From positions 1 through 64,000 of the forward strand of contig JAKCDC010000005.1 of the NCBI GenBank assembly GCA_021838635.1: 64,000 nt of DNA, in the 5' to 3' direction. This document shows positions 1 to 64,000 of the stretch, piece by piece (position 1 is the stretch's first letter; every line of letters starts with the position of its first letter). The DNA comes from Pseudomonadota bacterium (GTDB lineage: Bacteria; Pseudomonadota; Gammaproteobacteria; Steroidobacterales; Steroidobacteraceae). The position numbers were made by a program, and so were the translations under genes. The notes below the pieces were generated by a model, which was not told where the DNA came from, did no database searches, and saw only the letters and a list, made by a program, of their open reading frames with translations.

Positions 1-58
1 CGAACTCCCGACCCTCTGCTCCCAAAGCAGATGCGCTACCAGACTGCGCCATGCCCCG
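1..58 (-). tRNA. tRNA-Pro (anticodon UGG), 3' part cut by window edge
   Basis: Read on the minus strand, the sequence starts with a CGGGGCA acceptor strand at 58, followed by a D-arm. The anticodon stem is TCTGC/GCAGA, with loop TTTGGGA. That puts the anticodon TGG at plus positions 22-24, which decodes CCA and other CCN proline codons. The variable region and the start of the T-arm are visible, but the T-loop and 3' acceptor end lie beyond position 1. It is divergent from folD. Confidence 0.9.
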
Positions 59-150
59 AACCGTACCGACGCGGGAGGAGAACCCCAGGGCGGCACGGCA
101 TGATATGCGAGAATACCCACCCTTCGGAAGAGTTCGAGTTCAAGCAGCCC

Positions 151-1014
151 ATGACGGCTCAGGTGATTGACGGGCGCAAATGCGCCGGCGAAGTCAAAGC
201 ACAGGTCCGCACCGCCATCGAATCGGCGGTCGCGCGAGGACACCGCAGGCCAGCCCTCGCAGTCGTCAAAGTGGGCGATCACCCGGCTTCCGAGGTCTAC
301 GTGCGCAATAAGCGCAAATCCTGTGAAGAAGTCGGCATCCGCTCGGTCGCGCATGATCTGCCCGGGTCCGCCTCGGAAATCCAGCTCCTCGCCCTGATCG
401 ATGCGCTCAATGCCGACCCGGGCATCGACGGTATCCTGGTCCAGCTGCCCTTACCTGAACAAATCCAGCCGACGGCCGTCATCGAGCGGATTGACCCGAC
501 GAAAGACGTCGACGGGTTCCATCCGTACAACGTCGGTCGCCTGGCGCAACGCATTCCCCTGATTCGCCCGTGCACGCCCTATGGGGTGATCAAGCTGCTC
601 GAGCACATCGGCGCCCCAATGAAGAGGCAGCACGCAGTCATCGTCGGGGCATCCAATATCGTCGGGCGCCCCATGTCGCTCGAGCTACTGCTCATGGGCG
701 CAACCACCACCGTGTGCCATCGCTTCACCGCCGATCTGGCGGCACATATCGGCCAGGCCGACATCCTGGTGGTGGCAGTGGGCAAGCCGGGGCTGGTCCC
801 CGGGGAATGGGTCAGGCCGGGCGCCATAGTCATCGACGTCGGCATGAATCGTCTCGAGAATGGCCACCTGGTGGGCGACGTGCAGTTCGACGCCGCCCGC
901 GAACGGGCCGCCTGGATCACACCGGTGCCCGGCGGCGTCGGACCGATGACGGTCGCGATGCTCATGCACAACACCTTCGAGGCCTTCCAGCGCCGCGTGG
1001 CATTGCCGCACTGA
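151..1014 (+). CDS. folD: Bifunctional methylenetetrahydrofolate dehydrogenase / methenyltetrahydrofolate cyclohydrolase FolD
   Basis: This cytosolic enzyme interconverts 5,10-methylene-, 5,10-methenyl- and 10-formyl-tetrahydrofolate, supplying C1 units for purine and formyl-Met synthesis. The start at 151 ([10 protein letters not shown]...) gives 287 aa, the usual FolD length. The reading frame is open upstream to 31, but that part overlaps the tRNA and does not look like FolD. Family signatures present are the substrate-side region with [10 protein letters not shown], the Rossmann segment [12 protein letters not shown], and the C-terminal [11 protein letters not shown]. No strong Shine-Dalgarno precedes the ATG. 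The gene stands alone, with no downstream partner on the same strand that makes functional sense. Confidence 0.95.
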
Positions 1015-1179
1015 GGCAATCCACTGCCGCGCCTGCGGCACGTGCCGGCCGCGCTGCGGCGCGGCGTCGCAATTGCACAGATTCTTACGACGCTCTCTAC
1101 CGGCGCTCAGTAGAGTATCGGCCAGGCCCGAGCGCGCTTGATGCGCCCGCAGCCCCGCCCTTCACTCTGGGAGACACTC

Positions 1180-1755
1180 ATGAACAGCGCGATCGCATCG
1201 GCCATGACGGCCTGGCCAAGCCTCTATGGCAGCGGCACCTGCGCCACCGCCGCGGGCAGCTCGTCGGGCACCAGCAGCCTGGCGCAGACGGAACAACAGC
1301 TGTTTGCGGCAATTGGCACCAACGGCAACAGCCCGATCGGCCAGAGCGGGTTGACCAATTTCATGAGTGCGCTGAGCGGCAACGCCAACGCGACGCAGAG
1401 CAGCACTGCCGGTACGCTCTTAAGCACCCTTGCCGCCAGCGGCGGCGGCGGCAACGGAATCTCGCTGCAGGGCCTGCAGAGCAACGTCAGCACGTTCCTC
1501 ACCGCGCTGCGCAGTCAGCTCGCAGCCGCGACCGCCAACAGCGGAACGAACGTGGCCACGGCGGCGAGCGCGACCAGCAGCGCCTCCAGCGCAGCGACGA
1601 GCGGCGCCACCGGCAGCGCACACGGCATGCACCACGGACATCATCGGCACGGCAGTGGCGATGCCTTGTTAGCCTCGCTGCTGCAGCAACTGAACAGCAG
1701 CTCGGCACAGAGCATGGCGGCGACAGCCAGCACCAGCCTCAGCACGCTCGCCTGA
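1180..1755 (+). CDS. Unrecognised Ala/Ser/Gly/Thr-rich protein with a histidine-rich patch
   Basis: I do not recognise the family. The ATG at 1180 follows GGGAGA and gives 191 aa; an in-frame GTG/ATG extension to 1138 is possible. The protein is low complexity, dominated by Ala, Ser, Gly and Thr. A long Ala/Ser/Thr linker (about 113-146) leads into a His-rich patch, HGMHHGHHRHG (148-158), and then a short Leu/Gln-rich helix, LLASLLQQLNSS. There is no classical signal peptide or membrane helix. Two short segments (37-46 and 95-115) look amphipathic. Between folD and cysS it has no obvious functional partner. The patch could bind metal, but that is only inference. The reading frame could also be fortuitous in GC-rich DNA, although the good ribosome-binding site and the lack of a better frame argue for a real gene. 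Confidence 0.55.
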   Translation: MNSAIASAMTAWPSLYGSGTCATAAGSSSGTSSLAQTEQQLFAAIGTNGNSPIGQSGLTNFMSALSGNANATQSSTAGTLLSTLAASGGGGNGISLQGLQSNVSTFLTALRSQLAAATANSGTNVATAASATSSASSAATSGATGSAHGMHHGHHRHGSGDALLASLLQQLNSSSAQSMAATASTSLSTLA

Positions 1756-1782
1756 TCGACCGCGCAGACCTCGAACGGCCGG

Positions 1783-3225
1783 TCAGGCCCGCCGCCAGTC
1801 CGTCGCGCCACCGGACTTGTCCTCAAGCACTACGCCGGCTGCGGCCAGCTCATCGCGGATGCGGTCCGACTCCGCCCAGTTCCTCCCCTGGCGCGCCGCA
1901 GCCCGCGCCGCGATGCGCTGCTCGATGTCCGCATCACTCAACGCAGCGGCGGGCGCCGCTTCGTCTGTCCCCCGCGCGGCAGGTTTGCCGAGGCGCAACC
2001 ACTGGTCGGACGGCACGGCGAACAATCCGAGCACACCGCCGAGCGTGCGCAGCAGAGCCCCGAGCGAGGCCGCCCGCGCGGCATCACCCGCATCACGTGC
2101 GGCGTTCACCTCGCGCGCCAGCGTCTGCAGGACGGCAAGCGCCTCCGGGGTATTGAAATCATCGTCCATCGCACCTTCGAACCGCTCAGCGTGCGGGGAG
2201 TGCATCGGCTGCGCCTCCGGCAGCGCGCGCAATGCCAAATGCAACCGCTGCAGCGCGGCATCGGCCTGCTCCAGCTGCTCGAGCGAGTAGTTGATCGGCC
2301 CACGATAGTGGCTCGAGAGCACGAAATAGCGCATCACCTCGGGGTGACGCAGCGTCGGCAGCACCTCACGCACGGTGAAGAAGTTGCCGAGTGACTTCGA
2401 CATCTTCTCGTTGTCGACGTTGACGAACCCGTTGTGCATCCAGATCTCGGCGAACCGCTCGCCGGTGGCCGCACACGACTGCGCGATCTCATTCTCGTGA
2501 TGCGGGAACTTCAAGTCCATGCCGCCGCCGTGGATGTCGAAGTGCGGCCCGAGCAGCTCGACCGACATCGCCGAACATTCAATGTGCCAGCCGGGCCGGC
2601 CACGACCCCATGGCGAGTCCCAGGCCGGCTCGTGCGGCTTGGCGTGCTTCCAAAGCACGAAATCGAGCGGATCGCGCTTCGCCTCGTCCACCTCGACCCG
2701 CGCTCCGGCCCGCAGATCCGCGAGGCGTTTGCCGGACAATCGCCCGTAGCCGTCGAATTTCGACACGGCATACATCACATCGCCATTCGGCGCTGCATAC
2801 GCATAGTTGCGCTCGATGAGCCTCTCAACCATGGAAATGATCGCCGGCACGTGCTGAGTGGCGCGCGGCTCCAGGTCCGGACGCACGATACCCAGCGCGG
2901 CGCAGTCCTCGTGCATCGCCGCGATGAAGCGGCCGGTGAGCGCATCGATCGGCTCGCCATTCTCCGCGGCCCGCTTGATGATCTTGTCATCGATGTCGGT
3001 AATGTTGCGCACGTAGGTCAGCCGCAAGCCTCGGTGCCGTAGATAGCGCGCCACGGCATCGAACACGATCATCATGCGCGCATGACCGATGTGCAGATAG
3101 TCGTACACGGTCATGCCGCAGACGTACATGCGCACCTCGCCCGGCACGATGGGCTTCAGGGGCTGTTTCTCTCCGGTGAGCGAGTTGTGGATGCGGATCA
3201 TGGTGGTCTTTTCGAAGGCAGACAT
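1783..3225 (-). CDS. cysS: Cysteinyl-tRNA synthetase
   Basis: Class I aminoacyl-tRNA synthetase that charges tRNA-Cys in the cytosol. The protein has the CGMTVYDY zinc/cysteine pocket (Cys36), the HIGH signature as HIGHARMM (45-48), WHIECSAMS with another zinc ligand, and KMSKS in [10 protein letters not shown]. An anticodon-binding helical domain and a C-terminal tail ending in GGATDWRRA follow. The length of 480 aa is slightly above the usual figure of about 460. Starting at the internal ATG at 3201 (MIRIHNSL) aligns better with homologues and is a real alternative. It lies 26 bp downstream of gltX on the same strand, so the two are probably co-transcribed. Confidence 0.96.
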
Positions 3226-3251
3226 AGGGCGGCCCGTGCGGGTCGCCCGGC

Positions 3252-4682
3252 TCAGGCGAAGCGCGACAGACGCCGCTCGGCCTCCCCAGCGGGCATCACG
3301 CGCAGCAGCGGCGCGAGCTCCGGGCCATGGCCAAGTCCCGTCAATGCGAAGCGCAGCGGCCGAAACAGCTGGGCACCCTTGCGCCCACTCGCAGCGCGCG
3401 CAGCCGCCGCGATCGCGGCGAAGTCAGCGCCGCCGGCGGCCGCCCGGGCTGCCGCGGAGAAAAACCCGCTGCCGGCCTCGCGCACCACGTCGGCACCCTC
3501 GCCGCAGAGCGCCGGTGCGGGTCCAAAGACGATGTCGATCCAAGGCTTGGCATCCTCAGGCAGCACCACGTTCGGCAGCACTGCGGCACAGAATGCCATC
3601 GCCGTGTGCGGATCGAGGCCGCTCGGCAGCAGCGGCGCAAGCCAGTCCCGCGCCGCTTGCGGGTCGAGGCGATGCACCGCGTGCTTCTGCCAGACGGTCA
3701 GTTGCTGTTCGTCAAAATGGGCCGGAGCACGGCCCAGGTGCCGCGGGTCAAACACACCGGCGAGCGCATCGAGACCGAGCAGATCGTGCTCGCCGCTCGA
3801 GTGTCCGAGCCGAAAGAGATAATTCACCACCGCTTCGGGCCGATAGCCACGCTCGCGGAACTCGCGCACACTGGTCGCGCCGTGCCGCTTGGAAAGCGGC
3901 GCACCGTCGGACCCGAGAATCAGGGAGATGTGCCCATAGCGCGGCGCCGGCAGCCCGAGCGCCTCGAGAATCAGCAGCTGACGCGGCGTATTCGTCAGGT
4001 GGTCTTCCCCGCGCAGCACCTGCGTGACGCCCATGGCCGCATCGTCCACGGCGTTAGAGAAAAAGAACGCTGCCGAGCCGTCGGCGCGCCGGATGACGAA
4101 ATCACCGATGTCATCGGAGAGAAAGCGCTGCAGCCCGTGCACCAGATCGGTGAACTCGATGTACCGGCCGGCCGGCACCCGGAAGCGCAGCGTGGCGGGC
4201 TGTCCGGCACCGAGGCGACGATGCCGCTCCTCCGCGCTGAGGGCGCGGCAGGTCCCCGGATAGCGCGGCGCGCGGCCCGCAGCGCGCTGCGCATGGCGTG
4301 CCGCCTCGAGTTCCACGGCGCTGCAGAAGCACGGATAGACCACGCCCTGGCGCTGGAGCTGCTCGAACCGCTGCGCGTAGAGCGCCGCACGCTGCGACTG
4401 GTAGTAGGGCCCGAGCGCATCCTCGCAGCCCGGGCCGGCATCCCACTGGAGTCCGAGCCAGCGCAGGTCCTGAAGCAGCCCCACGGTATGCTCTGGTCGG
4501 CTACGGCTGGCATCGGTGTCCTCGACGCGCAGCACAAAGCGCTCGGCACCGTGACGGGCGAGCAAAAAATTGAACAGCGCCGTGCGCGCGTTGCCGAGGT
4601 GCAACTCGCCGGTCGGACTCGGGGCGAACCGGGTCGCCCCGTGCGCGAACGTCCGGCCGGTTGTGCGGTCCATCTCTGCCAT
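3252..4682 (-). CDS. gltX: Glutamyl-tRNA synthetase
   Basis: Charges tRNA-Glu with glutamate. The N-terminal class I signature is [21 protein letters not shown], followed by VEDTD and the KLSKR-type motif [12 protein letters not shown] zinc-site region reads CFC...RYPGTC. The protein is far longer than glutamyl-Q-tRNA(Asp) synthetases (about 300 aa) because it has a complete C-terminal anticodon-binding half, so GluRS is the right call. The ATG at 4682 is preferred over an in-frame TTG at 4691 because a TACTAT -10 candidate occupies 4691-4696 (with TTAGCA 18 bp upstream), which would place transcription initiation next to the start. Another ATG at 4673 is also possible. cysS follows downstream. 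Confidence 0.93.
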
Positions 4683-4756
4683 GGTGGGCAATAGTACGGG
4701 GTTTGAGCGGGCGCTGCTAAGATGAGGCGCCTCAGCGAGGCCCCATGGGAGATCCG

Positions 4757-5563
4757 ATGCAAGACTGGAAATGCTCTGCCACGCGCTGGCGCGCCTTCAC
4801 TGCCGCAGCCACGCTGCTGCTGGCCTTCGGCTGTGGCCTGCTCGCCGCGCCGCCGGCCCGTGCACAGGCCGCACAGCCCAATCCCGAGGTACGCGTCATC
4901 ACGAACATGGGTTCTTTCGTGATCGAACTGCGCCCGAACCGCGCACCGCTCACGGTGGCGAACTTCCTGCGCTACGTGCGCACGGGCTTTTACACCGACA
5001 CCCTGATCCACCGGGTGGTGGCCAATTTCGTCATTCAGGGCGGTGGCCATGAGGCCACGGCGCCCTACGCGCTGAAGCCGACCGGCCCGCCGGTGGACAA
5101 TGAGTCCGGCAACGGCCTGGAGAACCAGCGCGGCACCGTCGGCCTCGCCCGCGGCGCGGCCCCGGACTCCGGAACTTCGCAGTTCTACATCAACCTGGTC
5201 GACAACCCCGAACTCGATCCCCTGCCGACCCGCTGGGGCTATGCAGTGTTCGGGAAAGTGATTCAGGGCATGAACGTCGTCGAGCAAATCGGGCTGGTGC
5301 CGACCGGAGCATTCGGACCGTTCAAGTCCGAAGCCCCCCTGACACCCGTGGTCATCGAGTCCATGAACGTGGTCACACCGAGCACCTCCGGAGCAACTCC
5401 GGCTGCGGCTGCTGCGACACCCGGCGCAAGCGGATCTGCCGGTTCGGGTTCGGGCCGCACGCCAAGCAAGACTGCGACCCCGCCCGCGGCCGGATCGGAT
5501 TCACGCCACACGCCGAGCAAGACTGCGGCGCCACCGGCCGGCACGCCGCCGCCGAAATCGTGA
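4757..5563 (+). CDS. Periplasmic cyclophilin-type peptidyl-prolyl cis-trans isomerase
   Basis: Catalyses proline isomerisation during folding of exported proteins. An N-terminal signal peptide (hydrophobic core AAATLLLAFGCGLLA, cleavage after PARAQA) precedes a PpiA/PpiB-type cyclophilin domain. That domain carries VITNMGSFVIELRPNRAP, FYTDTLIHRVVANFVIQGG, GTVGLARG and SQFYINLVDN. A low-complexity tail of about 60 residues follows, rich in Pro, Ala, Thr and Lys, with a repeated TPSKTA(T/A)PP unit; normal PpiA ends at the domain, so the tail is an addition. The ATG at 4757 is chosen over 4745 because GGGAG sits 5 bp before it. The last bases overlap the lpxH GTG start (GTGA), indicating translational coupling. 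Confidence 0.93.
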   Translation: MQDWKCSATRWRAFTAAATLLLAFGCGLLAAPPARAQAAQPNPEVRVITNMGSFVIELRPNRAPLTVANFLRYVRTGFYTDTLIHRVVANFVIQGGGHEATAPYALKPTGPPVDNESGNGLENQRGTVGLARGAAPDSGTSQFYINLVDNPELDPLPTRWGYAVFGKVIQGMNVVEQIGLVPTGAFGPFKSEAPLTPVVIESMNVVTPSTSGATPAAAAATPGASGSAGSGSGRTPSKTATPPAAGSDSRHTPSKTAAPPAGTPPPKS

Positions 5564-6312
5564 CCCCCGCGCCCGCCCGCGCCGGCGATGAACCGAGTCG
5601 GTGCCTGTTCGTCTCGGACGTGCACCTCGACGCGGTCGCGGGGGCGGCGGAGGCGCAATTCCTCCACCTGCTGCGGACCGAAGCGCCGCAGGTGGATGCG
5701 CTTTACATCCTCGGCGATCTGTTCGAGTCCTGGGTGGGCGATGACACGCCCGCACATCAGGCCGTGATCGATGCGCTGGCCGCGCTCAGTGCCGATGGCA
5801 TAGGCTGCTTCGTACTGCACGGCAATCGGGATTTTCTGCTCGGCAGCGACTTCGCCCAGCGCAGCGGATGCCACCTGCTGCCGGATCCGGTGGTCAGGGA
5901 ATTCGCCGGCGAGCGGGTTCTACTCACTCACGGCGATGCACTCTGTACGGACGATCACGCCTATCAGGAATTGCGCACCATCGTCAGGGAGCCGCTCTGG
6001 CAGCAGCAATTTCTCGCCCTGCCCCTGGCAACGCGGGAACTGCTTGCCAATGAGGCGCGTGCCGGAAGCCGTACGCACACAGCGCGCACGCGGCCCGTGA
6101 TCATGGACGTCAATCCCGGGGCGGTTGCGGCGGCCTTCCGGGCGACGAGGGCAGACCGCATCATCCATGGGCACACCCATCGCCCCGCGGTACACGAGAC
6201 GCAGATTGATGGGCAGCCCGTGCACCGTATCGTACTCGGGGCGTGGTACGAGCAGGGTAGCTGCGTCAGCTACGAGGCGGGCCGCTACCAGCTGCGCGCG
6301 CTACCCCGGTGA
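5560..6312 (+). CDS. lpxH: UDP-2,3-diacylglucosamine pyrophosphatase LpxH
   Basis: Hydrolyses UDP-2,3-diacylglucosamine to lipid X and UMP, the fourth step of lipid A synthesis, at the cytoplasmic face of the inner membrane. This calcineurin-like metallophosphatase shows every metal motif: SDVHLD (D20, H22), GDLFE, HGNRDF, LTHGD and HGHTHRP. The length of 250 aa is typical. The GTG start overlaps the cyclophilin stop in a GTGA quartet, the same order (cyclophilin then lpxH) as in many gammaproteobacteria. The stop codon lies inside the left arm of a perfect 13-bp hairpin. Confidence 0.96.
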   Translation: MTPAPARAGDEPSRCLFVSDVHLDAVAGAAEAQFLHLLRTEAPQVDALYILGDLFESWVGDDTPAHQAVIDALAALSADGIGCFVLHGNRDFLLGSDFAQRSGCHLLPDPVVREFAGERVLLTHGDALCTDDHAYQELRTIVREPLWQQQFLALPLATRELLANEARAGSRTHTARTRPVIMDVNPGAVAAAFRATRADRIIHGHTHRPAVHETQIDGQPVHRIVLGAWYEQGSCVSYEAGRYQLRALPR

Positions 6313-6334
6313 GCTCCGTTACTCACCGGGGTAG
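6301..6334. terminator. Perfect hairpin between convergent lpxH and the Spy-like gene
   Basis: The arms CTACCCCGGTGAG (6301-6313) and CTCACCGGGGTAG (6322-6334) pair over 13 bp with an 8-nt loop. The hairpin contains the lpxH stop (6310-6312) and ends 9 bp before the convergent gene's stop. No T-run follows on either strand, so it is either a U-tract-less bidirectional terminator or an mRNA 3'-end protector. Confidence 0.65.
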
Positions 6335-6343
6335 CCCGATCGG

Positions 6344-6823
6344 TCAGGACTGAGGCGGAGCAGGCGGGGCCGGCGGCGGCGCCGCCATGTGCATACGCAT
6401 GCCCATTCGACCCCGGCCCATCGGACCGGCCATCCCGAACCACGGATGTGGCGGCGCCAGCACTTTGAATTTCGCCATCTGCTCGGCGCTGAGCACGTGT
6501 GCCATCTTGGCCATCATCTGCCGCTTCGCGGCCATGTGTGCCTGACGCATCGCCCGCATTGCTCGCATCATCTGCTGCATGCTCGTGCGCATGGCGGCGT
6601 GCTGCTCGGCAAGGATCGCCCGGACCTGCTGACGCTGCGCGACAGTCAGATCCAACAGTACAGTCAACTGGTGTAACCGCCACTGCTCCATGCGATGCAT
6701 GCGGCGCATGCGCGCCGCAATTGTGCTTTGCGGCCAACCGCGTGCGAGCTGCGGCGTCGGAGTCTGCGCAAGAGCGACGCTCGTGACACCGACGAGCGCC
6801 AGAAGAATCAGGGAACGCTTCAT
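6344..6823 (-). CDS. Methionine-rich periplasmic LTXXQ (Spy/CpxP-like) protein
   Basis: Probable periplasmic chaperone or stress-sensor accessory protein. The signal peptide is MKRSLILLALVGVTSVALAQ (1-20). The mature helical protein has two LTxxQ-type motifs, LTVAQ (59-63) and LSAEQ (111-115), as in Spy and CpxP. About 21 of 159 residues are methionine, clustered at 78-107 and 131-146, with a Pro/Ala tail. Such Met density suggests soft-metal (Cu/Ag) contact, but that is inference. The ATG at 6823 is preferred over 6844 because GGAGGAGG lies just upstream. It is the third gene in line after a response regulator and kinase on the same strand (83-bp gap), so it may be their target or modulator, in the manner of CpxP with CpxAR. 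Confidence 0.75.
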   Translation of the reverse strand: MKRSLILLALVGVTSVALAQTPTPQLARGWPQSTIAARMRRMHRMEQWRLHQLTVLLDLTVAQRQQVRAILAEQHAAMRTSMQQMMRAMRAMRQAHMAAKRQMMAKMAHVLSAEQMAKFKVLAPPHPWFGMAGPMGRGRMGMRMHMAAPPPAPPAPPQS

Positions 6824-6906
6824 GGACCGACCTCCTCCAAACAATGGACGTAGAGGAGTCTAACGATGCGACAGCCGAGGCGCAGTAAGCAAATGTAGCG
6901 ACCCGC

Positions 6907-8427
6907 TCAGCGCCGCGGCAGGCGCAGTTCGGCCTCAAGACCGCCCTGCAGTCGATTGCGCAGCTGCAGCGTGCCGCCGTGGGCCTGGGCCACGTCACGC
7001 GCGATGCTCAAGCCCAGGCCCGTCCCGCCGGTGTCGCGGTTGCGGGAGGACTCGAGGCGAAAGAACGGCTCAAAGACTCGTTCCAGATACTCCGGGGCGA
7101 TCCCCGGGCCATCGTCGCTCACCACGATGCTGAGCGCCACACCGTCGCTCACCACGATCCGCGCCCGCTCGCCGAACTTCACCGCATTGGACACAAGGTT
7201 GGTCAGACAGCGCTTTAGGGCCTGCGGTCGGGCCAAGAGCACCCCATTGGCATGCCCCGTCAATTGCACGTCGTGGCCCATCTCGGCAAAACCCTGTCGC
7301 ACCGACTCGACCAACGCATCGACATCGGTCGGTTCGAGCGCTTCCTGCTCGTCCTGCCCACGAAACAACGCCAACGCGCCACGCACCATGCCTTCCATCT
7401 CATCGAGTTCACGCCCCAGACGCTCGCGCACCGCGGGATCCTCGATCAGGGTCTCGACTTGCAGGCGCAGACGGGTCAGCGGAGTTTTCAGATCATGCGA
7501 CATTGCGGCCAGCACCGCCGTGCGACTGTCGAGATAGCGGTGCAACCGCTCCTGCATGCTATTGAACGCGCGCGCCGCATCACGCAGCTCACGTGCGCCG
7601 CTTTGCGGCAGCGGCGGGCTGCGCGAGCCGCGACCGATCATCTCCGCGGCGCGCGCCAGACGGCGCAACGGGCGGGTGATGCCGCGCGCCGCCACATACA
7701 ACGCAGCGATCAGCACGGCCATCAGCACCGTCAGGTTGATGAGCAAACGCGGCGGCAGCACCATCACCGGGGACAGGCGCGGCACGCGGAACGTGAGTGC
7801 CGCGGCGTGCGGCGCACTGACCTCGATGTCGTAGAAGCGCGCCGGTCGACCGATGGAAACGAACGGTGGTGGCGCGACAGGGATTGCCGCTGCGCTGCGG
7901 TGTGCGAGCGCACGAATGCGGTAATTCACCCCGAGTTCGCGACGCAACCGAGTGAACAGCAATGTCTGCGCGCCGGAGGGGAACGGCAGATGGATGAGCA
8001 GACCGTGCCGAAGATCAGGGTGCAACCTGCGGCGCCACCAGGGCCAGTGCAGCGCACGCGGGCCGCGGCCTGTGCGCAGGCGCGCGGGCGGACGCGGCGG
8101 CTGGGGCGGCTGCATCGGCATCGCCATGCGCGGGACCCAGGGCCGCGGCCCGACGGGCCGAAGTCCTCCGGTCATCTGCAGCCGATGCAGCGCGTGGGCG
8201 CGCGCCCGCGGCGGCAGCAGCGTCAGCGTAAAGGCGATTTCACTGATTCGCCGCGCCCAGATGCGTGTGGTCACCTGCGTCATGACACGCTGCTCGTTGC
8301 GCGCCACGAGGTACAGGCTCGCCGCCTGAGCGAGCAGCACCCCGATCACCGTCGCGCCAATCAGCCGTCCGAATAGGGATTGGGGCCACATTCGCCAGCG
8401 CATGTGCGACCCCTGCCCGGAATTCAC
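6907..8427 (-). CDS. Two-component sensor histidine kinase (HAMP, EnvZ/CpxA type)
   Basis: Inner-membrane sensor kinase. It has TM1 at about 19-42 and a periplasmic domain of about 185 residues with a Pro/Arg-rich middle. TM2 lies at about 228-248, then HAMP at about 249-300. The H-box is MSHDLKTPLTRLR, with the phospho-acceptor His311. An N-box (LVSNAVKFGE), G1 (DDGPGIAP), F-box (FEPFFRLE) and G2 (GTGLGLSIA) follow, so all catalytic boxes are present. The GTG start overlaps the response-regulator stop (GTGA), making a tightly coupled pair. The ligand cannot be read from the sequence; the neighbouring Met-rich Spy-like gene hints at envelope or metal stress. Confidence 0.9.
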   Translation of the reverse strand: MNSGQGSHMRWRMWPQSLFGRLIGATVIGVLLAQAASLYLVARNEQRVMTQVTTRIWARRISEIAFTLTLLPPRARAHALHRLQMTGGLRPVGPRPWVPRMAMPMQPPQPPRPPARLRTGRGPRALHWPWWRRRLHPDLRHGLLIHLPFPSGAQTLLFTRLRRELGVNYRIRALAHRSAAAIPVAPPPFVSIGRPARFYDIEVSAPHAAALTFRVPRLSPVMVLPPRLLINLTVLMAVLIAALYVAARGITRPLRRLARAAEMIGRGSRSPPLPQSGARELRDAARAFNSMQERLHRYLDSRTAVLAAMSHDLKTPLTRLRLQVETLIEDPAVRERLGRELDEMEGMVRGALALFRGQDEQEALEPTDVDALVESVRQGFAEMGHDVQLTGHANGVLLARPQALKRCLTNLVSNAVKFGERARIVVSDGVALSIVVSDDGPGIAPEYLERVFEPFFRLESSRNRDTGGTGLGLSIARDVAQAHGGTLQLRNRLQGGLEAELRLPRR

Positions 8428-9140
8428 TCGGTCTCGACGGGCACGCCGATGACATAGCCCTGGCCGTAGATCGTCTTGATGATCCTGGGCGAGCGGGCAT
8501 CATCGCCGAGAATCTGGCGCAGGCGACTGACGCGCACATCGATACTGCGGTCGAGCGGGTCGGCCTCGCGGCCACGCAGCAGCTCGGCGAGCTGCGCGCG
8601 CGAGACCACCCGGTTACCGGCCGAGAGCAGTACCGCGAGCAGCCGGTACTCCGCGCCGCTCAGTGCCACCTCGCTGGCGCCGCCGCTCAGCGTGCGGGCG
8701 GTGGTCTCCAGGCGCCAGCCGTCAAAGCGGAAGGCGCGCACCGCCTGTGGGTCCGGGTCGGGCGAGGCATGCACGGTGCGGCGCAGCACCGCGCGGATCC
8801 GGCCGAGCAGCTCACGGGGATTGAAGGGCTTGGGGACGTAATCGTCCGCACCGATCTCGAAGCCGACGATGCGGTCGACGTCCTCGCCGCGGGCCGTCAG
8901 CATGATCACCGGCAACTGCGAGCGGGTCCGCAGCTCCCGGCAGATCGACAGGCCGTCCTCACCGGGCAGCATCAGGTCAAGCACCAGCAGGTCAAAGCGC
9001 GCACGCTCCATGGCGCGACGCATCTCAGTGGCGTCGGCCACCGCGGTGACGCGCATGCCCTCCTTCTGCAGATACTGACTCAACAGCGAGCGGATCTCGC
9101 GGTCGTCATCGACGATCAGCAGGTGAGGATGTTCGCTCAT
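8424..9140 (-). CDS. OmpR/PhoB-family response regulator
   Basis: DNA-binding partner of the adjacent kinase. The N-terminal receiver has acidic residues DDD (11-13), phospho-acceptor Asp55 (VLDLMLPGEDG) and Lys104 (VPKPF). The C-terminal winged helix carries LSGAEYRLL and the recognition region DRSIDVRVSRLRQIL, ending in IKTIYGQGYV. The ATG at 9140 (MSEHPHLLIVDDD) is the natural start; the in-frame codon at 9161 adds residues not seen in the family. OmpR/CpxR/RstA-like regulators are the closest in appearance, but I would not assign a name. A direct-repeat candidate binding site lies upstream at 9219-9234. Confidence 0.93.
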   Translation of the reverse strand: MSEHPHLLIVDDDREIRSLLSQYLQKEGMRVTAVADATEMRRAMERARFDLLVLDLMLPGEDGLSICRELRTRSQLPVIMLTARGEDVDRIVGFEIGADDYVPKPFNPRELLGRIRAVLRRTVHASPDPDPQAVRAFRFDGWRLETTARTLSGGASEVALSGAEYRLLAVLLSAGNRVVSRAQLAELLRGREADPLDRSIDVRVSRLRQILGDDARSPRIIKTIYGQGYVIGVPVETE

Positions 9141-9218
9141 GGTCAGGTCCTTGGCGAACACGATACCGGAGCGTGCAGCCGCGGCGCCAGAGCCGCTGTG
9201 GCCGGATGGACGCCGCGA

Positions 9219-9234
9219 TTACAATTGTTCACAA
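9219..9234 (-). promoter_or_regulatory. Candidate response-regulator box upstream of the two-component operon
   Basis: The plus strand reads TTACAATTGTTCACAA: two similar half-sites, TTACAA and TTCACAA, around an ACAATTGT palindrome. This is an AT-rich island in GC-rich DNA about 80 bp before the regulator start. OmpR-family proteins bind direct repeats of this size. It overlaps the stop codon of the upstream glycerate kinase gene. No binding data are available. Confidence 0.3.
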
Positions 9235-10410
9235 GACTGCGCGCTGCGGCGCATCCTTCAGACCAATCACGAGGTCGGCCACGTTCGTGCCGGTCGGCCC
9301 GGTGCGCAGCAGTGCCCCGGCGGCCGCGAGCGCGCACCCGGAGTCTGCCCGCCGCAGACTGTCATCAGCGTCGAACCCGAGCACGGCGATGCGCCCGCAG
9401 GTCTCCCCGTCGATCACGGCCCCGGCATCCTCGGTCGGACCGTCGATGCCATCGGTGCCAGCGGCGAGCAGCGCAAGGTCGCCGTAACCGGCGATCAGCC
9501 GCGCCGCGGCGAGCGCCAGATGTTGATTGCGGCCACCGCGGCCAGGGGCGGCCGGTAACCGCACGGTCGATTCTCCACCCCAGAGATACACCTGCGCGCT
9601 GCCCAGCGCCAGCTCATGCGTGAACTGGGTGGCCAGGCGCTGCACCTCTCCGCCGAATCTCATACGGGCGCGCTGCACGGTCAGCCCCCGGACGCGGGCC
9701 GCCTCGGCCACCCCGTCCATCGCCGCATCAATGGATGCGATCACCTCACGCCGCAAGGCGTCCCCGCCAGGGGCCGGCCCGAGCAACCCTGAGCCAATCA
9801 GGGCCGGATCATCACCCGGCACATCGGACATGAACAGCACGCGCCCGCAGTGTCCGCCGAGACGTTCGGCGAGCCGCCCGCCCTTGATCTGCGAGCAACG
9901 GGTGCGTTCCGCATTGAGTGCGCTGATATCGAGCCCGGCGGCCATCCCATGCCGCGCGACGCGCGCGATCTGTTCGAGTGTCACCCCCGGCGCGGGCACT
10001 TCGACCAGCGCCGAGGCGCCGCCAGAGATCAGAAACAGCGCTTCGGCCTGCGCGGGCAGTTGCCGCAGCCAGCCGAGCAGCCGAGCGCCGGCGTGCAACG
10101 AGCGTTCATCGGGGATTGGATGGGCGCCGAAGAGCACCTCGGTGCCCGGCGCGGCGGCGAGCGCCTCGGCGCCGTGCCCGACCGGCGCAATCACCAGCAG
10201 CTGCTCAAGTGCCGGCCCGAGCGCCTCGCGCGCCCCGAGCGCCATCGACGCGGCCGCCTTGCCGATCGCCGCCGCCCACACCCGGGTGGGTGCGCCGCCC
10301 TGCAGCGCCTCGCGCACACAGCGGCGTCCCTCGACGCGAGCGAGGCCGGCGTGAAACAGCTCGATCAGCCGCTCTCGCCGCCGGTCGGCGCCTGGGGGGG
10401 CTTCAGCCAC
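9229..10410 (-). CDS. Glycerate 2-kinase (MOFRL/GckA-TtuD family)
   Basis: Phosphorylates D-glycerate to 2-phosphoglycerate with ATP, linking glyoxylate, hydroxypyruvate or serine breakdown to glycolysis. The 393-aa protein has the N-terminal DUF4147 region ([41 protein letters not shown]) and the C-terminal MOFRL domain ([38 protein letters not shown]). The GTG start overlaps the last 8 bases of purF, so it is probably translated from the purF transcript. That placement behind purF is not a pathway link I can explain. The gene symbol varies between species (gckA, ttuD, glxK), so none is given. Confidence 0.88.
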
Positions 10411-11911
10411 CGTGGACGATTTTCAGCGCTCCTCGTCCCTCGCGGCCGCGCTGCTTGGCTTCGTCGGAACGCTCGCGCTGCAAGCGCTCGAGATACTGCG
10501 GCGTGATGTCACCGGTGACGTATTGTCCGGAGAAGCACGAGGTGTCGAACTCCTCGATCTGCGAGTCCTCGTGCTTGCACGCCGCGATGAGATCATCGAG
10601 ATCTTGATAGACCAGCCAATCGGCGCCGATCAGACGCATCACATCCTCCACGCTGCGTCCGGCGGCCACCAGCTCGCGGGCCGCCGGCATGTCGATGCCA
10701 TACACGTTCGGGTAGCGCACCGGCGGGGCGGCCGAGGCGAAATACACCTTGCGCGCCCCGGCTTCGCGGGCGAGTTCTATGATCTGCGCCGAGGTGGTGC
10801 CGCGCACGATCGAATCATCGACCAACAGCACGTTCTTGCCGCGAAACTCCAGGTCAATGGCGTTCAACTTGTTGCGCACGGACTTCTGCCGCTGCTGCTG
10901 ACCGGGCATGATGAACGTGCGCCCGATATAGCGGTTCTTGGTGAACCCTTCGCGATACTTCAGGCCGAGCCGCTGCGCCAGCTGCAGCGCGCTGGTGCGG
11001 CTGGTGTCGGGGATGGGAATGACCACGTCGATGTCGTGGTTGGGACGCTCGCGCAGGATCTTCTCTGCGAGCCGATCCCCCATGCGCATGCGGGCGCGGT
11101 ACACCGAGATGTTGTCGATCTTCGAATCCGGACGGGCGAAATAGACGTACTCGAAGATGCACGGCGCGTGGCGAGCCGCGGTGACGCAGCGATGCGAGTG
11201 CAGCCGGCCGGCCTCATCGATCAGCACCGCCTCGCCCGGGGCGACATCGCGCAGGAAGCGGAACCCGAGACTGTCGAGCGCAACGCTCTCGGAGGCAAGC
11301 ATCCACTCCTTGCCTTGCGCCGTGTCACGCTCCCCGAGTGCCAGCGGCCGGATGCCGTTGGGGTCGCGGAAGCCCACGACCCCGTGCCCGATCACCATCG
11401 CCACGACGGCAAAGCCGCCGCGGCAGCGCCGGTACACCGCCTCGAGCGCCGCGAACACGTCCGCCGGGGTGACGCGCGGCGTGCCGATGCGCTGCAGTTC
11501 CGAGGCGAACACGTTCAGCAGCACCTCGGAGTCCGAGGTGGTATTCAAGTGCCGGCGGTCCTCGCGGGTCAGCACTTCGGCCAGTTCGGCCGCGTTGGTC
11601 AGATTGCCGTTGTGCGCCAGGCAGATCCCGTATGGGGAGTTGACGTAGAACGGCTGAGCCTCCGAGGCGCTATCGCAGCCCGCCGTCGGATAGCGCACAT
11701 GCCCGATGCCGATGTGACCCTTAAGCTCAAGCATGTGCTGCTGCTGGAAGACATCACGCACCAGGCCGCTGGCCTTGCGCACGCACAGCCCCCCGTCGCC
11801 GCTGGTGGCGATGCCCGCGGCATCCTGACCGCGGTGCTGCAGCACGGTGAGCGCGTCATAGAGGCGCTGATTGACCGCGCTCGTGCCGACCAATCCGACG
11901 ATTCCACACAT
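10403..11911 (-). CDS. purF: Amidophosphoribosyltransferase PurF
   Basis: Committing step of purine synthesis: PRPP plus glutamine gives phosphoribosylamine. The N-terminal Ntn glutaminase begins MCGIVGLVG with nucleophile Cys2 exposed after Met removal, followed by [10 protein letters not shown] and [10 protein letters not shown]. The phosphoribosyltransferase half has the PRPP loop [14 protein letters not shown]. The length of 502 aa matches the E. coli type. cvpA lies 8 bp upstream on the same strand, the classical cvpA-purF pair. Confidence 0.97.
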
Positions 11912-11919
11912 AACCTACC

Positions 11920-12393
11920 TCACAGCCGTCCGGACCCGACCAGCGCCCGCAACCCCCCGGCAATCGACTTGCCGTACGGGATGAGCATTGAATGGCGCCA
12001 CCAGGCCTGGGTATCAAGGTGCAACAATTCGGCAAGGATGACGAATACCCCGAGCAGTACCGCCCCGCGGACCGCGCCGAACAAAAAGCCGAGAAAGCGG
12101 TCGGTGCCGCTGAAGATCGACAGGCGCACGAAATGCGCCACGATCGCCCCGAGGGCCATGCCCACCAGCAGCACCAATGCGGCAATGATCGCGCGCGCAG
12201 CCCAAATGCGCACCGCCGGGGCCGCCAACAGACCACCGAGGTATGGCGCCAGACGCCCCGCCAGATGCCAGGCCAGAAACAGCGCGATCAGCCAGGTGGC
12301 CAGCGCGATCGCCTCGCGCAGAAAGCCGCGCACGGCTCCGATCACGGCCGACAGCACGATCACCGTGGCAATCACGTAATCGGTGGTCATCAT
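11920..12393 (-). CDS. cvpA: CvpA family inner-membrane protein
   Basis: Small integral membrane protein required for colicin V production in E. coli and linked to envelope homeostasis; its biochemical role is unknown. The 157 aa contain about four hydrophobic segments (5-25, 28-48, 65-87, 103-123) and the family pattern RGFLREAIAL near the N-terminus. Two adjacent ATGs (12393 and 12390) are both possible starts. It is 8 bp upstream of purF. Confidence 0.92.
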   Translation of the reverse strand: MMTTDYVIATVIVLSAVIGAVRGFLREAIALATWLIALFLAWHLAGRLAPYLGGLLAAPAVRIWAARAIIAALVLLVGMALGAIVAHFVRLSIFSGTDRFLGFLFGAVRGAVLLGVFVILAELLHLDTQAWWRHSMLIPYGKSIAGGLRALVGSGRL

Positions 12394-12541
12394 GCGGATT
12401 CACCGCTCGCGGTCCAGGCTGTGCCACTCGTCGGCCGCCCGATGCGCCAGCGCCCCGGTCGCCGAATCGAGGGCGGGAAGGACTCGCTGTGCGGCGGCCG
12501 TAACGGGCGCATCATCCGTCGGACGGTGGCTAGGGGCGCGG

Positions 12542-12547
12542 ATTGTA
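12542..12547 (-). promoter_or_regulatory. Candidate -10 element for cvpA-purF
   Basis: The minus strand reads TACAAT inside GTACAATCC, about 150 bp before cvpA, in the 186-bp gap after dedD that holds no gene. No convincing -35 hexamer is visible. The same GTACAATCC or close sequence precedes glyA (59717-59722). The call rests on the -10 match alone. Confidence 0.25.
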
Positions 12548-12579
12548 CAAGAGCCCGCGCACGGCCGCTCGGCGCCAGT

Positions 12580-13275
12580 TCACTGGCGCAGCAGATCGCC
12601 CCGCAAGCCCGCCCGGCCGAGCCGCCCCGCCAGCTGCAGTGCCGCGGCCCGCGTCGGCTCCGCCTGGGCGGTGACGCGCCACAGCAGCCGGCCCCGGAGG
12701 CGCAGCGGCGACAGGCGTACCCCGAAGCCCTTCGCACGCACCCGCCCGGCGAACCGCAAGGCGTCGCCGTGGAGCGCAAACACGCCCAGTTGCACCGTCC
12801 AGTGGCCTGAGACACGCCCGAGCCGGTTCACGGGGGGGAGGGTACGCACCGGACGGCGCGCTGGAGCGGTCCGGTGGGGTGGTGCCGGGGGCGGGACGGG
12901 ATGCACCGCCGGCGGCGCGACCTGAGGCGCCGTGCGAGGCGCGACCTTCGGCGCAGTCTCAGCCCGGATCTCGGGCGCTGGGACCGGTGGCGCGGCCGGC
13001 ACGGGAGCCGGTGCCGCGGAAGTCCGCGCCGACGGCGCGCGCGTTACCGGTGCCGTGCCGCCGGAACCGGCCACAGAGACGCTCAGGCGCTGCGCAGCGG
13101 CGCGCGCGCCAGGCCCGAGCGGTAATGTGTAGGAGCGCACCGGTGCAGCGGCCACAGCGGTACCGGCCGGCGGCGTGCCCGCAGCCTTCATCCGCGGCGG
13201 CCCGGTCAGCAACTCCGGAACCAACAGCACGATCAACGCCACAAGAATAATGGCGCCCGTCAGTCGTTCTTTCAC
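12580..13275 (-). CDS. dedD: SPOR-domain cell-division protein DedD-like
   Basis: Bitopic inner-membrane protein that recognises denuded septal peptidoglycan. The start KERLTGAIILVALIVLLVPELLTG supplies the membrane anchor. A long Pro/Ala-rich periplasmic linker follows, then a C-terminal SPOR domain (about residues 155-231) with WTVQLGVFALHGDALRFAGRVR and LLWRVTAQA. I place the start at the GTG at 13275, which overlaps the folC stop as GTGA and matches the DedD N-terminus; an ATG at 13299 would overlap folC by 28 bp. Its position between folC and cvpA is the conserved dedD location. Confidence 0.85.
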   Translation of the reverse strand: MKERLTGAIILVALIVLLVPELLTGPPRMKAAGTPPAGTAVAAAPVRSYTLPLGPGARAAAQRLSVSVAGSGGTAPVTRAPSARTSAAPAPVPAAPPVPAPEIRAETAPKVAPRTAPQVAPPAVHPVPPPAPPHRTAPARRPVRTLPPVNRLGRVSGHWTVQLGVFALHGDALRFAGRVRAKGFGVRLSPLRLRGRLLWRVTAQAEPTRAAALQLAGRLGRAGLRGDLLRQ

Positions 13276-14573
13276 GGCGCGCAGTATACCCCAAGCCATT
13301 TCAGCGCCGGCCCGACCGTGTACACCGAGCCACAGACAATCACCCGATCGCCGGGCCGCGCGACGGCGCGCGCCGCGGCACAGGCGGCTTCGACCGACTC
13401 GAACAGGTGCGGGCGCGCTATCACCGCCGCCAACCGCTGCCCGAGCGCCTCAGCGCTGGTACCGCGCGGGCCCGGCAGCGCGCACAGAAACCACTGCGTG
13501 ACTCGGGGCGCGAGTGCCGCGGCAATCTCGGGCGCATCCTTGTCGCCGAGCACTCCGAGTACCGCGAGCGTGCGACCGCGGCAGGGACGGCGGGCCAGTT
13601 CGGCCGCCAAGATCTGCGCCGCCGGTGCGTTGTGCGCGATGTCGAGAATCCACGGTACCTCGCCTGGGACCACCTGGAACCGGCCGGCGAGGCGCACCGA
13701 GCCGAGCGCAGTGCCCACGGTGCGCGCATCGAGCGCCGTGAGAACGGCTTCGACCTCACTGCGCGCCCGACTCATCGCGAGTGACTCGATCGCCGCCAGC
13801 GCGGTGGCCGCATTGCGGTACTGGATAAGGCCCGCCAGCCGCGAGGGCGGCAAGTCCTCAAGCTGCAGACCGAGCCCCTCATAGCGCCAGCGACCCTCGG
13901 CGCGCACTTCCCAGCGGAAGTCTTGTTCCGCCAGTACCGCGCGCGCCCCGAGCCGCGTGATCGCGGCGTAGACGCTCCCGGGCAGGCTCGGGGTGCCAAG
14001 CACCGCCGGGCGCCCGGCGCGGAAAATGCCCGCCTTTTCCGCACCGATCGCCTCCAGCGTCGCACCGAGCCACTCACGGTGATCAAGGCCCACCGAGCAG
14101 AGCACGGCCGCATCGGCATCGATCAGGTTGGTCGCATCGAGCCGTCCGCCCAATCCCACTTCGAGCACCGCGAAGCGCACGCCCGCCTGGGCGAACAGCC
14201 ACAGCGCCGCGAGCGTGTTGTATTCGAAGAAGGTGAGGCTCTGCGGGCCGCGCGCCGCCTCAATGTGCTCGAACGCGCTCACCAGCGCCGCATCATCGAC
14301 CTCGCGACCCTGGATGCGGATGCGTTCGTTGTAGCGGATGAAGTGCGGCGAGGTGAATAGCCCGACAGTGGCGCCCGCGGCGAGCAGCAACGCCTCGGTA
14401 TGCGCCGCCGTCGAACCCTTGCCGTTGGTGCCGGCCACAGTGATGACGATCGCCGCCGGCCGATCGAGGCCGAGGCGGCGCGCCACGGCACCGACGCGCT
14501 CGAGACCCAGATCGATGCTGTGCGGATGGGCTGCCTGCTGGCGCGCCAGCCAATACTCAAGTGACTCGCTCAC
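13272..14573 (-). CDS. folC: Bifunctional folylpolyglutamate synthase / dihydrofolate synthase FolC
   Basis: Adds glutamate to dihydropteroate and to tetrahydrofolates. This Mur-ligase-like ATPase has VAGTNGKGSTAAH as P-loop, TSPHFIRYNERI, FAVLEVGLGGRLDATN, and a C-terminal domain with WILDIAHNAPAA and VLGVLGDKD. The GTG at 14573 (VSESLEYWLARQQAAHP) gives 433 aa, the usual length; the reading frame is open much further upstream, but that sequence overlaps accD in another frame. It sits 35 bp behind accD. Confidence 0.95.
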   Translation of the reverse strand: MSESLEYWLARQQAAHPHSIDLGLERVGAVARRLGLDRPAAIVITVAGTNGKGSTAAHTEALLLAAGATVGLFTSPHFIRYNERIRIQGREVDDAALVSAFEHIEAARGPQSLTFFEYNTLAALWLFAQAGVRFAVLEVGLGGRLDATNLIDADAAVLCSVGLDHREWLGATLEAIGAEKAGIFRAGRPAVLGTPSLPGSVYAAITRLGARAVLAEQDFRWEVRAEGRWRYEGLGLQLEDLPPSRLAGLIQYRNAATALAAIESLAMSRARSEVEAVLTALDARTVGTALGSVRLAGRFQVVPGEVPWILDIAHNAPAAQILAAELARRPCRGRTLAVLGVLGDKDAPEIAAALAPRVTQWFLCALPGPRGTSAEALGQRLAAVIARPHLFESVEAACAAARAVARPGDRVIVCGSVYTVGPALKWLGVYCAP

Positions 14574-14608
14574 GGGCGCCTCGACGATGCGGCCCCAGCG
14601 ACGCGCCC

Positions 14609-15469
14609 TCAGGCGGCCGCGGGCTTCTTCAGCAACAGCCGCAGCACCGCGCCGATGCGGGCACGCATCTCGCGGCGATCGACGATCATGTCGAGGGCAC
14701 CGTGCTCGAGCAGAAACTCGCTGCGCTGGAAGCCCTCCGGCAGCGTCTCGCGCACGGTCTGCTGGATGACGCGCGGACCGGCGAAACCGATCAGCGCGCG
14801 CGGCTCGGCGAGATTCAGATCCCCGAGCATCGCCAGACTCGCCGACACCCCCCCGGTGGTCGGATCGGTCATCACGGATATGAACGGCAGCCGTGCGCGG
14901 CGCATTTGCGCGAGCGAGGCGGAGGTCTTGGCCATCTGCAGCAGCGAGTACAGCGCCTCCTGCATGCGGGCACCCCCGCTGGAGGTGAAACACACCAGCG
15001 CCGTTCGCTCTGCGAGACAGTGATCGGCGGCGCGCTTGAAGCGCTCCCCGACCACCGAACCCATCGAGCCGCCGAGGAACTGAAATTCGAACGCGCAGGC
15101 GACCAACGCGAGTCCCTCGAGGGCCCCGGCCATCACCACCAGCGCATCGGCCTCACCGGTGTTCTTCTGCGCCTGCGCCAGGCGGTCCTTGTACCGCTTG
15201 CTGTCGCGGAACTTCAGCGGGTCCTCCGGGGTGACCCGGGCGGCCAGCTCGACGCCGGAGCCCGGATCGAGGAAGGCCTCCAGCCGCTCGCGTGCGCCGA
15301 TGCGCATGTGGTGCGCGCACTTGGGACAGACATACAGATTGCGCTCGAGCTCGGCGCGGTACAGCACGGCATCGCAGACCGGGCACTTGATCCACAGGCC
15401 CTCAGGTACCGAACGCGTGCGCCGTTCGGTCTTGATCCGCGAGGGCATGATCTTTTCAAACCAGGACAT
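14609..15469 (-). CDS. accD: Acetyl-CoA carboxylase carboxyltransferase subunit beta AccD
   Basis: With AccA it transfers carboxyl from biotin-BCCP to acetyl-CoA, giving malonyl-CoA for fatty acid synthesis. The N-terminal zinc ribbon uses Cys29, Cys32, Cys48 and Cys51 (KCPVCDA...YVCPKCAHH). The crotonase-like core contains [23 protein letters not shown] and [10 protein letters not shown]. The ATG at 15469 ([12 protein letters not shown]) matches AccD N-termini and gives 286 aa. It lies 40 bp after truA and 35 bp before folC. Confidence 0.97.
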
Positions 15470-15509
15470 AGGGCATCCGCCAGGGGACCAGGGCGGGGAT
15501 GATAGCCGA

Positions 15510-16292
15510 TCAGCGCAGATCAGGCCCGTCGGGCGGGGGCGGCACTGCAAACGCCTCGGGGTAACGCACCGACCACAGGTACAGCCCGGCAGCCGGCGCG
15601 GTCGCGGCACTGCGGCGACGATCGCGCCCGCAGAGCACCTGGGCAGCCCATTCTGGCGGGGCATCGCCCTTGCCGACGGCGAGCAGCAGGCCAACGATAT
15701 TGCGCACCATGTGATGCAGGAACGCGTTGGCGGTCGCCTCGATGATCAGCCAGTCGTCCCGACGCTCGACGGTGAGCCGCTCCAGACGCCGCACGGGAGA
15801 CTTCGCCTGGCACTGAGCGGCGCGAAACGCGCTGAAATCGTGCTCGCCCTCGAGCCACGCGGCCGCGTGCGCCATCGCTACGGCATCCAGTGGCCGATGC
15901 ACCCAGGTGGCTTGGCGCGCGAACAGCGCCGAGCGAGTGCGACGGTTCAGAACGAGGTAGCGGTAGGTGCGCGTCTCGGCGCAGTAGCGCGCATGGAAGT
16001 GATCGGGCACCGGCCGCACCCACGAAACGCTGATGTCGGGCGGCAGCTCGCTGTTGGCGCCGAGCAGCCAGGCGCGCAGCGTGCGCACCGCGTGGGTATC
16101 GAAGTGGGCCACCTGGCCGCGGGCATGCACACCGGCGTCGGTGCGGCCCGCGCAGGTCAGGCTGACCGGCTCGGCGGCGATCTTGCCGAGGGCGGCCTCC
16201 AGGCAGTCCTGCACGCTCGGACTTGACGGCTGGTGCTGCCAGCCGGCGTAGGCGCCGCCCTGGTACTGCAGTCCGACCGCGATGCGAGGCAT
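15510..16292 (-). CDS. truA: tRNA pseudouridine(38-40) synthase TruA
   Basis: Isomerises uridines 38-40 in the anticodon stem-loop. The catalytic Asp lies in [20 protein letters not shown]. Other family motifs are [28 protein letters not shown], and [17 protein letters not shown] near the C-terminus. The length of 260 aa is normal. Its ATG shares one base with the fimV stop (TGATG), indicating translational coupling with fimV, an order also seen in Pseudomonas. Confidence 0.96.
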
Positions 16293-19012
16293 CAGCCGGG
16301 CAGCGACTCCAACAGGCGTCCGGCCTCCTGGCGCTGGGCATCAGAGCCCTCGTGCATCACTTCCTCCAGGATGCTGCGCGCCCCTTCCGGATCACCCATG
16401 TCCATATAGGCACGGGCCAGATCAAGTTTGGTGCCCACTTCACTCATGCTCACCGGCTCGAACTCCCCGAGCACGGCATTCTCACCGGTCGGCCCCTCGC
16501 CCACTGCGGCGACGTCCGTATGGGCGAACGTGGCCGTGCCGATGTCGAAATCCAGGCCGTCGCCAGCCTTGGGCTTCGGCTCAGCGGTGCCACCGAGGTC
16601 GAAGTCCACCCCGGCAATATCAAGCGCACTCAGGCGCGAGGTCTCCGAGGTATCGCGCGCCCCGGCCGGCTCCTCGGCCAGCAGATTCTCCAGCTCCCGT
16701 TCGTCGATCTGCCAGGCACTGGTGGTCCCAGTGGACTCCGGTGCGGCGTGCGGCTCGCCGGAGGCCGCTTCGCCGGCCCGCTGGAGCATCTCGCGAGAAT
16801 GTTCGTCGAGGCCCGCAACCAGCGTCGGCGCATCGGTGCCGAGGCCCGGCTGGACCGTGGTCTCGAACGCCCCCAGGTCCAGTCCCAGATCGTCGATCGC
16901 GAGCTCCGCAGTGCGCTCCGACCCCTGGCTCAGCGCCTCCACCTTCTCGCGCAGTGCCGCCGGGCCGGCCACATGCAGCGCAGGCTGCTCAACCGTCGGT
17001 TCAACCGGCTCGAACGGATGCTCGGCCATCTCCTGGGTCACACCGGTTTCCGACCCGGTCGCTTCGAAGTCCGGGAATGATTCGTTCAGATCGTCGCCGG
17101 CGACCGTGTCCCCGGGCAGCTCCTCTCCGAGGGCCGCACCGATGTCCAGATCAAACGCGCCGGTATTGCCGGTGCCGCCCGCGGCGGCCGCAGCGCCTGG
17201 CACCGCGCCGCCCATCAGGTCGAAATCCACCCGGCCCTGGCCACCCTCCAGATCCAGATCGACGCCCTGAGCGGCCGCGCCGCTGACCTCGGAGCCTGCA
17301 AACAGCGGATCATCCGGGGCGAGCTGCCGTCCCATGATGACGACCTTGTCCCATTCGCCGGCCGGCGCCTGATCGCGCGTGTCGGCCAGCTCATGCGCCA
17401 ATTCGACGAACTGCTCCTTGTTGCCCCAGACGAAGAACACTTCGAGGAGCTTCAGCTTCAGATCGTGTCGCTGCGGTTCGCGCTGAATGGCGATGCGGAT
17501 CAGATCGGCGGCCTGGTCATACAGGCCGTACGCCATGTGGAAATCAGCCTCGGCGAGCGGGTCACCCTGTTCGAGGTTCAGCGCCGTCTCGCTGCTCATC
17601 GTCTGGTCGGCCGCAACATGCGTCTGCACGACCGGGGCTGCCGCATCGTGCATCACCAGGCGCGGCTGCTCGTGCGTCGTCTCGCGCACATCGATCGCAT
17701 CGTTGTGACGCCCGCCCAGTGAGTCGATCGGTGCGGCCGCATGCGCCTGTTCGGCGAAGCCGCCGTCGGCCGACTGGCGCAGCAGATCATTGGCTGCGGA
17801 TTCGCGCCGGCCGCGCAGCACCCGCGCCAGCCCGTAAGCGATCAGCAGCACCAGCAGTGCCAGCAGCGCCCACCAGTAGCGGCGCACCATCTGCCCGAAC
17901 GCGCTCGGCGCGGCGGTGTGCGCGGCCAGCGGGATCGGCTGCGGCGGATGCAGCTTCATCGGCCGATGCAGTGCGGGGGCGTGCGTCACCGAGGCGGGCG
18001 CGGCGGGATGGGCCACCGGCGCGCGCTGGCCGGCAGCGACCTGCGCCTGCAGTGCCGCGAGCGCCGCACTCTTCAGCTGCACCAGGCGCTTCTCCTGCGC
18101 CAGTTGACCCTTCAGCGTCTGCACCTGTGCTTGCAGCGCCCCTACGGCCGCCGAGGTGCCGCGACCGGTACCGACAGTCGGGCCGCTCGGTGCGACCAGC
18201 CGCAGGCGTCCGGCACTGCCGGCCTGCCCGGTGCGCCAGGCGCTGTCCTGGCGGGTCACATCGCGCCAAGCGGCTGACGGGGCCACCTGTCGCGCGGCGC
18301 TGGCCGTCGGGATGCGCAGCACCGCACCGGCGCGCAGCATGTTCATGTTGTGCGCGAATGCCTGCGGATTGAGCTGGTAAATTGCCACCATCCACTGGCG
18401 GGTGCGCGTCGAGTCCATGCCGCCGCCGCTGAGGCGGCTGGCAATGCCCGAGAGTGTCTCGCCCGAGCGCACGTGTACCGAGCGTGGCAGGCTCACGGCA
18501 GGACCCGCCGGGGCCGGAGCCGGCGCGCTCGCCTGCGGCAGCTCCGCGGCGCGCGCTGCATTACCCACCACCGGCGCGGCGATCGCGACATGGTGCGGCT
18601 GGCTCGCGCTCGGCACGTACACCGGCGGATTCAGCAGGATCGTGTACTCGCGGAACAGCACGCCTCGGTCCCAGCTGGCCTTGACCAGCAGGGTGAGAAT
18701 CGGATCGGTCACCGGGAGGCTAGAGGTCAGGTGCAGTACGATGCGCCCGCCGGCCGCGTGCTCGACCTGGAGCCGCGCCCCGTTGAGGTAGGCCGGCCAG
18801 TCCAGGCTGTACTTGGCGAACGTCGTGCGCGAGGCGAGCCGCACCGAGAGGCTCTGCAGCGCCCCGGGGGTAGCATCGAGCAAATCGATGCGCGCATTCA
18901 GCGGCTGGTCGAGATGCGACTTTAAATGGATATTCCCGAGGCCCAGAGCCAGCGCCGCCTGCGGCAACGCCAGCAGCAGCACCATCACCAGACTTGAGCG
19001 TTTGGCGATCAT
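16292..19012 (-). CDS. fimV: FimV/HubP-family polar landmark and type IV pilus assembly protein
   Basis: Large peptidoglycan-binding inner-membrane scaffold that organises the cell pole and supports type IV pilus secretin assembly and twitching. With the ATG at 19012 (MIAKRSSLVMVLLLALPQAALA, a signal peptide) the protein is 906 aa. The FimV N-terminal domain (LGLGNIHLKSHLDQPLNARIDL) is followed by a LysM domain (about 178-236, VHVRSGETLSGIASRL). A coiled coil (about 292-326), a transmembrane helix (about 379-399, YWWALLALLVLLIAYG) and a long acidic cytoplasmic region come next. The C-terminal FimV TPR motif is KLDLARAYMDMGDPEGARSILEEVMHEG. GGGGTG before 19012 favours this start over 19033. 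Confidence 0.92.
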   Translation of the reverse strand: MIAKRSSLVMVLLLALPQAALALGLGNIHLKSHLDQPLNARIDLLDATPGALQSLSVRLASRTTFAKYSLDWPAYLNGARLQVEHAAGGRIVLHLTSSLPVTDPILTLLVKASWDRGVLFREYTILLNPPVYVPSASQPHHVAIAAPVVGNAARAAELPQASAPAPAPAGPAVSLPRSVHVRSGETLSGIASRLSGGGMDSTRTRQWMVAIYQLNPQAFAHNMNMLRAGAVLRIPTASAARQVAPSAAWRDVTRQDSAWRTGQAGSAGRLRLVAPSGPTVGTGRGTSAAVGALQAQVQTLKGQLAQEKRLVQLKSAALAALQAQVAAGQRAPVAHPAAPASVTHAPALHRPMKLHPPQPIPLAAHTAAPSAFGQMVRRYWWALLALLVLLIAYGLARVLRGRRESAANDLLRQSADGGFAEQAHAAAPIDSLGGRHNDAIDVRETTHEQPRLVMHDAAAPVVQTHVAADQTMSSETALNLEQGDPLAEADFHMAYGLYDQAADLIRIAIQREPQRHDLKLKLLEVFFVWGNKEQFVELAHELADTRDQAPAGEWDKVVIMGRQLAPDDPLFAGSEVSGAAAQGVDLDLEGGQGRVDFDLMGGAVPGAAAAAGGTGNTGAFDLDIGAALGEELPGDTVAGDDLNESFPDFEATGSETGVTQEMAEHPFEPVEPTVEQPALHVAGPAALREKVEALSQGSERTAELAIDDLGLDLGAFETTVQPGLGTDAPTLVAGLDEHSREMLQRAGEAASGEPHAAPESTGTTSAWQIDERELENLLAEEPAGARDTSETSRLSALDIAGVDFDLGGTAEPKPKAGDGLDFDIGTATFAHTDVAAVGEGPTGENAVLGEFEPVSMSEVGTKLDLARAYMDMGDPEGARSILEEVMHEGSDAQRQEAGRLLESLPG

Positions 19013-19103
19013 TGACCACACCCCGAACGGCATCGGTAAGACAAACCCCTTATAAAAACAATCGGATGGTCGCTTTTCGCGATCGCATCCGGCGCGGGCG
19101 GCA

Positions 19104-19132
19104 ATATAACTTAAATCGGTTCGCACCCCCAA
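19104..19132 (-). promoter_or_regulatory. Candidate sigma-70 promoter for fimV-truA-accD-folC
   Basis: On the minus strand, TTGGGG (19127-19132) and TTATAT (19104-19109) are separated by 17 bp. They lie in an AT-rich patch about 90 bp before the fimV start, in the 239-bp gap downstream of aroC. The -10 is good and the -35 only fair. Confidence 0.35.
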
Positions 19133-19251
19133 GCCGGCTCGCACCGGCGGGCGGGCTTGCCACCTCGCTTGCCGATTGATCTTTACTCATTCTGGCCCGG
19201 CAAACTGTGTCGTGCTTCGTAGACTGGCCGATCCGCCCCGCCCCGAAGCCC

Positions 19252-20358
19252 TCAGCCGGGGGGGCCGCGCCGCGCAATATCCGGGGTGGCGCAGCGCACG
19301 TCGGCGTTCTGGGCGCGGTGCCTCAGGTAATGGTCCATCAGGACGATCGCGAGCATGGCCTCCGCAATCGGCGTGGCGCGCAGGCCCACGCACGGATCGT
19401 GCCGCCCGGTGGTGATGACCTCGACCGGCCGCCCCTCCAGGTCGATGGTGCGACCGGGGATCTGGATGCTCGAGGTCGGTTTGAGCGTCAGGTGCGCGAC
19501 CACATCCTGGCCGGAGGAGATTCCGCCTAGGATGCCGCCGGCGTTGTTGCTGAGAAAGCCCTCCGGCGTCAGCTCGTCACGATGTTCGCTGCCGCGCTGC
19601 GTCGCTGCGCGCACGCCCGCGCCGATCTCGACCGCCTTCACGGCGTTGATGCTCATCAACGCCGCAGCGATGTCGGCATCGAGCCGCTCGAACACCGGTT
19701 CGCCGAGCCCCGGCGGCACCGAAGAGGCCACGACCGTCACCCGCGCACCGACCGAATCGCCCGCCGAACGCAGCGCCCAGAGCAGCGCCTCCAACTCCTC
19801 GATGCGCGCCGGGTCGGGGCAGAAGAACGGATTGCGGTAGGCGAACGGCGGGTCGCGCGGCTCCAGCACAAGCGAGCCGATCTGGCTGAGGTAGCCATAG
19901 ATACGCACCCCCAGACGCGCGGCGAGATATTTGCGCGCGATGGCCCCGGCCGCCACCCGCATCACCGTCTCGCGCGCCGAGGAGCGCCCGCCACCGCGAT
20001 AATCCCGCAGCCCGTACTTCTGCTGGTAGGTGTAATCGGCATGTCCGGGCCGGAACCGGTCTTTGATCTTCTCGTAATCGCGTGAGCGCGCATCGGAATT
20101 CTCGATCAGCAGGCCAATCGGCGTGCCGGTGGTGCGCCCCTCGAACACGCCGGAGAGGATGCGCACCTGATCGTTCTCACGCCGCTGGCTGACGAAGTGC
20201 GAGGTGCCCGTGCGGCGCCGGTCGATGTCGCCCTGCAAATCCCCCTCGGTGAGTTCAAGCCCCGGCGGGCAGCCATCGACGATGCAGCCGAGCGCCGGAC
20301 CGTGGCTCTCCCCGAAGGTACTCACCGTGAACAGTTTGCCGAAGGTGTTGCCGGACAT
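19252..20358 (-). CDS. aroC: Chorismate synthase AroC
   Basis: Last shikimate-pathway step: EPSP to chorismate, with reduced FMN as cofactor. Signatures are [50 protein letters not shown] and [17 protein letters not shown]. The ATG at 20358 ([20 protein letters not shown]) follows GAGGGGC and gives 368 aa, typical of the family. It sits 78 bp behind prmB, an arrangement (prmB-aroC) conserved in gammaproteobacteria. Confidence 0.97.
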
Positions 20359-20436
20359 CAGCCCCTCTATGTGCGCCGCGAGCCACCGCGGCACACGTCC
20401 AATCCGTCCGGGCCGGGCGCGGGTGCCCGCAGTGTA

Positions 20437-21384
20437 CTATGCGCCCGCGCGTCGGGCGCGGGACGCACCACCGCTAGGCAACTGCTCGGCCGCGAGCAGA
20501 AACACCCCGCCGCCGCCGCGCTCGAACTGCAGCCACAGGAACGGCAGCTGCGGGAACGCGCGCGCAAGCGCACCTTCCGAATTACCCACCTCCACGATCA
20601 GCGCCCCACCGGGCCGCAGATGCCGGCGAGCCTCGGCGAGCAGCACCCGAACGGAGTCGAGTCCGGTGCGGCCGGACTTCAGCGCGAGCGTCGGCTCATG
20701 CCGGTACTCCGGCGGGAGCGAGGCGAACTCGCGCGCCCCGACATACGGCGGATTCGCCACGATCAGGTCGTAACGCGTCGCACGCAGCGCGCTGAAGTGA
20801 TCGGACTGCACCAGATGCACCCGCCGCCGAACCCGGTGCCGGCGCACATTGCGCGCAGCCAGCTCGAGCGCCTCGGCGGAGATGTCTGCGGCATCGACCT
20901 GCGCCCAGGGCAGCGCCTTGGCGCAGGCAATGGCAATGCAGCCCGATCCGCAGCCCATATCGAGCACCCGGGCGATGCGCCGCGCCTGGAGCCACGGCGC
21001 GAAGCGCCGCTCGATCAGCTCGGCGATCGGAGAGCGCGGAATGAGAGCGCGGGGATCGACGTAAAACGGCAGTCCCGCAAACCATGTCTCCCCGGTGAGG
21101 TACGCCGCCGGGATGCGCTCCTCGATGCGCCGCGTGAGCAGCGCGTGCACCCGCTCCTGCGCTCGTGCGCCGACGCGCCGCGCATACACGGCCGGATCGG
21201 TGTGCGCCAGCCCGAGCGCATGCAGCACCAGCGCCGCCGATTCGTCCCGGGCATTGTCGGTGCCATGGCCGAAAAACACCCGCGCTCGGCGCAGCCGCCG
21301 TGCGCCCTGCTCGATCAGTTCACCGACGCTCGCGGGCGCCGCACGCGGCGCGGGACGCCGGCCGCTGTGGGATACTTGCCGCAT
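20437..21384 (-). CDS. prmB: Ribosomal protein uL3 (L3) N5-glutamine methyltransferase PrmB
   Basis: SAM-dependent methyltransferase that modifies a glutamine of ribosomal protein L3. The N-terminal helical domain has FFGHGTDNARDESAALVLHALGL. The SAM-binding core has VLDMGCGSGCIAIACA, followed by the glutamine-methylating NPPY motif (IVANPPYVGARE). The 315 aa include a short basic N-terminal extension. The ATG overlaps by two bases the ATG of the divergent SCO-like gene (shared CATG at 21382-21385). No alternative start codon occurs before the conserved region, so each gene's promoter must lie inside the other. Confidence 0.93.
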   Translation of the reverse strand: MRQVSHSGRRPAPRAAPASVGELIEQGARRLRRARVFFGHGTDNARDESAALVLHALGLAHTDPAVYARRVGARAQERVHALLTRRIEERIPAAYLTGETWFAGLPFYVDPRALIPRSPIAELIERRFAPWLQARRIARVLDMGCGSGCIAIACAKALPWAQVDAADISAEALELAARNVRRHRVRRRVHLVQSDHFSALRATRYDLIVANPPYVGAREFASLPPEYRHEPTLALKSGRTGLDSVRVLLAEARRHLRPGGALIVEVGNSEGALARAFPQLPFLWLQFERGGGGVFLLAAEQLPSGGASRARRAGA

Positions 21385-22003
21385 GTCGTCTCGTTACTTT
21401 TGGATTTTGGTGGGGCTGGTGTGCCTGGGCACGGGCTTCGCAGGGTACCGGCTGGCTGCCGTGCGGTACAGCCACCCGAGCGTGCCGGACTACGGCACGT
21501 GGCTGCCGCAGCCCCGCCCGCTCGGGCCCTTCGCGCTCATCGACAGCCGCGGCCACTCCTTCGACCAGAACGACCTGACCGGTCACCTGACGCTGATGTA
21601 CTTCGGCTACACGCGCTGTGCGGACGAATGCCCCGACACCCTGGCGCTGCTGGCGCGGGTCGAGCGCCGGGTCGCCCGCTTGCCGCTGCAGGTGCTGTTC
21701 GTCTCGATCGACCCGCGCCATGACCGTCCGGCGGTCCTGGCGGCGTACCTGGATCGGTTCAATCCGAGCTTCATCGGCCTCACCGGCGCGCCCCGCCAGA
21801 TCAGGCGCCTCAGCGCGCAGCTCGGGGTGGCGCGCGGCAAACTTGCGCTGCCCGGCGGCGGCACGACGTTCGCGCACACCGTGGCGCTGTTTCTGCTCGA
21901 TGGCCGCGGCCGCGAAGTCGCGGTGTTCACCGCTCCGTTCAGCGTCCGGCGGCTCGCCGCCGTGCTGCGCAACCGCGCCGAGCGACTGCTCGTGCTCGGC
22001 TGA
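21383..22003 (+). CDS. SCO1/SenC-family membrane-anchored copper/thiol protein
   Basis: Thioredoxin-fold protein of the type that delivers copper to, or reduces, the CuA site of cytochrome oxidase. An uncleaved N-terminal helix (about 5-22) anchors it in the inner membrane, facing the periplasm. The copper ligands of the family are present: Cys79 and Cys83 (CADEC, a CxxxC site) and His165 (TTFAHTV). The 206-aa length is typical. It is 12 bp upstream of psd and heads a psd-epmA-msrC run. No oxidase gene is in the window, so the target is unknown. Confidence 0.88.
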   Translation: MSSRYFWILVGLVCLGTGFAGYRLAAVRYSHPSVPDYGTWLPQPRPLGPFALIDSRGHSFDQNDLTGHLTLMYFGYTRCADECPDTLALLARVERRVARLPLQVLFVSIDPRHDRPAVLAAYLDRFNPSFIGLTGAPRQIRRLSAQLGVARGKLALPGGGTTFAHTVALFLLDGRGREVAVFTAPFSVRRLAAVLRNRAERLLVLG

Positions 22004-22015
22004 GGAGCGGACCGC

Positions 22016-22918
22016 ATGACCGGCCCAACACCCACGGGGAGTCTGCGCGAGCGGCTGTTTGTGCTGCTGCAACACCTGCTGCCGCAGCATTTTCTCTCGC
22101 GCCGGGTGCTGCACCTGACGCGCAGCCGCGCCCCGGCCTTGAAGCGTGCACTGATCGGGGCGTTCGTGCGCCACTTCCACCCCGACATGAGCGATGCGGT
22201 CGAACCCGATCCGCACGCCTACCCGAGCTTCAACGCCTTCTTCACCCGGGCACTCACGCCCGGCAGCCGGCCGGTTGCACCGGAGGGGCGCCTGATCGCC
22301 TCTCCGGTCGACGGCACGGTGAGCCAGGCCGGGCGCATCGACGGCGATCGGATCCTGCAGGCCAAGGGACACGCGTACAGCGTCGCGGCGCTGCTCGCCG
22401 GGGAACGCGAGTGGGCGCAGCATTTCACTGGCGGATCGTTCGCCACGCTGTATCTCGCGCCGTACAACTATCATCGCATCCACATGCCGCTCGCGGCGCG
22501 ACTGCGCGCCGCGTGGTTCGTGCCCGGCCGGCTGTTCAGCGTCAACGCCACAACCGCCGCTGCGGTGCCGGGCCTGTTCGCGCGCAACGAGCGGGTGGTG
22601 CTGCTGTTCGAGGAAGGCCCCCTGGTGTGGGGACTGGTCATGGTGGGGGCGCTGTTCGTCGGCAGCATGAGCACCGTGTGGCACGGAGACGTCGCGCCCC
22701 GCGCCGATCGGCGCATCGCCGCGCTCCCTCTGCAGGCGCCGCTCGCGCCCCTGCAGCTGGCCAAGGGCGCAGAGCTCGGTCGCTTCAATATGGGCTCGAC
22801 GGTCATCCTGCTGCTGCCACCACAAGCGGCCGTGTGGCGCGCTGATCTTGCCCCCGGACGCACCATCCGCGTCGGCGAGACACTCGGACACCTGCTCGAC
22901 GGGCAGAACCCCACATGA
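22016..22918 (+). CDS. psd: Phosphatidylserine decarboxylase Psd
   Basis: Converts phosphatidylserine to phosphatidylethanolamine in the inner membrane. It is a pyruvoyl enzyme made by self-cleavage between Gly and Ser in the C-terminal FNMGSTVILL (LGST-type) motif. Other conserved parts are SFNAFFTRALTPGSRP, SPVDGTVSQAG and LAPYNYHRIHMPL, which holds the catalytic His. The length of 300 aa fits proteobacterial Psd. Its end overlaps the epmA start (ATGA), as in many relatives where psd and epmA are neighbours. Confidence 0.96.
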   Translation: MTGPTPTGSLRERLFVLLQHLLPQHFLSRRVLHLTRSRAPALKRALIGAFVRHFHPDMSDAVEPDPHAYPSFNAFFTRALTPGSRPVAPEGRLIASPVDGTVSQAGRIDGDRILQAKGHAYSVAALLAGEREWAQHFTGGSFATLYLAPYNYHRIHMPLAARLRAAWFVPGRLFSVNATTAAAVPGLFARNERVVLLFEEGPLVWGLVMVGALFVGSMSTVWHGDVAPRADRRIAALPLQAPLAPLQLAKGAELGRFNMGSTVILLLPPQAAVWRADLAPGRTIRVGETLGHLLDGQNPT

Positions 22919-23901
22919 GCGGCGCGCAGCGGCAAGACTGGCGCGCCACGGCGACACCGAGGCTGCTGCGGCGCCGGGCCGCTTTGCTCGGCGCGGCCCG
23001 GCGGTTCTTCGCCGACCGCGGTGTGTTGGAGGTTGATACACCGGTCGTGGTCAACGCGCCAGTGAGCGATGTGCACATCCACTCGGCGCACGTGACGTTC
23101 ACCGATGGCGCCGGGCAGCCCGTACAGCATTGCTATCTGCACACCTCGCCCGAGTACGCCATGAAGCGGCTGATCGCCGGGGGGCTCGGCGACATTTACC
23201 AGATCTGTCACGTCGTGCGCGGACTGGAGCGCGGACGGCTGCACAACGCGGAGTTCACATTAGTCGAGTGGTACCGGATGGGCTGGACGCTCGAGGCACT
23301 CATGGACGAGGTTGAGGCGCTGGCGCGCGCGCTGCTCGGGCCGCGCAGCACAGACTTCGCGAGCGCACGCCTCACGTATCGCGAGGTGTTCCGTCAGCAT
23401 CTGGACATCGACCCGTTCGAAGCATCGCTCGCGACGCTGGCGGCAGCGGCCCGCGCGGCGGGCTTCGTCGGGGACAGCGCCGATCGCGACGAGCTGCTCG
23501 AGCTGCTGATGAGCGTGCGGATCGGACCTGTGCTCGGCCGCGGCGCCCTGACGTTCGTGCATGGCTACCCGGCGAGTCAGGCCGCGCTCGCCCGGCTTGA
23601 TCCGGCCGATCCGCGTGCCGCGCAGCGCTTCGAGCTGTACTGCAATGGGATCGAACTCGCCAACGGTTTTCACGAACTCGCCGATGCGCACGAGCAGCGC
23701 GCCCGCTTCGAGCAGGACGGTGCGGCGCGAGTGCGCCTCGGACTGGAGCACGCACCGCCCGATGAGCGGCTGCTGGCCGCACTCGCCGCGGGGCTCGCGG
23801 ACTGCAGCGGAGTGGCGCTCGGCTTCGACCGTCTGGTCATGCTCGCCGAGGACGCCGCGCGCATCGAGGAGGTCATCCCGTTTCCGATCGAACGCGCCTG
23901 A
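22915..23901 (+). CDS. epmA: Elongation factor P-(R)-beta-lysine ligase EpmA
   Basis: Truncated class II lysyl-tRNA-synthetase paralogue that activates (R)-beta-lysine and attaches it to the conserved lysine of EF-P. Class II motifs are visible: VDTPVVVNAPVSD, LHTSPEYAMKRLIAGGLGDIYQICHVVRG, HNAEFTLVEWYR, ELYCNGIELANGFHEL and GVALGFDRLVML. The anticodon-binding domain of LysRS is absent, as expected for EpmA. The 328-aa length is normal. Its substrate-side partners efp and epmB lie within 3 kb. Confidence 0.95.
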   Translation: MSGAQRQDWRATATPRLLRRRAALLGAARRFFADRGVLEVDTPVVVNAPVSDVHIHSAHVTFTDGAGQPVQHCYLHTSPEYAMKRLIAGGLGDIYQICHVVRGLERGRLHNAEFTLVEWYRMGWTLEALMDEVEALARALLGPRSTDFASARLTYREVFRQHLDIDPFEASLATLAAAARAAGFVGDSADRDELLELLMSVRIGPVLGRGALTFVHGYPASQAALARLDPADPRAAQRFELYCNGIELANGFHELADAHEQRARFEQDGAARVRLGLEHAPPDERLLAALAAGLADCSGVALGFDRLVMLAEDAARIEEVIPFPIERA

Positions 23902-23915
23902 TGAGGGAGAGCGCC

Positions 23916-24422
23916 ATGCAGCATGAGAGTCAGCACTACGATTTCACGGACAAGGCCGCCGCCTACCGTCAGCTCACCGCCACCCTCACGGCTCTGCTGA
24001 GCGGCGAGCGCGATCCGATCGCCAACCTCGCCAACACCGCCGCCTTGCTGTTCGAGGCGCTGCCGAAGGTCAACTGGGCGGGATTTTATCTGCTGCGTGG
24101 GCCGCAGCTGGTGCTCGGCCCCTTCCAAGGCAAGCCGGCCTGTGTGCGCATTGCGCTTGGCCGCGGGGTGTGTGGTACTGCCGCCGAGCAGCGGCGCACC
24201 CAGGTGGTACCCGACGTACACGCCTTCCCGGGTCACATCGCCTGCGACGGCGCGTCGCGTTCCGAGGTGGTGGTGCCGCTGCTCGCAGACGGACGACTGC
24301 TCGGTGTGCTCGATGTCGACAGCCCCGAGCCGGGCCGCTTCGATGCGCTCGACGCCGAAGGCCTCGAGCGCATCGCGCAAGTGCTGCTCGCGGCCAGCGG
24401 ATTCGAAGCCGGCGCGCCCTAG
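23916..24422 (+). CDS. msrC: Free methionine-(R)-sulfoxide reductase (GAF domain, fRMsr)
   Basis: Reduces free Met-R-sulfoxide in the cytosol using a thioredoxin-type reductant. It is a single GAF domain of 168 aa. Cys76, Cys86 and Cys110 (KPACVRIALGRGVCG...HIACDGASRSEVVVPL) keep the exact spacing of the family's catalytic and resolving cysteines. The ATG at 23916, preceded by GAGGGAGA, is preferred over the ATG at 23901 that overlaps the epmA stop. It converges on efp, with a hairpin at their junction. Confidence 0.92.
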   Translation: MQHESQHYDFTDKAAAYRQLTATLTALLSGERDPIANLANTAALLFEALPKVNWAGFYLLRGPQLVLGPFQGKPACVRIALGRGVCGTAAEQRRTQVVPDVHAFPGHIACDGASRSEVVVPLLADGRLLGVLDVDSPEPGRFDALDAEGLERIAQVLLAASGFEAGAP

Positions 24423-24435
24423 ACGCGCCGGCTTC
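24405..24435. terminator. Hairpin at the msrC/efp convergent junction
   Basis: The arms GAAGCCGGCGCG (24405-24416) and CGCGCCGGCTTC (24424-24435) pair perfectly over 12 bp with a 7-nt loop. The structure spans the msrC stop (24420-24422) and ends 2 bp before the efp stop. No T-run is visible on either strand. It could serve both converging transcripts. Confidence 0.6.
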
Positions 24436-24437
24436 AG

Positions 24438-25007
24438 TCACTGTTTGGCGCGCGAGACGTACTGACCGGTGCGCGTGTCGATGCGGATGACCTCGCCCTG
24501 GTCGATGAACAGCGGCACCCGCACCACCGCACCGGTTTCGAGCTTGGCCGGCTTCTGGCCGCCGGTGGCGGTGTCCCCGCGCAGCCCCGGATCGGTCTCG
24601 ACGATCTTCAGCTCCACGTGCGCTGGCGGCGATACCGCCAGCGGCTCGCCGTTCCACAGCGTGATGATGCACACCAGGCCGTCTTTCAGCCACTGGGCGC
24701 TCTCACCCACCGCGGCCTTCCCCGCCGTGTACTGCTCGAAGCTGTCCGGCACCATGAAGTGCCAGAAATCCCCGTCCTGATAGAGGTACTGCATCTCGGT
24801 GTCGACCACGTCGGCGGCCTCGATCGACTCGCCGGAACGGAAAGTCTTCTCGATGGTCCGGCCGCTCTTGAGGTTGCGCACCCGGATGCGGTTGAACGCC
24901 TGACCCTTGCCGGGTTTGACGAACTCATTCTCGATCACGGCGAACGGTTCGCCATCGAGCAGCAGTTTCATGCCCGAGCGGATTTCGGCGGTGGTATAGC
25001 TGGCCAT
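24438..25007 (-). CDS. efp: Elongation factor P
   Basis: Rescues ribosomes stalled at polyproline stretches by binding between the P and E sites. The 189-aa protein has the three beta-barrel domains of EF-P. The modification loop VKPGKGQAF presents Lys34, the position beta-lysylated by EpmA in E. coli. Domain III shows [29 protein letters not shown]. Because epmA and epmB are both here, the beta-lysine route rather than rhamnosylation is implied; the hydroxylase EpmC is not in the window. Confidence 0.98.
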
Positions 25008-25036
25008 TTCTTTCTCTCAGCCGGAGCGGCACAATG

Positions 25037-25063
25037 CGCGGCCCCTCCGATTAAAGGGCCGCG
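25037..25063. promoter_or_regulatory. Inverted repeat between divergent efp and epmB
   Basis: The arms CGCGGCCC (25037-25044) and GGGCCGCG (25056-25063) flank an 11-nt spacer that contains ATTAAA. The right arm overlaps AAAGGG, the only plausible Shine-Dalgarno of epmB, and ends one base before its ATG. It could be an operator shared by both genes or an mRNA hairpin masking epmB translation initiation. Confidence 0.4.
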
Positions 25064-25064
25064 T

Positions 25065-26084
25065 ATGATACCGGCATCGGTTCAACCCCGCCAGATTTCT
25101 GCCCGCTGGCAGCAGGAGCTCGCCGAGGCCATCACCGATCCCGGCACGCTGGCCGCGGCGCTCGGACTGCCGCTTCAGGCCTTGGGGGCGGTCGAGACCG
25201 CCTTCCCGCTGCGCGTGCCGCGCAGTTTCGTGGCGCGCATGCGCCCAGGGGATCCGGCCGATCCGCTGCTGCGCCAGGTGCTGCCGGCCGCCGCCGAGCT
25301 GCTCGAGCAGGCCGGCTACGGCGCCGATCCACTGGAGGAAGCGGCCGCGCAGCGCGCCCCGGCGCTGCTGCAGAAATACCGCGGCCGAGCGCTGCTGATC
25401 GCCACTGAGAGCTGCGCGGTGCACTGCCGCTACTGCTTCCGGCGCGAATTCCCCTACGCGGCGCAGCACAGCGAGGGGCCTCGCTGGAGCGAGGCGCTCG
25501 CGGCGATCGCCGCCGACGCATCGCTCGAGGAAATCATCCTCAGCGGCGGCGATCCGCTGTCGCTCAGCAACTCGCGACTCAGCGCACTCGGGGACGAACT
25601 GGCACGCATCGCGCACCTGCGGCGGCTGCGCATCCACACGCGCCAGCCCGTCGTGCTGCCCTCGCGCGTGGACGCAGGCCTGCTTGAGTGGCTGCGCGCA
25701 AGCCCGGTGCCGATCGTGATGGTGCTGCACATCAATCACCCGAACGAGCTCGATGCGTCGCTGCGCGAGGCGTGCGCCAGCCTGCGCGCCACCGGGATCA
25801 CGCTGCTGAACCAGACCGTGCTGCTCGCCGGCATCAACGACGAGGCGGCGGTGCTCGCCGAGCTGTCGCGAGCGCTGTTTCAGACCGGCGTACTGCCGTA
25901 CTATCTGCACGCGCTCGACAAGGTGCGCGGCGCGGCGCATTTTCTCGTCCCCGATGAGCGCGCGCGACGCCTGGCCGGGCAACTCGCTGCCTGTCTGCCG
26001 GGCTACCTCGTGCCGCGGCTGGTGCGGGAACTGCCCGCAGCGCCCTCCAAGACGGTTCTGACTCCGATCAGCGTCACCTCGTGA
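25065..26084 (+). CDS. epmB: EF-P beta-lysylation protein EpmB (lysine 2,3-aminomutase-like)
   Basis: Radical-SAM, PLP-dependent enzyme that converts (S)-alpha-lysine to (R)-beta-lysine, the substrate of EpmA. The radical-SAM cysteines are Cys117, Cys121 and Cys124 (CAVHCRYCFRREFPY). Further conserved segments are IILSGGDPLSLSN, LRIHTRQPVVLPSRV and NQTVLLAGIND, then the PLP-binding region. The 339-aa length matches EpmB rather than the longer KamA. It is divergent from efp across 57 bp. Confidence 0.95.
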   Translation: MIPASVQPRQISARWQQELAEAITDPGTLAAALGLPLQALGAVETAFPLRVPRSFVARMRPGDPADPLLRQVLPAAAELLEQAGYGADPLEEAAAQRAPALLQKYRGRALLIATESCAVHCRYCFRREFPYAAQHSEGPRWSEALAAIAADASLEEIILSGGDPLSLSNSRLSALGDELARIAHLRRLRIHTRQPVVLPSRVDAGLLEWLRASPVPIVMVLHINHPNELDASLREACASLRATGITLLNQTVLLAGINDEAAVLAELSRALFQTGVLPYYLHALDKVRGAAHFLVPDERARRLAGQLAACLPGYLVPRLVRELPAAPSKTVLTPISVTS

Positions 26085-26200
26085 TTGAGCGTGGGCCTGT
26101 GCGTCAGTGCACATAATGGGGCGCGGCGGCGCCGCTGCGCGCCGTGCACGGCTACAATCACGTGTGTCCCAACGCGTGGGAACCCCGTCGGGAGTCAAGA

Positions 26201-28255
26201 TTGGCCGAGAACACGATTGCGCTGGTGGTTCGCTGCGCGTCGCGACGTGCAGCTGACGCCATCAACGACATACTCAGCGGCGCCGGCTTGGCCGTGGAGT
26301 GCACGTGGATCGCGGCCCTCGAAGCGCTGCACGCTGCGCTGCAGCGAGTCCAGCCCGCGCTCGTGATCGACTGCATCGAGCCAGGTCACGACGTCGCGGC
26401 AGTCGTGGCGTTGCGCGACCAGATCGCGCCCTGGCTGCCCATCGTCCTGGCGGCACCGAGCGTCGATGAACCGGCGATTGCCGCCGCGCTGCGCGCTGGA
26501 GCGCGCGATGCGGTCGGATTCGACTCCCCGCAGCGTCTCACGGCGGTCATCGTGCGCGAATTGCGCTCAGCCCGCCTGGAGCGGGCGCTGCTCTCGACGG
26601 TGCAGCCGGCGCCGAACGGTCCGGATGCGCTGCTGCCCCTGACGCGCCAGCCCGCAGATGCGATCATCCACGTGCAGGAAGGTATCGTCGTCGATGCCAA
26701 CCCCGCTTGGCTCGAATTGTTCGGCCCGGACGCCCAGGTGATCGGCCAGCCAGTCATGGACCTGTTCGATGAGGCCAGCCGACCGGCGCTGAAGGGCGCG
26801 CTGGCCGCCTGCCTGCAGGGGCGCTGGCGGCACCACAGCCTGCGCGCCGGCGCACTGCGTCCCGACGGCAACAGCCTCAACGCCGAACTGACCTTCACGC
26901 TGGACGAGCACGAGGGTCAGCCGTGCGTGCGGCTGACGGTGCCGGGTCAATCGCGCGATGAAGGCAAGCTGCTGCAGGAGCTGCAGCACGCCGTGCAGTG
27001 CGATCAGACGACCGGACTGCTGCATCGGCGCGACCTGTTGCCGGCCCTCCTCCAACGGCTTGCCGTGGCCAGCCCCGGCGGCGTGCGGGCGCTCGCCTTG
27101 ATCAAGCTCGACCACTTCGCTGACGTCGAGGCCAGCGTGGGGGCGAGCGCCAGCGAACAGGTGCTCGGCGAGTTCGCCGCGCGACTACGTGCGACGCTGT
27201 ATCCGACGGAAGTCGCGGGCCGTTTCGGTGGCGTGCGTTTTCTGGTGCTGCTCGAGCGTGGCAACGAACGTGATCTACAGGCGTGGGCCGCGCAGCTGGT
27301 GCAGGAAACGGGTAAACACCCAGTACGCTGCGGGGCGAAACAGGTGTCGCTCTCCTGCACGGTGGGCCTGGCGCCGCTCGCCAGCCACGCGAAGGACCTC
27401 GATGCGCTGATCAGCTCGGCGCTCGAGGCCTGCAGCCGCGGCACGCGCCGCGGTGGCAGTCAGGCCGTCACGGCCGGAGCGGCGTCCGCATCCGCCTCGC
27501 CGTACGACGCCGCCTGGGTCCAGCAGATCAAAAGTGCCCTGCTCGAGAACCGCTTTCGTCTCGCCACACAGCCGGTGGCGAGTCTGCGCGGCGGCGATGC
27601 ACGCATGTTCGATGTGCTGCTGCGCATGATCGACAATCGCGGCAAGGAAGTGCTGCCCGGGGAATTTCTACCAGCCGCCGAACGCAACGACCTGCTGAAG
27701 AACATCGACCGCTGGGTAGTCGGGGCATCGCTGTCGTTCGCCGCCCAACGCCGTCCAGGCTGCCTGTTCGTGCGCCTGTCGAAGGACACCGTGCGCGACG
27801 CCTCATTCGTCGCTTGGCTCGACGGGCACATCCGCTCGGCGCGCGCCGCCCCGACCAGCGTGTGCTTTCAGATTCCCGAAGCGGTGGCGGTGAGCTACCC
27901 CCAATCGCGCGAACTCGCTGAGAAACTGCGCAAGTGGGGCTTTCGCTTCGCCATCGAGAGCTTCGGCTCCCCGACAAGCGCCTTCGGCCTGCTCGAATCC
28001 ATGCCGCTCGATTACGTCAAGATCGACGGCGCGCTGGTGCAGAGCCTGGCACGCAACAAGGAGCTGCAGCACCATGTGCGCGCGCTCGCCGAAGAGGCCA
28101 CCAAGCGCGGCATCCAGACCATCGCCGAGCGTGTCGAGGACGCCAACACCATGGCAGTGCTCTGGCAGCTCGGCGTCGAGTTCATCCAGGGCTACTTCGT
28201 CAACGCGCCCGAGGACGTCGTCCTGCAGGCCAACGAGCTCAGAGCACCGCGCTGA
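26201..28255 (+). CDS. FimX-like protein: receiver-like, PAS, degenerate GGDEF and degenerate EAL domains
   Basis: Probably a c-di-GMP receptor controlling type IV pilus function, like FimX of Pseudomonas and Xanthomonas. A TTG start at 26201 with GGGAG 6 bp upstream gives 684 aa; an ATG at 26144 is in frame but adds non-homologous sequence. Domains in order are a REC-like fold (about 1-125) without the usual phospho-acceptor pattern and PAS (about 150-250). GGDEF (about 265-415) has the active-site motif reading FGGVR (342-346). EAL (about 437-684) has EAL replaced by DVL (471-473) and DDFGTG by ESFGSP (586-591). EFIQGYF near the end is retained. Neither catalytic domain should be active. 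It ends one base from the convergent parC stop. Confidence 0.85.
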   Translation: MAENTIALVVRCASRRAADAINDILSGAGLAVECTWIAALEALHAALQRVQPALVIDCIEPGHDVAAVVALRDQIAPWLPIVLAAPSVDEPAIAAALRAGARDAVGFDSPQRLTAVIVRELRSARLERALLSTVQPAPNGPDALLPLTRQPADAIIHVQEGIVVDANPAWLELFGPDAQVIGQPVMDLFDEASRPALKGALAACLQGRWRHHSLRAGALRPDGNSLNAELTFTLDEHEGQPCVRLTVPGQSRDEGKLLQELQHAVQCDQTTGLLHRRDLLPALLQRLAVASPGGVRALALIKLDHFADVEASVGASASEQVLGEFAARLRATLYPTEVAGRFGGVRFLVLLERGNERDLQAWAAQLVQETGKHPVRCGAKQVSLSCTVGLAPLASHAKDLDALISSALEACSRGTRRGGSQAVTAGAASASASPYDAAWVQQIKSALLENRFRLATQPVASLRGGDARMFDVLLRMIDNRGKEVLPGEFLPAAERNDLLKNIDRWVVGASLSFAAQRRPGCLFVRLSKDTVRDASFVAWLDGHIRSARAAPTSVCFQIPEAVAVSYPQSRELAEKLRKWGFRFAIESFGSPTSAFGLLESMPLDYVKIDGALVQSLARNKELQHHVRALAEEATKRGIQTIAERVEDANTMAVLWQLGVEFIQGYFVNAPEDVVLQANELRAPR

Positions 28256-28256
28256 G

Positions 28257-30521
28257 TCAGCTCTGCGGCGGCGCGAGCGCCTCCAGCCGCTCGATGCCGG
28301 TGCGCGGCCAGCCGCGCGGCAGCAGAGCGCCGCGGTGAGCGCGCTCACCCCGGTACTCCTTGAGGTCCGCCCAGCCGAGGACGCGCTTCTTTTCGGCGGT
28401 CCACACCTCGAGCGAGCCGCGCGGCGCCACCACCGCCAACCCGGCGACGAACTCCTCGCGCGCAGCCACCTTCTTGCCCGGAATATCGTAGAGCTTGTTG
28501 CCCTTGCCGCGCGGCATCTGCGGCACGTCGCGCACCGGGAAGACGAGCAGCTTGCCTTCACTGCTGAGCACCGCCACCAGCGCATCCTCGCCCGGCACGC
28601 GTGCCGGGGGCAGCGCCAGCGCATGCTGCGGCACGTTGAGCAGCGTCTTGCCCGCACGCCGATCGGTAATCATGTCCTGCAGGCGAGTGACGAACCCATA
28701 GCCGGCATCACTCGCGATGAGCCACAGATCCTCCGGCTCCCCGAGGATCACGCCGACGAACTTCGCGCCGTCCGGCGGATTTAGCCGGCCCGAGAGCGGC
28801 TCGCCCTGGCCCCGTGCCGAGGGCAGCGAGTGCGCCGGCAGACAGTACGTGCGGCCCGTGCTGTCGAGGAACACGGCCTGTTGCAGACTGCGGCCGTGCG
28901 CCAGCGCCTGATAGGCATCGCCGCTCTTGTAGGAGAGCGAGCGAGGGTCGATGTCATGACCCTTCGCGGCGCGCACCCAGCCGCCGCTCGAGAGCACGAC
29001 GGTCACCGGCTCGTTGGCGATAAGCGCCGTCTCGTCGATCGCCTGAGCCGCCTCGCGCTCGATGATGCGCGTGCGCCGGTCATCGCCGTGCTTGTCGGCA
29101 TCGGCACGGATCTCGGCGGCCACGAGCCGCTTCAGGCGCGTCTCACTCGCAAGCAGCGCTTCAATATCGCTGCGCTCGGCGGCGAGGGTCTTCTGCTCCT
29201 CGCGGATCTTCATCTCCTCCAGCCGCGCAAGATGGCGCAACCGGGTGTTGAGGATCTCCTCGGTCTGCTCCTCGGAGAGCGCGAAGCGCTTCATCAGCAC
29301 CGGCTTCGGTTCATCCTCGTGGCGGATGATACGAATCACCTCATCGAGGTTGAGGTAGACGGCGAGCAGGCCCTCCAGGATGTGCAGCCGGCGGCTGACC
29401 TTCTCCAGGCGATGCTCCAGGCGACGGCGCACCGTGGCGATGCGGAACGTGAGCCAGTCGGAGAGGATCGCCTTCAGGCCGAGCACCCTCGGCCGACCGT
29501 CGAGACCGATGATGTTCAGGTTGACGCGATAGTTGCGCTCCAGATCCGTGGTCGCAAACAGATGGTTCATGACCTCGGTGAGATCAACGCGGTTCGAGCG
29601 CGGCACCAGCACCAACCGTACCGGGTTCTCGTGGTCGGACTCGTCGCGCACGTCCTCGAGCATCGGCAGCTTCTTGGCGCGCATCTGCTCGGCGATCTGC
29701 TCCTGCACGCGCGCCGGGGACACCTGGTGGGGAAACGCGGTGATCACCACGTTGCCATCCTCGGCGCGGTACGTGGCGCGCGCCTTGAACGACCCGGTGC
29801 CGCTCTCGTAGATGGCCTTCAGGTCCGCACGCGGGGAGATGATTTCCGCGCCGGTGGGCAGATCCGGGCCCTTGATGTGCTTCATCAGAACCGCGGTGCT
29901 CGCCTCTGGATCCTCCAGCAGCTGCATGCAGGCGGCGGCCACCTCGCGCAGGTTGTGCGGCGGGATGTCCGTGGCCATGCCGACGGCAATGCCCGAAGTG
30001 CCGTTGAGCAACAGGTTCGGCAGGCGTGCCGGCAGAATCAGCGGCTCCTCCAGCGTGCCGTCGAAGTTCGCCGTCCAGTCCGCCGTGCCGTGCGCGAGCT
30101 CACCGAGCAGCACGTCCGCGTAAGCGGTGAGTTTCGCTTCGGTGTAGCGCATGGCCGCGAAGGACTTCGGATCATCCTGCGAGCCCCAGTTGCCCTGGCC
30201 ATCGACGATCGGGTAACGGTAGGCGAACGGCTGGGCCATCAGCACCATCGCCTCGTAGCAGGCGCTGTCGCCGTGCGGATGAAATTTGCCGATCACATCG
30301 CCGACGGTGCGGGCGGACTTCTTGTGCTTCGAGGCCGCCGAGAGACCGAGCTCGCTCATCGCGTAGATGATGCGCCGCTGCACGGGCTTCAGGCCGTCGC
30401 CGATCGAGGGCAGCGCGCGGTCGAGAATCACGTACATCGAATAATCGAGGTACGCCTTTTCCGTGAAGGCGCGCAGCGGTTGGCGCTCGACGCCTTCGAA
30501 ATTCAGTTCCTGATCTTGCAT
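28257..30521 (-). CDS. parC: DNA topoisomerase IV subunit A ParC
   Basis: Breaks and rejoins DNA to decatenate daughter chromosomes, as a ParC2ParE2 tetramer. The ATG at 30521 ([19 protein letters not shown]) gives 754 aa. The quinolone-determining region [20 protein letters not shown] keeps the sensitive Ser86 and Glu90. The catalytic Tyr is in [10 protein letters not shown]. The coiled-coil gate and a beta-pinwheel C-terminal domain follow. The ParC-type N-terminus ([24 protein letters not shown]) distinguishes it from GyrA. It is 8 bp behind parE. Confidence 0.97.
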
Positions 30522-30529
30522 GCGCGGCC

Positions 30530-32431
<1,902 letters not shown>

Positions 32432-32509
32432 TCAGAATCTCGCGCGGGCCCAAGGCCCGGGGCCGCGAATCTTACAGCACACGGCAGGCGAAAACGTGAA
32501 TTTGGCGCT

Positions 32510-33094
32510 TCAGGCGAGATCGGCGAGGAGCGCCGCCCTCACCGCCTCGGGCAGCGGACTGACGCGGTGACTGTAGTGCTCGTGATCGACCCCGGCGGCG
32601 AGCGGCGCACCGGCGCGAAGTGCGCCGATCATGACCGAGGTCAGCTCGAAGCGCAGGAAATGCACCGCCGAGGTCTTCTGCGCGTTCTCGCGCTCGAGGT
32701 CCTCATCGGCGCGCGCGTACACCGCGGCGTGTCCGCCCACCTCGACCCAGCAGCGCCGCTCCACACCCTTCAGCTGTGCAAGCTGGCGCTGCCGCTCGGC
32801 GACCTCGGGGAACTCGATGAGCAGGGTCGCCTTCCAATTCGTCCCGTCGGGAATCAATGGATTGTAGGCGCCGAGTTCCTCGGCGATCCCCTCGGGTTCG
32901 AAGATCCGCTCGACCCGCAGCATTTCCTGGATCTGGTACTGGATGGTCAGCCGGTCCTCGAAGCACCAGGTCATGTTCGGACCCACGGCGAGCTGCCGAT
33001 GACGCTTGTGCTCGAGCACGCGAGCGCGCCACTCGGTGCGCTCGCGTGCGTAGCGCTCCAGGCCGAGCAGGTCGGTGGCGGTGAGTTTCTGCAT
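32510..33094 (-). CDS. DUF3501 family protein
   Basis: Conserved protein of unknown function, 194 aa, soluble, with no signal peptide. It begins MQKLTATDLLGLERYARERTEWR and has VGPNMTWCFEDRLTIQYQIQEMLRVER, typical of the DUF3501 family. This family is regularly found next to a rubrerythrin and a heterodisulfide-reductase-like Fe-S protein, as here; I know of no assigned biochemical role. It starts 21 bp after the Fe-S protein stop, so it is the third gene of that operon. Confidence 0.85.
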   Translation of the reverse strand: MQKLTATDLLGLERYARERTEWRARVLEHKRHRQLAVGPNMTWCFEDRLTIQYQIQEMLRVERIFEPEGIAEELGAYNPLIPDGTNWKATLLIEFPEVAERQRQLAQLKGVERRCWVEVGGHAAVYARADEDLERENAQKTSAVHFLRFELTSVMIGALRAGAPLAAGVDHEHYSHRVSPLPEAVRAALLADLA

Positions 33095-33115
33095 GCGGGC
33101 CTCTGTGCGCGGACG

Positions 33116-34486
33116 TTACAGGCCGTACGCGAGCCGTAACAGCTTCAGCGGATGCTCAGGCGGGGCGCCGGAGGCCAGTCCGCTTTCGATCTGATGACCG
33201 GCCATCGGGCAGTCGCTGGCGTAGTGTGCCGCACCGCTCGCCTCGACCCGGCTCATCACCGGGCGGCCGATCTTCATCGAGGCGGCGCGGAATTCCTTCT
33301 TCACCCCGTAAGTCCCGTCATGCCCGGAGCAGCGCTCGATGGGCTCGACCGTGGTGTCCGGCACGAGTTGCAGCACGTCGCGGGTCTTCAGTCCCATGTT
33401 CTGCACGCGCAGGTGGCATGCCACGTGGTAACTGACCTTGCCGAGCGAGTGCTTGAAGTCGGTGCGCAGCGCCCCGGCGCGGTGGCGCAGCATCAGGTAC
33501 TCGAACGGATCGAAGATGCGCCGCGCAACGCGCTTGACGTCGGCATCCTCGGGGAACATCAGCGGCAGTTCCTGCTTGAACATCAGCACGCACGAGGGGA
33601 TCGGCGCGACGATGTCGTAACCGGCGTCGAGGGCGGCAATCAGCTGCGGGATGTTCTGCTCCTTCAGGCGCGCGACGGCCTCCAGATCACCGAGTTCGAG
33701 CCGCGGCATACCGCAGCAGTGCTCGGCGGCGAGCAGACTCACCTCGATGCCGTTGTGGGCGAACACCGCGGCGAGATCCTCGTTGAGCTGCGGCTCGTTG
33801 CGGTTCCCGTAGCACGTGGTGAACAGCGCCACCCGGCCGGTGGTGTCCGGCGTCGCACGGGCCGCATCGGTAGCGGCCACTGCGACGGTGCCCAAGCCCT
33901 TGAGGCGCTTGCGTGCGGTGCGCGAGTGGTAGTCGGGCACCGGTGCGCTTGCATCGACGCCGAGCGTCTTCTCCAGCAGCGCCCGCCCGGCGCTCGAGCG
34001 GTTCACGGCATTGACCAACTGCACCACCACCGGAATCCCCGCGATGCGCCCGACCGCCTCGGTCGCGGCCAACGCCCGGTTGCGCAGGCTCACTCCTTCC
34101 TTGCGGGTGCGCACGGCCTTGGCGCGCAGCATCAGGTGCGGGAAGTCCAGTGCCCAGGGGTGCGGCGGCACGTACGGGCACTTGGTCATGAAGCACATGT
34201 CGCACAGGTAGCAGTGATCAACCACCTGCCAGAACACCTTGCGCGGCACACCCTCGAGTTCCCCGCTCTCGGTGCCGTCGATCGCATCGAACAGCGTGGG
34301 GAAGGCGTTGCACAGACTGAAGCAGCGGCGACAGCCGTGGCAGACCTCGAACACGCGCTCGAGTTCTTGATCCAGCCGCTGCTCGTCGTAGAACGCCTCG
34401 CTGCGCCACTCCAGAGGGTGACGCGTGGGCGCCTCGAGGCTGCCCTCGCGGCCGCCCGAGCCGCTCGTCGTGGCCGTCGTGCTCAT
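33116..34486 (-). CDS. (Fe-S)-binding heterodisulfide-reductase-related protein (GlpC/HdrD-like)
   Basis: Likely an electron-transfer or dehydrogenase subunit. The N-terminus carries two [4Fe-4S] ferredoxin-type motifs: Cys49/52/55/59 ([11 protein letters not shown]) and Cys92/95/98/103 ([12 protein letters not shown]). The C-terminal half has two cysteine-rich CCG-type domains, one with TTCYGNRN and EHCCGMP, the other with [11 protein letters not shown] and [12 protein letters not shown], the second lacking the doubled Cys. There is no membrane segment. The ATG at 34486 gives 456 aa and is preferred to an upstream extension. It lies 77 bp behind the rubrerythrin gene. The substrate is unknown; redox or peroxide defence is inferred from the company it keeps. 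Confidence 0.85.
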
Positions 34487-34563
34487 GCGCAGAAGACCTT
34501 TCGGGATCCGCCCCGGGCGGGCGTGAGGCGCACCACCCGGGGGAAGGTCCCATTGAGGTGTGT

Positions 34564-34977
34564 TTACAGGTTGTCCAGGGCTTTCTGGAAGCGATTGGCG
34601 TGCGAGCGCTCGGCCTTGGCCAGCGTCTCGAACCAATCGGCAATCTCATCAAAGCCCTCATCACGGGCCATCTTGGCCATGCCCGGGTACATGTCGGTGT
34701 ACTCGTGGGTCTCTCCGGCGATGGCGGCCTTGAGATTGAGTTTGGTGTCGCCGATCGGCAGGCCCGTGGCCGGGTCGCCCACCGCCTCGAGGTACTCCAG
34801 GTGACCGTGCGCGTGCCCGGTCTCGCCCTCGGCGGTGGAACGGAACACCGCGGAAACGTCGTTGAATCCCTCGACGTCGGCCTTGGCTGCGAAATACAGG
34901 TACCGGCGGTTAGCCTGCGACTCGCCCGCGAACGCGTCCTTCAGGTTCTGCTCGGTTTTGCTGCCTTTGAGGTTCAT
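34564..34977 (-). CDS. Rubrerythrin-like ferritin-fold protein lacking a rubredoxin domain
   Basis: Di-iron four-helix protein, probably a peroxide-reducing or iron-handling enzyme. The 137 aa hold the diiron ligands in [48 protein letters not shown] and [11 protein letters not shown]. The C-terminal rubredoxin (CxxC...CxxC) of classical rubrerythrin is missing, as in the short erythrin/sulerythrin type, so electrons must come from another protein; the Fe-S neighbour is the obvious candidate. GGAGAG precedes the ATG. Confidence 0.92.
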
Positions 34978-34987
34978 ACCGCTCTCC

Positions 34988-35016
34988 GATTTAGACTGGT
35001 TCTAACAGAAGCGCAA
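34988..35016 (-). promoter_or_regulatory. Candidate promoter/operator for the rubrerythrin operon
   Basis: On the minus strand, TTGCGC (35011-35016) and TAAATC (34988-34993) are spaced by 17 bp. Within the spacer lies an inverted repeat, TTAGA-5 nt-TCTAA (34991-35005). The placement is that expected for a repressor site, and the arms have the look of an Rrf2- or Fur-type half-site. No specific regulator can be named. Confidence 0.35.
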
Positions 35017-35051
35017 ACTTTAAGCGCCCCCCCGCCGGGCGTCAACCGCAA

Positions 35052-35079
35052 TTGACCCCCTCAACGGGCGGTGTATAAG
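35052..35079 (+). promoter_or_regulatory. Sigma-70-like promoter for xseB-dxs
   Basis: TTGACC (35052-35057) and TATAAG (35074-35079) with a 16-bp spacer form the best consensus promoter noticed in the window. Transcription would start near 35086. That excludes the in-frame codon at 35071 and supports the GTG at 35140 as the xseB start. Confidence 0.6.
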
Positions 35080-35139
35080 GTGCGCCCCATGAGGCCCGAC
35101 CCGCGACCCCGCGCCGCGGCCCTGTATGGAGATTGTGGC

Positions 35140-35397
35140 GTGGCATCGGATCAGCAGCTTCCGGAATTCGAACAGGCGCTGGCGGAACTGGAGGCGGTCG
35201 TGGAGCGCCTGGAACGCGGCGACCTGCCGCTGGAGGAGGCCTTGAGCGTCTTCGAGCGTGGCGTGCAACTGACGCGCCATTGCCAGAGCGCTCTGAAGGC
35301 TGCCCAACAGCGCGTCGAGATCCTCACCAAGCGCGAGGGTCAGGCTCAAGTCGAGCCGTTCACCGTCACGGACACCCATGACGGGACGGCCCCCTAG
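35140..35397 (+). CDS. xseB: Exodeoxyribonuclease VII small subunit XseB
   Basis: Binds the XseA large subunit to form the single-strand DNA exonuclease VII. The GTG at 35140, with GGAG 8 bp upstream, gives 85 aa, the normal size. The signature [29 protein letters not shown] and [15 protein letters not shown], followed by a coiled-coil QRVEIL segment, is diagnostic. In most gammaproteobacteria ispA lies between xseB and dxs; here dxs follows directly after 80 bp. Confidence 0.93.
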
Positions 35398-35477
35398 GCC
35401 GCTCGACTCCATCCCTTTTTGTTGTCGAACCGCAACACACGGGCGCGCCCCGGCGCGCGCAGTGTACACTGAGACGA

Positions 35478-37379
35478 ATGAGCGCCCCCCAAAGTTATCC
35501 TCTGCTCGATCCGATCCGTCTGCCTGCCGACCTGCGGCAGTTGCAGGAGTCCCAGTTACCGCAGCTGGCACAGGAGCTGCGTCAGTTCCTGATCCAGTCC
35601 GTGAGTACGCGCGGTGGACATTTCGCCGCCGGTCTCGGCACGGTGGAGCTGACGGTCGCGCTGCATTACGTGTACGACACCCCGTACGATCGGCTGGTGT
35701 GGGACGTGGGCCATCAGGCCTATCCGCACAAGGTGCTGACTGGCCGACGCGAACAGTTGCACACCATCAAGCAGGCCGGCGGCCTTGCGCCGTTCCCGAG
35801 CCGGGCCGAGAGTGAATACGACACCTTCGGCGTGGGTCATTCGAGCACCTCGATCAGCGCAGCCCTGGGCATGGCCGTCGCGGCCGGACAGGAGGGCTCG
35901 GACCGGCGCGTGGTGGCCGTGATCGGCGACGGCGCGATGACGGCGGGCATGGCTTTCGAGGCCCTGAATCACGCCGGCTCGCTGCCCGCGGATCTGCTGG
36001 TGATTCTCAACGACAACGACATGTCGATCTCCGAGAACGTCGGGGCGCTGTCGAATTACTTCACCGCGGCGCTCTCCGGGCGCCTCTATGCGACGCTGCG
36101 CGAAGGCGGCAAGAAGGTGCTGCGGCAGATGCCCACCGTGTGGGAACTGGCGCGCCGCTCCGAGGAGCACTTGAAGGGCATGGTGCTACCCGGCACGCTG
36201 TTCGAAGAGCTCGGCTTCAACTACATCGGACCTCTCGACGGGCACGACGTGCGTGCCCTGGTCGGCACGCTGCGCAATGTGCGCAAGCTGCACGGCCCGC
36301 AGTTCCTGCACGTCGTGACGCGCAAAGGCAAAGGCTACGCTCCGGCTGAGGCCGACCCCATCAAGTGGCACGGCCCGGGCCCGTTCGATCCGGCCAGCGG
36401 CACGATTTTCAAAGAGGCGGCCCGCGGCCCCTCGTACTCGCAGATCTTCGGGCAGTGGCTGTGCGACATGGCCGAGCTCGATCCGCACATCATTGGCATC
36501 ACGCCGGCGATGCGCGAGGGATCGGGCATGGTCGAGTACTCCAAGCGCTTCCCCGAACGCTACTTCGACGTGGCCATTGCCGAGCAGCACGCGGTCACCT
36601 TCGCCGCCGGGCTTGCCACCGAGGGTTTGAAGCCCGTGGTGGCGATCTACTCAAGCTTCCTGCAGCGCGCCTACGATCAGCTGATCCACGACGTGGCGCT
36701 GCAGAACCTGCCGGTGGTCTTCGCGATTGATCGCGCCGGGCTCGTTGGCAGCGACGGTGCCACGCATCAGGGCAGTTACGACCTGTCCTTCATGCGCTGT
36801 ATTCCCAACATGGTGCTCATGGCCCCGGCCGACGAGAACGAGTGCCGGCAGATGCTCTACACCGCCACCACGGTGCAGGGACCCGCGGCGGTGCGCTATC
36901 CGCGCGGCACCGGCCCGGGCGTGCCGCTCGAGAAGGACATGCGCGCCCTGCCGATCGGCAAGGGGGAGATCCGGCGCGAGGGACGCAGCGGGCTCGCCCT
37001 GCTCGCCTTCGGGCCCATGCTCCAGAGCGCGCTTACGATCGGCGAGCAGCTCGATGCGACCGTGGTCAACATGCGCTTCATTAAGCCGATCGACGAGGCC
37101 CTGATCCTCGACATCGCACGCCGGCACAGCGCGATCGTGACCATCGAGGAGAACGCGGTGCAGGGCGGCGCGGGCTCTGCGGTGGCCGAAGTGCTTGCCG
37201 CCGAAGGCGTGACGCTGCCGCTGCTGCAAATCGGCATTCCCGACCGCTTCGTCGAGCACGGCTCGCGCGAGACGTGCCTGACGGCCGCGGGACTCGATGC
37301 GGCCAGCGTCGAGGCTGGTGTCGAGCGTTGGTGGTCACTACAGACCCGCAGCGCAATCCGCTCGGTCGGGCGCGGCTGA
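35478..37379 (+). CDS. dxs: 1-deoxy-D-xylulose-5-phosphate synthase Dxs
   Basis: First enzyme of the MEP isoprenoid pathway: condenses pyruvate and glyceraldehyde 3-phosphate using thiamine diphosphate. It shows [34 protein letters not shown], the ThDP motif [18 protein letters not shown] with its metal-binding NDNDMSIS, and the transketolase-like C-terminal half ([16 protein letters not shown]). The 633-aa length is typical. It is co-oriented with xseB and folE2 and followed by a stem-loop. Confidence 0.97.
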
Positions 37380-37386
37380 ACCGAAC

Positions 37387-37411
37387 CCCGGCACCGCGCC
37401 GCGGTGCCGGG
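37387..37411 (+). terminator. Stem-loop after dxs
   Basis: CCGGCACCGC (37388-37397) pairs with GCGGTGCCGG (37401-37410) over 10 bp with a 3-nt loop, extended by one outer C-G pair. It begins 8 bp after the dxs stop. Only GTT follows, so the U-tract is weak. Probable terminator between dxs and folE2. Confidence 0.55.
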
Positions 37412-37482
37412 TTACACACATGTAAGCATGTATCCCGATCGGTATAGGTGAAATCCGCACCCGATCCTGTAGGCTTAAGGTC

Positions 37483-38313
37483 ATGAACGCTTCTGCCAAA
37501 TCGGGCACGCCCGCCACCAAGGCTCTCGCCGAAGTGGAAGACGTACAGGCCCGCGCCGATACCCGCCACCTGCCGATCAACCGGGTGGGAATCAAGGACA
37601 TCAATCATCCGGTGCGCGTGAAGGACCGCTCAGCCGGCGAACAGCACACCATCGCCACGTTCAACATGTACGTGAGCCTGCCGCACAACTTCAAAGGCAC
37701 GCACATGTCTCGGTTCGTAGAGATCCTGCACGCCGAGCGGGAAATTTCCGTCGAATCGTTTCGCCACATGCTCGAGAGCATGACCGAGCGGCTCGAAGCC
37801 GACGCCGGCCATATCGAGATGAGCTTCCCGTATTTCATCATGAAGCGCGCGCCGGTGAGCGGCGTGGAGAGCCTGATGGACTACCGGGCGACCCTTATCG
37901 GGGAGCGGCACGACGGGGTGACCGACCAGTGGGTACGCGTGGTGGTGCCGGTGACGAGCCTGTGCCCCTGCTCGAAGCGCATCTCCGACTACGGCGCGCA
38001 CAATCAGCGCTCGCACGTCACCATCACCGCGCAGCTGAACCACCATATGTGGATCGAGGAACTGATCGAGATCGCCGAGCAGGAAGCCTCGTGTGAGCTG
38101 TACGGCATCCTCAAGCGCCCCGACGAAAAATACGTGACCGAGCGCGCTTACAACAACCCGAAGTTCGTCGAGGACATGGTGCGCGACGTGGCGACGCGGC
38201 TGAACGCCGAGCCGCGCATCGGCGCGTACGTGGTCGAATCGGAAAACTTCGAGTCGATCCACAACCACTCGGCGTATGCGCTGATCGAGCGCGACAAGCG
38301 CCAGAAAACCTGA
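37483..38313 (+). CDS. folE2: GTP cyclohydrolase IB (FolE2)
   Basis: Converts GTP to 7,8-dihydroneopterin triphosphate for folate and queuosine synthesis; unlike FolE it works with several divalent metals. Family marks are [32 protein letters not shown] and the active-site cysteine region [21 protein letters not shown] (Cys161, Cys163). The 276-aa length is normal. AAGG lies close to the ATG. A short inverted repeat, ACATG-TAAG-CATGT (37418-37431), sits in the 103-bp gap upstream; in other bacteria folE2 is often controlled by Zur, but I do not see a clear Zur box. Confidence 0.95.
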
Positions 38314-38324
38314 GGCCGGTTCAC

Positions 38325-39716
38325 TCAGTCCGATGGCGCTGCGAGCGGCAGCTCGACCAGCGCGCGCAGTCCCGGCTCGTTGTCCTCGAGGGCGAACACG
38401 GCGTGATGCAGCCGCGCAATCGCCCCGACCAGCAGCAGGCCGAGTCCGCCGCCGGCATCCTCGCGCGGACCAATGCGCACGAACGGCTCACCGGCCCGGC
38501 GGCGCTGCTCGGCCGGCACTCCCGGTCCGTTGTCGCTCACGGTCAGATGAGCCAGCGCACCGTGCCGCTCCAGCCCGATCTCAATCCGTCCGCCGGCGGA
38601 CACGAACTTCAGCGCGTTTTCCACGAGGTTGCTGATCAGCTGAGCGAGCAGCTGGCGGTTGCCCTCGACGAATACGCCCGCGTCCGTGTGTCCGGTGAGC
38701 GCCAAGCCGCGCTCGCGCGCCACCGGCTCGAACAGTTCCACCAGTTCCCCGACCAGCGCCGAGAGATTTACCCGTGACACCGCAGTGAGCGGCGCACCGG
38801 ACTCCGCTAGCGCGATCTGCAGCAGCGTCGCGAGCGTGCGCTGCAGCCGGTCGACCTCACGCAGCGCTGACTCGACCGGCTCACGCAGTTCCGGCTGCAG
38901 ATCCGCCAGACGCAGCACCGCATCCATCCGCCCGCGCAGCCGTTGCAGGGGCGCACGCAGGTCGTGCGCGACGCTGTCGAACGTCGCACGCAGCGTCAGG
39001 GACTGCTCCTCGAGCCGATCCAGGACGCGATTGACCGACACGGCGAGCGCATCGAACTCATCGCGGCTGCCGGCGACTGGCAGTCGCCGCGAGCGCTCCC
39101 CGCTCATGATGCGCACGCACGTCTCGGTGACCGCGCCGACCCGTCGGCTCAGCCGGAAGCTGAACGCGAACCCGGCGATCGCCGCCACCAGGACCGACAA
39201 CCCCATGCCCCAGAGTGTGGCGGTCTTGAACGCCTGAGCGTAGCGCTCGTCCTGCGACATATCGGTGCCGACGAGCAACCAGTCACCATTGGAGAGCTGG
39301 CGCACCGCGGCGCGCACCGGGTGCACGGAGCGCTGCCCGGGCTCGATCGACTCGATACGAAACTCCGGCCAGCGCGCGCGCGGCGCGCCATCGAACGGCC
39401 AGTTCGTCACATTGCCCGCGATGCGTTTGAAGTGCGGACTGGCGAGCATGTAAACCGAGCCGATGCGTCCCCAGCTGTCGATGCGCACGTTGATCTCGGC
39501 AGTCGCGCCGCGGACGCCGCGCAACACATACTGATCCTGCAGGCTGTTGAGCTCGGTGGTGATGATCAGGTCGACGTTGTCGCGCAGGATGCGCTGCGTG
39601 AGCAGGTACGTGGTGCCGAGGGTCACCCCGACCGCCAGTGTGACCAGCAGCGTGTAGCCCATCGACATGCGGAACGCCGTGGTCTGGAACAGACCGCGGG
39701 GCCTCGGCCACCTCAT
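38325..39716 (-). CDS. Two-component sensor histidine kinase
   Basis: Inner-membrane sensor of 463 aa. It has TM1 at about 18-40, a periplasmic domain of about 125 residues, TM2 at about 168-188 and HAMP. The H-box FDSVAHDLRAPLQRLRGRMD carries phospho-acceptor His251. An N-box (LISNLVENALKF), G1 (DNGPGVP) and G2 (GGGLGLLLV) complete the kinase core. Its ATG overlaps the regulator stop (ATGA). It resembles heavy-metal/QseC/TctE-type kinases in order, but the ligand is unknown. It is convergent with folE2. Confidence 0.9.
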   Translation of the reverse strand: MRWPRPRGLFQTTAFRMSMGYTLLVTLAVGVTLGTTYLLTQRILRDNVDLIITTELNSLQDQYVLRGVRGATAEINVRIDSWGRIGSVYMLASPHFKRIAGNVTNWPFDGAPRARWPEFRIESIEPGQRSVHPVRAAVRQLSNGDWLLVGTDMSQDERYAQAFKTATLWGMGLSVLVAAIAGFAFSFRLSRRVGAVTETCVRIMSGERSRRLPVAGSRDEFDALAVSVNRVLDRLEEQSLTLRATFDSVAHDLRAPLQRLRGRMDAVLRLADLQPELREPVESALREVDRLQRTLATLLQIALAESGAPLTAVSRVNLSALVGELVELFEPVARERGLALTGHTDAGVFVEGNRQLLAQLISNLVENALKFVSAGGRIEIGLERHGALAHLTVSDNGPGVPAEQRRRAGEPFVRIGPREDAGGGLGLLLVGAIARLHHAVFALEDNEPGLRALVELPLAAPSD

Positions 39717-40390
39717 GGCTCTTCGCGCAGCACGTAGCCGGCGCCGCGCACCGTGTGGATCAGCGGGCGATCCGAGCCACGATCAACAGCTTGGCGCAAG
39801 CGGCTGATGTGCACGTCGACCACGTTGCTCTGTGGATCGAAGTGCAGATCCCACACACCCTCCAGCAGCATCATGCGGGTGACCACCTGCCCGGTCCGGC
39901 GCATCAAAAACTCCAGCAGCTTCTGCTCGCGCGCGGTGAGATCAATCTCGCGCCCGCCGCGCGTGACCTGGCGGGTCAGCAGGTCGAATTGCAGATCAGC
40001 GACCTCCAGGTGCGTGCCCTCGCTGGCGCGGGCGCGCCGGCGCAGCAGCGCCTCTATGCGCGCCAGCAGCTCATCGAACGCAAACGGTTTGGTCAGGTAA
40101 TCATCGCCGCCCGCCTTCAGGCCGCGGATGCGATCATCGACGCTGCCGAGGGCGCTCAGGACGAGCACCGGAGTGGCGAGTCCCGCGAGGCGCAACTGGC
40201 GGATGGTCTCCAGCCCATCGATCTTTGGCAGCATCCGATCGGTGATGATCAGGTCGAATCTGCCCGCGAGCGCCCGCTGGAGTCCCTCGCGCCCGCCGGC
40301 CGCATGATCGATGACATACCCGCTTTCGCGCAGTCCCTTGACGAGAAACTTCGCGGCCTCGACATCGTCCTCGATGAGCAGGATGTGCAC
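39713..40390 (-). CDS. OmpR-family response regulator (QseB/CopR/TctD type)
   Basis: DNA-binding partner of the adjacent kinase. The receiver has acidic EDD at 7-9, phospho-acceptor Asp51 (LIITDRMLPKIDG) and Lys101 (LTKPF). The winged-helix domain has IDLTAREQKLLEFLMRRTGQVVTR, the recognition-helix region SNVVDVHISRLRQAVD and a C-terminal IHTVRGAGYVL. At 225 aa it is normal. It lies 98 bp from phnN on the same strand; a link to phosphonate use is possible but unsupported, as it lacks PhoB-specific features I could recognise. Confidence 0.93.
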   Translation of the reverse strand: MHILLIEDDVEAAKFLVKGLRESGYVIDHAAGGREGLQRALAGRFDLIITDRMLPKIDGLETIRQLRLAGLATPVLVLSALGSVDDRIRGLKAGGDDYLTKPFAFDELLARIEALLRRRARASEGTHLEVADLQFDLLTRQVTRGGREIDLTAREQKLLEFLMRRTGQVVTRMMLLEGVWDLHFDPQSNVVDVHISRLRQAVDRGSDRPLIHTVRGAGYVLREEP

Positions 40391-40488
40391 GGGCCGGTAG
40401 CGTACCGCAGAGTGTGGCGAAGCGCAGCGGTCCGCAGCACCGGCGCCCCTGCAACGGTGAGCGCGCCCGGCAGAGCGGCGGCGGCAGC

Positions 40489-41037
40489 CTAGGGTTCGAG
40501 CAGCTCGATCAGGAGCCTGCCGGCCTGCTCCGGGGTCCCCTCGTTGCGAATCACGGCATCGACATTGACCACGGGCAACAGCGCGCTGCGGCTCAGCCGT
40601 GCCTCGATCACCTCCGGCATCTCCCGGCCGCGCGCCAGCAACCGCTGCCGCAGCAGCTTCACTTCGGCCGTCATCTGCACCACGAAAAGGTCCGGGTAGC
40701 GTCGCCGCGCCTCGTCGAGCGCCGCACGCGAACCGTTGACGAGCACGCTGGCGCCGCTGTCGAGCGGCAGCAGAGCTTCACGGCGAATGCCGTAGCGTAA
40801 CCCATGGGCGTCCCAGTGAAGCGCGAATGCCCCGGCGCGCAGCAACCGCGCGAACTCCGCCGGCGTCACCGCCTCGTGCAACTCACTCGCATCGTCCGCC
40901 GATCGCGTGATGGCGCGCCGCGCCACGTGCAGCCGCTGCGGCTGCCGTTGATGCGTCACCAGCCAGCGCAGCACCGTGTCCTTGCCCGCGCCCGAGGGAC
41001 CGATCAGATAAACGAGCCGCGCCCCGGATCCGGTCAC
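40489..41037 (-). CDS. phnN: Ribose 1,5-bisphosphokinase PhnN
   Basis: Phosphorylates alpha-D-ribose 1,5-bisphosphate to PRPP, returning the ribose product of C-P lyase to nucleotide synthesis. This guanylate-kinase-fold P-loop enzyme has LIGPSGAGKDTVLRWL at the N-terminus, VARRAITRSADD, and the HWDAHGLRYGI segment typical of PhnN. The 182-aa length is normal. Its start overlaps the end of the 2H phosphoesterase gene by 4 bp, forming the phnF-2H-phnN leftward operon. Confidence 0.93.
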   Translation of the reverse strand: MTGSGARLVYLIGPSGAGKDTVLRWLVTHQRQPQRLHVARRAITRSADDASELHEAVTPAEFARLLRAGAFALHWDAHGLRYGIRREALLPLDSGASVLVNGSRAALDEARRRYPDLFVVQMTAEVKLLRQRLLARGREMPEVIEARLSRSALLPVVNVDAVIRNEGTPEQAGRLLIELLEP

Positions 41038-41786
41038 GATTCACTCGCGCCGCCGGCCCCGAGCGGCACGCGAGCGACCCGTCGCAGCGGGAAGCCGGGC
41101 TGCGGCTGCGCAAAGAGCGACAGCGCATCGACGCGCAAGGGCTGCGGCAACGGATCGAAACACGCGGCCGCCGCGGCCTGCAGCGCGGCACGCTGGGCCG
41201 CCGAGAGCGGCTCCAGCCGCTCCGTCAACGTCATGTGAAAGTGAAATTCCTCGAGCACGTACGGATACCCCCAGGCGCGCAGATACTGCTGCTGACGCGG
41301 ACTCAAGCCACGGGCGCCGTAGCGCTCGAGCTCGGCCGCCGTGAGGGGCGCGGCCGTCGACTGCAGCCGCACGACGCACGCATCCGCCACGGCCTGCAGC
41401 GCGGCGCAGGGGCGCACCGGTTGCAGGGCGAGGAAGCCGTCAGGACTGCCTAGACGCAGCGGCGGCAGATCGAACGGGGCCGTCTGCGCCGCCAGCGTCC
41501 TCAAGACGCTCAGCACCTCGGCCGAGCCGCATCCTGGCGCCAGGCGCCACGGCGCGCGCAGCGTCCCGTGCCAGCCGTACCGGCGCGGCGCCGCCGTCAC
41601 CCACGACCAGATCTGTGCGCTCCAGCCGGCGATGCGCGGCGCGGGCCCGCAGGCCCCGCCATCGACATCACGTCCGAGCCAGCCGGCGCCCGCACGGGCC
41701 CACGGCGACTGCGGCGGCGGTGAGAAATACACCGCCCACCGATACGCACCTGCCGTGACTGCTGCGCTCTGCTTGGCGTCACTCAT
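41034..41786 (-). CDS. DUF1045 protein, 2H-phosphoesterase fold, phosphonate-locus associated
   Basis: Family known for occurring in C-P lyase loci, with no assigned reaction. Two HxTx motifs that define 2H phosphoesterases are visible: His73-Gly-Thr75-Leu (YGWHGTLRAPW) and His184-Met-Thr186-Leu (HFHMTLTER). 2H enzymes open cyclic or 2',3'-linked phosphodiesters. The C-P lyase product passes through a ribosyl 1,2-cyclic phosphate that PhnP normally opens, and no phnP is seen here, so this protein is a candidate replacement immediately upstream of PhnN. That function is inference. 250 aa; overlaps phnF by 8 bp and phnN by 4 bp. Confidence 0.85.
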   Translation of the reverse strand: MSDAKQSAAVTAGAYRWAVYFSPPPQSPWARAGAGWLGRDVDGGACGPAPRIAGWSAQIWSWVTAAPRRYGWHGTLRAPWRLAPGCGSAEVLSVLRTLAAQTAPFDLPPLRLGSPDGFLALQPVRPCAALQAVADACVVRLQSTAAPLTAAELERYGARGLSPRQQQYLRAWGYPYVLEEFHFHMTLTERLEPLSAAQRAALQAAAAACFDPLPQPLRVDALSLFAQPQPGFPLRRVARVPLGAGGASES

Positions 41787-42531
41787 CCGCCTTCACCCGA
41801 AGCCCGACACGATCACCGGCAAAATGGGCCAGCGCATATTCGATCGGTCGCCGCTCGAGATCCTCATTGAGGCTCTCGACCCGCAGCACCGGGCGACACG
41901 TCGCCTGCCGCAGTAACACCGCGATCTGCTCGGCCGGCAGCACCGCACTAACGCGGCTGTCGCGCCGGAGGTAGTCGATCACCCCGCACTCGGCAAACGC
42001 CTGCGTGATGGAACCGCAGCGCCTGATCCGCTCATCCAGTCCCAGGAAGCGCGGCAGCGGAAAGAAGCGCTCACTCACATGCAGCACGCGCCGCCGGGCT
42101 TCACCGAGGGTCTGTACGCGCAGAACCGGCTGGCGGGGCGCGATCTGCAGCGCCCGCGCCACCTGCGCCGGCGCGCGCATGCGCACCGCATCGAGCACGC
42201 GCAGCGTGCCCCGAACACCCGCCTGCTGCAGACTCATCGACTGGCGCGTCCGTCTTCCCAACATCAGCTCCAGCGCAAACTCCTGCACGTAAGTGCCGCT
42301 GCCCTGCACGACCCGCACGACGCCACGGGCCGCGAGCTCCGCGATCGCCCGTCGCACGGTGTGTCGGTTGACGCTGAAGCGCTCCGCCAGCTCGCTTGCC
42401 GCCGGTAAACGCGCACCCGGAGGATAGGCCCCCACGCGAATGTTCCGCGTCACTTCCCCCGCGACTCGCGACCAGGTGCAATCGCGCCGCAGGGCGCTGC
42501 GAAAGTCAGACCCGCGGATCGCTGCTGTCAT
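41779..42531 (-). CDS. phnF: GntR/HutC-family repressor PhnF
   Basis: Likely repressor of the phosphonate genes. The N-terminal winged helix (about 18-88) has YPPGARLPAASELAERFSVNRHTVRRAIAELAARGVVRVVQGSGTYV, standard for GntR. The C-terminal UTRA ligand domain (about 100-245) has the HutC-type fold pattern (VLRVQTLGEARRRVLHVSERFFP). It is divergent from phnG across a short gap that holds a TGGTCTATACCA site matching the PhnF operator type. It is the first gene of a leftward operon with the 2H phosphoesterase and phnN. The effector is not known from sequence. Confidence 0.92.
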   Translation of the reverse strand: MTAAIRGSDFRSALRRDCTWSRVAGEVTRNIRVGAYPPGARLPAASELAERFSVNRHTVRRAIAELAARGVVRVVQGSGTYVQEFALELMLGRRTRQSMSLQQAGVRGTLRVLDAVRMRAPAQVARALQIAPRQPVLRVQTLGEARRRVLHVSERFFPLPRFLGLDERIRRCGSITQAFAECGVIDYLRRDSRVSAVLPAEQIAVLLRQATCRPVLRVESLNEDLERRPIEYALAHFAGDRVGLRVKADE

Positions 42532-42576
42532 AAAAGGTAAACACGCTGCTCCTAAGCTGCCGCTGTCACTGTGAAG

Positions 42577-42588
42577 TGGTCTATACCA
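42577..42588. promoter_or_regulatory. PhnF operator-type site
   Basis: The site reads TGGTCTATACCA; its reverse complement TGGTATAGACCA is, as I recall, the core described for PhnF in mycobacteria, and the TGGT/ACCA arms are typical of HutC-type regulators. It lies in the phnF-phnG divergent region, 18 bp before the phnG ATG, where bound PhnF could block both directions. I found only this one copy. Confidence 0.65.
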
Positions 42589-42605
42589 CCATAGATAGCA
42601 TCGAC

Positions 42606-43118
42606 ATGTTGCAAGACGATGGCATCGCTGCAGTGCTCACCGCCCCGTCGCGCCAGACCTGGATGCGCTTACTCAGTCGCGCCCCGCTGCAGATGCTCGA
42701 GGCGTACCTCGCAGATCTCGCCGGTGCACAGCCCCGTTGGTTGCGCCGCCCGGAGTCGGGTCTGGTGATGGTCCAGGGCCGAATCGGCGGCAACGGCGAG
42801 CGCTTCAACCTCGGCGAAGTCACCGTCACCCGCTGTGCCCTGCGCACGGACCCGGAGCGCGTGCGCTGCGAACACGTCGGTGTCGCCTACGTTCTCGGGC
42901 GCTCGGCACGCCACGCCGAACTGGCGGCCACGGCGGATGCTCTCCTGCAGGATCCGCTCAGCCGAGCGCGGCTGCCGACGGACCTGCTCACTCGCATCGC
43001 CGAGGGGTTGGCCGAACGGCAGGCGGCACAGGACGAGAAGGCCCGTGCGACGCGGGTCGAGTTCTTCACCGCCGCGCGCGAGAGTGTCGGAGAGCCCACC
43101 GAGCCGCCGCCGTCATGA
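42606..43118 (+). CDS. phnG: C-P lyase subunit PhnG
   Basis: Core subunit of the PhnGHIJ complex that, with PhnM activity, attaches methylphosphonate to ribose 1'. The recognised part is TAPSRQTWMRLLSRAPLQMLEAYLADL, LVMVQGRIGGNGERFNLGEVTVTRCALR and GVAYVLGRSARHAELAATADALLQDP. The ATG at 42606 gives 170 aa; a GTG at 42576 is in frame but overlaps the PhnF operator. Neither start has a clear Shine-Dalgarno. It overlaps phnH by ATGA. Confidence 0.92.
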   Translation: MLQDDGIAAVLTAPSRQTWMRLLSRAPLQMLEAYLADLAGAQPRWLRRPESGLVMVQGRIGGNGERFNLGEVTVTRCALRTDPERVRCEHVGVAYVLGRSARHAELAATADALLQDPLSRARLPTDLLTRIAEGLAERQAAQDEKARATRVEFFTAARESVGEPTEPPPS

Positions 43119-43732
43119 ACGCCGCGACCGGCGGCACCCCGCTCGATCTGAACGCCGTGGGACCGGGGTTCAGCGATCCACCGCTCGCCAGCCAGGCGGT
43201 GTTTCGCGCGGCCTTGAATGCGTTCGCGCGACCCGGTCGAATACAGCGGGTGGCGAGCGACGCGCCGCACCCGAGCGGGGCGGCGCCCGCGGCCGCCGCG
43301 CTGCTGCTGGCGCTGCTCGATCCGGATTGCACTTTGTGGCTCGCGCCGCGTTTGGCGCACGGCTCGGCGGCCGCCTGGCTGCGCTTTCACACCGGCTGTC
43401 GCATCGTGAGTGAACTGCGCGAAGCCCAATTCCTCTGGAGCGATGCCGATCAGATGCCGCCGTTCGAACACCTGCCCGCCGGCAGCGAGTTCGAGCCGGA
43501 GACCGCCGCCACCTGCCTCGTTCAAGTGGAGGCACTCGGGGACACCCCAGGCTGGCGGCTGCAGGGGCCGGGAATCGAGCGGACGCAGCCGCTAACGGTG
43601 CGCGGTCTGGACGCGACGTTCCTCGCGCAATGGCGCGCCAACCATGCGGCGTTTCCGCGCGGCATCGATCTGCTGCTGTGTGCAGGCGAGTGCGTGGCGG
43701 GACTGCCGCGCACCACGTGTATCGAGGGCTGA
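43115..43732 (+). CDS. phnH: C-P lyase subunit PhnH
   Basis: PLP-transferase-fold subunit without PLP, part of the PhnGHIJ core. The 205-aa protein has SQAVFRAALNAFARPGRIQRV, LLLALLDPDCTLWLAP, LREAQFLWSDADQMPPFEHLPAGSEFEPE and GPGIERTQPLTVRGL, all family typical. It starts inside the phnG stop and is followed 4 bp later by phnI. Confidence 0.94.
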   Translation: MNAATGGTPLDLNAVGPGFSDPPLASQAVFRAALNAFARPGRIQRVASDAPHPSGAAPAAAALLLALLDPDCTLWLAPRLAHGSAAAWLRFHTGCRIVSELREAQFLWSDADQMPPFEHLPAGSEFEPETAATCLVQVEALGDTPGWRLQGPGIERTQPLTVRGLDATFLAQWRANHAAFPRGIDLLLCAGECVAGLPRTTCIEG

Positions 43733-43736
43733 ACGG

Positions 43737-44825
43737 ATGTACGTTGCCGTCAAGGGCGGAGAAGTCGCGATTCAGAACAGCCACGCGTTGCTCGCCGAGT
43801 TGCGCCGTGGCGATCCGGCGCTGCCGGAGCTCTCCGCTGCGCAGATTCACGCGCAGCTGCGCCTGGCGGTCGACAGAGTCATGAGCGAGGGCTCCCTGTA
43901 CGATCCGGAGCTGGCCGCATTGGCGCTGAAGCAGGCCGCCGGGGACGTCGTCGAGGCCATATTCCTGCTGCGCGCCTACCGCACGACGCTGCCGCGATTC
44001 GGCTACAGCGTGCCGATCGAGACGACGCGGATGCGTCTGTGGCGACGTATCTCGGCCACCTTCAAGGATTTGCCCGGCGGACAGATTCTCGGCCCGACCT
44101 ACGACTACACCCAACGGCTGCTGGATTTTGCGCTGCTGGCCGGAACACCCGTGCCTCCCGCACCGCGCGCACCGGCAGCGACCACCGCGGGCCTTTGCCC
44201 GGGCGTCCTCGACCTGCTCGATCGCGAGGGGCTCATCGAGCCGCAGCCGCTCTCTGCCGCGGATCCCGAGCCGATCGATCTGACCCGTGAGCCGATGCGC
44301 TTCCCGGCTCCGCGAGCCGCTCGCCTGCAAAACCTCGCGCGGGCCGACGAAGGCTTTCTGCTCGCGTTGGCCTACTCCTCGCAACGCGGCTATGCACACA
44401 CGCATCCCTTTGCCGGAGAAGTGCGTTTCGGGAGCGTCGAGGTGGAAGTGATCCCGGAAGAACTCGGCTTCCCGGTGTCGATCGGCGATGTGGCGCTCAC
44501 TGAGTGCCAGATGATCAATCAGTTCGCCGGCAGCGCACGGCAACCCCCGCAATTCACTCGCGGTTACGGACTCGCCTTCGGACACAGCGAGCGCAAAGCG
44601 ATGGCGATGAGTCTGGTCGACCGAGCGCTGCGCGCGCCGGAGCTCGGCGAGGCTATAGAGTCGCCCGCACAGATGGAGGAGTTCGTGCTCTCACACAGCG
44701 ACAATCTGGAAGCCTCCGGGTTCGTTCAGCATCTGAAGCTGCCGCATTACGTCGACTTCCAATCCGAGCTCGAACTGGTGCGGCGCATGCGTGCGGCGGA
44801 CACCGTGCAGCAGAGTGAGTCATGA
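43737..44825 (+). CDS. phnI: C-P lyase subunit PhnI
   Basis: Core subunit implicated in the nucleosidase/ribosyl-transfer step that displaces adenine from ATP. The start MYVAVKGGEVAIQNSHALL is diagnostic. Also present are VMSEGSLYDPELAALALKQAAGDVVEAIFLLRAYRTTLPR, YSSQRGYAHTHPFAGEVR and TECQMINQFAGS. The 362-aa length is normal. It overlaps phnJ by 4 bp. Confidence 0.95.
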   Translation: MYVAVKGGEVAIQNSHALLAELRRGDPALPELSAAQIHAQLRLAVDRVMSEGSLYDPELAALALKQAAGDVVEAIFLLRAYRTTLPRFGYSVPIETTRMRLWRRISATFKDLPGGQILGPTYDYTQRLLDFALLAGTPVPPAPRAPAATTAGLCPGVLDLLDREGLIEPQPLSAADPEPIDLTREPMRFPAPRAARLQNLARADEGFLLALAYSSQRGYAHTHPFAGEVRFGSVEVEVIPEELGFPVSIGDVALTECQMINQFAGSARQPPQFTRGYGLAFGHSERKAMAMSLVDRALRAPELGEAIESPAQMEEFVLSHSDNLEASGFVQHLKLPHYVDFQSELELVRRMRAADTVQQSES

Positions 44826-45715
44826 GCGATACGGCGGCGATCTTTGCGGCGCGCGACCCGCACGTCAACTTTGCGTACCTCGATGAGCGTACCAAGCGCA
44901 TGATCCGCCGCACCCTGCTCAAGGCGGTGTGCATTCCCGGTCACCAGGTGCCGTTCGGTTCGCGCGAGATGCCGTTGCCGTACGGCTGGGGAACCGGCGG
45001 TATCCAGGTCACGGCAGCAATCCTTGGGCCCACCGACACGCTGAAGGTCATCGATCAGGGCTCCGATGACACCGTGAACGCGGTGAACATCCGCCACTTC
45101 TTCCAGCGCACCGCTGGGGTCGCGGTCACCACCGATACCCGCGCGGCAGACATCATCCAGACCCGGCACCGGATTCCCGAGACCCCACTGCGCGAGGGAC
45201 AGATCCTCGTGTACCAGGTGCCGGCGCCTGAACCGTTGCAGCGGCTCGAGCCGCGCCGCAGCGAGACCCGCACGCTGCACGGGCTCGCCGAGTACGGCCT
45301 GATGCACGTGAAACTCTACGAAGACATCGCCCGCTACGGCCACATCGCCACGACCTACGACTATCCGGTGCGGGTCAATGAGCGGTATGTCATGTCGCCC
45401 TCACCGATTCCGAAATTCGACAATCCCAAGATGCACCGGTCCGCCGCCCTGCAGCTGTTCGGCGCCGGTCGCGAGAAGCGCATCTACGCTGTCCCGCCCT
45501 ACACCGCGGTCGCCAGCCTCGCATTCGAGGACTATCCGTTCTCGATTCAGCGTTGGGCGAGCGCCTGCGCCCTGTGCGGCGCGACGGACAGCTTCCTCGA
45601 TGAATGGGTCACGGATGACCGTGGCACGAGGATGTTCGTCTGCTCCGACTCGCACTATTGCGCCACGCGGCAAGCGCGCGCGACGGCCCCGGAGCCCTCC
45701 CATGGCTCTAAGTGA
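44822..45715 (+). CDS. phnJ: Alpha-D-ribose 1-methylphosphonate 5-phosphate C-P lyase PhnJ
   Basis: Radical-SAM enzyme that cleaves the carbon-phosphorus bond. The unusual cluster cysteines are Cys249, Cys252 and Cys274 (CALC then 21 residues then C), with the substrate-thiyl Cys280 after SDSHY. The glycyl-radical glycine is Gly40 in VCIPGHQVPF. All catalytic residues are therefore present. The 297-aa length is slightly over the E. coli enzyme. Its end overlaps phnK by 14 bp. Confidence 0.97.
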   Translation: MSDTAAIFAARDPHVNFAYLDERTKRMIRRTLLKAVCIPGHQVPFGSREMPLPYGWGTGGIQVTAAILGPTDTLKVIDQGSDDTVNAVNIRHFFQRTAGVAVTTDTRAADIIQTRHRIPETPLREGQILVYQVPAPEPLQRLEPRRSETRTLHGLAEYGLMHVKLYEDIARYGHIATTYDYPVRVNERYVMSPSPIPKFDNPKMHRSAALQLFGAGREKRIYAVPPYTAVASLAFEDYPFSIQRWASACALCGATDSFLDEWVTDDRGTRMFVCSDSHYCATRQARATAPEPSHGSK

Positions 45716-46490
45716 CCCCAACGCCGCGCTCCTGCAGGTGCGTGCCGTGCGCCGATGCTACGGTGCCCGAGCCGCCGTGGATCAGGTGTCCTTCGACTTG
45801 TGGCCCGGCGAGGTGCTGGCGATCGTCGGGGAGTCCGGGTCGGGCAAGAGCACGCTGCTGCAGGTCCTCTCCGGTCTGCACGCACCGGATGACGGTGAGG
45901 TGCTCTTCAACCTGCGCGACGGCGGGGTGCACGACATCTACCGCCTCACCGAGGGACGGCGCCGCGCGCTCACCCGCACCGATTGGGGCCTGGTGCACCA
46001 GAGTGCCGCGGACGGACTGCGCATGAACGTCTCGGCCGGCGCCAACGTGGTCGAGCGGCCCATGGCGCTCGGCGAACGTCACTACGGCCGGCTGCGCCGC
46101 ATGGCGCTCGAGTGGCTCGAGCGCGTCGAGATCGATCCGAGCCGCATCGACGATACGCCGGCGACATTCTCAGGGGGCATGCGTCAGCGACTGCAGATCG
46201 CCCGCAACCTGGTGACGCTGCCCCGGCTCGTCTTCCTCGATGAGCCGACCTCGGGCCTCGATGTGTCGGTGCAGGCCCGGCTGCTTGATCTGCTGCGCCA
46301 GCTCACGCGCCAGCTCGGGCTCGCCGCCGTACTGGTCACCCACGACCTCGCGGTGGCCCGACTGCTGGCGGACCGCATGATGGTCATGCAGGGTGGCCGG
46401 GTCGTCGAGGCGGGGCTCACCGACCAACTGCTCGATGATCCGTCCCACCCCTACACCCAGCTGCTCGTCGCCTCGGTGCTGCCGCCATGA
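45702..46490 (+). CDS. phnK: Phosphonate C-P lyase ABC-type ATPase PhnK
   Basis: ABC ATPase that docks on the PhnGHIJ core rather than on a membrane transporter. Walker A is [17 protein letters not shown], the signature FSGGMRQRLQIARNL, Walker B LVFLDEPTSGLD, and the H-loop LVTHDL. The ATG at 45702 gives 262 aa. The C-terminal SHPYTQLLVASVLP is shared with oligopeptide-type ATPases but is normal for PhnK. It overlaps phnL by 4 bp. Confidence 0.94.
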   Translation: MALSDPNAALLQVRAVRRCYGARAAVDQVSFDLWPGEVLAIVGESGSGKSTLLQVLSGLHAPDDGEVLFNLRDGGVHDIYRLTEGRRRALTRTDWGLVHQSAADGLRMNVSAGANVVERPMALGERHYGRLRRMALEWLERVEIDPSRIDDTPATFSGGMRQRLQIARNLVTLPRLVFLDEPTSGLDVSVQARLLDLLRQLTRQLGLAAVLVTHDLAVARLLADRMMVMQGGRVVEAGLTDQLLDDPSHPYTQLLVASVLPP

Positions 46491-47257
46491 ACGACTCCGT
46501 CGCACCGAGGCTGCCGCTCTTGCAGCTCGAGGCACTCGCCAAGCAATTCACCCTGCACCATCAGAACGGGATCGTGCTGCGCGTCCTGGACAACGTCCAC
46601 CTCAGCATCCACCCGGGTGAGTGCGTGGTTCTCGATGGGCCCTCCGGGACGGGCAAGAGCACGCTGCTGAAGCTGATCTATGCGAACTATCGCGCCTGCG
46701 CCGGGCATATCCGGCTGTTCCCCGGCACGCCGCAGGAACTGGAACTCACCGGCGCCTCGCCGCGCGCCGTCGTCGCCGCCCGACGCGACACCATAGGCTA
46801 CGTCAGCCAGTTCCTGCGCGTCATTCCGCGGATCGCAGCACTGGACATCGTGGCCGAGCCGCTCCTCGGCCCTGAAGAACCGCACGGCGGCGCACCCCTC
46901 GAGCGCATCCTGGCACCGGACAGCGACGCGCTACAGAGCGCGCGCGCTGAAGCCGCACGGTGGCTGCAGCGTCTGAACATCGGCCGACAGTTGTGGCCCC
47001 TCCCCCCGGCAACATTCTCCGGCGGCGAACAGCAGCGCATCAACGTGGCCCGCAGCCTGATCAAGCCGCGTCCCCTGCTGCTCCTAGATGAACCGACCGC
47101 ATCGCTCGATGCCGCCAACACCGAGGTGGTGCTGCAGATGATCAATGAAGCCCGGGCACGCGGCGCGGGGATCATCGGCGTGTTCCACGATCCGATGATT
47201 TCGGAAAAAGTGGCGACACGCCGAGTCCGCATCGAGCCGTTCAGGACCGCGGCATGA
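46487..47257 (+). CDS. phnL: Phosphonate C-P lyase ABC-type ATPase PhnL
   Basis: Second ABC ATPase of the C-P lyase complex. Walker A is GPSGTGKSTLLKLIYANY, the signature FSGGEQQRINVARSL, and Walker B LLLLDEPTASLD. The PhnL-specific insertion DTIGYVSQFLRVIPRIAALDIVAEPLL is present. The 256-aa length is slightly long through a Gly/Pro-rich loop. It is coupled to phnK and phnM by 4-bp overlaps. Confidence 0.94.
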   Translation: MNDSVAPRLPLLQLEALAKQFTLHHQNGIVLRVLDNVHLSIHPGECVVLDGPSGTGKSTLLKLIYANYRACAGHIRLFPGTPQELELTGASPRAVVAARRDTIGYVSQFLRVIPRIAALDIVAEPLLGPEEPHGGAPLERILAPDSDALQSARAEAARWLQRLNIGRQLWPLPPATFSGGEQQRINVARSLIKPRPLLLLDEPTASLDAANTEVVLQMINEARARGAGIIGVFHDPMISEKVATRRVRIEPFRTAA

Positions 47258-48408
47258 GCGCGACGCTGATCACCAACGCCCGGCTGGTGCTGGACAACGA
47301 AATCCTGCTCGGTACGCTCGGATTCGACGCCACCGGCATCACCTCGATCGACACCGGTCGCACATCGGTACCGGGCGCACGCGACCTCGAAGGTGATCTA
47401 CTCGCTCCCGGACTGATCGAGCTGCACACCGACAATCTGGAACGACATCTGATGCCCCGACCCAAGGTGAGCTGGGCGGAGGTTCCCGCCCTGCTCGCGC
47501 ATGATGCGGAAGTCGCCTGCGCGGGCATCACCACCGTGCTCGATGCGCTCGGGGTCGGCGAGACGGACAGCGACAGCGTGCGCGGCAGCGCCTGGGACAC
47601 TCTGCTCTCGAGCCTGCAGCACTGTAGCGAGCAAGACGCTCTGCGCGCCGAGCACTTCCTGCACGTGCGCTGCGAGCTGCCGGCGCCCAACACCGTAGAG
47701 CTGTTCGAGCCGTTTCGCGGTCATCCGCGCCTGCGCCTCGTATCATTGATGGATCACACGCCCGGCCAGCGACAGTGGGAGAACGTCGAGCACGCGCGCA
47801 TCTACTACACGGGCAAGAAGGGATGGAGCGCGGCGAAGTACGAGGCGAGAGTGGCCGATGCTCTGGAGATGCAGCGGCGCTATGCCGAGCCGCACCGTCA
47901 GCATTTCGTGGACTACTGCCGCCGCCAGGACATCGCACTGGCGAGTCATGACGACACCACGGCCGAGCACGTGCAGGAGGCGTACCGTGACGGGGCCGTG
48001 ATCTGCGAGTTCCCGACGACCCGACCCGCTGCGCAAGCCGCACGGGACCTTGGTCTTGCCACGGTCCTCGGCGGCCCGAACGTGGTGCGCGGTGGCTCGC
48101 ATTCCGGGAACGTTGCGGCCGCGGAACTGGCACGCGACGGACTGCTCGACATCCTGTCGTCCGACTACGTACCGGGCAGTCTGATCAGCGCCGTATTCGG
48201 CTTGCACCAGGAGCTCGACCTCCCGCTCGCCCAGTGCTTCGCGATGGTCACGCGCCAGCCGGCCGACGCACTCGGACTGAACGACCGGGGACGGCTCGCC
48301 GTCGGGTTACGCGCCGATCTGGTCCGCATCCGCCCCCTGCTCGATGCGGCGAGCCGCGTTCAGCCGCTGGTGCGCACGCTGTGGCGTCAGGGCCGCCAGG
48401 TCGCCTGA
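47254..48408 (+). CDS. phnM: Alpha-D-ribose 1-methylphosphonate 5-triphosphate diphosphatase PhnM
   Basis: Amidohydrolase-fold enzyme that removes pyrophosphate before C-P cleavage. Metal-site motifs are APGLIELHTDNLERHLMPRP, SLMDHTPGQRQW, ALASHDDTTAEHVQEA, PNVVRGGSHSGN and LSSDYVPGSL. The 384-aa length is normal. It overlaps phnL by 4 bp and is the last gene of the uninterrupted phnGHIJKLM core. Confidence 0.95.
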   Translation: MSATLITNARLVLDNEILLGTLGFDATGITSIDTGRTSVPGARDLEGDLLAPGLIELHTDNLERHLMPRPKVSWAEVPALLAHDAEVACAGITTVLDALGVGETDSDSVRGSAWDTLLSSLQHCSEQDALRAEHFLHVRCELPAPNTVELFEPFRGHPRLRLVSLMDHTPGQRQWENVEHARIYYTGKKGWSAAKYEARVADALEMQRRYAEPHRQHFVDYCRRQDIALASHDDTTAEHVQEAYRDGAVICEFPTTRPAAQAARDLGLATVLGGPNVVRGGSHSGNVAAAELARDGLLDILSSDYVPGSLISAVFGLHQELDLPLAQCFAMVTRQPADALGLNDRGRLAVGLRADLVRIRPLLDAASRVQPLVRTLWRQGRQVA

Positions 48409-48469
48409 GCGCATCGTCCCGTGCTCGCCGCAAGTCGAAATTCCGCGGTCCACACCCCTGCCGGTACCC

Positions 48470-49129
48470 ATGCAGCGCATTAACTGCGGCACACCACCGA
48501 ATCCCTGGTCGGCAGGACGAGCGATCCGACCGGCCCCCGAGATCGATCCGACCGCCTGGGTGAGCGAGTCGGATTTCGGGCGCTACACCTACCTCGGACC
48601 GCGCTCGAGCGTCGCGCACAGTCAATTCGAGGATTGGAGTTATGCCATGGGGGACAACCAGATCCTCCATGCGCAAATCGGCAAGTTTTGCAACATCGCA
48701 ACCGGCGTGCGCATCAATCCGAGCAATCACCCCTGGTGGCGCGCGACGCTGCATCACCTCACCTACCGCAGCCACTCCTATGGCTTCGCGCTGCCGGACG
48801 ATGCGGATTTCTTCGCCTGGCGCGCACGCGACGCGGTCACCATCGGGCCCGACGTGTGGATCGGCCACAATGCGCTCATCATGCCCGGGATCACCATCGG
48901 CGCCGGCGCTGCGGTCGGCAGCGCGGCCGTGGTCACGCACGACGTGCCGCCGTTTGCCATGGTCGTCGGCGTGCCCGCACGCGTGCTGCGCATGCGGTGT
49001 GATTCGCGCACGGCCGAGCGTCTGCTCGAGCTCGCGTGGTGGGACTGGGCAGAGCCTCGCCTGCGGGATGCGTTGCCCGATCTGCGCGCTCTGGACATCG
49101 AGACATTCGCGAACAAATACGCGCGCTGA
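48470..49129 (+). CDS. Phosphonate-locus hexapeptide-repeat acyltransferase
   Basis: Left-handed beta-helix acyltransferase of the chloramphenicol/xenobiotic acetyltransferase type found in many C-P lyase operons; its substrate is unknown. Hexapeptide turns run through FGRYTYLGPRSSVAHSQFEDWSYAMGDNQILHAQIGKFCNIATGVRI, then VTIGPDVWIGHNALIMPGITIGAGAAVGSAAVVTHDVPPFAMVVGVPARVLR. NHPWWRATLHHLTYRS supplies the conserved His region. It may acylate aminoalkylphosphonates in place of PhnO, but that is inference. It starts 61 bp after phnM, the first real gap in the operon. Confidence 0.85.
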   Translation: MQRINCGTPPNPWSAGRAIRPAPEIDPTAWVSESDFGRYTYLGPRSSVAHSQFEDWSYAMGDNQILHAQIGKFCNIATGVRINPSNHPWWRATLHHLTYRSHSYGFALPDDADFFAWRARDAVTIGPDVWIGHNALIMPGITIGAGAAVGSAAVVTHDVPPFAMVVGVPARVLRMRCDSRTAERLLELAWWDWAEPRLRDALPDLRALDIETFANKYAR

Positions 49130-49439
49130 CTCTGATCACGGATCACGGCGCGTGCCGAAGCTCGTTGCGCTTCACATATCGGTCACGTTGCGCACCTACC
49201 ATCGAGCGGGTCGTCGGCTGAACTCCTGATTCAACCGAACGACGAGCCACAACGGAACGCCGGCGTGACGTGGTCGCGAAACATGTCCGCTTCGCGTCAA
49301 CATTCAACGCGTGTGGACTTCTGCCCGTCCGAGAGCAGAGCTCCACCGTGGGCCGCAGGCGCCGTACTCGGAGCGCTCGAGCACCTTGCACGGGTCGGAT
49401 CGTTCGCCCGCGCCGGCGGCGGCCCGGAGGAGTCGGATC
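49130..49439 (+). other. 310-bp gap upstream of the MFS gene, no gene seen
   Basis: No convincing coding region, RNA or PhnF-type site was found. The MFS reading frame is open through part of it, but without transporter-like sequence. A short direct repeat, GATCACG (twice at about 49134-49147), is the only structure noticed. The gap is large enough for a separate promoter for the transporter. Confidence 0.5.
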
Positions 49440-50867
49440 GTGACGCAGATCGAGTCCTACCTTGATGAACTCAGTCCGAGGCGGGCGCACGTGCGCTTGA
49501 TCTTCAGTTCCGGTCTGGGTGTCTTCCTCGACGGATACGACTCGGCGATGATGGCCGTGGCCATCGTGTTCATCGCCCCCGCCTGGCACCTGACACCCGC
49601 GGCGCTCGGCCTTCTGGCTGCCTCCACGCTGCTCGGGGCGGTGATCGGGGGAGCCGTCGGCGGACGTTGTGCCGATCTGTATGGACGCAAGTGGCTCTAT
49701 ATGATCGACATTGCGACGTTCTTCGTCGCAGCGCTGCTGTCGGCGGTGGCCTGGAACTTCGCCTCCCTGTTCATCTTCCGCATGCTGGTCGGTGTCGGCA
49801 TCGGCATCGACTACCCGCTGAGCGCGACTTTCCTGGCGGAGTTCGCACCGCGTACACGGCGCGGCTCGATGATGACGTGGTCGTTCGGCTTGTTCTTTTA
49901 TGCCGGCAGCGTCGCGGCGATGCTCATCGGCTTTCTGCTTTCACACCTCGGTCCGTACGCGTGGCGCATTCTATTCGCCTCCGGCGCGGTGCCGGCGCTC
50001 GCGCTGCTGATCCTGCGTCGCACGCTGCCGGAGTCACCTCGCTGGCTGCTGCGCAAGCGCACCCCCGATCAGGCTGTGGCCGCCTTGCGCAAATTCCAAC
50101 CGGACGCCGACCTCGGGGAGCTGCCGGCTGCCGTGGGAACACACGCCCCCCGAGAAAGCGCGCCTCAGGGACGCTGGCGCGAGCTGTTCACGCGACCGTA
50201 CCTGCGGCGGACTGCCCTGATCACCTTACCGTGGTTCCTGATGGACATGGTGGACTACGGTTTCAGCATCTATATTCCGACGCTCCTCATCGCGTTCGGC
50301 ATGCGGTCCTTCGGCGGCAGCATTCTGCTCTCGGCGGCGCTGTCGAGCCTCGGCACGCTGGGCTTTGTGTTCGTCGCCGGCTGGATCGAACGCTGTGGCA
50401 GGATCCGCGCTCAGAGCATGGGCTTTCTCGGCCTCGCCGCCGGCATGGCTGCGCTGGGACTGATCTCCATGAGCGGCGCAGACGCGATCGTTCCAATCGC
50501 CGCGTGCATCCTGTTCGTGAAGCTCGCCAATGCGTTTCCGGACATCACCACCTGGATGCTCCCGGTCGAGCTGTATCCGACTGACCTGCGGGCCTCCGCA
50601 CACGGTCTGGCCACATCGTTTTCACGGATCGGCGCGGCCACGAGCGTCTTTCTCTTTCCGATTCTGCAGCGTTTGTGGGGGATCGGACCGGTGCTGCTGG
50701 TGATCGCGGCGGCTCAGCTGACCGCCTCGCTCCTGACGGTGCTGACCGGCCAGGAATCAGCCGGCCGCAGCCTAGAGGAGATCGCACTAGGACACTCTCG
50801 GCCCTCCGTGGTCCCGCCGGGGCCAGCGCCACGCGCACTGTCGGCACCGCTCTTGCCGGAAAAATAG
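49440..50867 (+). CDS. MFS transporter, metabolite/phosphate:H+ symporter-like, phosphonate-locus associated
   Basis: Twelve-helix inner-membrane carrier of 475 aa. MFS signatures include the loop 2-3 GGRCADLYGRKWLYMID and RMLVGVGIGIDYPLSATFLAEFAPRTRRG; the second closely resembles the phosphate:H+ symporter signature GIGGDYPLSAT. PVELYPTDLRASAHGLATSFSRIGA comes in the second half. The GTG at 49440 has GGAGGAG 6 bp upstream. It follows the phn genes in the same direction, and no phnCDE ABC importer is present, so it is a candidate phosphonate or phosphate-ester importer. A sugar or aromatic-acid carrier cannot be excluded. Confidence 0.85.
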   Translation: MTQIESYLDELSPRRAHVRLIFSSGLGVFLDGYDSAMMAVAIVFIAPAWHLTPAALGLLAASTLLGAVIGGAVGGRCADLYGRKWLYMIDIATFFVAALLSAVAWNFASLFIFRMLVGVGIGIDYPLSATFLAEFAPRTRRGSMMTWSFGLFFYAGSVAAMLIGFLLSHLGPYAWRILFASGAVPALALLILRRTLPESPRWLLRKRTPDQAVAALRKFQPDADLGELPAAVGTHAPRESAPQGRWRELFTRPYLRRTALITLPWFLMDMVDYGFSIYIPTLLIAFGMRSFGGSILLSAALSSLGTLGFVFVAGWIERCGRIRAQSMGFLGLAAGMAALGLISMSGADAIVPIAACILFVKLANAFPDITTWMLPVELYPTDLRASAHGLATSFSRIGAATSVFLFPILQRLWGIGPVLLVIAAAQLTASLLTVLTGQESAGRSLEEIALGHSRPSVVPPGPAPRALSAPLLPEK

Positions 50868-50928
50868 GTGGATATGGGGGAGGGCCGGGATCCGCGCCAG
50901 CGCTCGCACCGACCGAAGACCTCGGACG

Positions 50929-52239
50929 CTAGCGGGACTCTCCCTGCAGACGGGCGATCAGACTGCGCAGAAAGACCCGATTGAAGCGCAGCTGGCAGGA
51001 CACCGACACCTGCTCGAGCTGGGTGGCGCTCACTTTCAGTACGGTCACCGCAGTCACGGCGCACACCGTCGCCGTGCGTTTCGCTCCGGGGACGTAGCTC
51101 GCTTCCCCGAAGCAATCACCGGTCTCGAGCATGGCGATTTGAGCCCCACGCCGCTGCACGGCGCAGCGACCGGAGACCAGAATATAGAAGCGGTCATCGA
51201 GTTCGCCCTCGCGCACGATCTCCTCCCCGACCGCATACTGCTGCCAGGCGCTCGCGTGCAGCACCTCGGTGACCTCGGGGTGCGAGAACTCATGGAAGAA
51301 CTTCAGCCGCCGCAGAACGCCGAACTGCTCCTGCAGGTTCAGGCGCAAATTGCTCTGGCGCAGCCGATGGTGCGCACGCGCCAGCTCCGCGGCGAACTCA
51401 AGCCCGGTGCGCTGGCGCTTCTGTGGATCCTTCTGCAACGCCGTCACGACGATGTTCTCGAGTTCCTCGGACACATCGGTACGCACTTTGTGGATCGGCG
51501 GCGGGGTGGCATAGACGATCTGGTGCAGAAGCTTCTGCAGATTTCCGGCCCGAAACGGCCGTGTCCCGGTGAGCAGCTCGTACATCACCGCGCCGAGGGA
51601 GTAGATGTCCGAACTCGCGGTCAAATCCAGGCTTTGCACCTGCTCCGGCGACATGTACGAAGGACTGCCGGCGATACCCTCGATACGCGAGATATCCGCA
51701 TCCGAGACCAGCGCGATGCCGAAGTCGATGATGCGCACTTCGCCTTCCTGCGTAAGCAGCAGGTTCGAGGGCTTGATGTCACGGTGAATCACTCCGCGCG
51801 TGTGCGCATAGTGCAGCGCTTTGGCGCACTTGAAGATGATTTCGATGACGTCATTCAGCGGAAGCAGGTTGTCAGGACGGCAATAGGTCGTGAGCGTGCG
51901 CGCATGGTGGACGTACTCGCTGACGATGTAGCAGCGCCCGTTCTCCTCGCCGGCATCGTAGATCGGCAGCACGTACGGGTGCTGCAGCATGCCGACCAGA
52001 TGCGCTTCGGAGAGGAACATCTTGCGCGCAGCGCGGGCGCGCTGATCGTCCGCGCCCGTGTCGACGTTGTAGACCTTGATGGCTACATCGCGCCCATAGT
52101 AGGCGTCATGCGAAAGGTAGACCACGCCGGTGCTGCCGCGCCCGACTTCCTTGATGACTTCGTACTTGCCGATCCGCTCCGGAGCGCTGCGCTCACTGGT
52201 GCGCGGATGCACGGCGGATCCTGGAGCGTGGGCGGGCAT
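50929..52239 (-). CDS. Ser/Thr protein kinase with C-terminal cyclic-nucleotide-binding domain
   Basis: Cytosolic Hanks-type kinase (about 25-290) fused to a cNMP-binding domain (about 315-420). Kinase motifs are complete: glycine loop GRGSTG (34-39), Lys55 (VAIKVY), HRDIKPSN (152-159), DFG (172-174), SPSYMSPEQ and a C-lobe Arg. The binding domain has FYILVSGRCAVQRRG, FGEASYVPG (377-385) and the phosphate-binding Arg388 (KRTAT), so cAMP or cGMP binding is plausible. No transmembrane helix or PASTA domain is present. The ATG at 52239 gives 436 aa. It lies 118 bp downstream of thiL in the same direction; whether it belongs to that operon is open. Confidence 0.88.
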   Translation of the reverse strand: MPAHAPGSAVHPRTSERSAPERIGKYEVIKEVGRGSTGVVYLSHDAYYGRDVAIKVYNVDTGADDQRARAARKMFLSEAHLVGMLQHPYVLPIYDAGEENGRCYIVSEYVHHARTLTTYCRPDNLLPLNDVIEIIFKCAKALHYAHTRGVIHRDIKPSNLLLTQEGEVRIIDFGIALVSDADISRIEGIAGSPSYMSPEQVQSLDLTASSDIYSLGAVMYELLTGTRPFRAGNLQKLLHQIVYATPPPIHKVRTDVSEELENIVVTALQKDPQKRQRTGLEFAAELARAHHRLRQSNLRLNLQEQFGVLRRLKFFHEFSHPEVTEVLHASAWQQYAVGEEIVREGELDDRFYILVSGRCAVQRRGAQIAMLETGDCFGEASYVPGAKRTATVCAVTAVTVLKVSATQLEQVSVSCQLRFNRVFLRSLIARLQGESR

Positions 52240-52357
52240 GGTTCGCAGCGAGTGGTGTTGCACACTGCAGCATAGGGCCGGAGCGCACCGATGCGCTGTG
52301 ATGTGCCCCATGAATTGGCCGACCGGATCGCGGCGCACGCTTTACATAACGACGCCC

Positions 52358-53323
52358 TCACGGGCCGGCAAAATGATCGTATCCCGGTGCCGCCACGGTT
52401 TTCACCCCGCTCTCGTCCCGCACGTGCGCTCCGGTCTCTACGCGGATGGTCCCGATGCGCGTGTAACCCCAGTGCGCGCTCGGCAGGTCGGCTTCGAGCC
52501 GCTCCAGCCGCTGCACAGGAACCGTGAAGCACAGTTCATAATCGTCGCCGCCGGTGAGCGCGAAGGATCGGGCCCGCTCGGACCCCAGTGCACGCAGCGG
52601 CGCCGACAACGGCAACCGGGCCGCCTCGAGCTCGACCCCGCAGCCGCTGGCGCGTGCCAGCTTCAGCGCATCGGCCAGCAGTCCGTCCGAAACGTCGATG
52701 CACGCGCTCGCATACCCTCGCAACCGCGCTCCGAGCGCGACGCGCGGGGCGGGAAAGAGGAAGCGCTCACGCAGCGAATCGCAGTCGCCCTCGGCGGTAA
52801 GACGGCCCTGCTCCAAGGCCAGCCCCGCGGCCGCGTCGCCCGGTGTCCCGGAGACGAACAGCGCGTCCCCCGGGGCGGCGCCACTGCGCCGCAGCGCACA
52901 CCCCGCAGGCACCCAACCGAGCAGCGTCACCGCGACCGCGAGCGGGCCCTGGGTGGTGTCACCCCCAACCAGCGTGACCCCGTGCTGCAGCGCCAACGCG
53001 CTGAATGCCGCGGCAAATCCGTCCAGCCACTCGGCCTGGGCCGCCGGCAGCGTCAGCGCCAGCAGCGCCCAGGCAGGTTGAGCGCCCATGGCGGCCAGAT
53101 CGCTCAGATTCACCGCCAGCGCCCGGTGTCCGACCGAGTCCGGGCGGCAGCCGCGCGGGAAATGCACTCCGTCGACGAGCGTGTCGACTGCGGCCACGAG
53201 CGTCATCCCTGGCGGGCACTCGAGCAGTGCCGCATCGTCACCGACACCGACACACACATCGGAGCGCACCGCACCACTGCGGCGGAAATAGCGATCGATC
53301 AGATCGAACTCAGACAGTGTCAT
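52358..53323 (-). CDS. thiL: Thiamine-monophosphate kinase ThiL
   Basis: Phosphorylates thiamine monophosphate to the active diphosphate. The AIR-synthase-fold protein has FDLIDRYF, VGVGDDAALL, VDTLVDGVHFP, GHRALAVNLSDLAAMGA, LVGGDTTQGP, CIDVSDGLLADA and LTGGDDYELCFTVP. The 321-aa length is normal. It follows nusB in the classical ribH-nusB-thiL order; the usual next gene pgpA is replaced here by the Ser/Thr kinase. Confidence 0.95.
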   Translation of the reverse strand: MTLSEFDLIDRYFRRSGAVRSDVCVGVGDDAALLECPPGMTLVAAVDTLVDGVHFPRGCRPDSVGHRALAVNLSDLAAMGAQPAWALLALTLPAAQAEWLDGFAAAFSALALQHGVTLVGGDTTQGPLAVAVTLLGWVPAGCALRRSGAAPGDALFVSGTPGDAAAGLALEQGRLTAEGDCDSLRERFLFPAPRVALGARLRGYASACIDVSDGLLADALKLARASGCGVELEAARLPLSAPLRALGSERARSFALTGGDDYELCFTVPVQRLERLEADLPSAHWGYTRIGTIRVETGAHVRDESGVKTVAAPGYDHFAGP

Positions 53324-53349
53324 GCGCGTAGCTGCGCAGGTTGAGCGTA

Positions 53350-53796
53350 CTAACGTTCCGCCGGACGCAGTTCGTGCGCGGCTCTATCGAGCACAGCGTT
53401 GACGTACTTGTGCCCGTCGGTCGCTCCGAATCGCTTCGTCAGGGAGACCGCCTCATTGATGGCGACCTTGTACGGCACGTCCGATCGGTGCGCCAGTTCG
53501 TACAGACCGATGAGCAACGCCGCATGCTCGACCGGATCGAGTAATGCCGGACTGCGGTCGATGAACAGCGCGAGCTGCTCATCGAGGGCCGTACGCGAGG
53601 TACAGATCCCCTCGAGCAATTCTCGGAAGTACTCGCGGTCGGCGCGCGGCATGTCCTCGGCCGCGCCGAATTCCTGCACCAGATCCTGCCAGGGACACTC
53701 GTTGATCTGCCAGCGGTACAACGCCTGCAGCGCCAGCTTGCGCGCCATGGCGCGTTGGCGAGAAAACGCATGTGTCGAGGAGTGCACGTCCATCAC
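53350..53796 (-). CDS. nusB: Transcription antitermination factor NusB
   Basis: Helical RNA-binding protein that joins S10 (NusE) at boxA in rRNA transcripts. Seen are RQRAMARKLALQALYRWQIN, REYFRELLEGI, LDPVEHAALLIGLYELAHRSDVPYKVAINEAVSLTKRFGATDGHKYVNAVLD. The GTG at 53796 overlaps the ribH stop (GTGA), and an ATG follows immediately at 53793. The 148-aa length is typical. Confidence 0.96.
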   Translation of the reverse strand: MMDVHSSTHAFSRQRAMARKLALQALYRWQINECPWQDLVQEFGAAEDMPRADREYFRELLEGICTSRTALDEQLALFIDRSPALLDPVEHAALLIGLYELAHRSDVPYKVAINEAVSLTKRFGATDGHKYVNAVLDRAAHELRPAER

Positions 53797-54269
53797 GATC
53801 CGAGCTGGGCGAACAGGTCGGCCATTTCCAACGCCGCTTCCATGGCCTCCCCGCCCTTGTCACCCTGGCCGGTCGCGGCCCGTTCGATCGCCTGCTCGAC
53901 GGTCTCGACGGTCAGCACCCCGAAGCTGACCGGCACCAAGGTCTCAAGCGCCGTACGCTGCAGGCCCCCCGCGCACTCGCCCGCGACGTACTCGAAATGC
54001 GGTGTGCCACCGCGGATCACACACCCCAGCGCCACCACCGCATCATAGCGGCCGCTCGCGGCCAGCTTGCGCGCCGCCACCGGCAGCTCGAACGCCCCCG
54101 GCACGCGCACCACGAGCACATCCTCGAGCACTCCGCCATGCCGCGCCCAGGCGGCCTCGGCGCCCTTGAGCAGGCTCGCTACGATGAACTCGTTGAATCG
54201 CGCTGCAACCACGGCCACTTTGCGGCCGCGGGCAGTGCACTGTCCTTCGATGAGTCGCACGGTGCTCAC
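53793..54269 (-). CDS. ribH: 6,7-dimethyl-8-ribityllumazine synthase RibH
   Basis: Condenses the ribBA product 3,4-dihydroxy-2-butanone 4-phosphate with the pyrimidine from RibD-dependent steps, giving lumazine. Motifs: VVAARFNEFIVASLLKGA, VRVPGAFELPVAARKLA, VVALGCVIRGGTPHFEYVAGE and PVSFGVLTVETVEQAIERA with catalytic His in GGTPHFE. The GTG start overlaps the ribBA stop (GTGA). 158 aa. Confidence 0.97.
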   Translation of the reverse strand: MSTVRLIEGQCTARGRKVAVVAARFNEFIVASLLKGAEAAWARHGGVLEDVLVVRVPGAFELPVAARKLAASGRYDAVVALGCVIRGGTPHFEYVAGECAGGLQRTALETLVPVSFGVLTVETVEQAIERAATGQGDKGGEAMEAALEMADLFAQLGS

Positions 54270-55432
54270 GCGTCTTCTCCGACGTACCCGTCAATTTCCA
54301 GCCCGAAGGCCGAGATGCCGTGAATTTGCTTCGGCGCCGACAGCACGCGCATCCGCCGCACGCCGAGGTCCTTCAGGATCTGCGCGCCGATGCCGAAGGT
54401 CTTCAGCACGCCCCCGTCCCGGCGGGCGGCACGGGCCGAGCCGTCGGCCTCGGGCGGCGCGCCGAGTGAGCGGACCGAATCGAGCAGATCGTTCGGCGCC
54501 TCGCGCTCGCGCAGAATCACGATCACGCCGGAGCCAGCGCTCGCAATGCGCTGCATCGCTGCCCGCAGCGTCCAGGCGAGCGGATCGGCGCGGATGCCGA
54601 GCAGATCGCGCAGCGGATCAGCCAGGTGCACACGCACCAGCGGCGGTTCGGGTCCCTCGAGCGTCCCGCGGACCAGCGCCAGATGGACCTCTTCGCCCAC
54701 GCGGTCCTCATAGGCGAACAGGCGAAAATCGCCGAATTCGGTACCGACTGGCTGCTCGGACAGGCGTACCACGGAGCGTTCGTTGCGCAGGCGGTAGCGG
54801 ATCAGGTCGGCAATGGTGCCGATCTTCAGGCCGTGCGCCACGGCAAAGGCGTGCAGCTGCTCGCGCCGCGCCATCGAGCCATCCTCGTTCATCAGCTCGG
54901 AAATCACCCCCACCGGCTGCAGGCCGGCGAGGCGGCACAGGTCCACGGCCGCCTCGGTGTGACCGGTGCGCACCAGTACCCCGCCGCGTCGCGCACGCAG
55001 CGGAAAGATGTGCCCGGGACGGGCGAAATCGGCCGCCCGCGCCTCGGCGCGGGCGAGGGCGCGGATCGTGACCGCACGGTCGCTGGAGGACACCCCGGTG
55101 GTGGTACCCTCGACGGCGTCCACCGAAACGGTGAACGCGGTGCGATGCGCCTCGCTGTTGTGGGTGACCATCTGCGGCAGCTCCAGCCGCTCGAGCCCCG
55201 CCTCCTCCATGGGCACGCAGAGAATTCCGCTGGTGTGGCGGATCATGAAGGCGACCGCCTCGGGCGTGGCGCACTCGGCCGCCATGATCAGGTCACCCTC
55301 GTTCTCGCGATCCTCGTCGTCCATGATGATGACCATGCGCCCGGCTCGCAGGTCGGCGAGGATTTCCTCGACGCTGTTCAATTTGACGCCGGGCGGCGGG
55401 GCCTTACCGGAGAGGGGGAGGACTTTGGACAT
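54266..55432 (-). CDS. ribB: 3,4-dihydroxy-2-butanone 4-phosphate synthase with degenerate GTP cyclohydrolase II domain (RibBA-like)
   Basis: The N-terminal RibB domain (about 18-218) is intact: MDDEDRENEGDLIMAAE, RTAFTVSVDAVEGTTTGVSSSDRA, HIFPLRARRGGVLVRTGHTEAAVDL and GVISELMNEDGSMAR. It makes DHBP from ribulose 5-phosphate. The C-terminal RibA-like domain (about 220-388) is recognisable by fold order (TFGIGAQILKDLGVRRMRVLS). The segment that should read RVHSECLTGD...RCDCG is instead RVHLADPLRDLLGIRADPL (267-285), with none of the three zinc cysteines. GTP cyclohydrolase II activity is therefore not expected, and a separate ribA should exist elsewhere. It precedes ribH with a GTGA overlap. 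Confidence 0.92.
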   Translation of the reverse strand: MSKVLPLSGKAPPPGVKLNSVEEILADLRAGRMVIIMDDEDRENEGDLIMAAECATPEAVAFMIRHTSGILCVPMEEAGLERLELPQMVTHNSEAHRTAFTVSVDAVEGTTTGVSSSDRAVTIRALARAEARAADFARPGHIFPLRARRGGVLVRTGHTEAAVDLCRLAGLQPVGVISELMNEDGSMARREQLHAFAVAHGLKIGTIADLIRYRLRNERSVVRLSEQPVGTEFGDFRLFAYEDRVGEEVHLALVRGTLEGPEPPLVRVHLADPLRDLLGIRADPLAWTLRAAMQRIASAGSGVIVILREREAPNDLLDSVRSLGAPPEADGSARAARRDGGVLKTFGIGAQILKDLGVRRMRVLSAPKQIHGISAFGLEIDGYVGEDA

Positions 55433-55498
55433 CGCGCGCGGCCTGGTGCGTTGGGTCCGCTAGTATACCGTGCGGCCCGCCTCCCCCGGCGCCGGACG

Positions 55499-56026
55499 CT
55501 AGCCCCGCGGCGGGTGCTCCGCTTTGAGCAAAGGCAGCACGACGGCCTGAAGCTGGTCGGCGGTGACCCCCGTCAGCCCGCCAAGCAGCCGCGCCCGGAT
55601 CACCCCACGGGCATCGATGACATAGGTCATTGGCACTGCCAGCGGCTCGCCGAATCCGTCCGCCCGGGCCGAGCGGGCGAGTGCCGCCGGATAGGTGAAT
55701 CCGCGCAGCGCCTGCTCGATGTGCGCGCGGCTTGCAGCCCGATCGATGCTGAGCGCAATCAACGCCACGCCACGCCGGTGGAAGCGCCGATAGAACGACT
55801 GCAACACCGGCATCTCGGCGTGGCACGGCGAGCACCAGGTGGCCCAGAAAGTGACCAACACCACCCGACCGCGGTCCCGGGCCAGATCGAATGTGCGGCC
55901 GCTGAGTTCGCGCACGATCAGCGCCGGAGCAGGCTGTCCGATGCGTGGGACCGCCGCGCTGGCCGCAGCCACCGAGAGCGCAAGCGTGACTGCAAAGAGG
56001 CGCAGCCGGCACGGCGTACGGTCCAT
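55499..56026 (-). CDS. TlpA/ResA-like periplasmic thiol-disulfide oxidoreductase
   Basis: Thioredoxin-fold protein exported by an N-terminal signal sequence (LRLFAVTLALSVAAASAA). The active site is WCSPC in VLVTFWATWCSPCHAEMPVLQSFYRRF. The cis-Pro is in PLAVPMTYVIDARG. The 175-aa length fits TlpA. Its ATG overlaps the ribE stop by one base (TGATG), so it is translated with the riboflavin genes, an unexpected insertion between ribE and ribBA. The partner protein is unknown. Confidence 0.88.
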   Translation of the reverse strand: MDRTPCRLRLFAVTLALSVAAASAAVPRIGQPAPALIVRELSGRTFDLARDRGRVVLVTFWATWCSPCHAEMPVLQSFYRRFHRRGVALIALSIDRAASRAHIEQALRGFTYPAALARSARADGFGEPLAVPMTYVIDARGVIRARLLGGLTGVTADQLQAVVLPLLKAEHPPRG

Positions 56027-56634
56027 CAGGCCCCGTCCCGGCCCGTGGCGAGCAGCCGCTCCACGTAGCGCGCAATCAGGTCGATTTCGATATTCACGTA
56101 ATCGTCAGGCTGAAGTCTGCCCAGCGTCGTCACCTCGCGTGTGTGCGGAATCAGGTTCACACGGAACGTGGTGCCACGCACGAGATTGACCGTGAGACTC
56201 ACACCATCGATGGCGATCGAGCCTTTGCGCGCAACGTACCGTGCGAGTTCATCCTCGGCAAGCGCAATGTCCATGCGCCAGGAGCGGGCCTCCTCGGCGA
56301 TCTCCACGATCTGCCCCAGACCATCGACGTGGCCGCTCAGCAAGTGGCCGCCGAGCGCATCACCGGCCTTCAGCGCCGGTTCCAGATTAACGTGCGCGCC
56401 GATAGCCAATTGACCGAGCGTGGTCAGCCTCAGCGTCTCACGCGACACATCGGCTCGGACGGTGTCCTCTTGCAGCTCCACCACGGTGAGGCAACAGCCC
56501 TGCACGCAGAGGCTATCCCCGACGCGCAGCGCCGCCGGGTCGATCCGTCCGAACGTGAATCCCATGCGGTGGTCGCCATCGCGCTTCTCGCGCTCGACCA
56601 AACGCCCCATTTCCTGAACGATTCCGGTGAACAC
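56026..56634 (-). CDS. ribE: Riboflavin synthase alpha subunit RibE
   Basis: Dismutates two lumazines to riboflavin. Two tandem lumazine-binding barrels are visible: the first with FTGIVQEMGRL, LRVGDSLCVQGCCLTVVEL and NLEPALKAGDALGGHLLSGHVDGLG, the second with GSIAIDGVSLTVNLV and NLIPHTREVTTLG. The GTG at 56634 begins VFTGIVQ, matching family N-termini, and gives 202 aa. It starts one base after the ribD stop. Some databases call this gene ribC. Confidence 0.96.
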   Translation of the reverse strand: MFTGIVQEMGRLVEREKRDGDHRMGFTFGRIDPAALRVGDSLCVQGCCLTVVELQEDTVRADVSRETLRLTTLGQLAIGAHVNLEPALKAGDALGGHLLSGHVDGLGQIVEIAEEARSWRMDIALAEDELARYVARKGSIAIDGVSLTVNLVRGTTFRVNLIPHTREVTTLGRLQPDDYVNIEIDLIARYVERLLATGRDGA

Positions 56635-56635
56635 T

Positions 56636-57790
56636 TCAGTTGTCCTCTTGGGAAGGCCGTCGCGGCCGCAGGCGCACGCGCAGATCCGCGCCGATCGGCT
56701 CGCTCGAGATGATGTCAAACCAGGCCGAGTCCTGCAGCCGCTCAAGCGCCGGCAGGAGCGCAAGCGGCCGGCCCTGCGGCCCCAGCAGCCGCGGCGCCAC
56801 GTACAGGATCAGTTCGTCCGCCCAACCTTCCGCCAGCAAAGCGCCGGCCAGTGTCGGCCCGGACTCGACCCACAACTCATTGATTTCGCGATGTCCCAGC
56901 GCCCCGAGCAGCGCCGCCAGCGAAACCCGCCCGGCGGCGGCGGTCGGCAGTGTTTCAACGGTTGCGTGCATTTCGAGCGCGGCGCGGCGGCGGGCATAGG
57001 CCTGCGTCTCGGCCGGCAGCGGTGCGCCAGCCACCACCAGGACCGGCCCCGGGACCGAGAACAGCCGGGCCTGCGGCGATGTGCGCAACTGCGAGTCGAG
57101 CACGACCCGCAACTGCGGTGGACGGGCACCGCCGGGCGGGTCTTCCAGGCGGACATCGAGGCGCGGATCGTCGGCGAGCACCGTGCCGATGCCGGTCAGC
57201 ACGGCGCCACTGCGGGCCCGCCAGAGCTGCACGTCCTGGCGCGCAGCCGGTCCCGTGATCCAGTGACTCTGCCCATCGGCGAGGGCCGTACGGCCATCGA
57301 GGCTCATGGCGAGCTTCACCCGCACCCAGGGACGCCCCGTCCGCATCCGCTTGAGGAATCCCGCATTAAGCTCGGCCGCTTCAGTCTGCAGGAGACCCGA
57401 CTGCACCGGCACACCACGTTCACGCAGCAGTCGCGCCCCCCCGCCATTGACCCGGGGGTTCGGATCCTCAAGTGCGAATACAACGCGCCCGATGCCGGCA
57501 TCGAGCAGCGCCTGAGCGCAGGGCGGCGTACGGCCGTGATGACTGCAAGGTTCGAGCGTGACGTATGCCGTAGCGCCCGACGCAGCAGCGCCCGCCGCGC
57601 GCAGCGCATGAACCTCCGCGTGGGGTTCCCCGGCACGCACATGCCAGCCTTCTCCGATGATCTGCTCGCCGCGCGCGATGACGCAGCCGACTCGCGGGTT
57701 CGGATGCGCGGTCTGCAGACCGAACGCAGCCAGCTCGAGCGCTCGGGCCATCGCGCGACAGTCGAACGCGGAAAACGGCTCCTCGCTCAT
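56636..57790 (-). CDS. ribD: Bifunctional diaminohydroxyphosphoribosylaminopyrimidine deaminase / reductase RibD
   Basis: Two successive steps of riboflavin synthesis. The N-terminal deaminase zinc site is HAEVHAL with [11 protein letters not shown]. The C-terminal reductase has [43 protein letters not shown] and [14 protein letters not shown]. The 384-aa length is normal. It overlaps nrdR by ATGA and runs into ribE with a 1-bp gap. Confidence 0.96.
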
Positions 57791-58356
57791 GCGTCGTGGC
57801 CGGTCGTATCCGGCTCATCAGGCTCCGGTGGCAGCAGCGAGAGCTGCTCGCGCCGCGGTGCGGGCGGCGGCGCGGCGCGCTTGCGCGCGCGCGGCGGCGC
57901 TGGGCGTGCATCGCGCAGCTTGCGGATTTCCTCGTGAAACGCCTCAATATCCTCGAAGTGCCGATACACCGATGCGAAGCGTACGTAGGCGACCTCATCG
58001 AGCTGGCGCAACTCTTCCATGACCAGCTCTCCGATCGCACCGGAGGGGATTTCCCGCTCCCCCTGCGTGCGCACCTTGTGGGCGACGTGACTCACCGCAG
58101 CGTCGATCGCTGCACGGGCCACGGGCCGTTTCTCCAGCGCCTTTTCCATGCCCGCACGCAGCTTGGCCTCATCGAACGGCTCGCGGCGCCGATCGCCCTT
58201 GACGACCATCGGCATGACCAGCTCGGCGGTTTCGAAGGTCGTGAACCGCTCACCGCAGGCCAGACACTCGCGCCGGCGGCGGATCTGCGCCCCGTCGCTG
58301 GCAAGCCGCGAATCGGTGACCTTGGTCTCGACGTGACCGCAGAACGGGCAATGCAT
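57787..58356 (-). CDS. nrdR: Transcriptional repressor NrdR
   Basis: ATP/dATP-sensing repressor of ribonucleotide reductase genes. The zinc ribbon is [17 protein letters not shown] with [12 protein letters not shown]. The ATP-cone follows ([28 protein letters not shown]). [19 protein letters not shown] ends the conserved region. A Pro/Arg-rich tail of about 40 residues extends it to 189 aa, against about 150 in E. coli. It sits between glyA and ribD, the conserved position. Confidence 0.96.
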
Positions 58357-58388
58357 GTTCGGCCTACCGTCGGCGGTCCGGACCAGCC

Positions 58389-59648
<1,260 letters not shown>

Positions 59649-59716
59649 GCAAAGCCTCTGATGCTGGGCGCGAATCGCCTGCGCTGGGGGCCCTGCCGGG
59701 CGCGGCAGGAGCGTGG

Positions 59717-59722
59717 ATTGTA
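59717..59722 (-). promoter_or_regulatory. Candidate -10 element for glyA
   Basis: The minus strand reads TACAAT in GGTACAATCC, about 70 bp before glyA, in the 233-bp divergent gap with ettA. The hexamer 17 bp upstream (CTGCTG) is a poor -35. A GATAAT at 59814-59819 in the other direction could be the -10 of ettA. Confidence 0.3.
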
Positions 59723-59881
59723 CCGGAGCGCCCGCAGGCCAGCAGGTGCCGCGCATCAGGCGGCTCGGCCGGCGCGGCCGAACGCCCTCTGCCCAAGCCC
59801 GGCCCACTCGGGCGATAATGGGGTATTGCCCCGGGTGCAGCCGTTGCCCCGGCCGCCCCCCCAAGCCGCAGCAGAGATTGC

Positions 59882-61555
59882 ATGGCCCAATACATTTACA
59901 CGATGAATCGGGTGTCGAAAGTGGTGCCGCCTAAGCGCGTCATCCTGCGCGACATCAGCCTCTCCTTCTTCCCTGGCGCCAAGATCGGCGTGCTCGGCCT
60001 GAACGGCTCGGGCAAATCGACACTGCTGCGCATCATGGGCGGGATCGATACCGAGATCGACGGCGAGGCGCGCCCCCAGAACGGGATCCGCATCGGCTAT
60101 CTGCCGCAGGAGCCCAAGCTCGATCCGGACAAGGACGTGCGCGCCACCGTGATGGAAGGGGTCGGCGAGACGCTCGGGCTGGTCGAGGCGTTCAATCAGC
60201 TGAGCGAGCGCTTCGCCGAGCCGATGAGCGACGAGCAGATGAACGATCTGCTCGCCGAGCAGGCGCGCCTGCAGGATGCAATTGACGCGGCCGGCGGCTG
60301 GGAACTGGAGCGCAAGCTCGATATCGCCGCGGACGCACTGCGCCTGCCGCCCTGGGACGAGCGGATCGCTACGCTCTCCGGCGGCGAGAAGCGCCGCGTC
60401 GCGCTCTGCCGGCTGCTGCTGTCCGCACCGGACATGCTGCTGCTCGATGAGCCAACCAACCATCTCGATGCCGAATCCATCGCCTGGCTCGAACGGTATC
60501 TCGAGCAGTACCCGAGCACCGTCATCGCCGTCACCCACGACCGCTACTTCCTCGACAATGTCGCGGAGTGGATCCTGGAGCTCGACCGCGGCCATGGCAT
60601 CCCCTGGCATGGCAACTATTCCTCGTGGCTGGAGCAGAAGGAGCAGCGGCTGCGCGTCGAGGAGCGTGAGCGCGAGGCGCTGCGCAAGACGCTCGAGCAC
60701 GAACTGGAGTGGGTGCGCCAGAACCCCAAAGCACGGCAGGCGAAGAGCAAGGCGCGCCTGCAGCGCTACGAGGAACTCGCCTCGAAGGAATTCCAGCAGC
60801 GCAACGAGACCAACGAGATCTACATCCCGCCCGGGGAGCGGCTCGGGGATCAAGTGATCGAGGCCGAGGGCCTGCGCAAGGGCTTTGGCGATCGGCTGCT
60901 GATCGACAACCTGTCCTTCAGCCTGCCGCCCGGTGGCATCGTCGGGATCATCGGACCGAATGGCGCGGGCAAGACCACGCTGTTTCGCATGCTGACGGGC
61001 GCCGAGCAGCCGGACGCCGGCCAGATCCGCATCGGCCCGACGGTGAAGCTCGCCTACGTCGATCAGTCGCGTCAGTCGCTCAATGACCGCAAGAGCGTCT
61101 GGGAGGAGATCTCCGGCGGCCTCGACATGATCAAAGTCGGCAATTACGAGACTCCCTCGCGCAGCTACGTCGGGCGCTTCAATTTCAAGGGCGCGCAGCA
61201 GCAGCAGACCATCGGGGAACTCTCCGGCGGAGAGCGCAACCGCGTACACCTCGCCAAGGTGCTCAGCGCCGGCGGCAACGTGTTGCTGCTCGATGAACCG
61301 ACGAATGATCTTGACGTCGAGACGCTGCGCGCGCTGGAGGAAGCGCTGGTGAACTTCCCCGGCTGCGCCGTCGTGATCTCGCACGACCGCTGGTTTCTTG
61401 ACCGCATCGCCACGCATATCCTGGCCTTCGAGGGCGACTCGCAGGTGGTGTGGTTCGAGGGCAATTACCAGGAGTACGTCGAGGACTTCAAACGACGCAA
61501 GGGCGATGCGGCCGCGCAGCCGCATCGGATCCGCTACAAACCGTTGACCCGCTGA
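59882..61555 (+). CDS. ettA: Energy-dependent translational throttle protein EttA (ABC-F)
   Basis: ABC-F ATPase that binds the ribosomal E site and gates the first elongation steps according to ATP level. It has two ABC domains and no membrane segment. The first has [35 protein letters not shown] and [11 protein letters not shown]; the second has [31 protein letters not shown] and [11 protein letters not shown]. The P-site tRNA-interaction linker between them ([18 protein letters not shown]-like) and the EttA N-terminus [17 protein letters not shown] are present. 557 aa. Confidence 0.97.
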
Positions 61556-61633
61556 CGTGCGACCGCCCGTCGTGCCAAGCAGCGTTGCGCACCTGGGGGC
61601 ACACTGCGCCGCGTCGGGAGCCGGGAGGCGCTA

Positions 61634-64000
61634 GTGGCCGCGACACCGGCCGCACACTCGGGTGAGCGCGCATCGCGCCTGCTCGAGTGGCTGCGCTGGA
61701 TCGGACCACTCGCGGCACTGCTGGTGCTCGCTGCCGCCGGACTCGTGCTGCACCACGAGTTCGCGCGGCTGCGTCCGGCCGACATCCTCTCGCATCTGCG
61801 CAGCATCCCGCGCACGCACGTGCTGGTGGCACTTGCGCTCACCGCGGCCAGTTACTGCCTGATCAGCGGCTACGATGTGCTGGCGCTGCGCTATGTGCGC
61901 AAGCGACTGCACTACGGGCGGGTACTGTTTACCGCGTTCATCGCCGCGGTGTTCGGACACAACCTCGGTTTTTCCGCGCTCACCGGCGGTGCGGTGCGGA
62001 TGCGCCTGTACGCGGCGACCGCGATCAGCGCGGTCGAAGTGGCCGCCATCACGGTCTTCTACAGCGTATCGATCGCGCTCGGCCTGACCTGCATCGCGGG
62101 TCTTTCATTCACCTTCGCCCCGCGTTTCGCCGCCACCGCACTCGGTGTTCCGATCCGCTGGACCGAACTGGTCGGCGTGGCGCTGCTGCTGGCCGTATGC
62201 GCCTATCTGATCTGGGCCGGAGTCTCGCAGCGCGCCATTGAGATCCGCGGCTGGGCGCTGCGCGCGCCCGGCTTCGCCCTCGGCGCCGGACAGACGCTGC
62301 TCAGCATGATTGATCTGAGCGTCGAGGGCTCGGTGCTGTGGTGGCTGCTGCCCCCAAGCGCGCACATACGGCTCGCGCCGTTTATGGGCAGCTACGTGAT
62401 CGCCCTGTCGGCCGGCATCCTCAGTCACGTACCCGGCGGCATCGGGGTGTTCGAGACCGTGATGCTGCTCGCCCTGCGCGGCGCGCCCACCGCATCGGTG
62501 CTCGGGGCGCTGCTCGCGTTCCGCGCGGTGTACTACCTCGCGCCGCTGCTGATCGGGTCGGCGCTGTTCGGCTGGCAGGAAATCCGCTCGCGCCGCGGCG
62601 AGCTGGCACGGGCGCGCGCCCACGCGGCGATCTATGTGACACCCCTCGCGCCACAGATCGCCGGGTCGCTGGTATTTCTCGCCGGCGCACTGCTCGTGGT
62701 CGCCGCGCTGTGGCCACCGCTCGCGGTGCACATCCCGCTGCTCGGACGCACCCTGCCCGAGACGGTGCCGCGGCTTGCCGGCCTTGCCGCGAGCCTCGCC
62801 GGCGGCGCACTGATGCTGCTGTCGCGCGCACTGTTCCGGCGCGTGCGCTCGGCACACGCGCTGGCTTGGCGGCTGCTGGTATTCGCCATTGCGCTCTCGC
62901 CCGCTCAGGGTCTGTTCGTCGAGCAGGCCCCGCTCCTGGCGCTGGTGCTGTTGGTACTGTGGCTCGGGCGCGATGCGTTCTATCGGCCAAGCGCGCTCAT
63001 CGAAGAGCGGTTCACGCCGGCATGGCTCTGGGCGGTCGGCGGCGTGCTGGTGCTGAGTGTGTGGATCGGACTGCTGACGCAGCACGGCGCGGCGCAGGCC
63101 GCAGCGCCTGCGCGGCTCGCCGCGGTGCTGCCCGCGACACTGCTCGCCGCCGGGTTCATCGCGGTCAACCTCCTGCGGCCGGCGCCAGCGGAGCCCGCCG
63201 AGGCGAGCGGCGCGGACCTCACCCGCGCGCAGCAGCTGATCGAGCACAGCGCACACAGCCTCGCCAATGCCGCCTTGAGCGGTGACAAGCGTCTGCTGTT
63301 CGCCGACACCGGCGCGGCGTTCCTCGCCTACCAGGTCGCCGGACGCAGCTGGATCGCACTCGGGGATCCGGTCGGGGAGCGCGCCGGGGGCGAGGAGCTG
63401 CTGTGGCGTTTCTGCCAGATCGCCGACCGCCACGGCGGCGAACCGGTGTTCTTCCAGGCCGGCAGCGCGTGGCTCGGAGCCTACGAAGACCTCGGTCTCG
63501 CCGCATTGCCCATCGGCGCGCAGGCACGGGTGCGGCTGGAACACCTCTCGCTCATCGGAGCGCAGCGCGCCGGCCTGCGCCACGCCGTGCAGTACGCGCA
63601 TCGCGCGGGCCTGTCCTTCGAGGCCCATGCCGCCCCCCCGCCGGCACCGCTGCTGAGCGCGCTGCGCAGCGTCGCGCAAGCCTGGCTGGCGCGCCATGCC
63701 ACCGGCGAGCGGCGCTTTGCGGTCGGACATTTCTCCACGCACTACCTGCAGCGATTTCCCCTGGCGGTGATTCGCCGCGGCGCCGAGCCGATCGCCTTCG
63801 CCAACCTCTGGCCCGCCGGCGATCGGGAGGAGATCACCTTCGATTTCATCCGGGTGCTGCCGCAGGCGCCCATCGGTACCACGAGCTACCTGCTGATCGA
63901 GACGCTGTTGTGGGCGCGCGCGCAGGGCTATCGCTGGGCCAACCTCGGCCTGGTGCCGCTCGCCGACCCGGAAGGCGCGATGCTTGCCCCAGCCTGGCAG
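61634..64000 (+). CDS. mprF: MprF-like phosphatidylglycerol aminoacyltransferase/flippase, 3' end beyond the window
   Basis: Transfers lysine or alanine from aminoacyl-tRNA to phosphatidylglycerol and flips the product, lowering envelope negative charge. The GTG at 61634 follows GGGAGG by 5 bp. 789 codons are present with no stop; relatives are about 850-880 aa, so roughly the last tenth is missing. The N-terminal flippase has many helices with FTAFIAAVFGHNLGFSALTGGAVRMRLY and LSHVPGGIGVFETVML. The C-terminal synthase domain has LLFADTGAAFLAYQVAGRSWIALGDPVG, FDFIRVLPQAPIGTTSYLLIE and WANLGLVPLADPEGA. Amino-acid specificity cannot be read. It lies 78 bp after ettA. Confidence 0.93.
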   Translation, partial: MAATPAAHSGERASRLLEWLRWIGPLAALLVLAAAGLVLHHEFARLRPADILSHLRSIPRTHVLVALALTAASYCLISGYDVLALRYVRKRLHYGRVLFTAFIAAVFGHNLGFSALTGGAVRMRLYAATAISAVEVAAITVFYSVSIALGLTCIAGLSFTFAPRFAATALGVPIRWTELVGVALLLAVCAYLIWAGVSQRAIEIRGWALRAPGFALGAGQTLLSMIDLSVEGSVLWWLLPPSAHIRLAPFMGSYVIALSAGILSHVPGGIGVFETVMLLALRGAPTASVLGALLAFRAVYYLAPLLIGSALFGWQEIRSRRGELARARAHAAIYVTPLAPQIAGSLVFLAGALLVVAALWPPLAVHIPLLGRTLPETVPRLAGLAASLAGGALMLLSRALFRRVRSAHALAWRLLVFAIALSPAQGLFVEQAPLLALVLLVLWLGRDAFYRPSALIEERFTPAWLWAVGGVLVLSVWIGLLTQHGAAQAAAPARLAAVLPATLLAAGFIAVNLLRPAPAEPAEASGADLTRAQQLIEHSAHSLANAALSGDKRLLFADTGAAFLAYQVAGRSWIALGDPVGERAGGEELLWRFCQIADRHGGEPVFFQAGSAWLGAYEDLGLAALPIGAQARVRLEHLSLIGAQRAGLRHAVQYAHRAGLSFEAHAAPPPAPLLSALRSVAQAWLARHATGERRFAVGHFSTHYLQRFPLAVIRRGAEPIAFANLWPAGDREEITFDFIRVLPQAPIGTTSYLLIETLLWARAQGYRWANLGLVPLADPEGAMLAPAWQ

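Follow-up and report, generated by a model that had tools for sequence, protein, structure and literature searches.

The gene at positions 50929–52239 on the minus strand of the window, as we term the entire 64,000-nucleotide stretch under study, raises the question of whether a bacterial Ser/Thr kinase might be controlled by a cyclic nucleotide bound within the same polypeptide. Its 436 aa product (the gene and protein are hereinafter KcNB) displays a fusion of a kinase domain to a cyclic-nucleotide-binding domain (cNBD). Bacterial cAMP is known mainly for its role as a transcription signal acting via CRP, and no bacterial Hanks kinase is known to be gated by cAMP or cGMP. A sequence-only reading of the locus, which gave the coordinates exactly and left the strand unstated, had deemed such nucleotide-gated kinase activity plausible.

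Domain architecture and conservation of KcNB

The KcNB frame runs from an ATG at 52239 to a stop codon ending at 50929 and stays open further 5′ as far as a GTG at 52338. This extension, together with conservation that starts only around residue 20, leaves some doubt as to which start codon is used. The genome from which the window derives has a single full-length copy of KcNB, and three of its other kinases match it at 29–32% identity in the kinase domain only. Another kinase of the same genome (L002) carries N-terminal HEAT repeats. Pfam places a Pkinase domain at residues 26–276 ahead of a cNMP_binding domain at residues 333–411, in agreement with the domain order that had been read from the sequence. 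The first of these domains (51412–52164, minus strand; PF00069, E = 1.9e-52) shows the VAIK Lys55, the αC Glu78, the HRD Asp154 and the DFG Asp172, and the PDB chains closest to it, both by sequence and by fold, are those of PknB. This fold and the four catalytic positions place it among the PknB-like kinases of the Hanks type, and phosphotransfer activity is predicted. An AlphaFold2 model of the whole protein, built on 40 aligned sequences, has a mean pLDDT of 84.1 and a pTM of 0.77, with the pLDDT falling below 50 in the N-terminal tail (residues 1–16) and in a part of the activation loop (residues 181–189).

The C-terminal domain (51007–51243, minus strand; PF00027, E = 4.3e-16) scores 59.1 bits against a cut-off of 27.5 and was also recovered in the whole-genome family search. 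Modelled alone, residues 300–436 attain a pLDDT of 91.5, and the fold matches of this model comprise CRP-like regulators, PKA-R, PKG, the cNBDs of channels and that of PycTIR, the last having the highest query TM-score (0.82) among the 50 matches listed. In a comparison of the cNBD profile with the PDB by sequence, PKG and PKA-R chains come out on top, the score of each chain being summed over several domains. Together, the Pfam match and the fold argue for placing the domain in the CNB superfamily. Its phosphate-binding cassette, containing Glu379 and Arg388, spans residues 374–391 (51067–51120, minus strand) and is the best-conserved part of the cNBD; the C-terminal lid or dimer helices span residues 405–432 (50944–51027, minus strand), with a helix at 413–434 in the model.

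We assessed conservation in two sets of homologues. The close set consists of 100 distinct relatives with at least 64% identity to the window protein, obtained from 109 near full-length loci by removing nine duplicates (a fragment, L089, was dropped); 30 of them come from the loci of the order-genome search and 70 from the genome-contig search. The other set is made up of 40 distinct homologues, all from genomes beyond the order to which the window's genome belongs, with two loci of that order (L123, L124) excluded. All 100 close relatives share Lys55, Glu78, the HRD motif, Lys156, Asn159, the DFG motif, the FGE of the cassette (377–379), Gly385, Arg388 and Ala390; the five residues singled out in the sequence-only reading, namely Lys55, Asp154, Asp172, Glu379 and Arg388, are thus retained where it had placed them and are identical across the close set. 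Outside the order, Lys55, Glu78, Asp154, Asp172, FGE (with Glu379) and Gly357 are kept in 40/40 homologues and Arg388 in 37/40. The DFG motif is replaced by DFS in 27/40 of the outside-order homologues (e.g., L128–L135 and L137–L139), with the other catalytic residues checked being intact.

Averaged over pairs of sequences, identity in the cassette amounts to 0.83 in the close set and 0.65 outside the order; the corresponding values are 0.81 and 0.56 in the lid helices, 0.79 and 0.54 in the kinase and 0.66 and 0.46 in the barrel, and the N-terminal tail stands at 0.23 in the close set. It is the ligand cassette, therefore, that is held tightest, which would be surprising if the cNBD were no more than a scaffold. 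Both domains are detected by Pfam in 40/40 of the family-alignment sequences scanned, a count of presence rather than of copies per domain. The kinase-then-cNBD order is kept in the homologues, a constancy that is partly a consequence of searching with a fused query, but all matches in the unfiltered list for the class, apart from a fragment (G318), span both domains.

Both Glu379 and Arg388 had been described as phosphate-binding. For Glu379 this does not hold, as the Glu of the cNBD cassette contacts the ribose in PKA and CRP structures. For Arg388 the description is apt, the cassette Arg being the phosphate contact according to the relevant passages of a 2007 survey (PMC2246266). The canonical cassette is given there as FGE[LIV]AL[LIMV]..R; at residue 380 the close relatives of KcNB have Thr, Ala or Ser where the survey has Leu, Ile or Val, and the residue preceding Arg388 is mostly Lys, as against its Pro or Val. 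Tyr382 stands at the position of the canonical Leu in 100/100 close relatives, and outside the order this position is Tyr in 32/40 and Phe in 7/40. The KcNB cassette hence matches the canonical motif in its FGE and Arg throughout the close set and deviates from it at positions 380, 382 and 387. Gly357, which by alignment we take to be the glycine of the β2–β3 loop, is likewise present in 100/100 close relatives. Passages of the same survey describe this loop glycine as co-conserved with the phosphate-binding Arg in cAMP binders (PMC2246266). The combination of an intact kinase, intact cassette residues and a kept domain order makes nucleotide gating plausible.

Genomic setting and distribution of the family

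KcNB is found directly downstream of thiL (52358–53323, minus strand; Pfam AIRS and AIRS_C), with 118 bases between the thiL stop and the KcNB ATG. Further upstream on the same strand follow nusB, ribH, ribBA, a tlpA-like gene, ribE, ribD and nrdR (53350–58356), in an order kept in relatives; the genes from nusB to ribE were named by Pfam and ribD and nrdR by eye from the ORFs. The TlpA-like gene (55499–56026, minus strand; thioredoxin family, AhpC-TSA/Redoxin), lying between ribE and ribBA, is seen at the same place in a number of close relatives and is missing from many remoter loci. On the other side of KcNB, a convergent gene for an MFS transporter (49311–50867, plus strand; Pfam Sugar_tr and MFS_1) was not counted in the system; a homologue is seen in only 1/80 loci (L086), with the downstream sequence being short in several loci. 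The window also contains, at 43644–48408 on the plus strand, a run resembling C–P lyase (phosphonate) genes along with two ABC ATPases, all named by eye.

Across 80 loci of named genomes, thiL lies upstream of the kinase on the same strand in 76, and in the other four (L064, L066, L097 and L104) the match starts at most 212 bases from the contig end. The full order across loci is nrdR-ribD-ribE-ribBA-ribH-nusB-thiL-(pgpA)-kinase. Among the genes picked at each locus, the nearest upstream one is thiL in 53 loci, pgpA following thiL in 21 and nusB in two, with none in four. The identity of the thiL cluster is backed by a match to the window's ThiL in each of its 74 members, and that of the pgpA cluster by Pfam for one of its members. 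KcNB had been said to stand where pgpA usually follows thiL. It does directly follow thiL in the window, but this is no simple replacement: the thiL-pgpA-kinase arrangement of 21/80 loci rules out substitution of pgpA by the kinase as a general rule. Taken with this arrangement, the lack of any PgpA match in the window's genome (96.5% complete) suggests that pgpA was probably lost there from between thiL and KcNB.

Downstream of the kinase, on its strand, some close relatives have a histidine kinase gene (19/80 loci; e.g., L045, L055 and L067) or a response regulator gene (10/80 loci), instead of which the window has the convergent MFS gene. Farther downstream, on the other strand, we observe folE2 and dxs in 39/80 loci each and a polyprenyl synthetase gene in 21/80. 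No cyclase or phosphatase gene adjoining KcNB was detected in the Pfam-scanned sample of neighbor clusters. Outside the order, ribH, thiL and pgpA precede the kinase in 6/20 neighborhoods, with nusB in five and ribBA in five of those. Kinase–cNBD paralogues also occur as near pairs about 3–5 kb apart round pgi, CBS-domain or uncharacterised genes (L150–L158), several of them near SCO1, PCu(A)C and psd genes.

Of the genomes sampled from the order, 108/147 have the family (threshold 1e-60, with the best match of each at 3.3e-118 or lower), as do 64/369 of those sampled from the class (threshold 1e-80). In some genomes the copy number is at least four, which is also as many candidates as were scored in each genome. 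In the phylum sample, 6/398 genomes match KcNB; the match of one (G701) is confined to the kinase part, and the other five, that of the window's own genome included, are full-length and all come from the same class. Plasmid and phage records gave no match over at least 80% of the KcNB length. KcNB is, then, no isolated case but belongs to a stable family, one that is common within the order and also extends well beyond it in the class.

Cyclases and the proposed gating by cAMP

The window's genome encodes a CRP scoring above the curated cut-off (308.9 vs. 266 bits), and cAMP is thus probably in use there. It also codes for two PP2C phosphatases and, among other cNBD proteins, for one combining two cNBDs with a rhodanese domain (L172, G000:C53) and for a patatin phospholipase with an NTE-type domain and a cNBD (L170, G000:C93). 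Two class III cyclases are encoded on contigs other than that of KcNB. One of them (G000:C35; L121:1202-2251) has its class III cyclase domain (E = 4.7e-20) N-terminal to an FHA domain (E = 1.5e-13), a reader of phosphothreonine. This FHA cyclase, encoded by a separate gene and found in the same genomes as KcNB, is a candidate partner.

Mostly as a single copy, the FHA cyclase is found in 105/147 genomes of the order, of which 104 also have the kinase; 38 genomes have neither, four have the kinase only (G040, G049, G071 and G101) and one has the cyclase only (G123). The joint absences are spread over several groups, for example, families f12 and f13 and genus g6 inside family f1, the other sampled genera of which have both genes. 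In the class sample (n = 369), both are present in 36 genomes, the kinase only in 28, the FHA cyclase only in 44 and neither in 261. These class figures count the 80 genomes with full-length cyclase matches at about 1e-50 or better out of 97 that match at 1e-20, with the 17 weaker or partial matches treated as absent; a hand count of all 97 gives 41/64 kinase-positive and 56/305 kinase-negative genomes. The co-occurrence tables rest on search tallies. As the genomes are related rather than independent, the association is inflated and its Fisher P overstated, and we treat the co-occurrence as a lead, not proof. As a control, class III cyclases of any kind were counted in the order; they are present in 113/147 genomes, including 107/108 of those with the kinase, and hence the FHA cyclase is not the sole possible source of the nucleotide. 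The kinase is found in 104/105 genomes with the FHA cyclase, in 3/8 whose class III cyclases are all of other kinds and in 1/34 lacking any; of the five kinase-free genomes in the second of these groups, three belong to one genus. On these small numbers, there is a lead that the kinase is associated more closely with the FHA cyclase than with class III cyclases at large.

By their conserved residues, both halves of the FHA cyclase look functional. Asp61, Asp105, Lys101, Asp158 and Arg169 (numbering of the first row of the alignment) and, in the FHA domain, Gly264, Arg265, Ser279, Arg280, His282, Asn300 and Gly301 are kept in 24/24 aligned sequences, the metal-binding residues of the cyclase and the core residues of the FHA domain being among them. 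However, residue 165, presumably the position of the transition-state Asn, is His in 29/33 FHA cyclases of the order, the window's own included, and outside the order it is Asn in 29/30 kinase-positive and 24/24 kinase-negative sequences. A Lys and an Asp constitute the ATP-specifying pair of class III cyclases in the relevant passages of PMC1262709, and the retention of this pair suggests that the enzyme is likely to act on ATP.

The FHA cyclases of the order show an acidic Thr-Ser-Met linker between the cyclase and FHA domains. Such a linker recalls the phospho-switch of GarA and OdhI, and the protein looks like a phospho-switch cyclase family in its own right, its acidic linker and near-invariant Thr being seen in class genomes with and without the kinase. 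Against the expectation that genomes without the kinase would have lost the linker Thr, it is present in 33/33 sequences of the order and, outside it, in 30/30 kinase-positive and 23/24 kinase-negative sequences. This set comprises 87 distinct sequences from 90 loci (three duplicates removed) and covers 24 of the 44 kinase-negative genomes with the cyclase. Since the Thr is kept without the kinase, it is no specific sign of KcNB, and for a phosphorylation loop between the two proteins the evidence is that of co-occurrence and of the FHA domain itself. A cyclase match in another genome (G262:C20:104005-104823) lies in an open frame of 24301 residues, perhaps masked sequence.

Among the 28 class genomes that have the kinase and no full-length FHA cyclase, 20 encode another class III cyclase and two only a class I cyclase (G206 and G211). 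In the remaining six (G263, G378, G474, G293, G404 and G385), i.e., 6/64 kinase-bearing class genomes, neither class I nor class III was found, and the same is true of one order genome with the kinase (G071). The kinases of four of these six were aligned (L136, L140, L147 and L166), and all keep the FGE and the Arg of the cassette. These genomes have either a cyclase of another class or a kinase whose pocket can accept a different ligand.

We posit, with a probability of about 0.5, that KcNB is a PknB-type Ser/Thr kinase set by a 3′,5′-cyclic nucleotide, most likely cAMP, in its C-terminal cNBD, and that it possibly forms a loop with the FHA cyclase. The cAMP would be made by a class III cyclase, in the order mainly by the FHA-linked one. 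On binding of cAMP to Glu379 and Arg388, the lid helices (405–432) would close and the hinge (286–320) would shift, whereby the kinase domain might be either released or blocked. KcNB would then phosphorylate itself and its targets; these may include the FHA cyclase, with the FHA domain reading the mark and thus closing a feedback loop. What the data establish is the fusion, the intact active-site and cassette residues, their conservation, the synteny, the co-occurrence with the FHA cyclase and the presence of CRP; what we infer is the identity of the ligand, the effect of its binding on the kinase and the direction of this effect, the targets and the loop. Counting for a cAMP-gated kinase are the kept active-site and cassette residues along with Gly357, the tight conservation of the cassette and lid helices relative to the barrel, the PKG and PKA-R matches of the cNBD, the co-occurrence with the FHA cyclase, the residues that this cyclase keeps and the presence of CRP. 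Counting against are the non-canonical cassette, the 28/64 class kinase genomes without a full-length FHA cyclase (six of them with neither a class I nor a class III cyclase found), the 44 class genomes with the FHA cyclase and without the kinase, the association of the kinase in the order with class III cyclases at large, the linker Thr kept where there is no kinase and the His at residue 165 of most order FHA cyclases. The more elaborate proposal of a pathway from cAMP to phosphorylation independent of PKA and PKG, leading from the FHA cyclase via cAMP and KcNB to read-back by the FHA domain as a two-gene loop that is core in the order, is one that we advance only tentatively.

Other explanations of the same architecture have to be weighed against this. 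The cNBD could accept a ligand that is not a product of class I or III cyclases, for instance some metabolite, another nucleoside or a cyclic pyrimidine, which would then gate the kinase instead. The invariance of the non-canonical Tyr382 in the close set and the kinase genomes without a detected class I or III cyclase, whose aligned kinases nevertheless keep the FGE and Arg, are in line with such a pocket, as is the top fold match to the cNBD of PycTIR, which we take to be a Pycsar protein. Precedents for cNBDs with switched ligands are mentioned in passages on CooA and CprK (PMC2246266) and on the trypanosome PKA, with its changed ligand (PMC6440977). Yet KcNB keeps Arg388 and Gly357 as cNMP binders do, 58/64 class kinase genomes have a class I or III cyclase and the order-level link is a strong one to a cyclase with the Lys and Asp, so that we regard an alternative ligand as conceivable but not probable. 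If the cNBD were a fixed dimerisation or docking module and the kinase activity ligand-independent, the high conservation of the lid helices would be readily accounted for, as CRP dimerises through such helices and KcNB could do likewise. However, the best-conserved part of the domain is the ligand-contact cassette and not the helix alone, and we hold a purely structural role to be unlikely.

The neighborhood admits a different emphasis, namely that KcNB is a conserved operon passenger, its role being to regulate growth rate or the synthesis of riboflavin and thiamine, or to report on them, with nucleotide gating being secondary. Its position after thiL in 76/80 loci, and after ribH, thiL and pgpA in 6/20 outside-order neighborhoods, fits this idea, but there are paralogues that lie next to other genes (pgi, psd, SCO1 or CBS-domain genes), which indicates that the neighborhood is not essential to this type of protein; we consider the idea quite improbable. 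An effector of the Pycsar kind, to which the PycTIR match might also be taken to point, we deem barely credible. The hallmarks of Pycsar are a cyclase gene beside that of the effector and a patchy or mobile distribution; KcNB has housekeeping neighbors on its thiL side in 76/80 loci, is present in 108/147 order genomes and has the cyclases of the window's genome on other contigs. More generally, this synteny and the broad distribution in the order, along with the absence of phage or plasmid records matching at least 80% of the protein, largely rule out a mobile or defence gene.

Relation to known kinases and cNBD proteins

If KcNB is indeed gated by cAMP, it would constitute a direct route from cAMP to phosphorylation and an independent invention in bacteria of the principle of PKA and PKG. 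It resembles PKG in having a kinase and a cNBD in one chain, and the PDB chains at the top for its cNBD profile are PKGs, that of Plasmodium vivax included. However, PKGs have several cNBDs ahead of an AGC kinase, whereas KcNB has a single Pfam cNBD placed C-terminal to a PknB-type kinase. PknB chains lead its fold search, with no PKG among the 50 matches listed, and its best kinase matches are likewise PknB, which is a statement of nearest matches rather than a formal kinase-group classification. Of the suggestion that KcNB is a bacterial analogue in reverse of PKG, the analogy and the kinase-then-cNBD order stand; the PknB type of the kinase and the number of domains rule out a rearranged PKG. 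In sequence and fold, KcNB is a kinase of bacterial type with a common cNBD attached, and not a shuffled PKG. With PKA it shares a cNBD close in sequence to that of RI-alpha and the FGE and Arg of the cassette, but it differs in being one fused chain with one cNBD and in the Tyr at the cassette Leu. Its Hanks-type kinase domain is common to PknB and StkP, from which it differs in carrying a cNBD and in having no PASTA domain detectable by Pfam; against the NCBIfam PASTA-kinase model, it scores 258.7 bits, with the cut-off being 450.

In the open-access literature, to which our search was confined, no study recognisable as being on the KcNB family was found. The main-text passages on cyclic nucleotides in Krupa and Srinivasan 2005 (PMC1262709) describe no kinase–cNBD fusion, and in PMC1183210, cNMP occurs in the reference list only. 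A further candidate precedent, PMC6504805, was a false lead, its relevant passages dealing with GAF and a histidine kinase. By contrast, the passages of the 2007 survey state that protein phosphorylation may involve CNB domains and note that some bacterial ones (Other_bacterial in its Table 1) are attached to "kinases" (PMC2246266). These passages name no family, domain order, context or function for such fusions, and their consensus has the usual Leu in place of the Tyr of KcNB. Similarly, according to the corresponding passages of a 2024 survey, the accessory domains of Ser/Thr kinases in planctomycetes, which are another phylum, include a cyclic nucleotide-binding domain (PMC11032199); these kinases are compared here by description only. 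The combination of a kinase with a cNBD as such has, therefore, already been noticed in bacteria (PMC2246266, PMC11032199).
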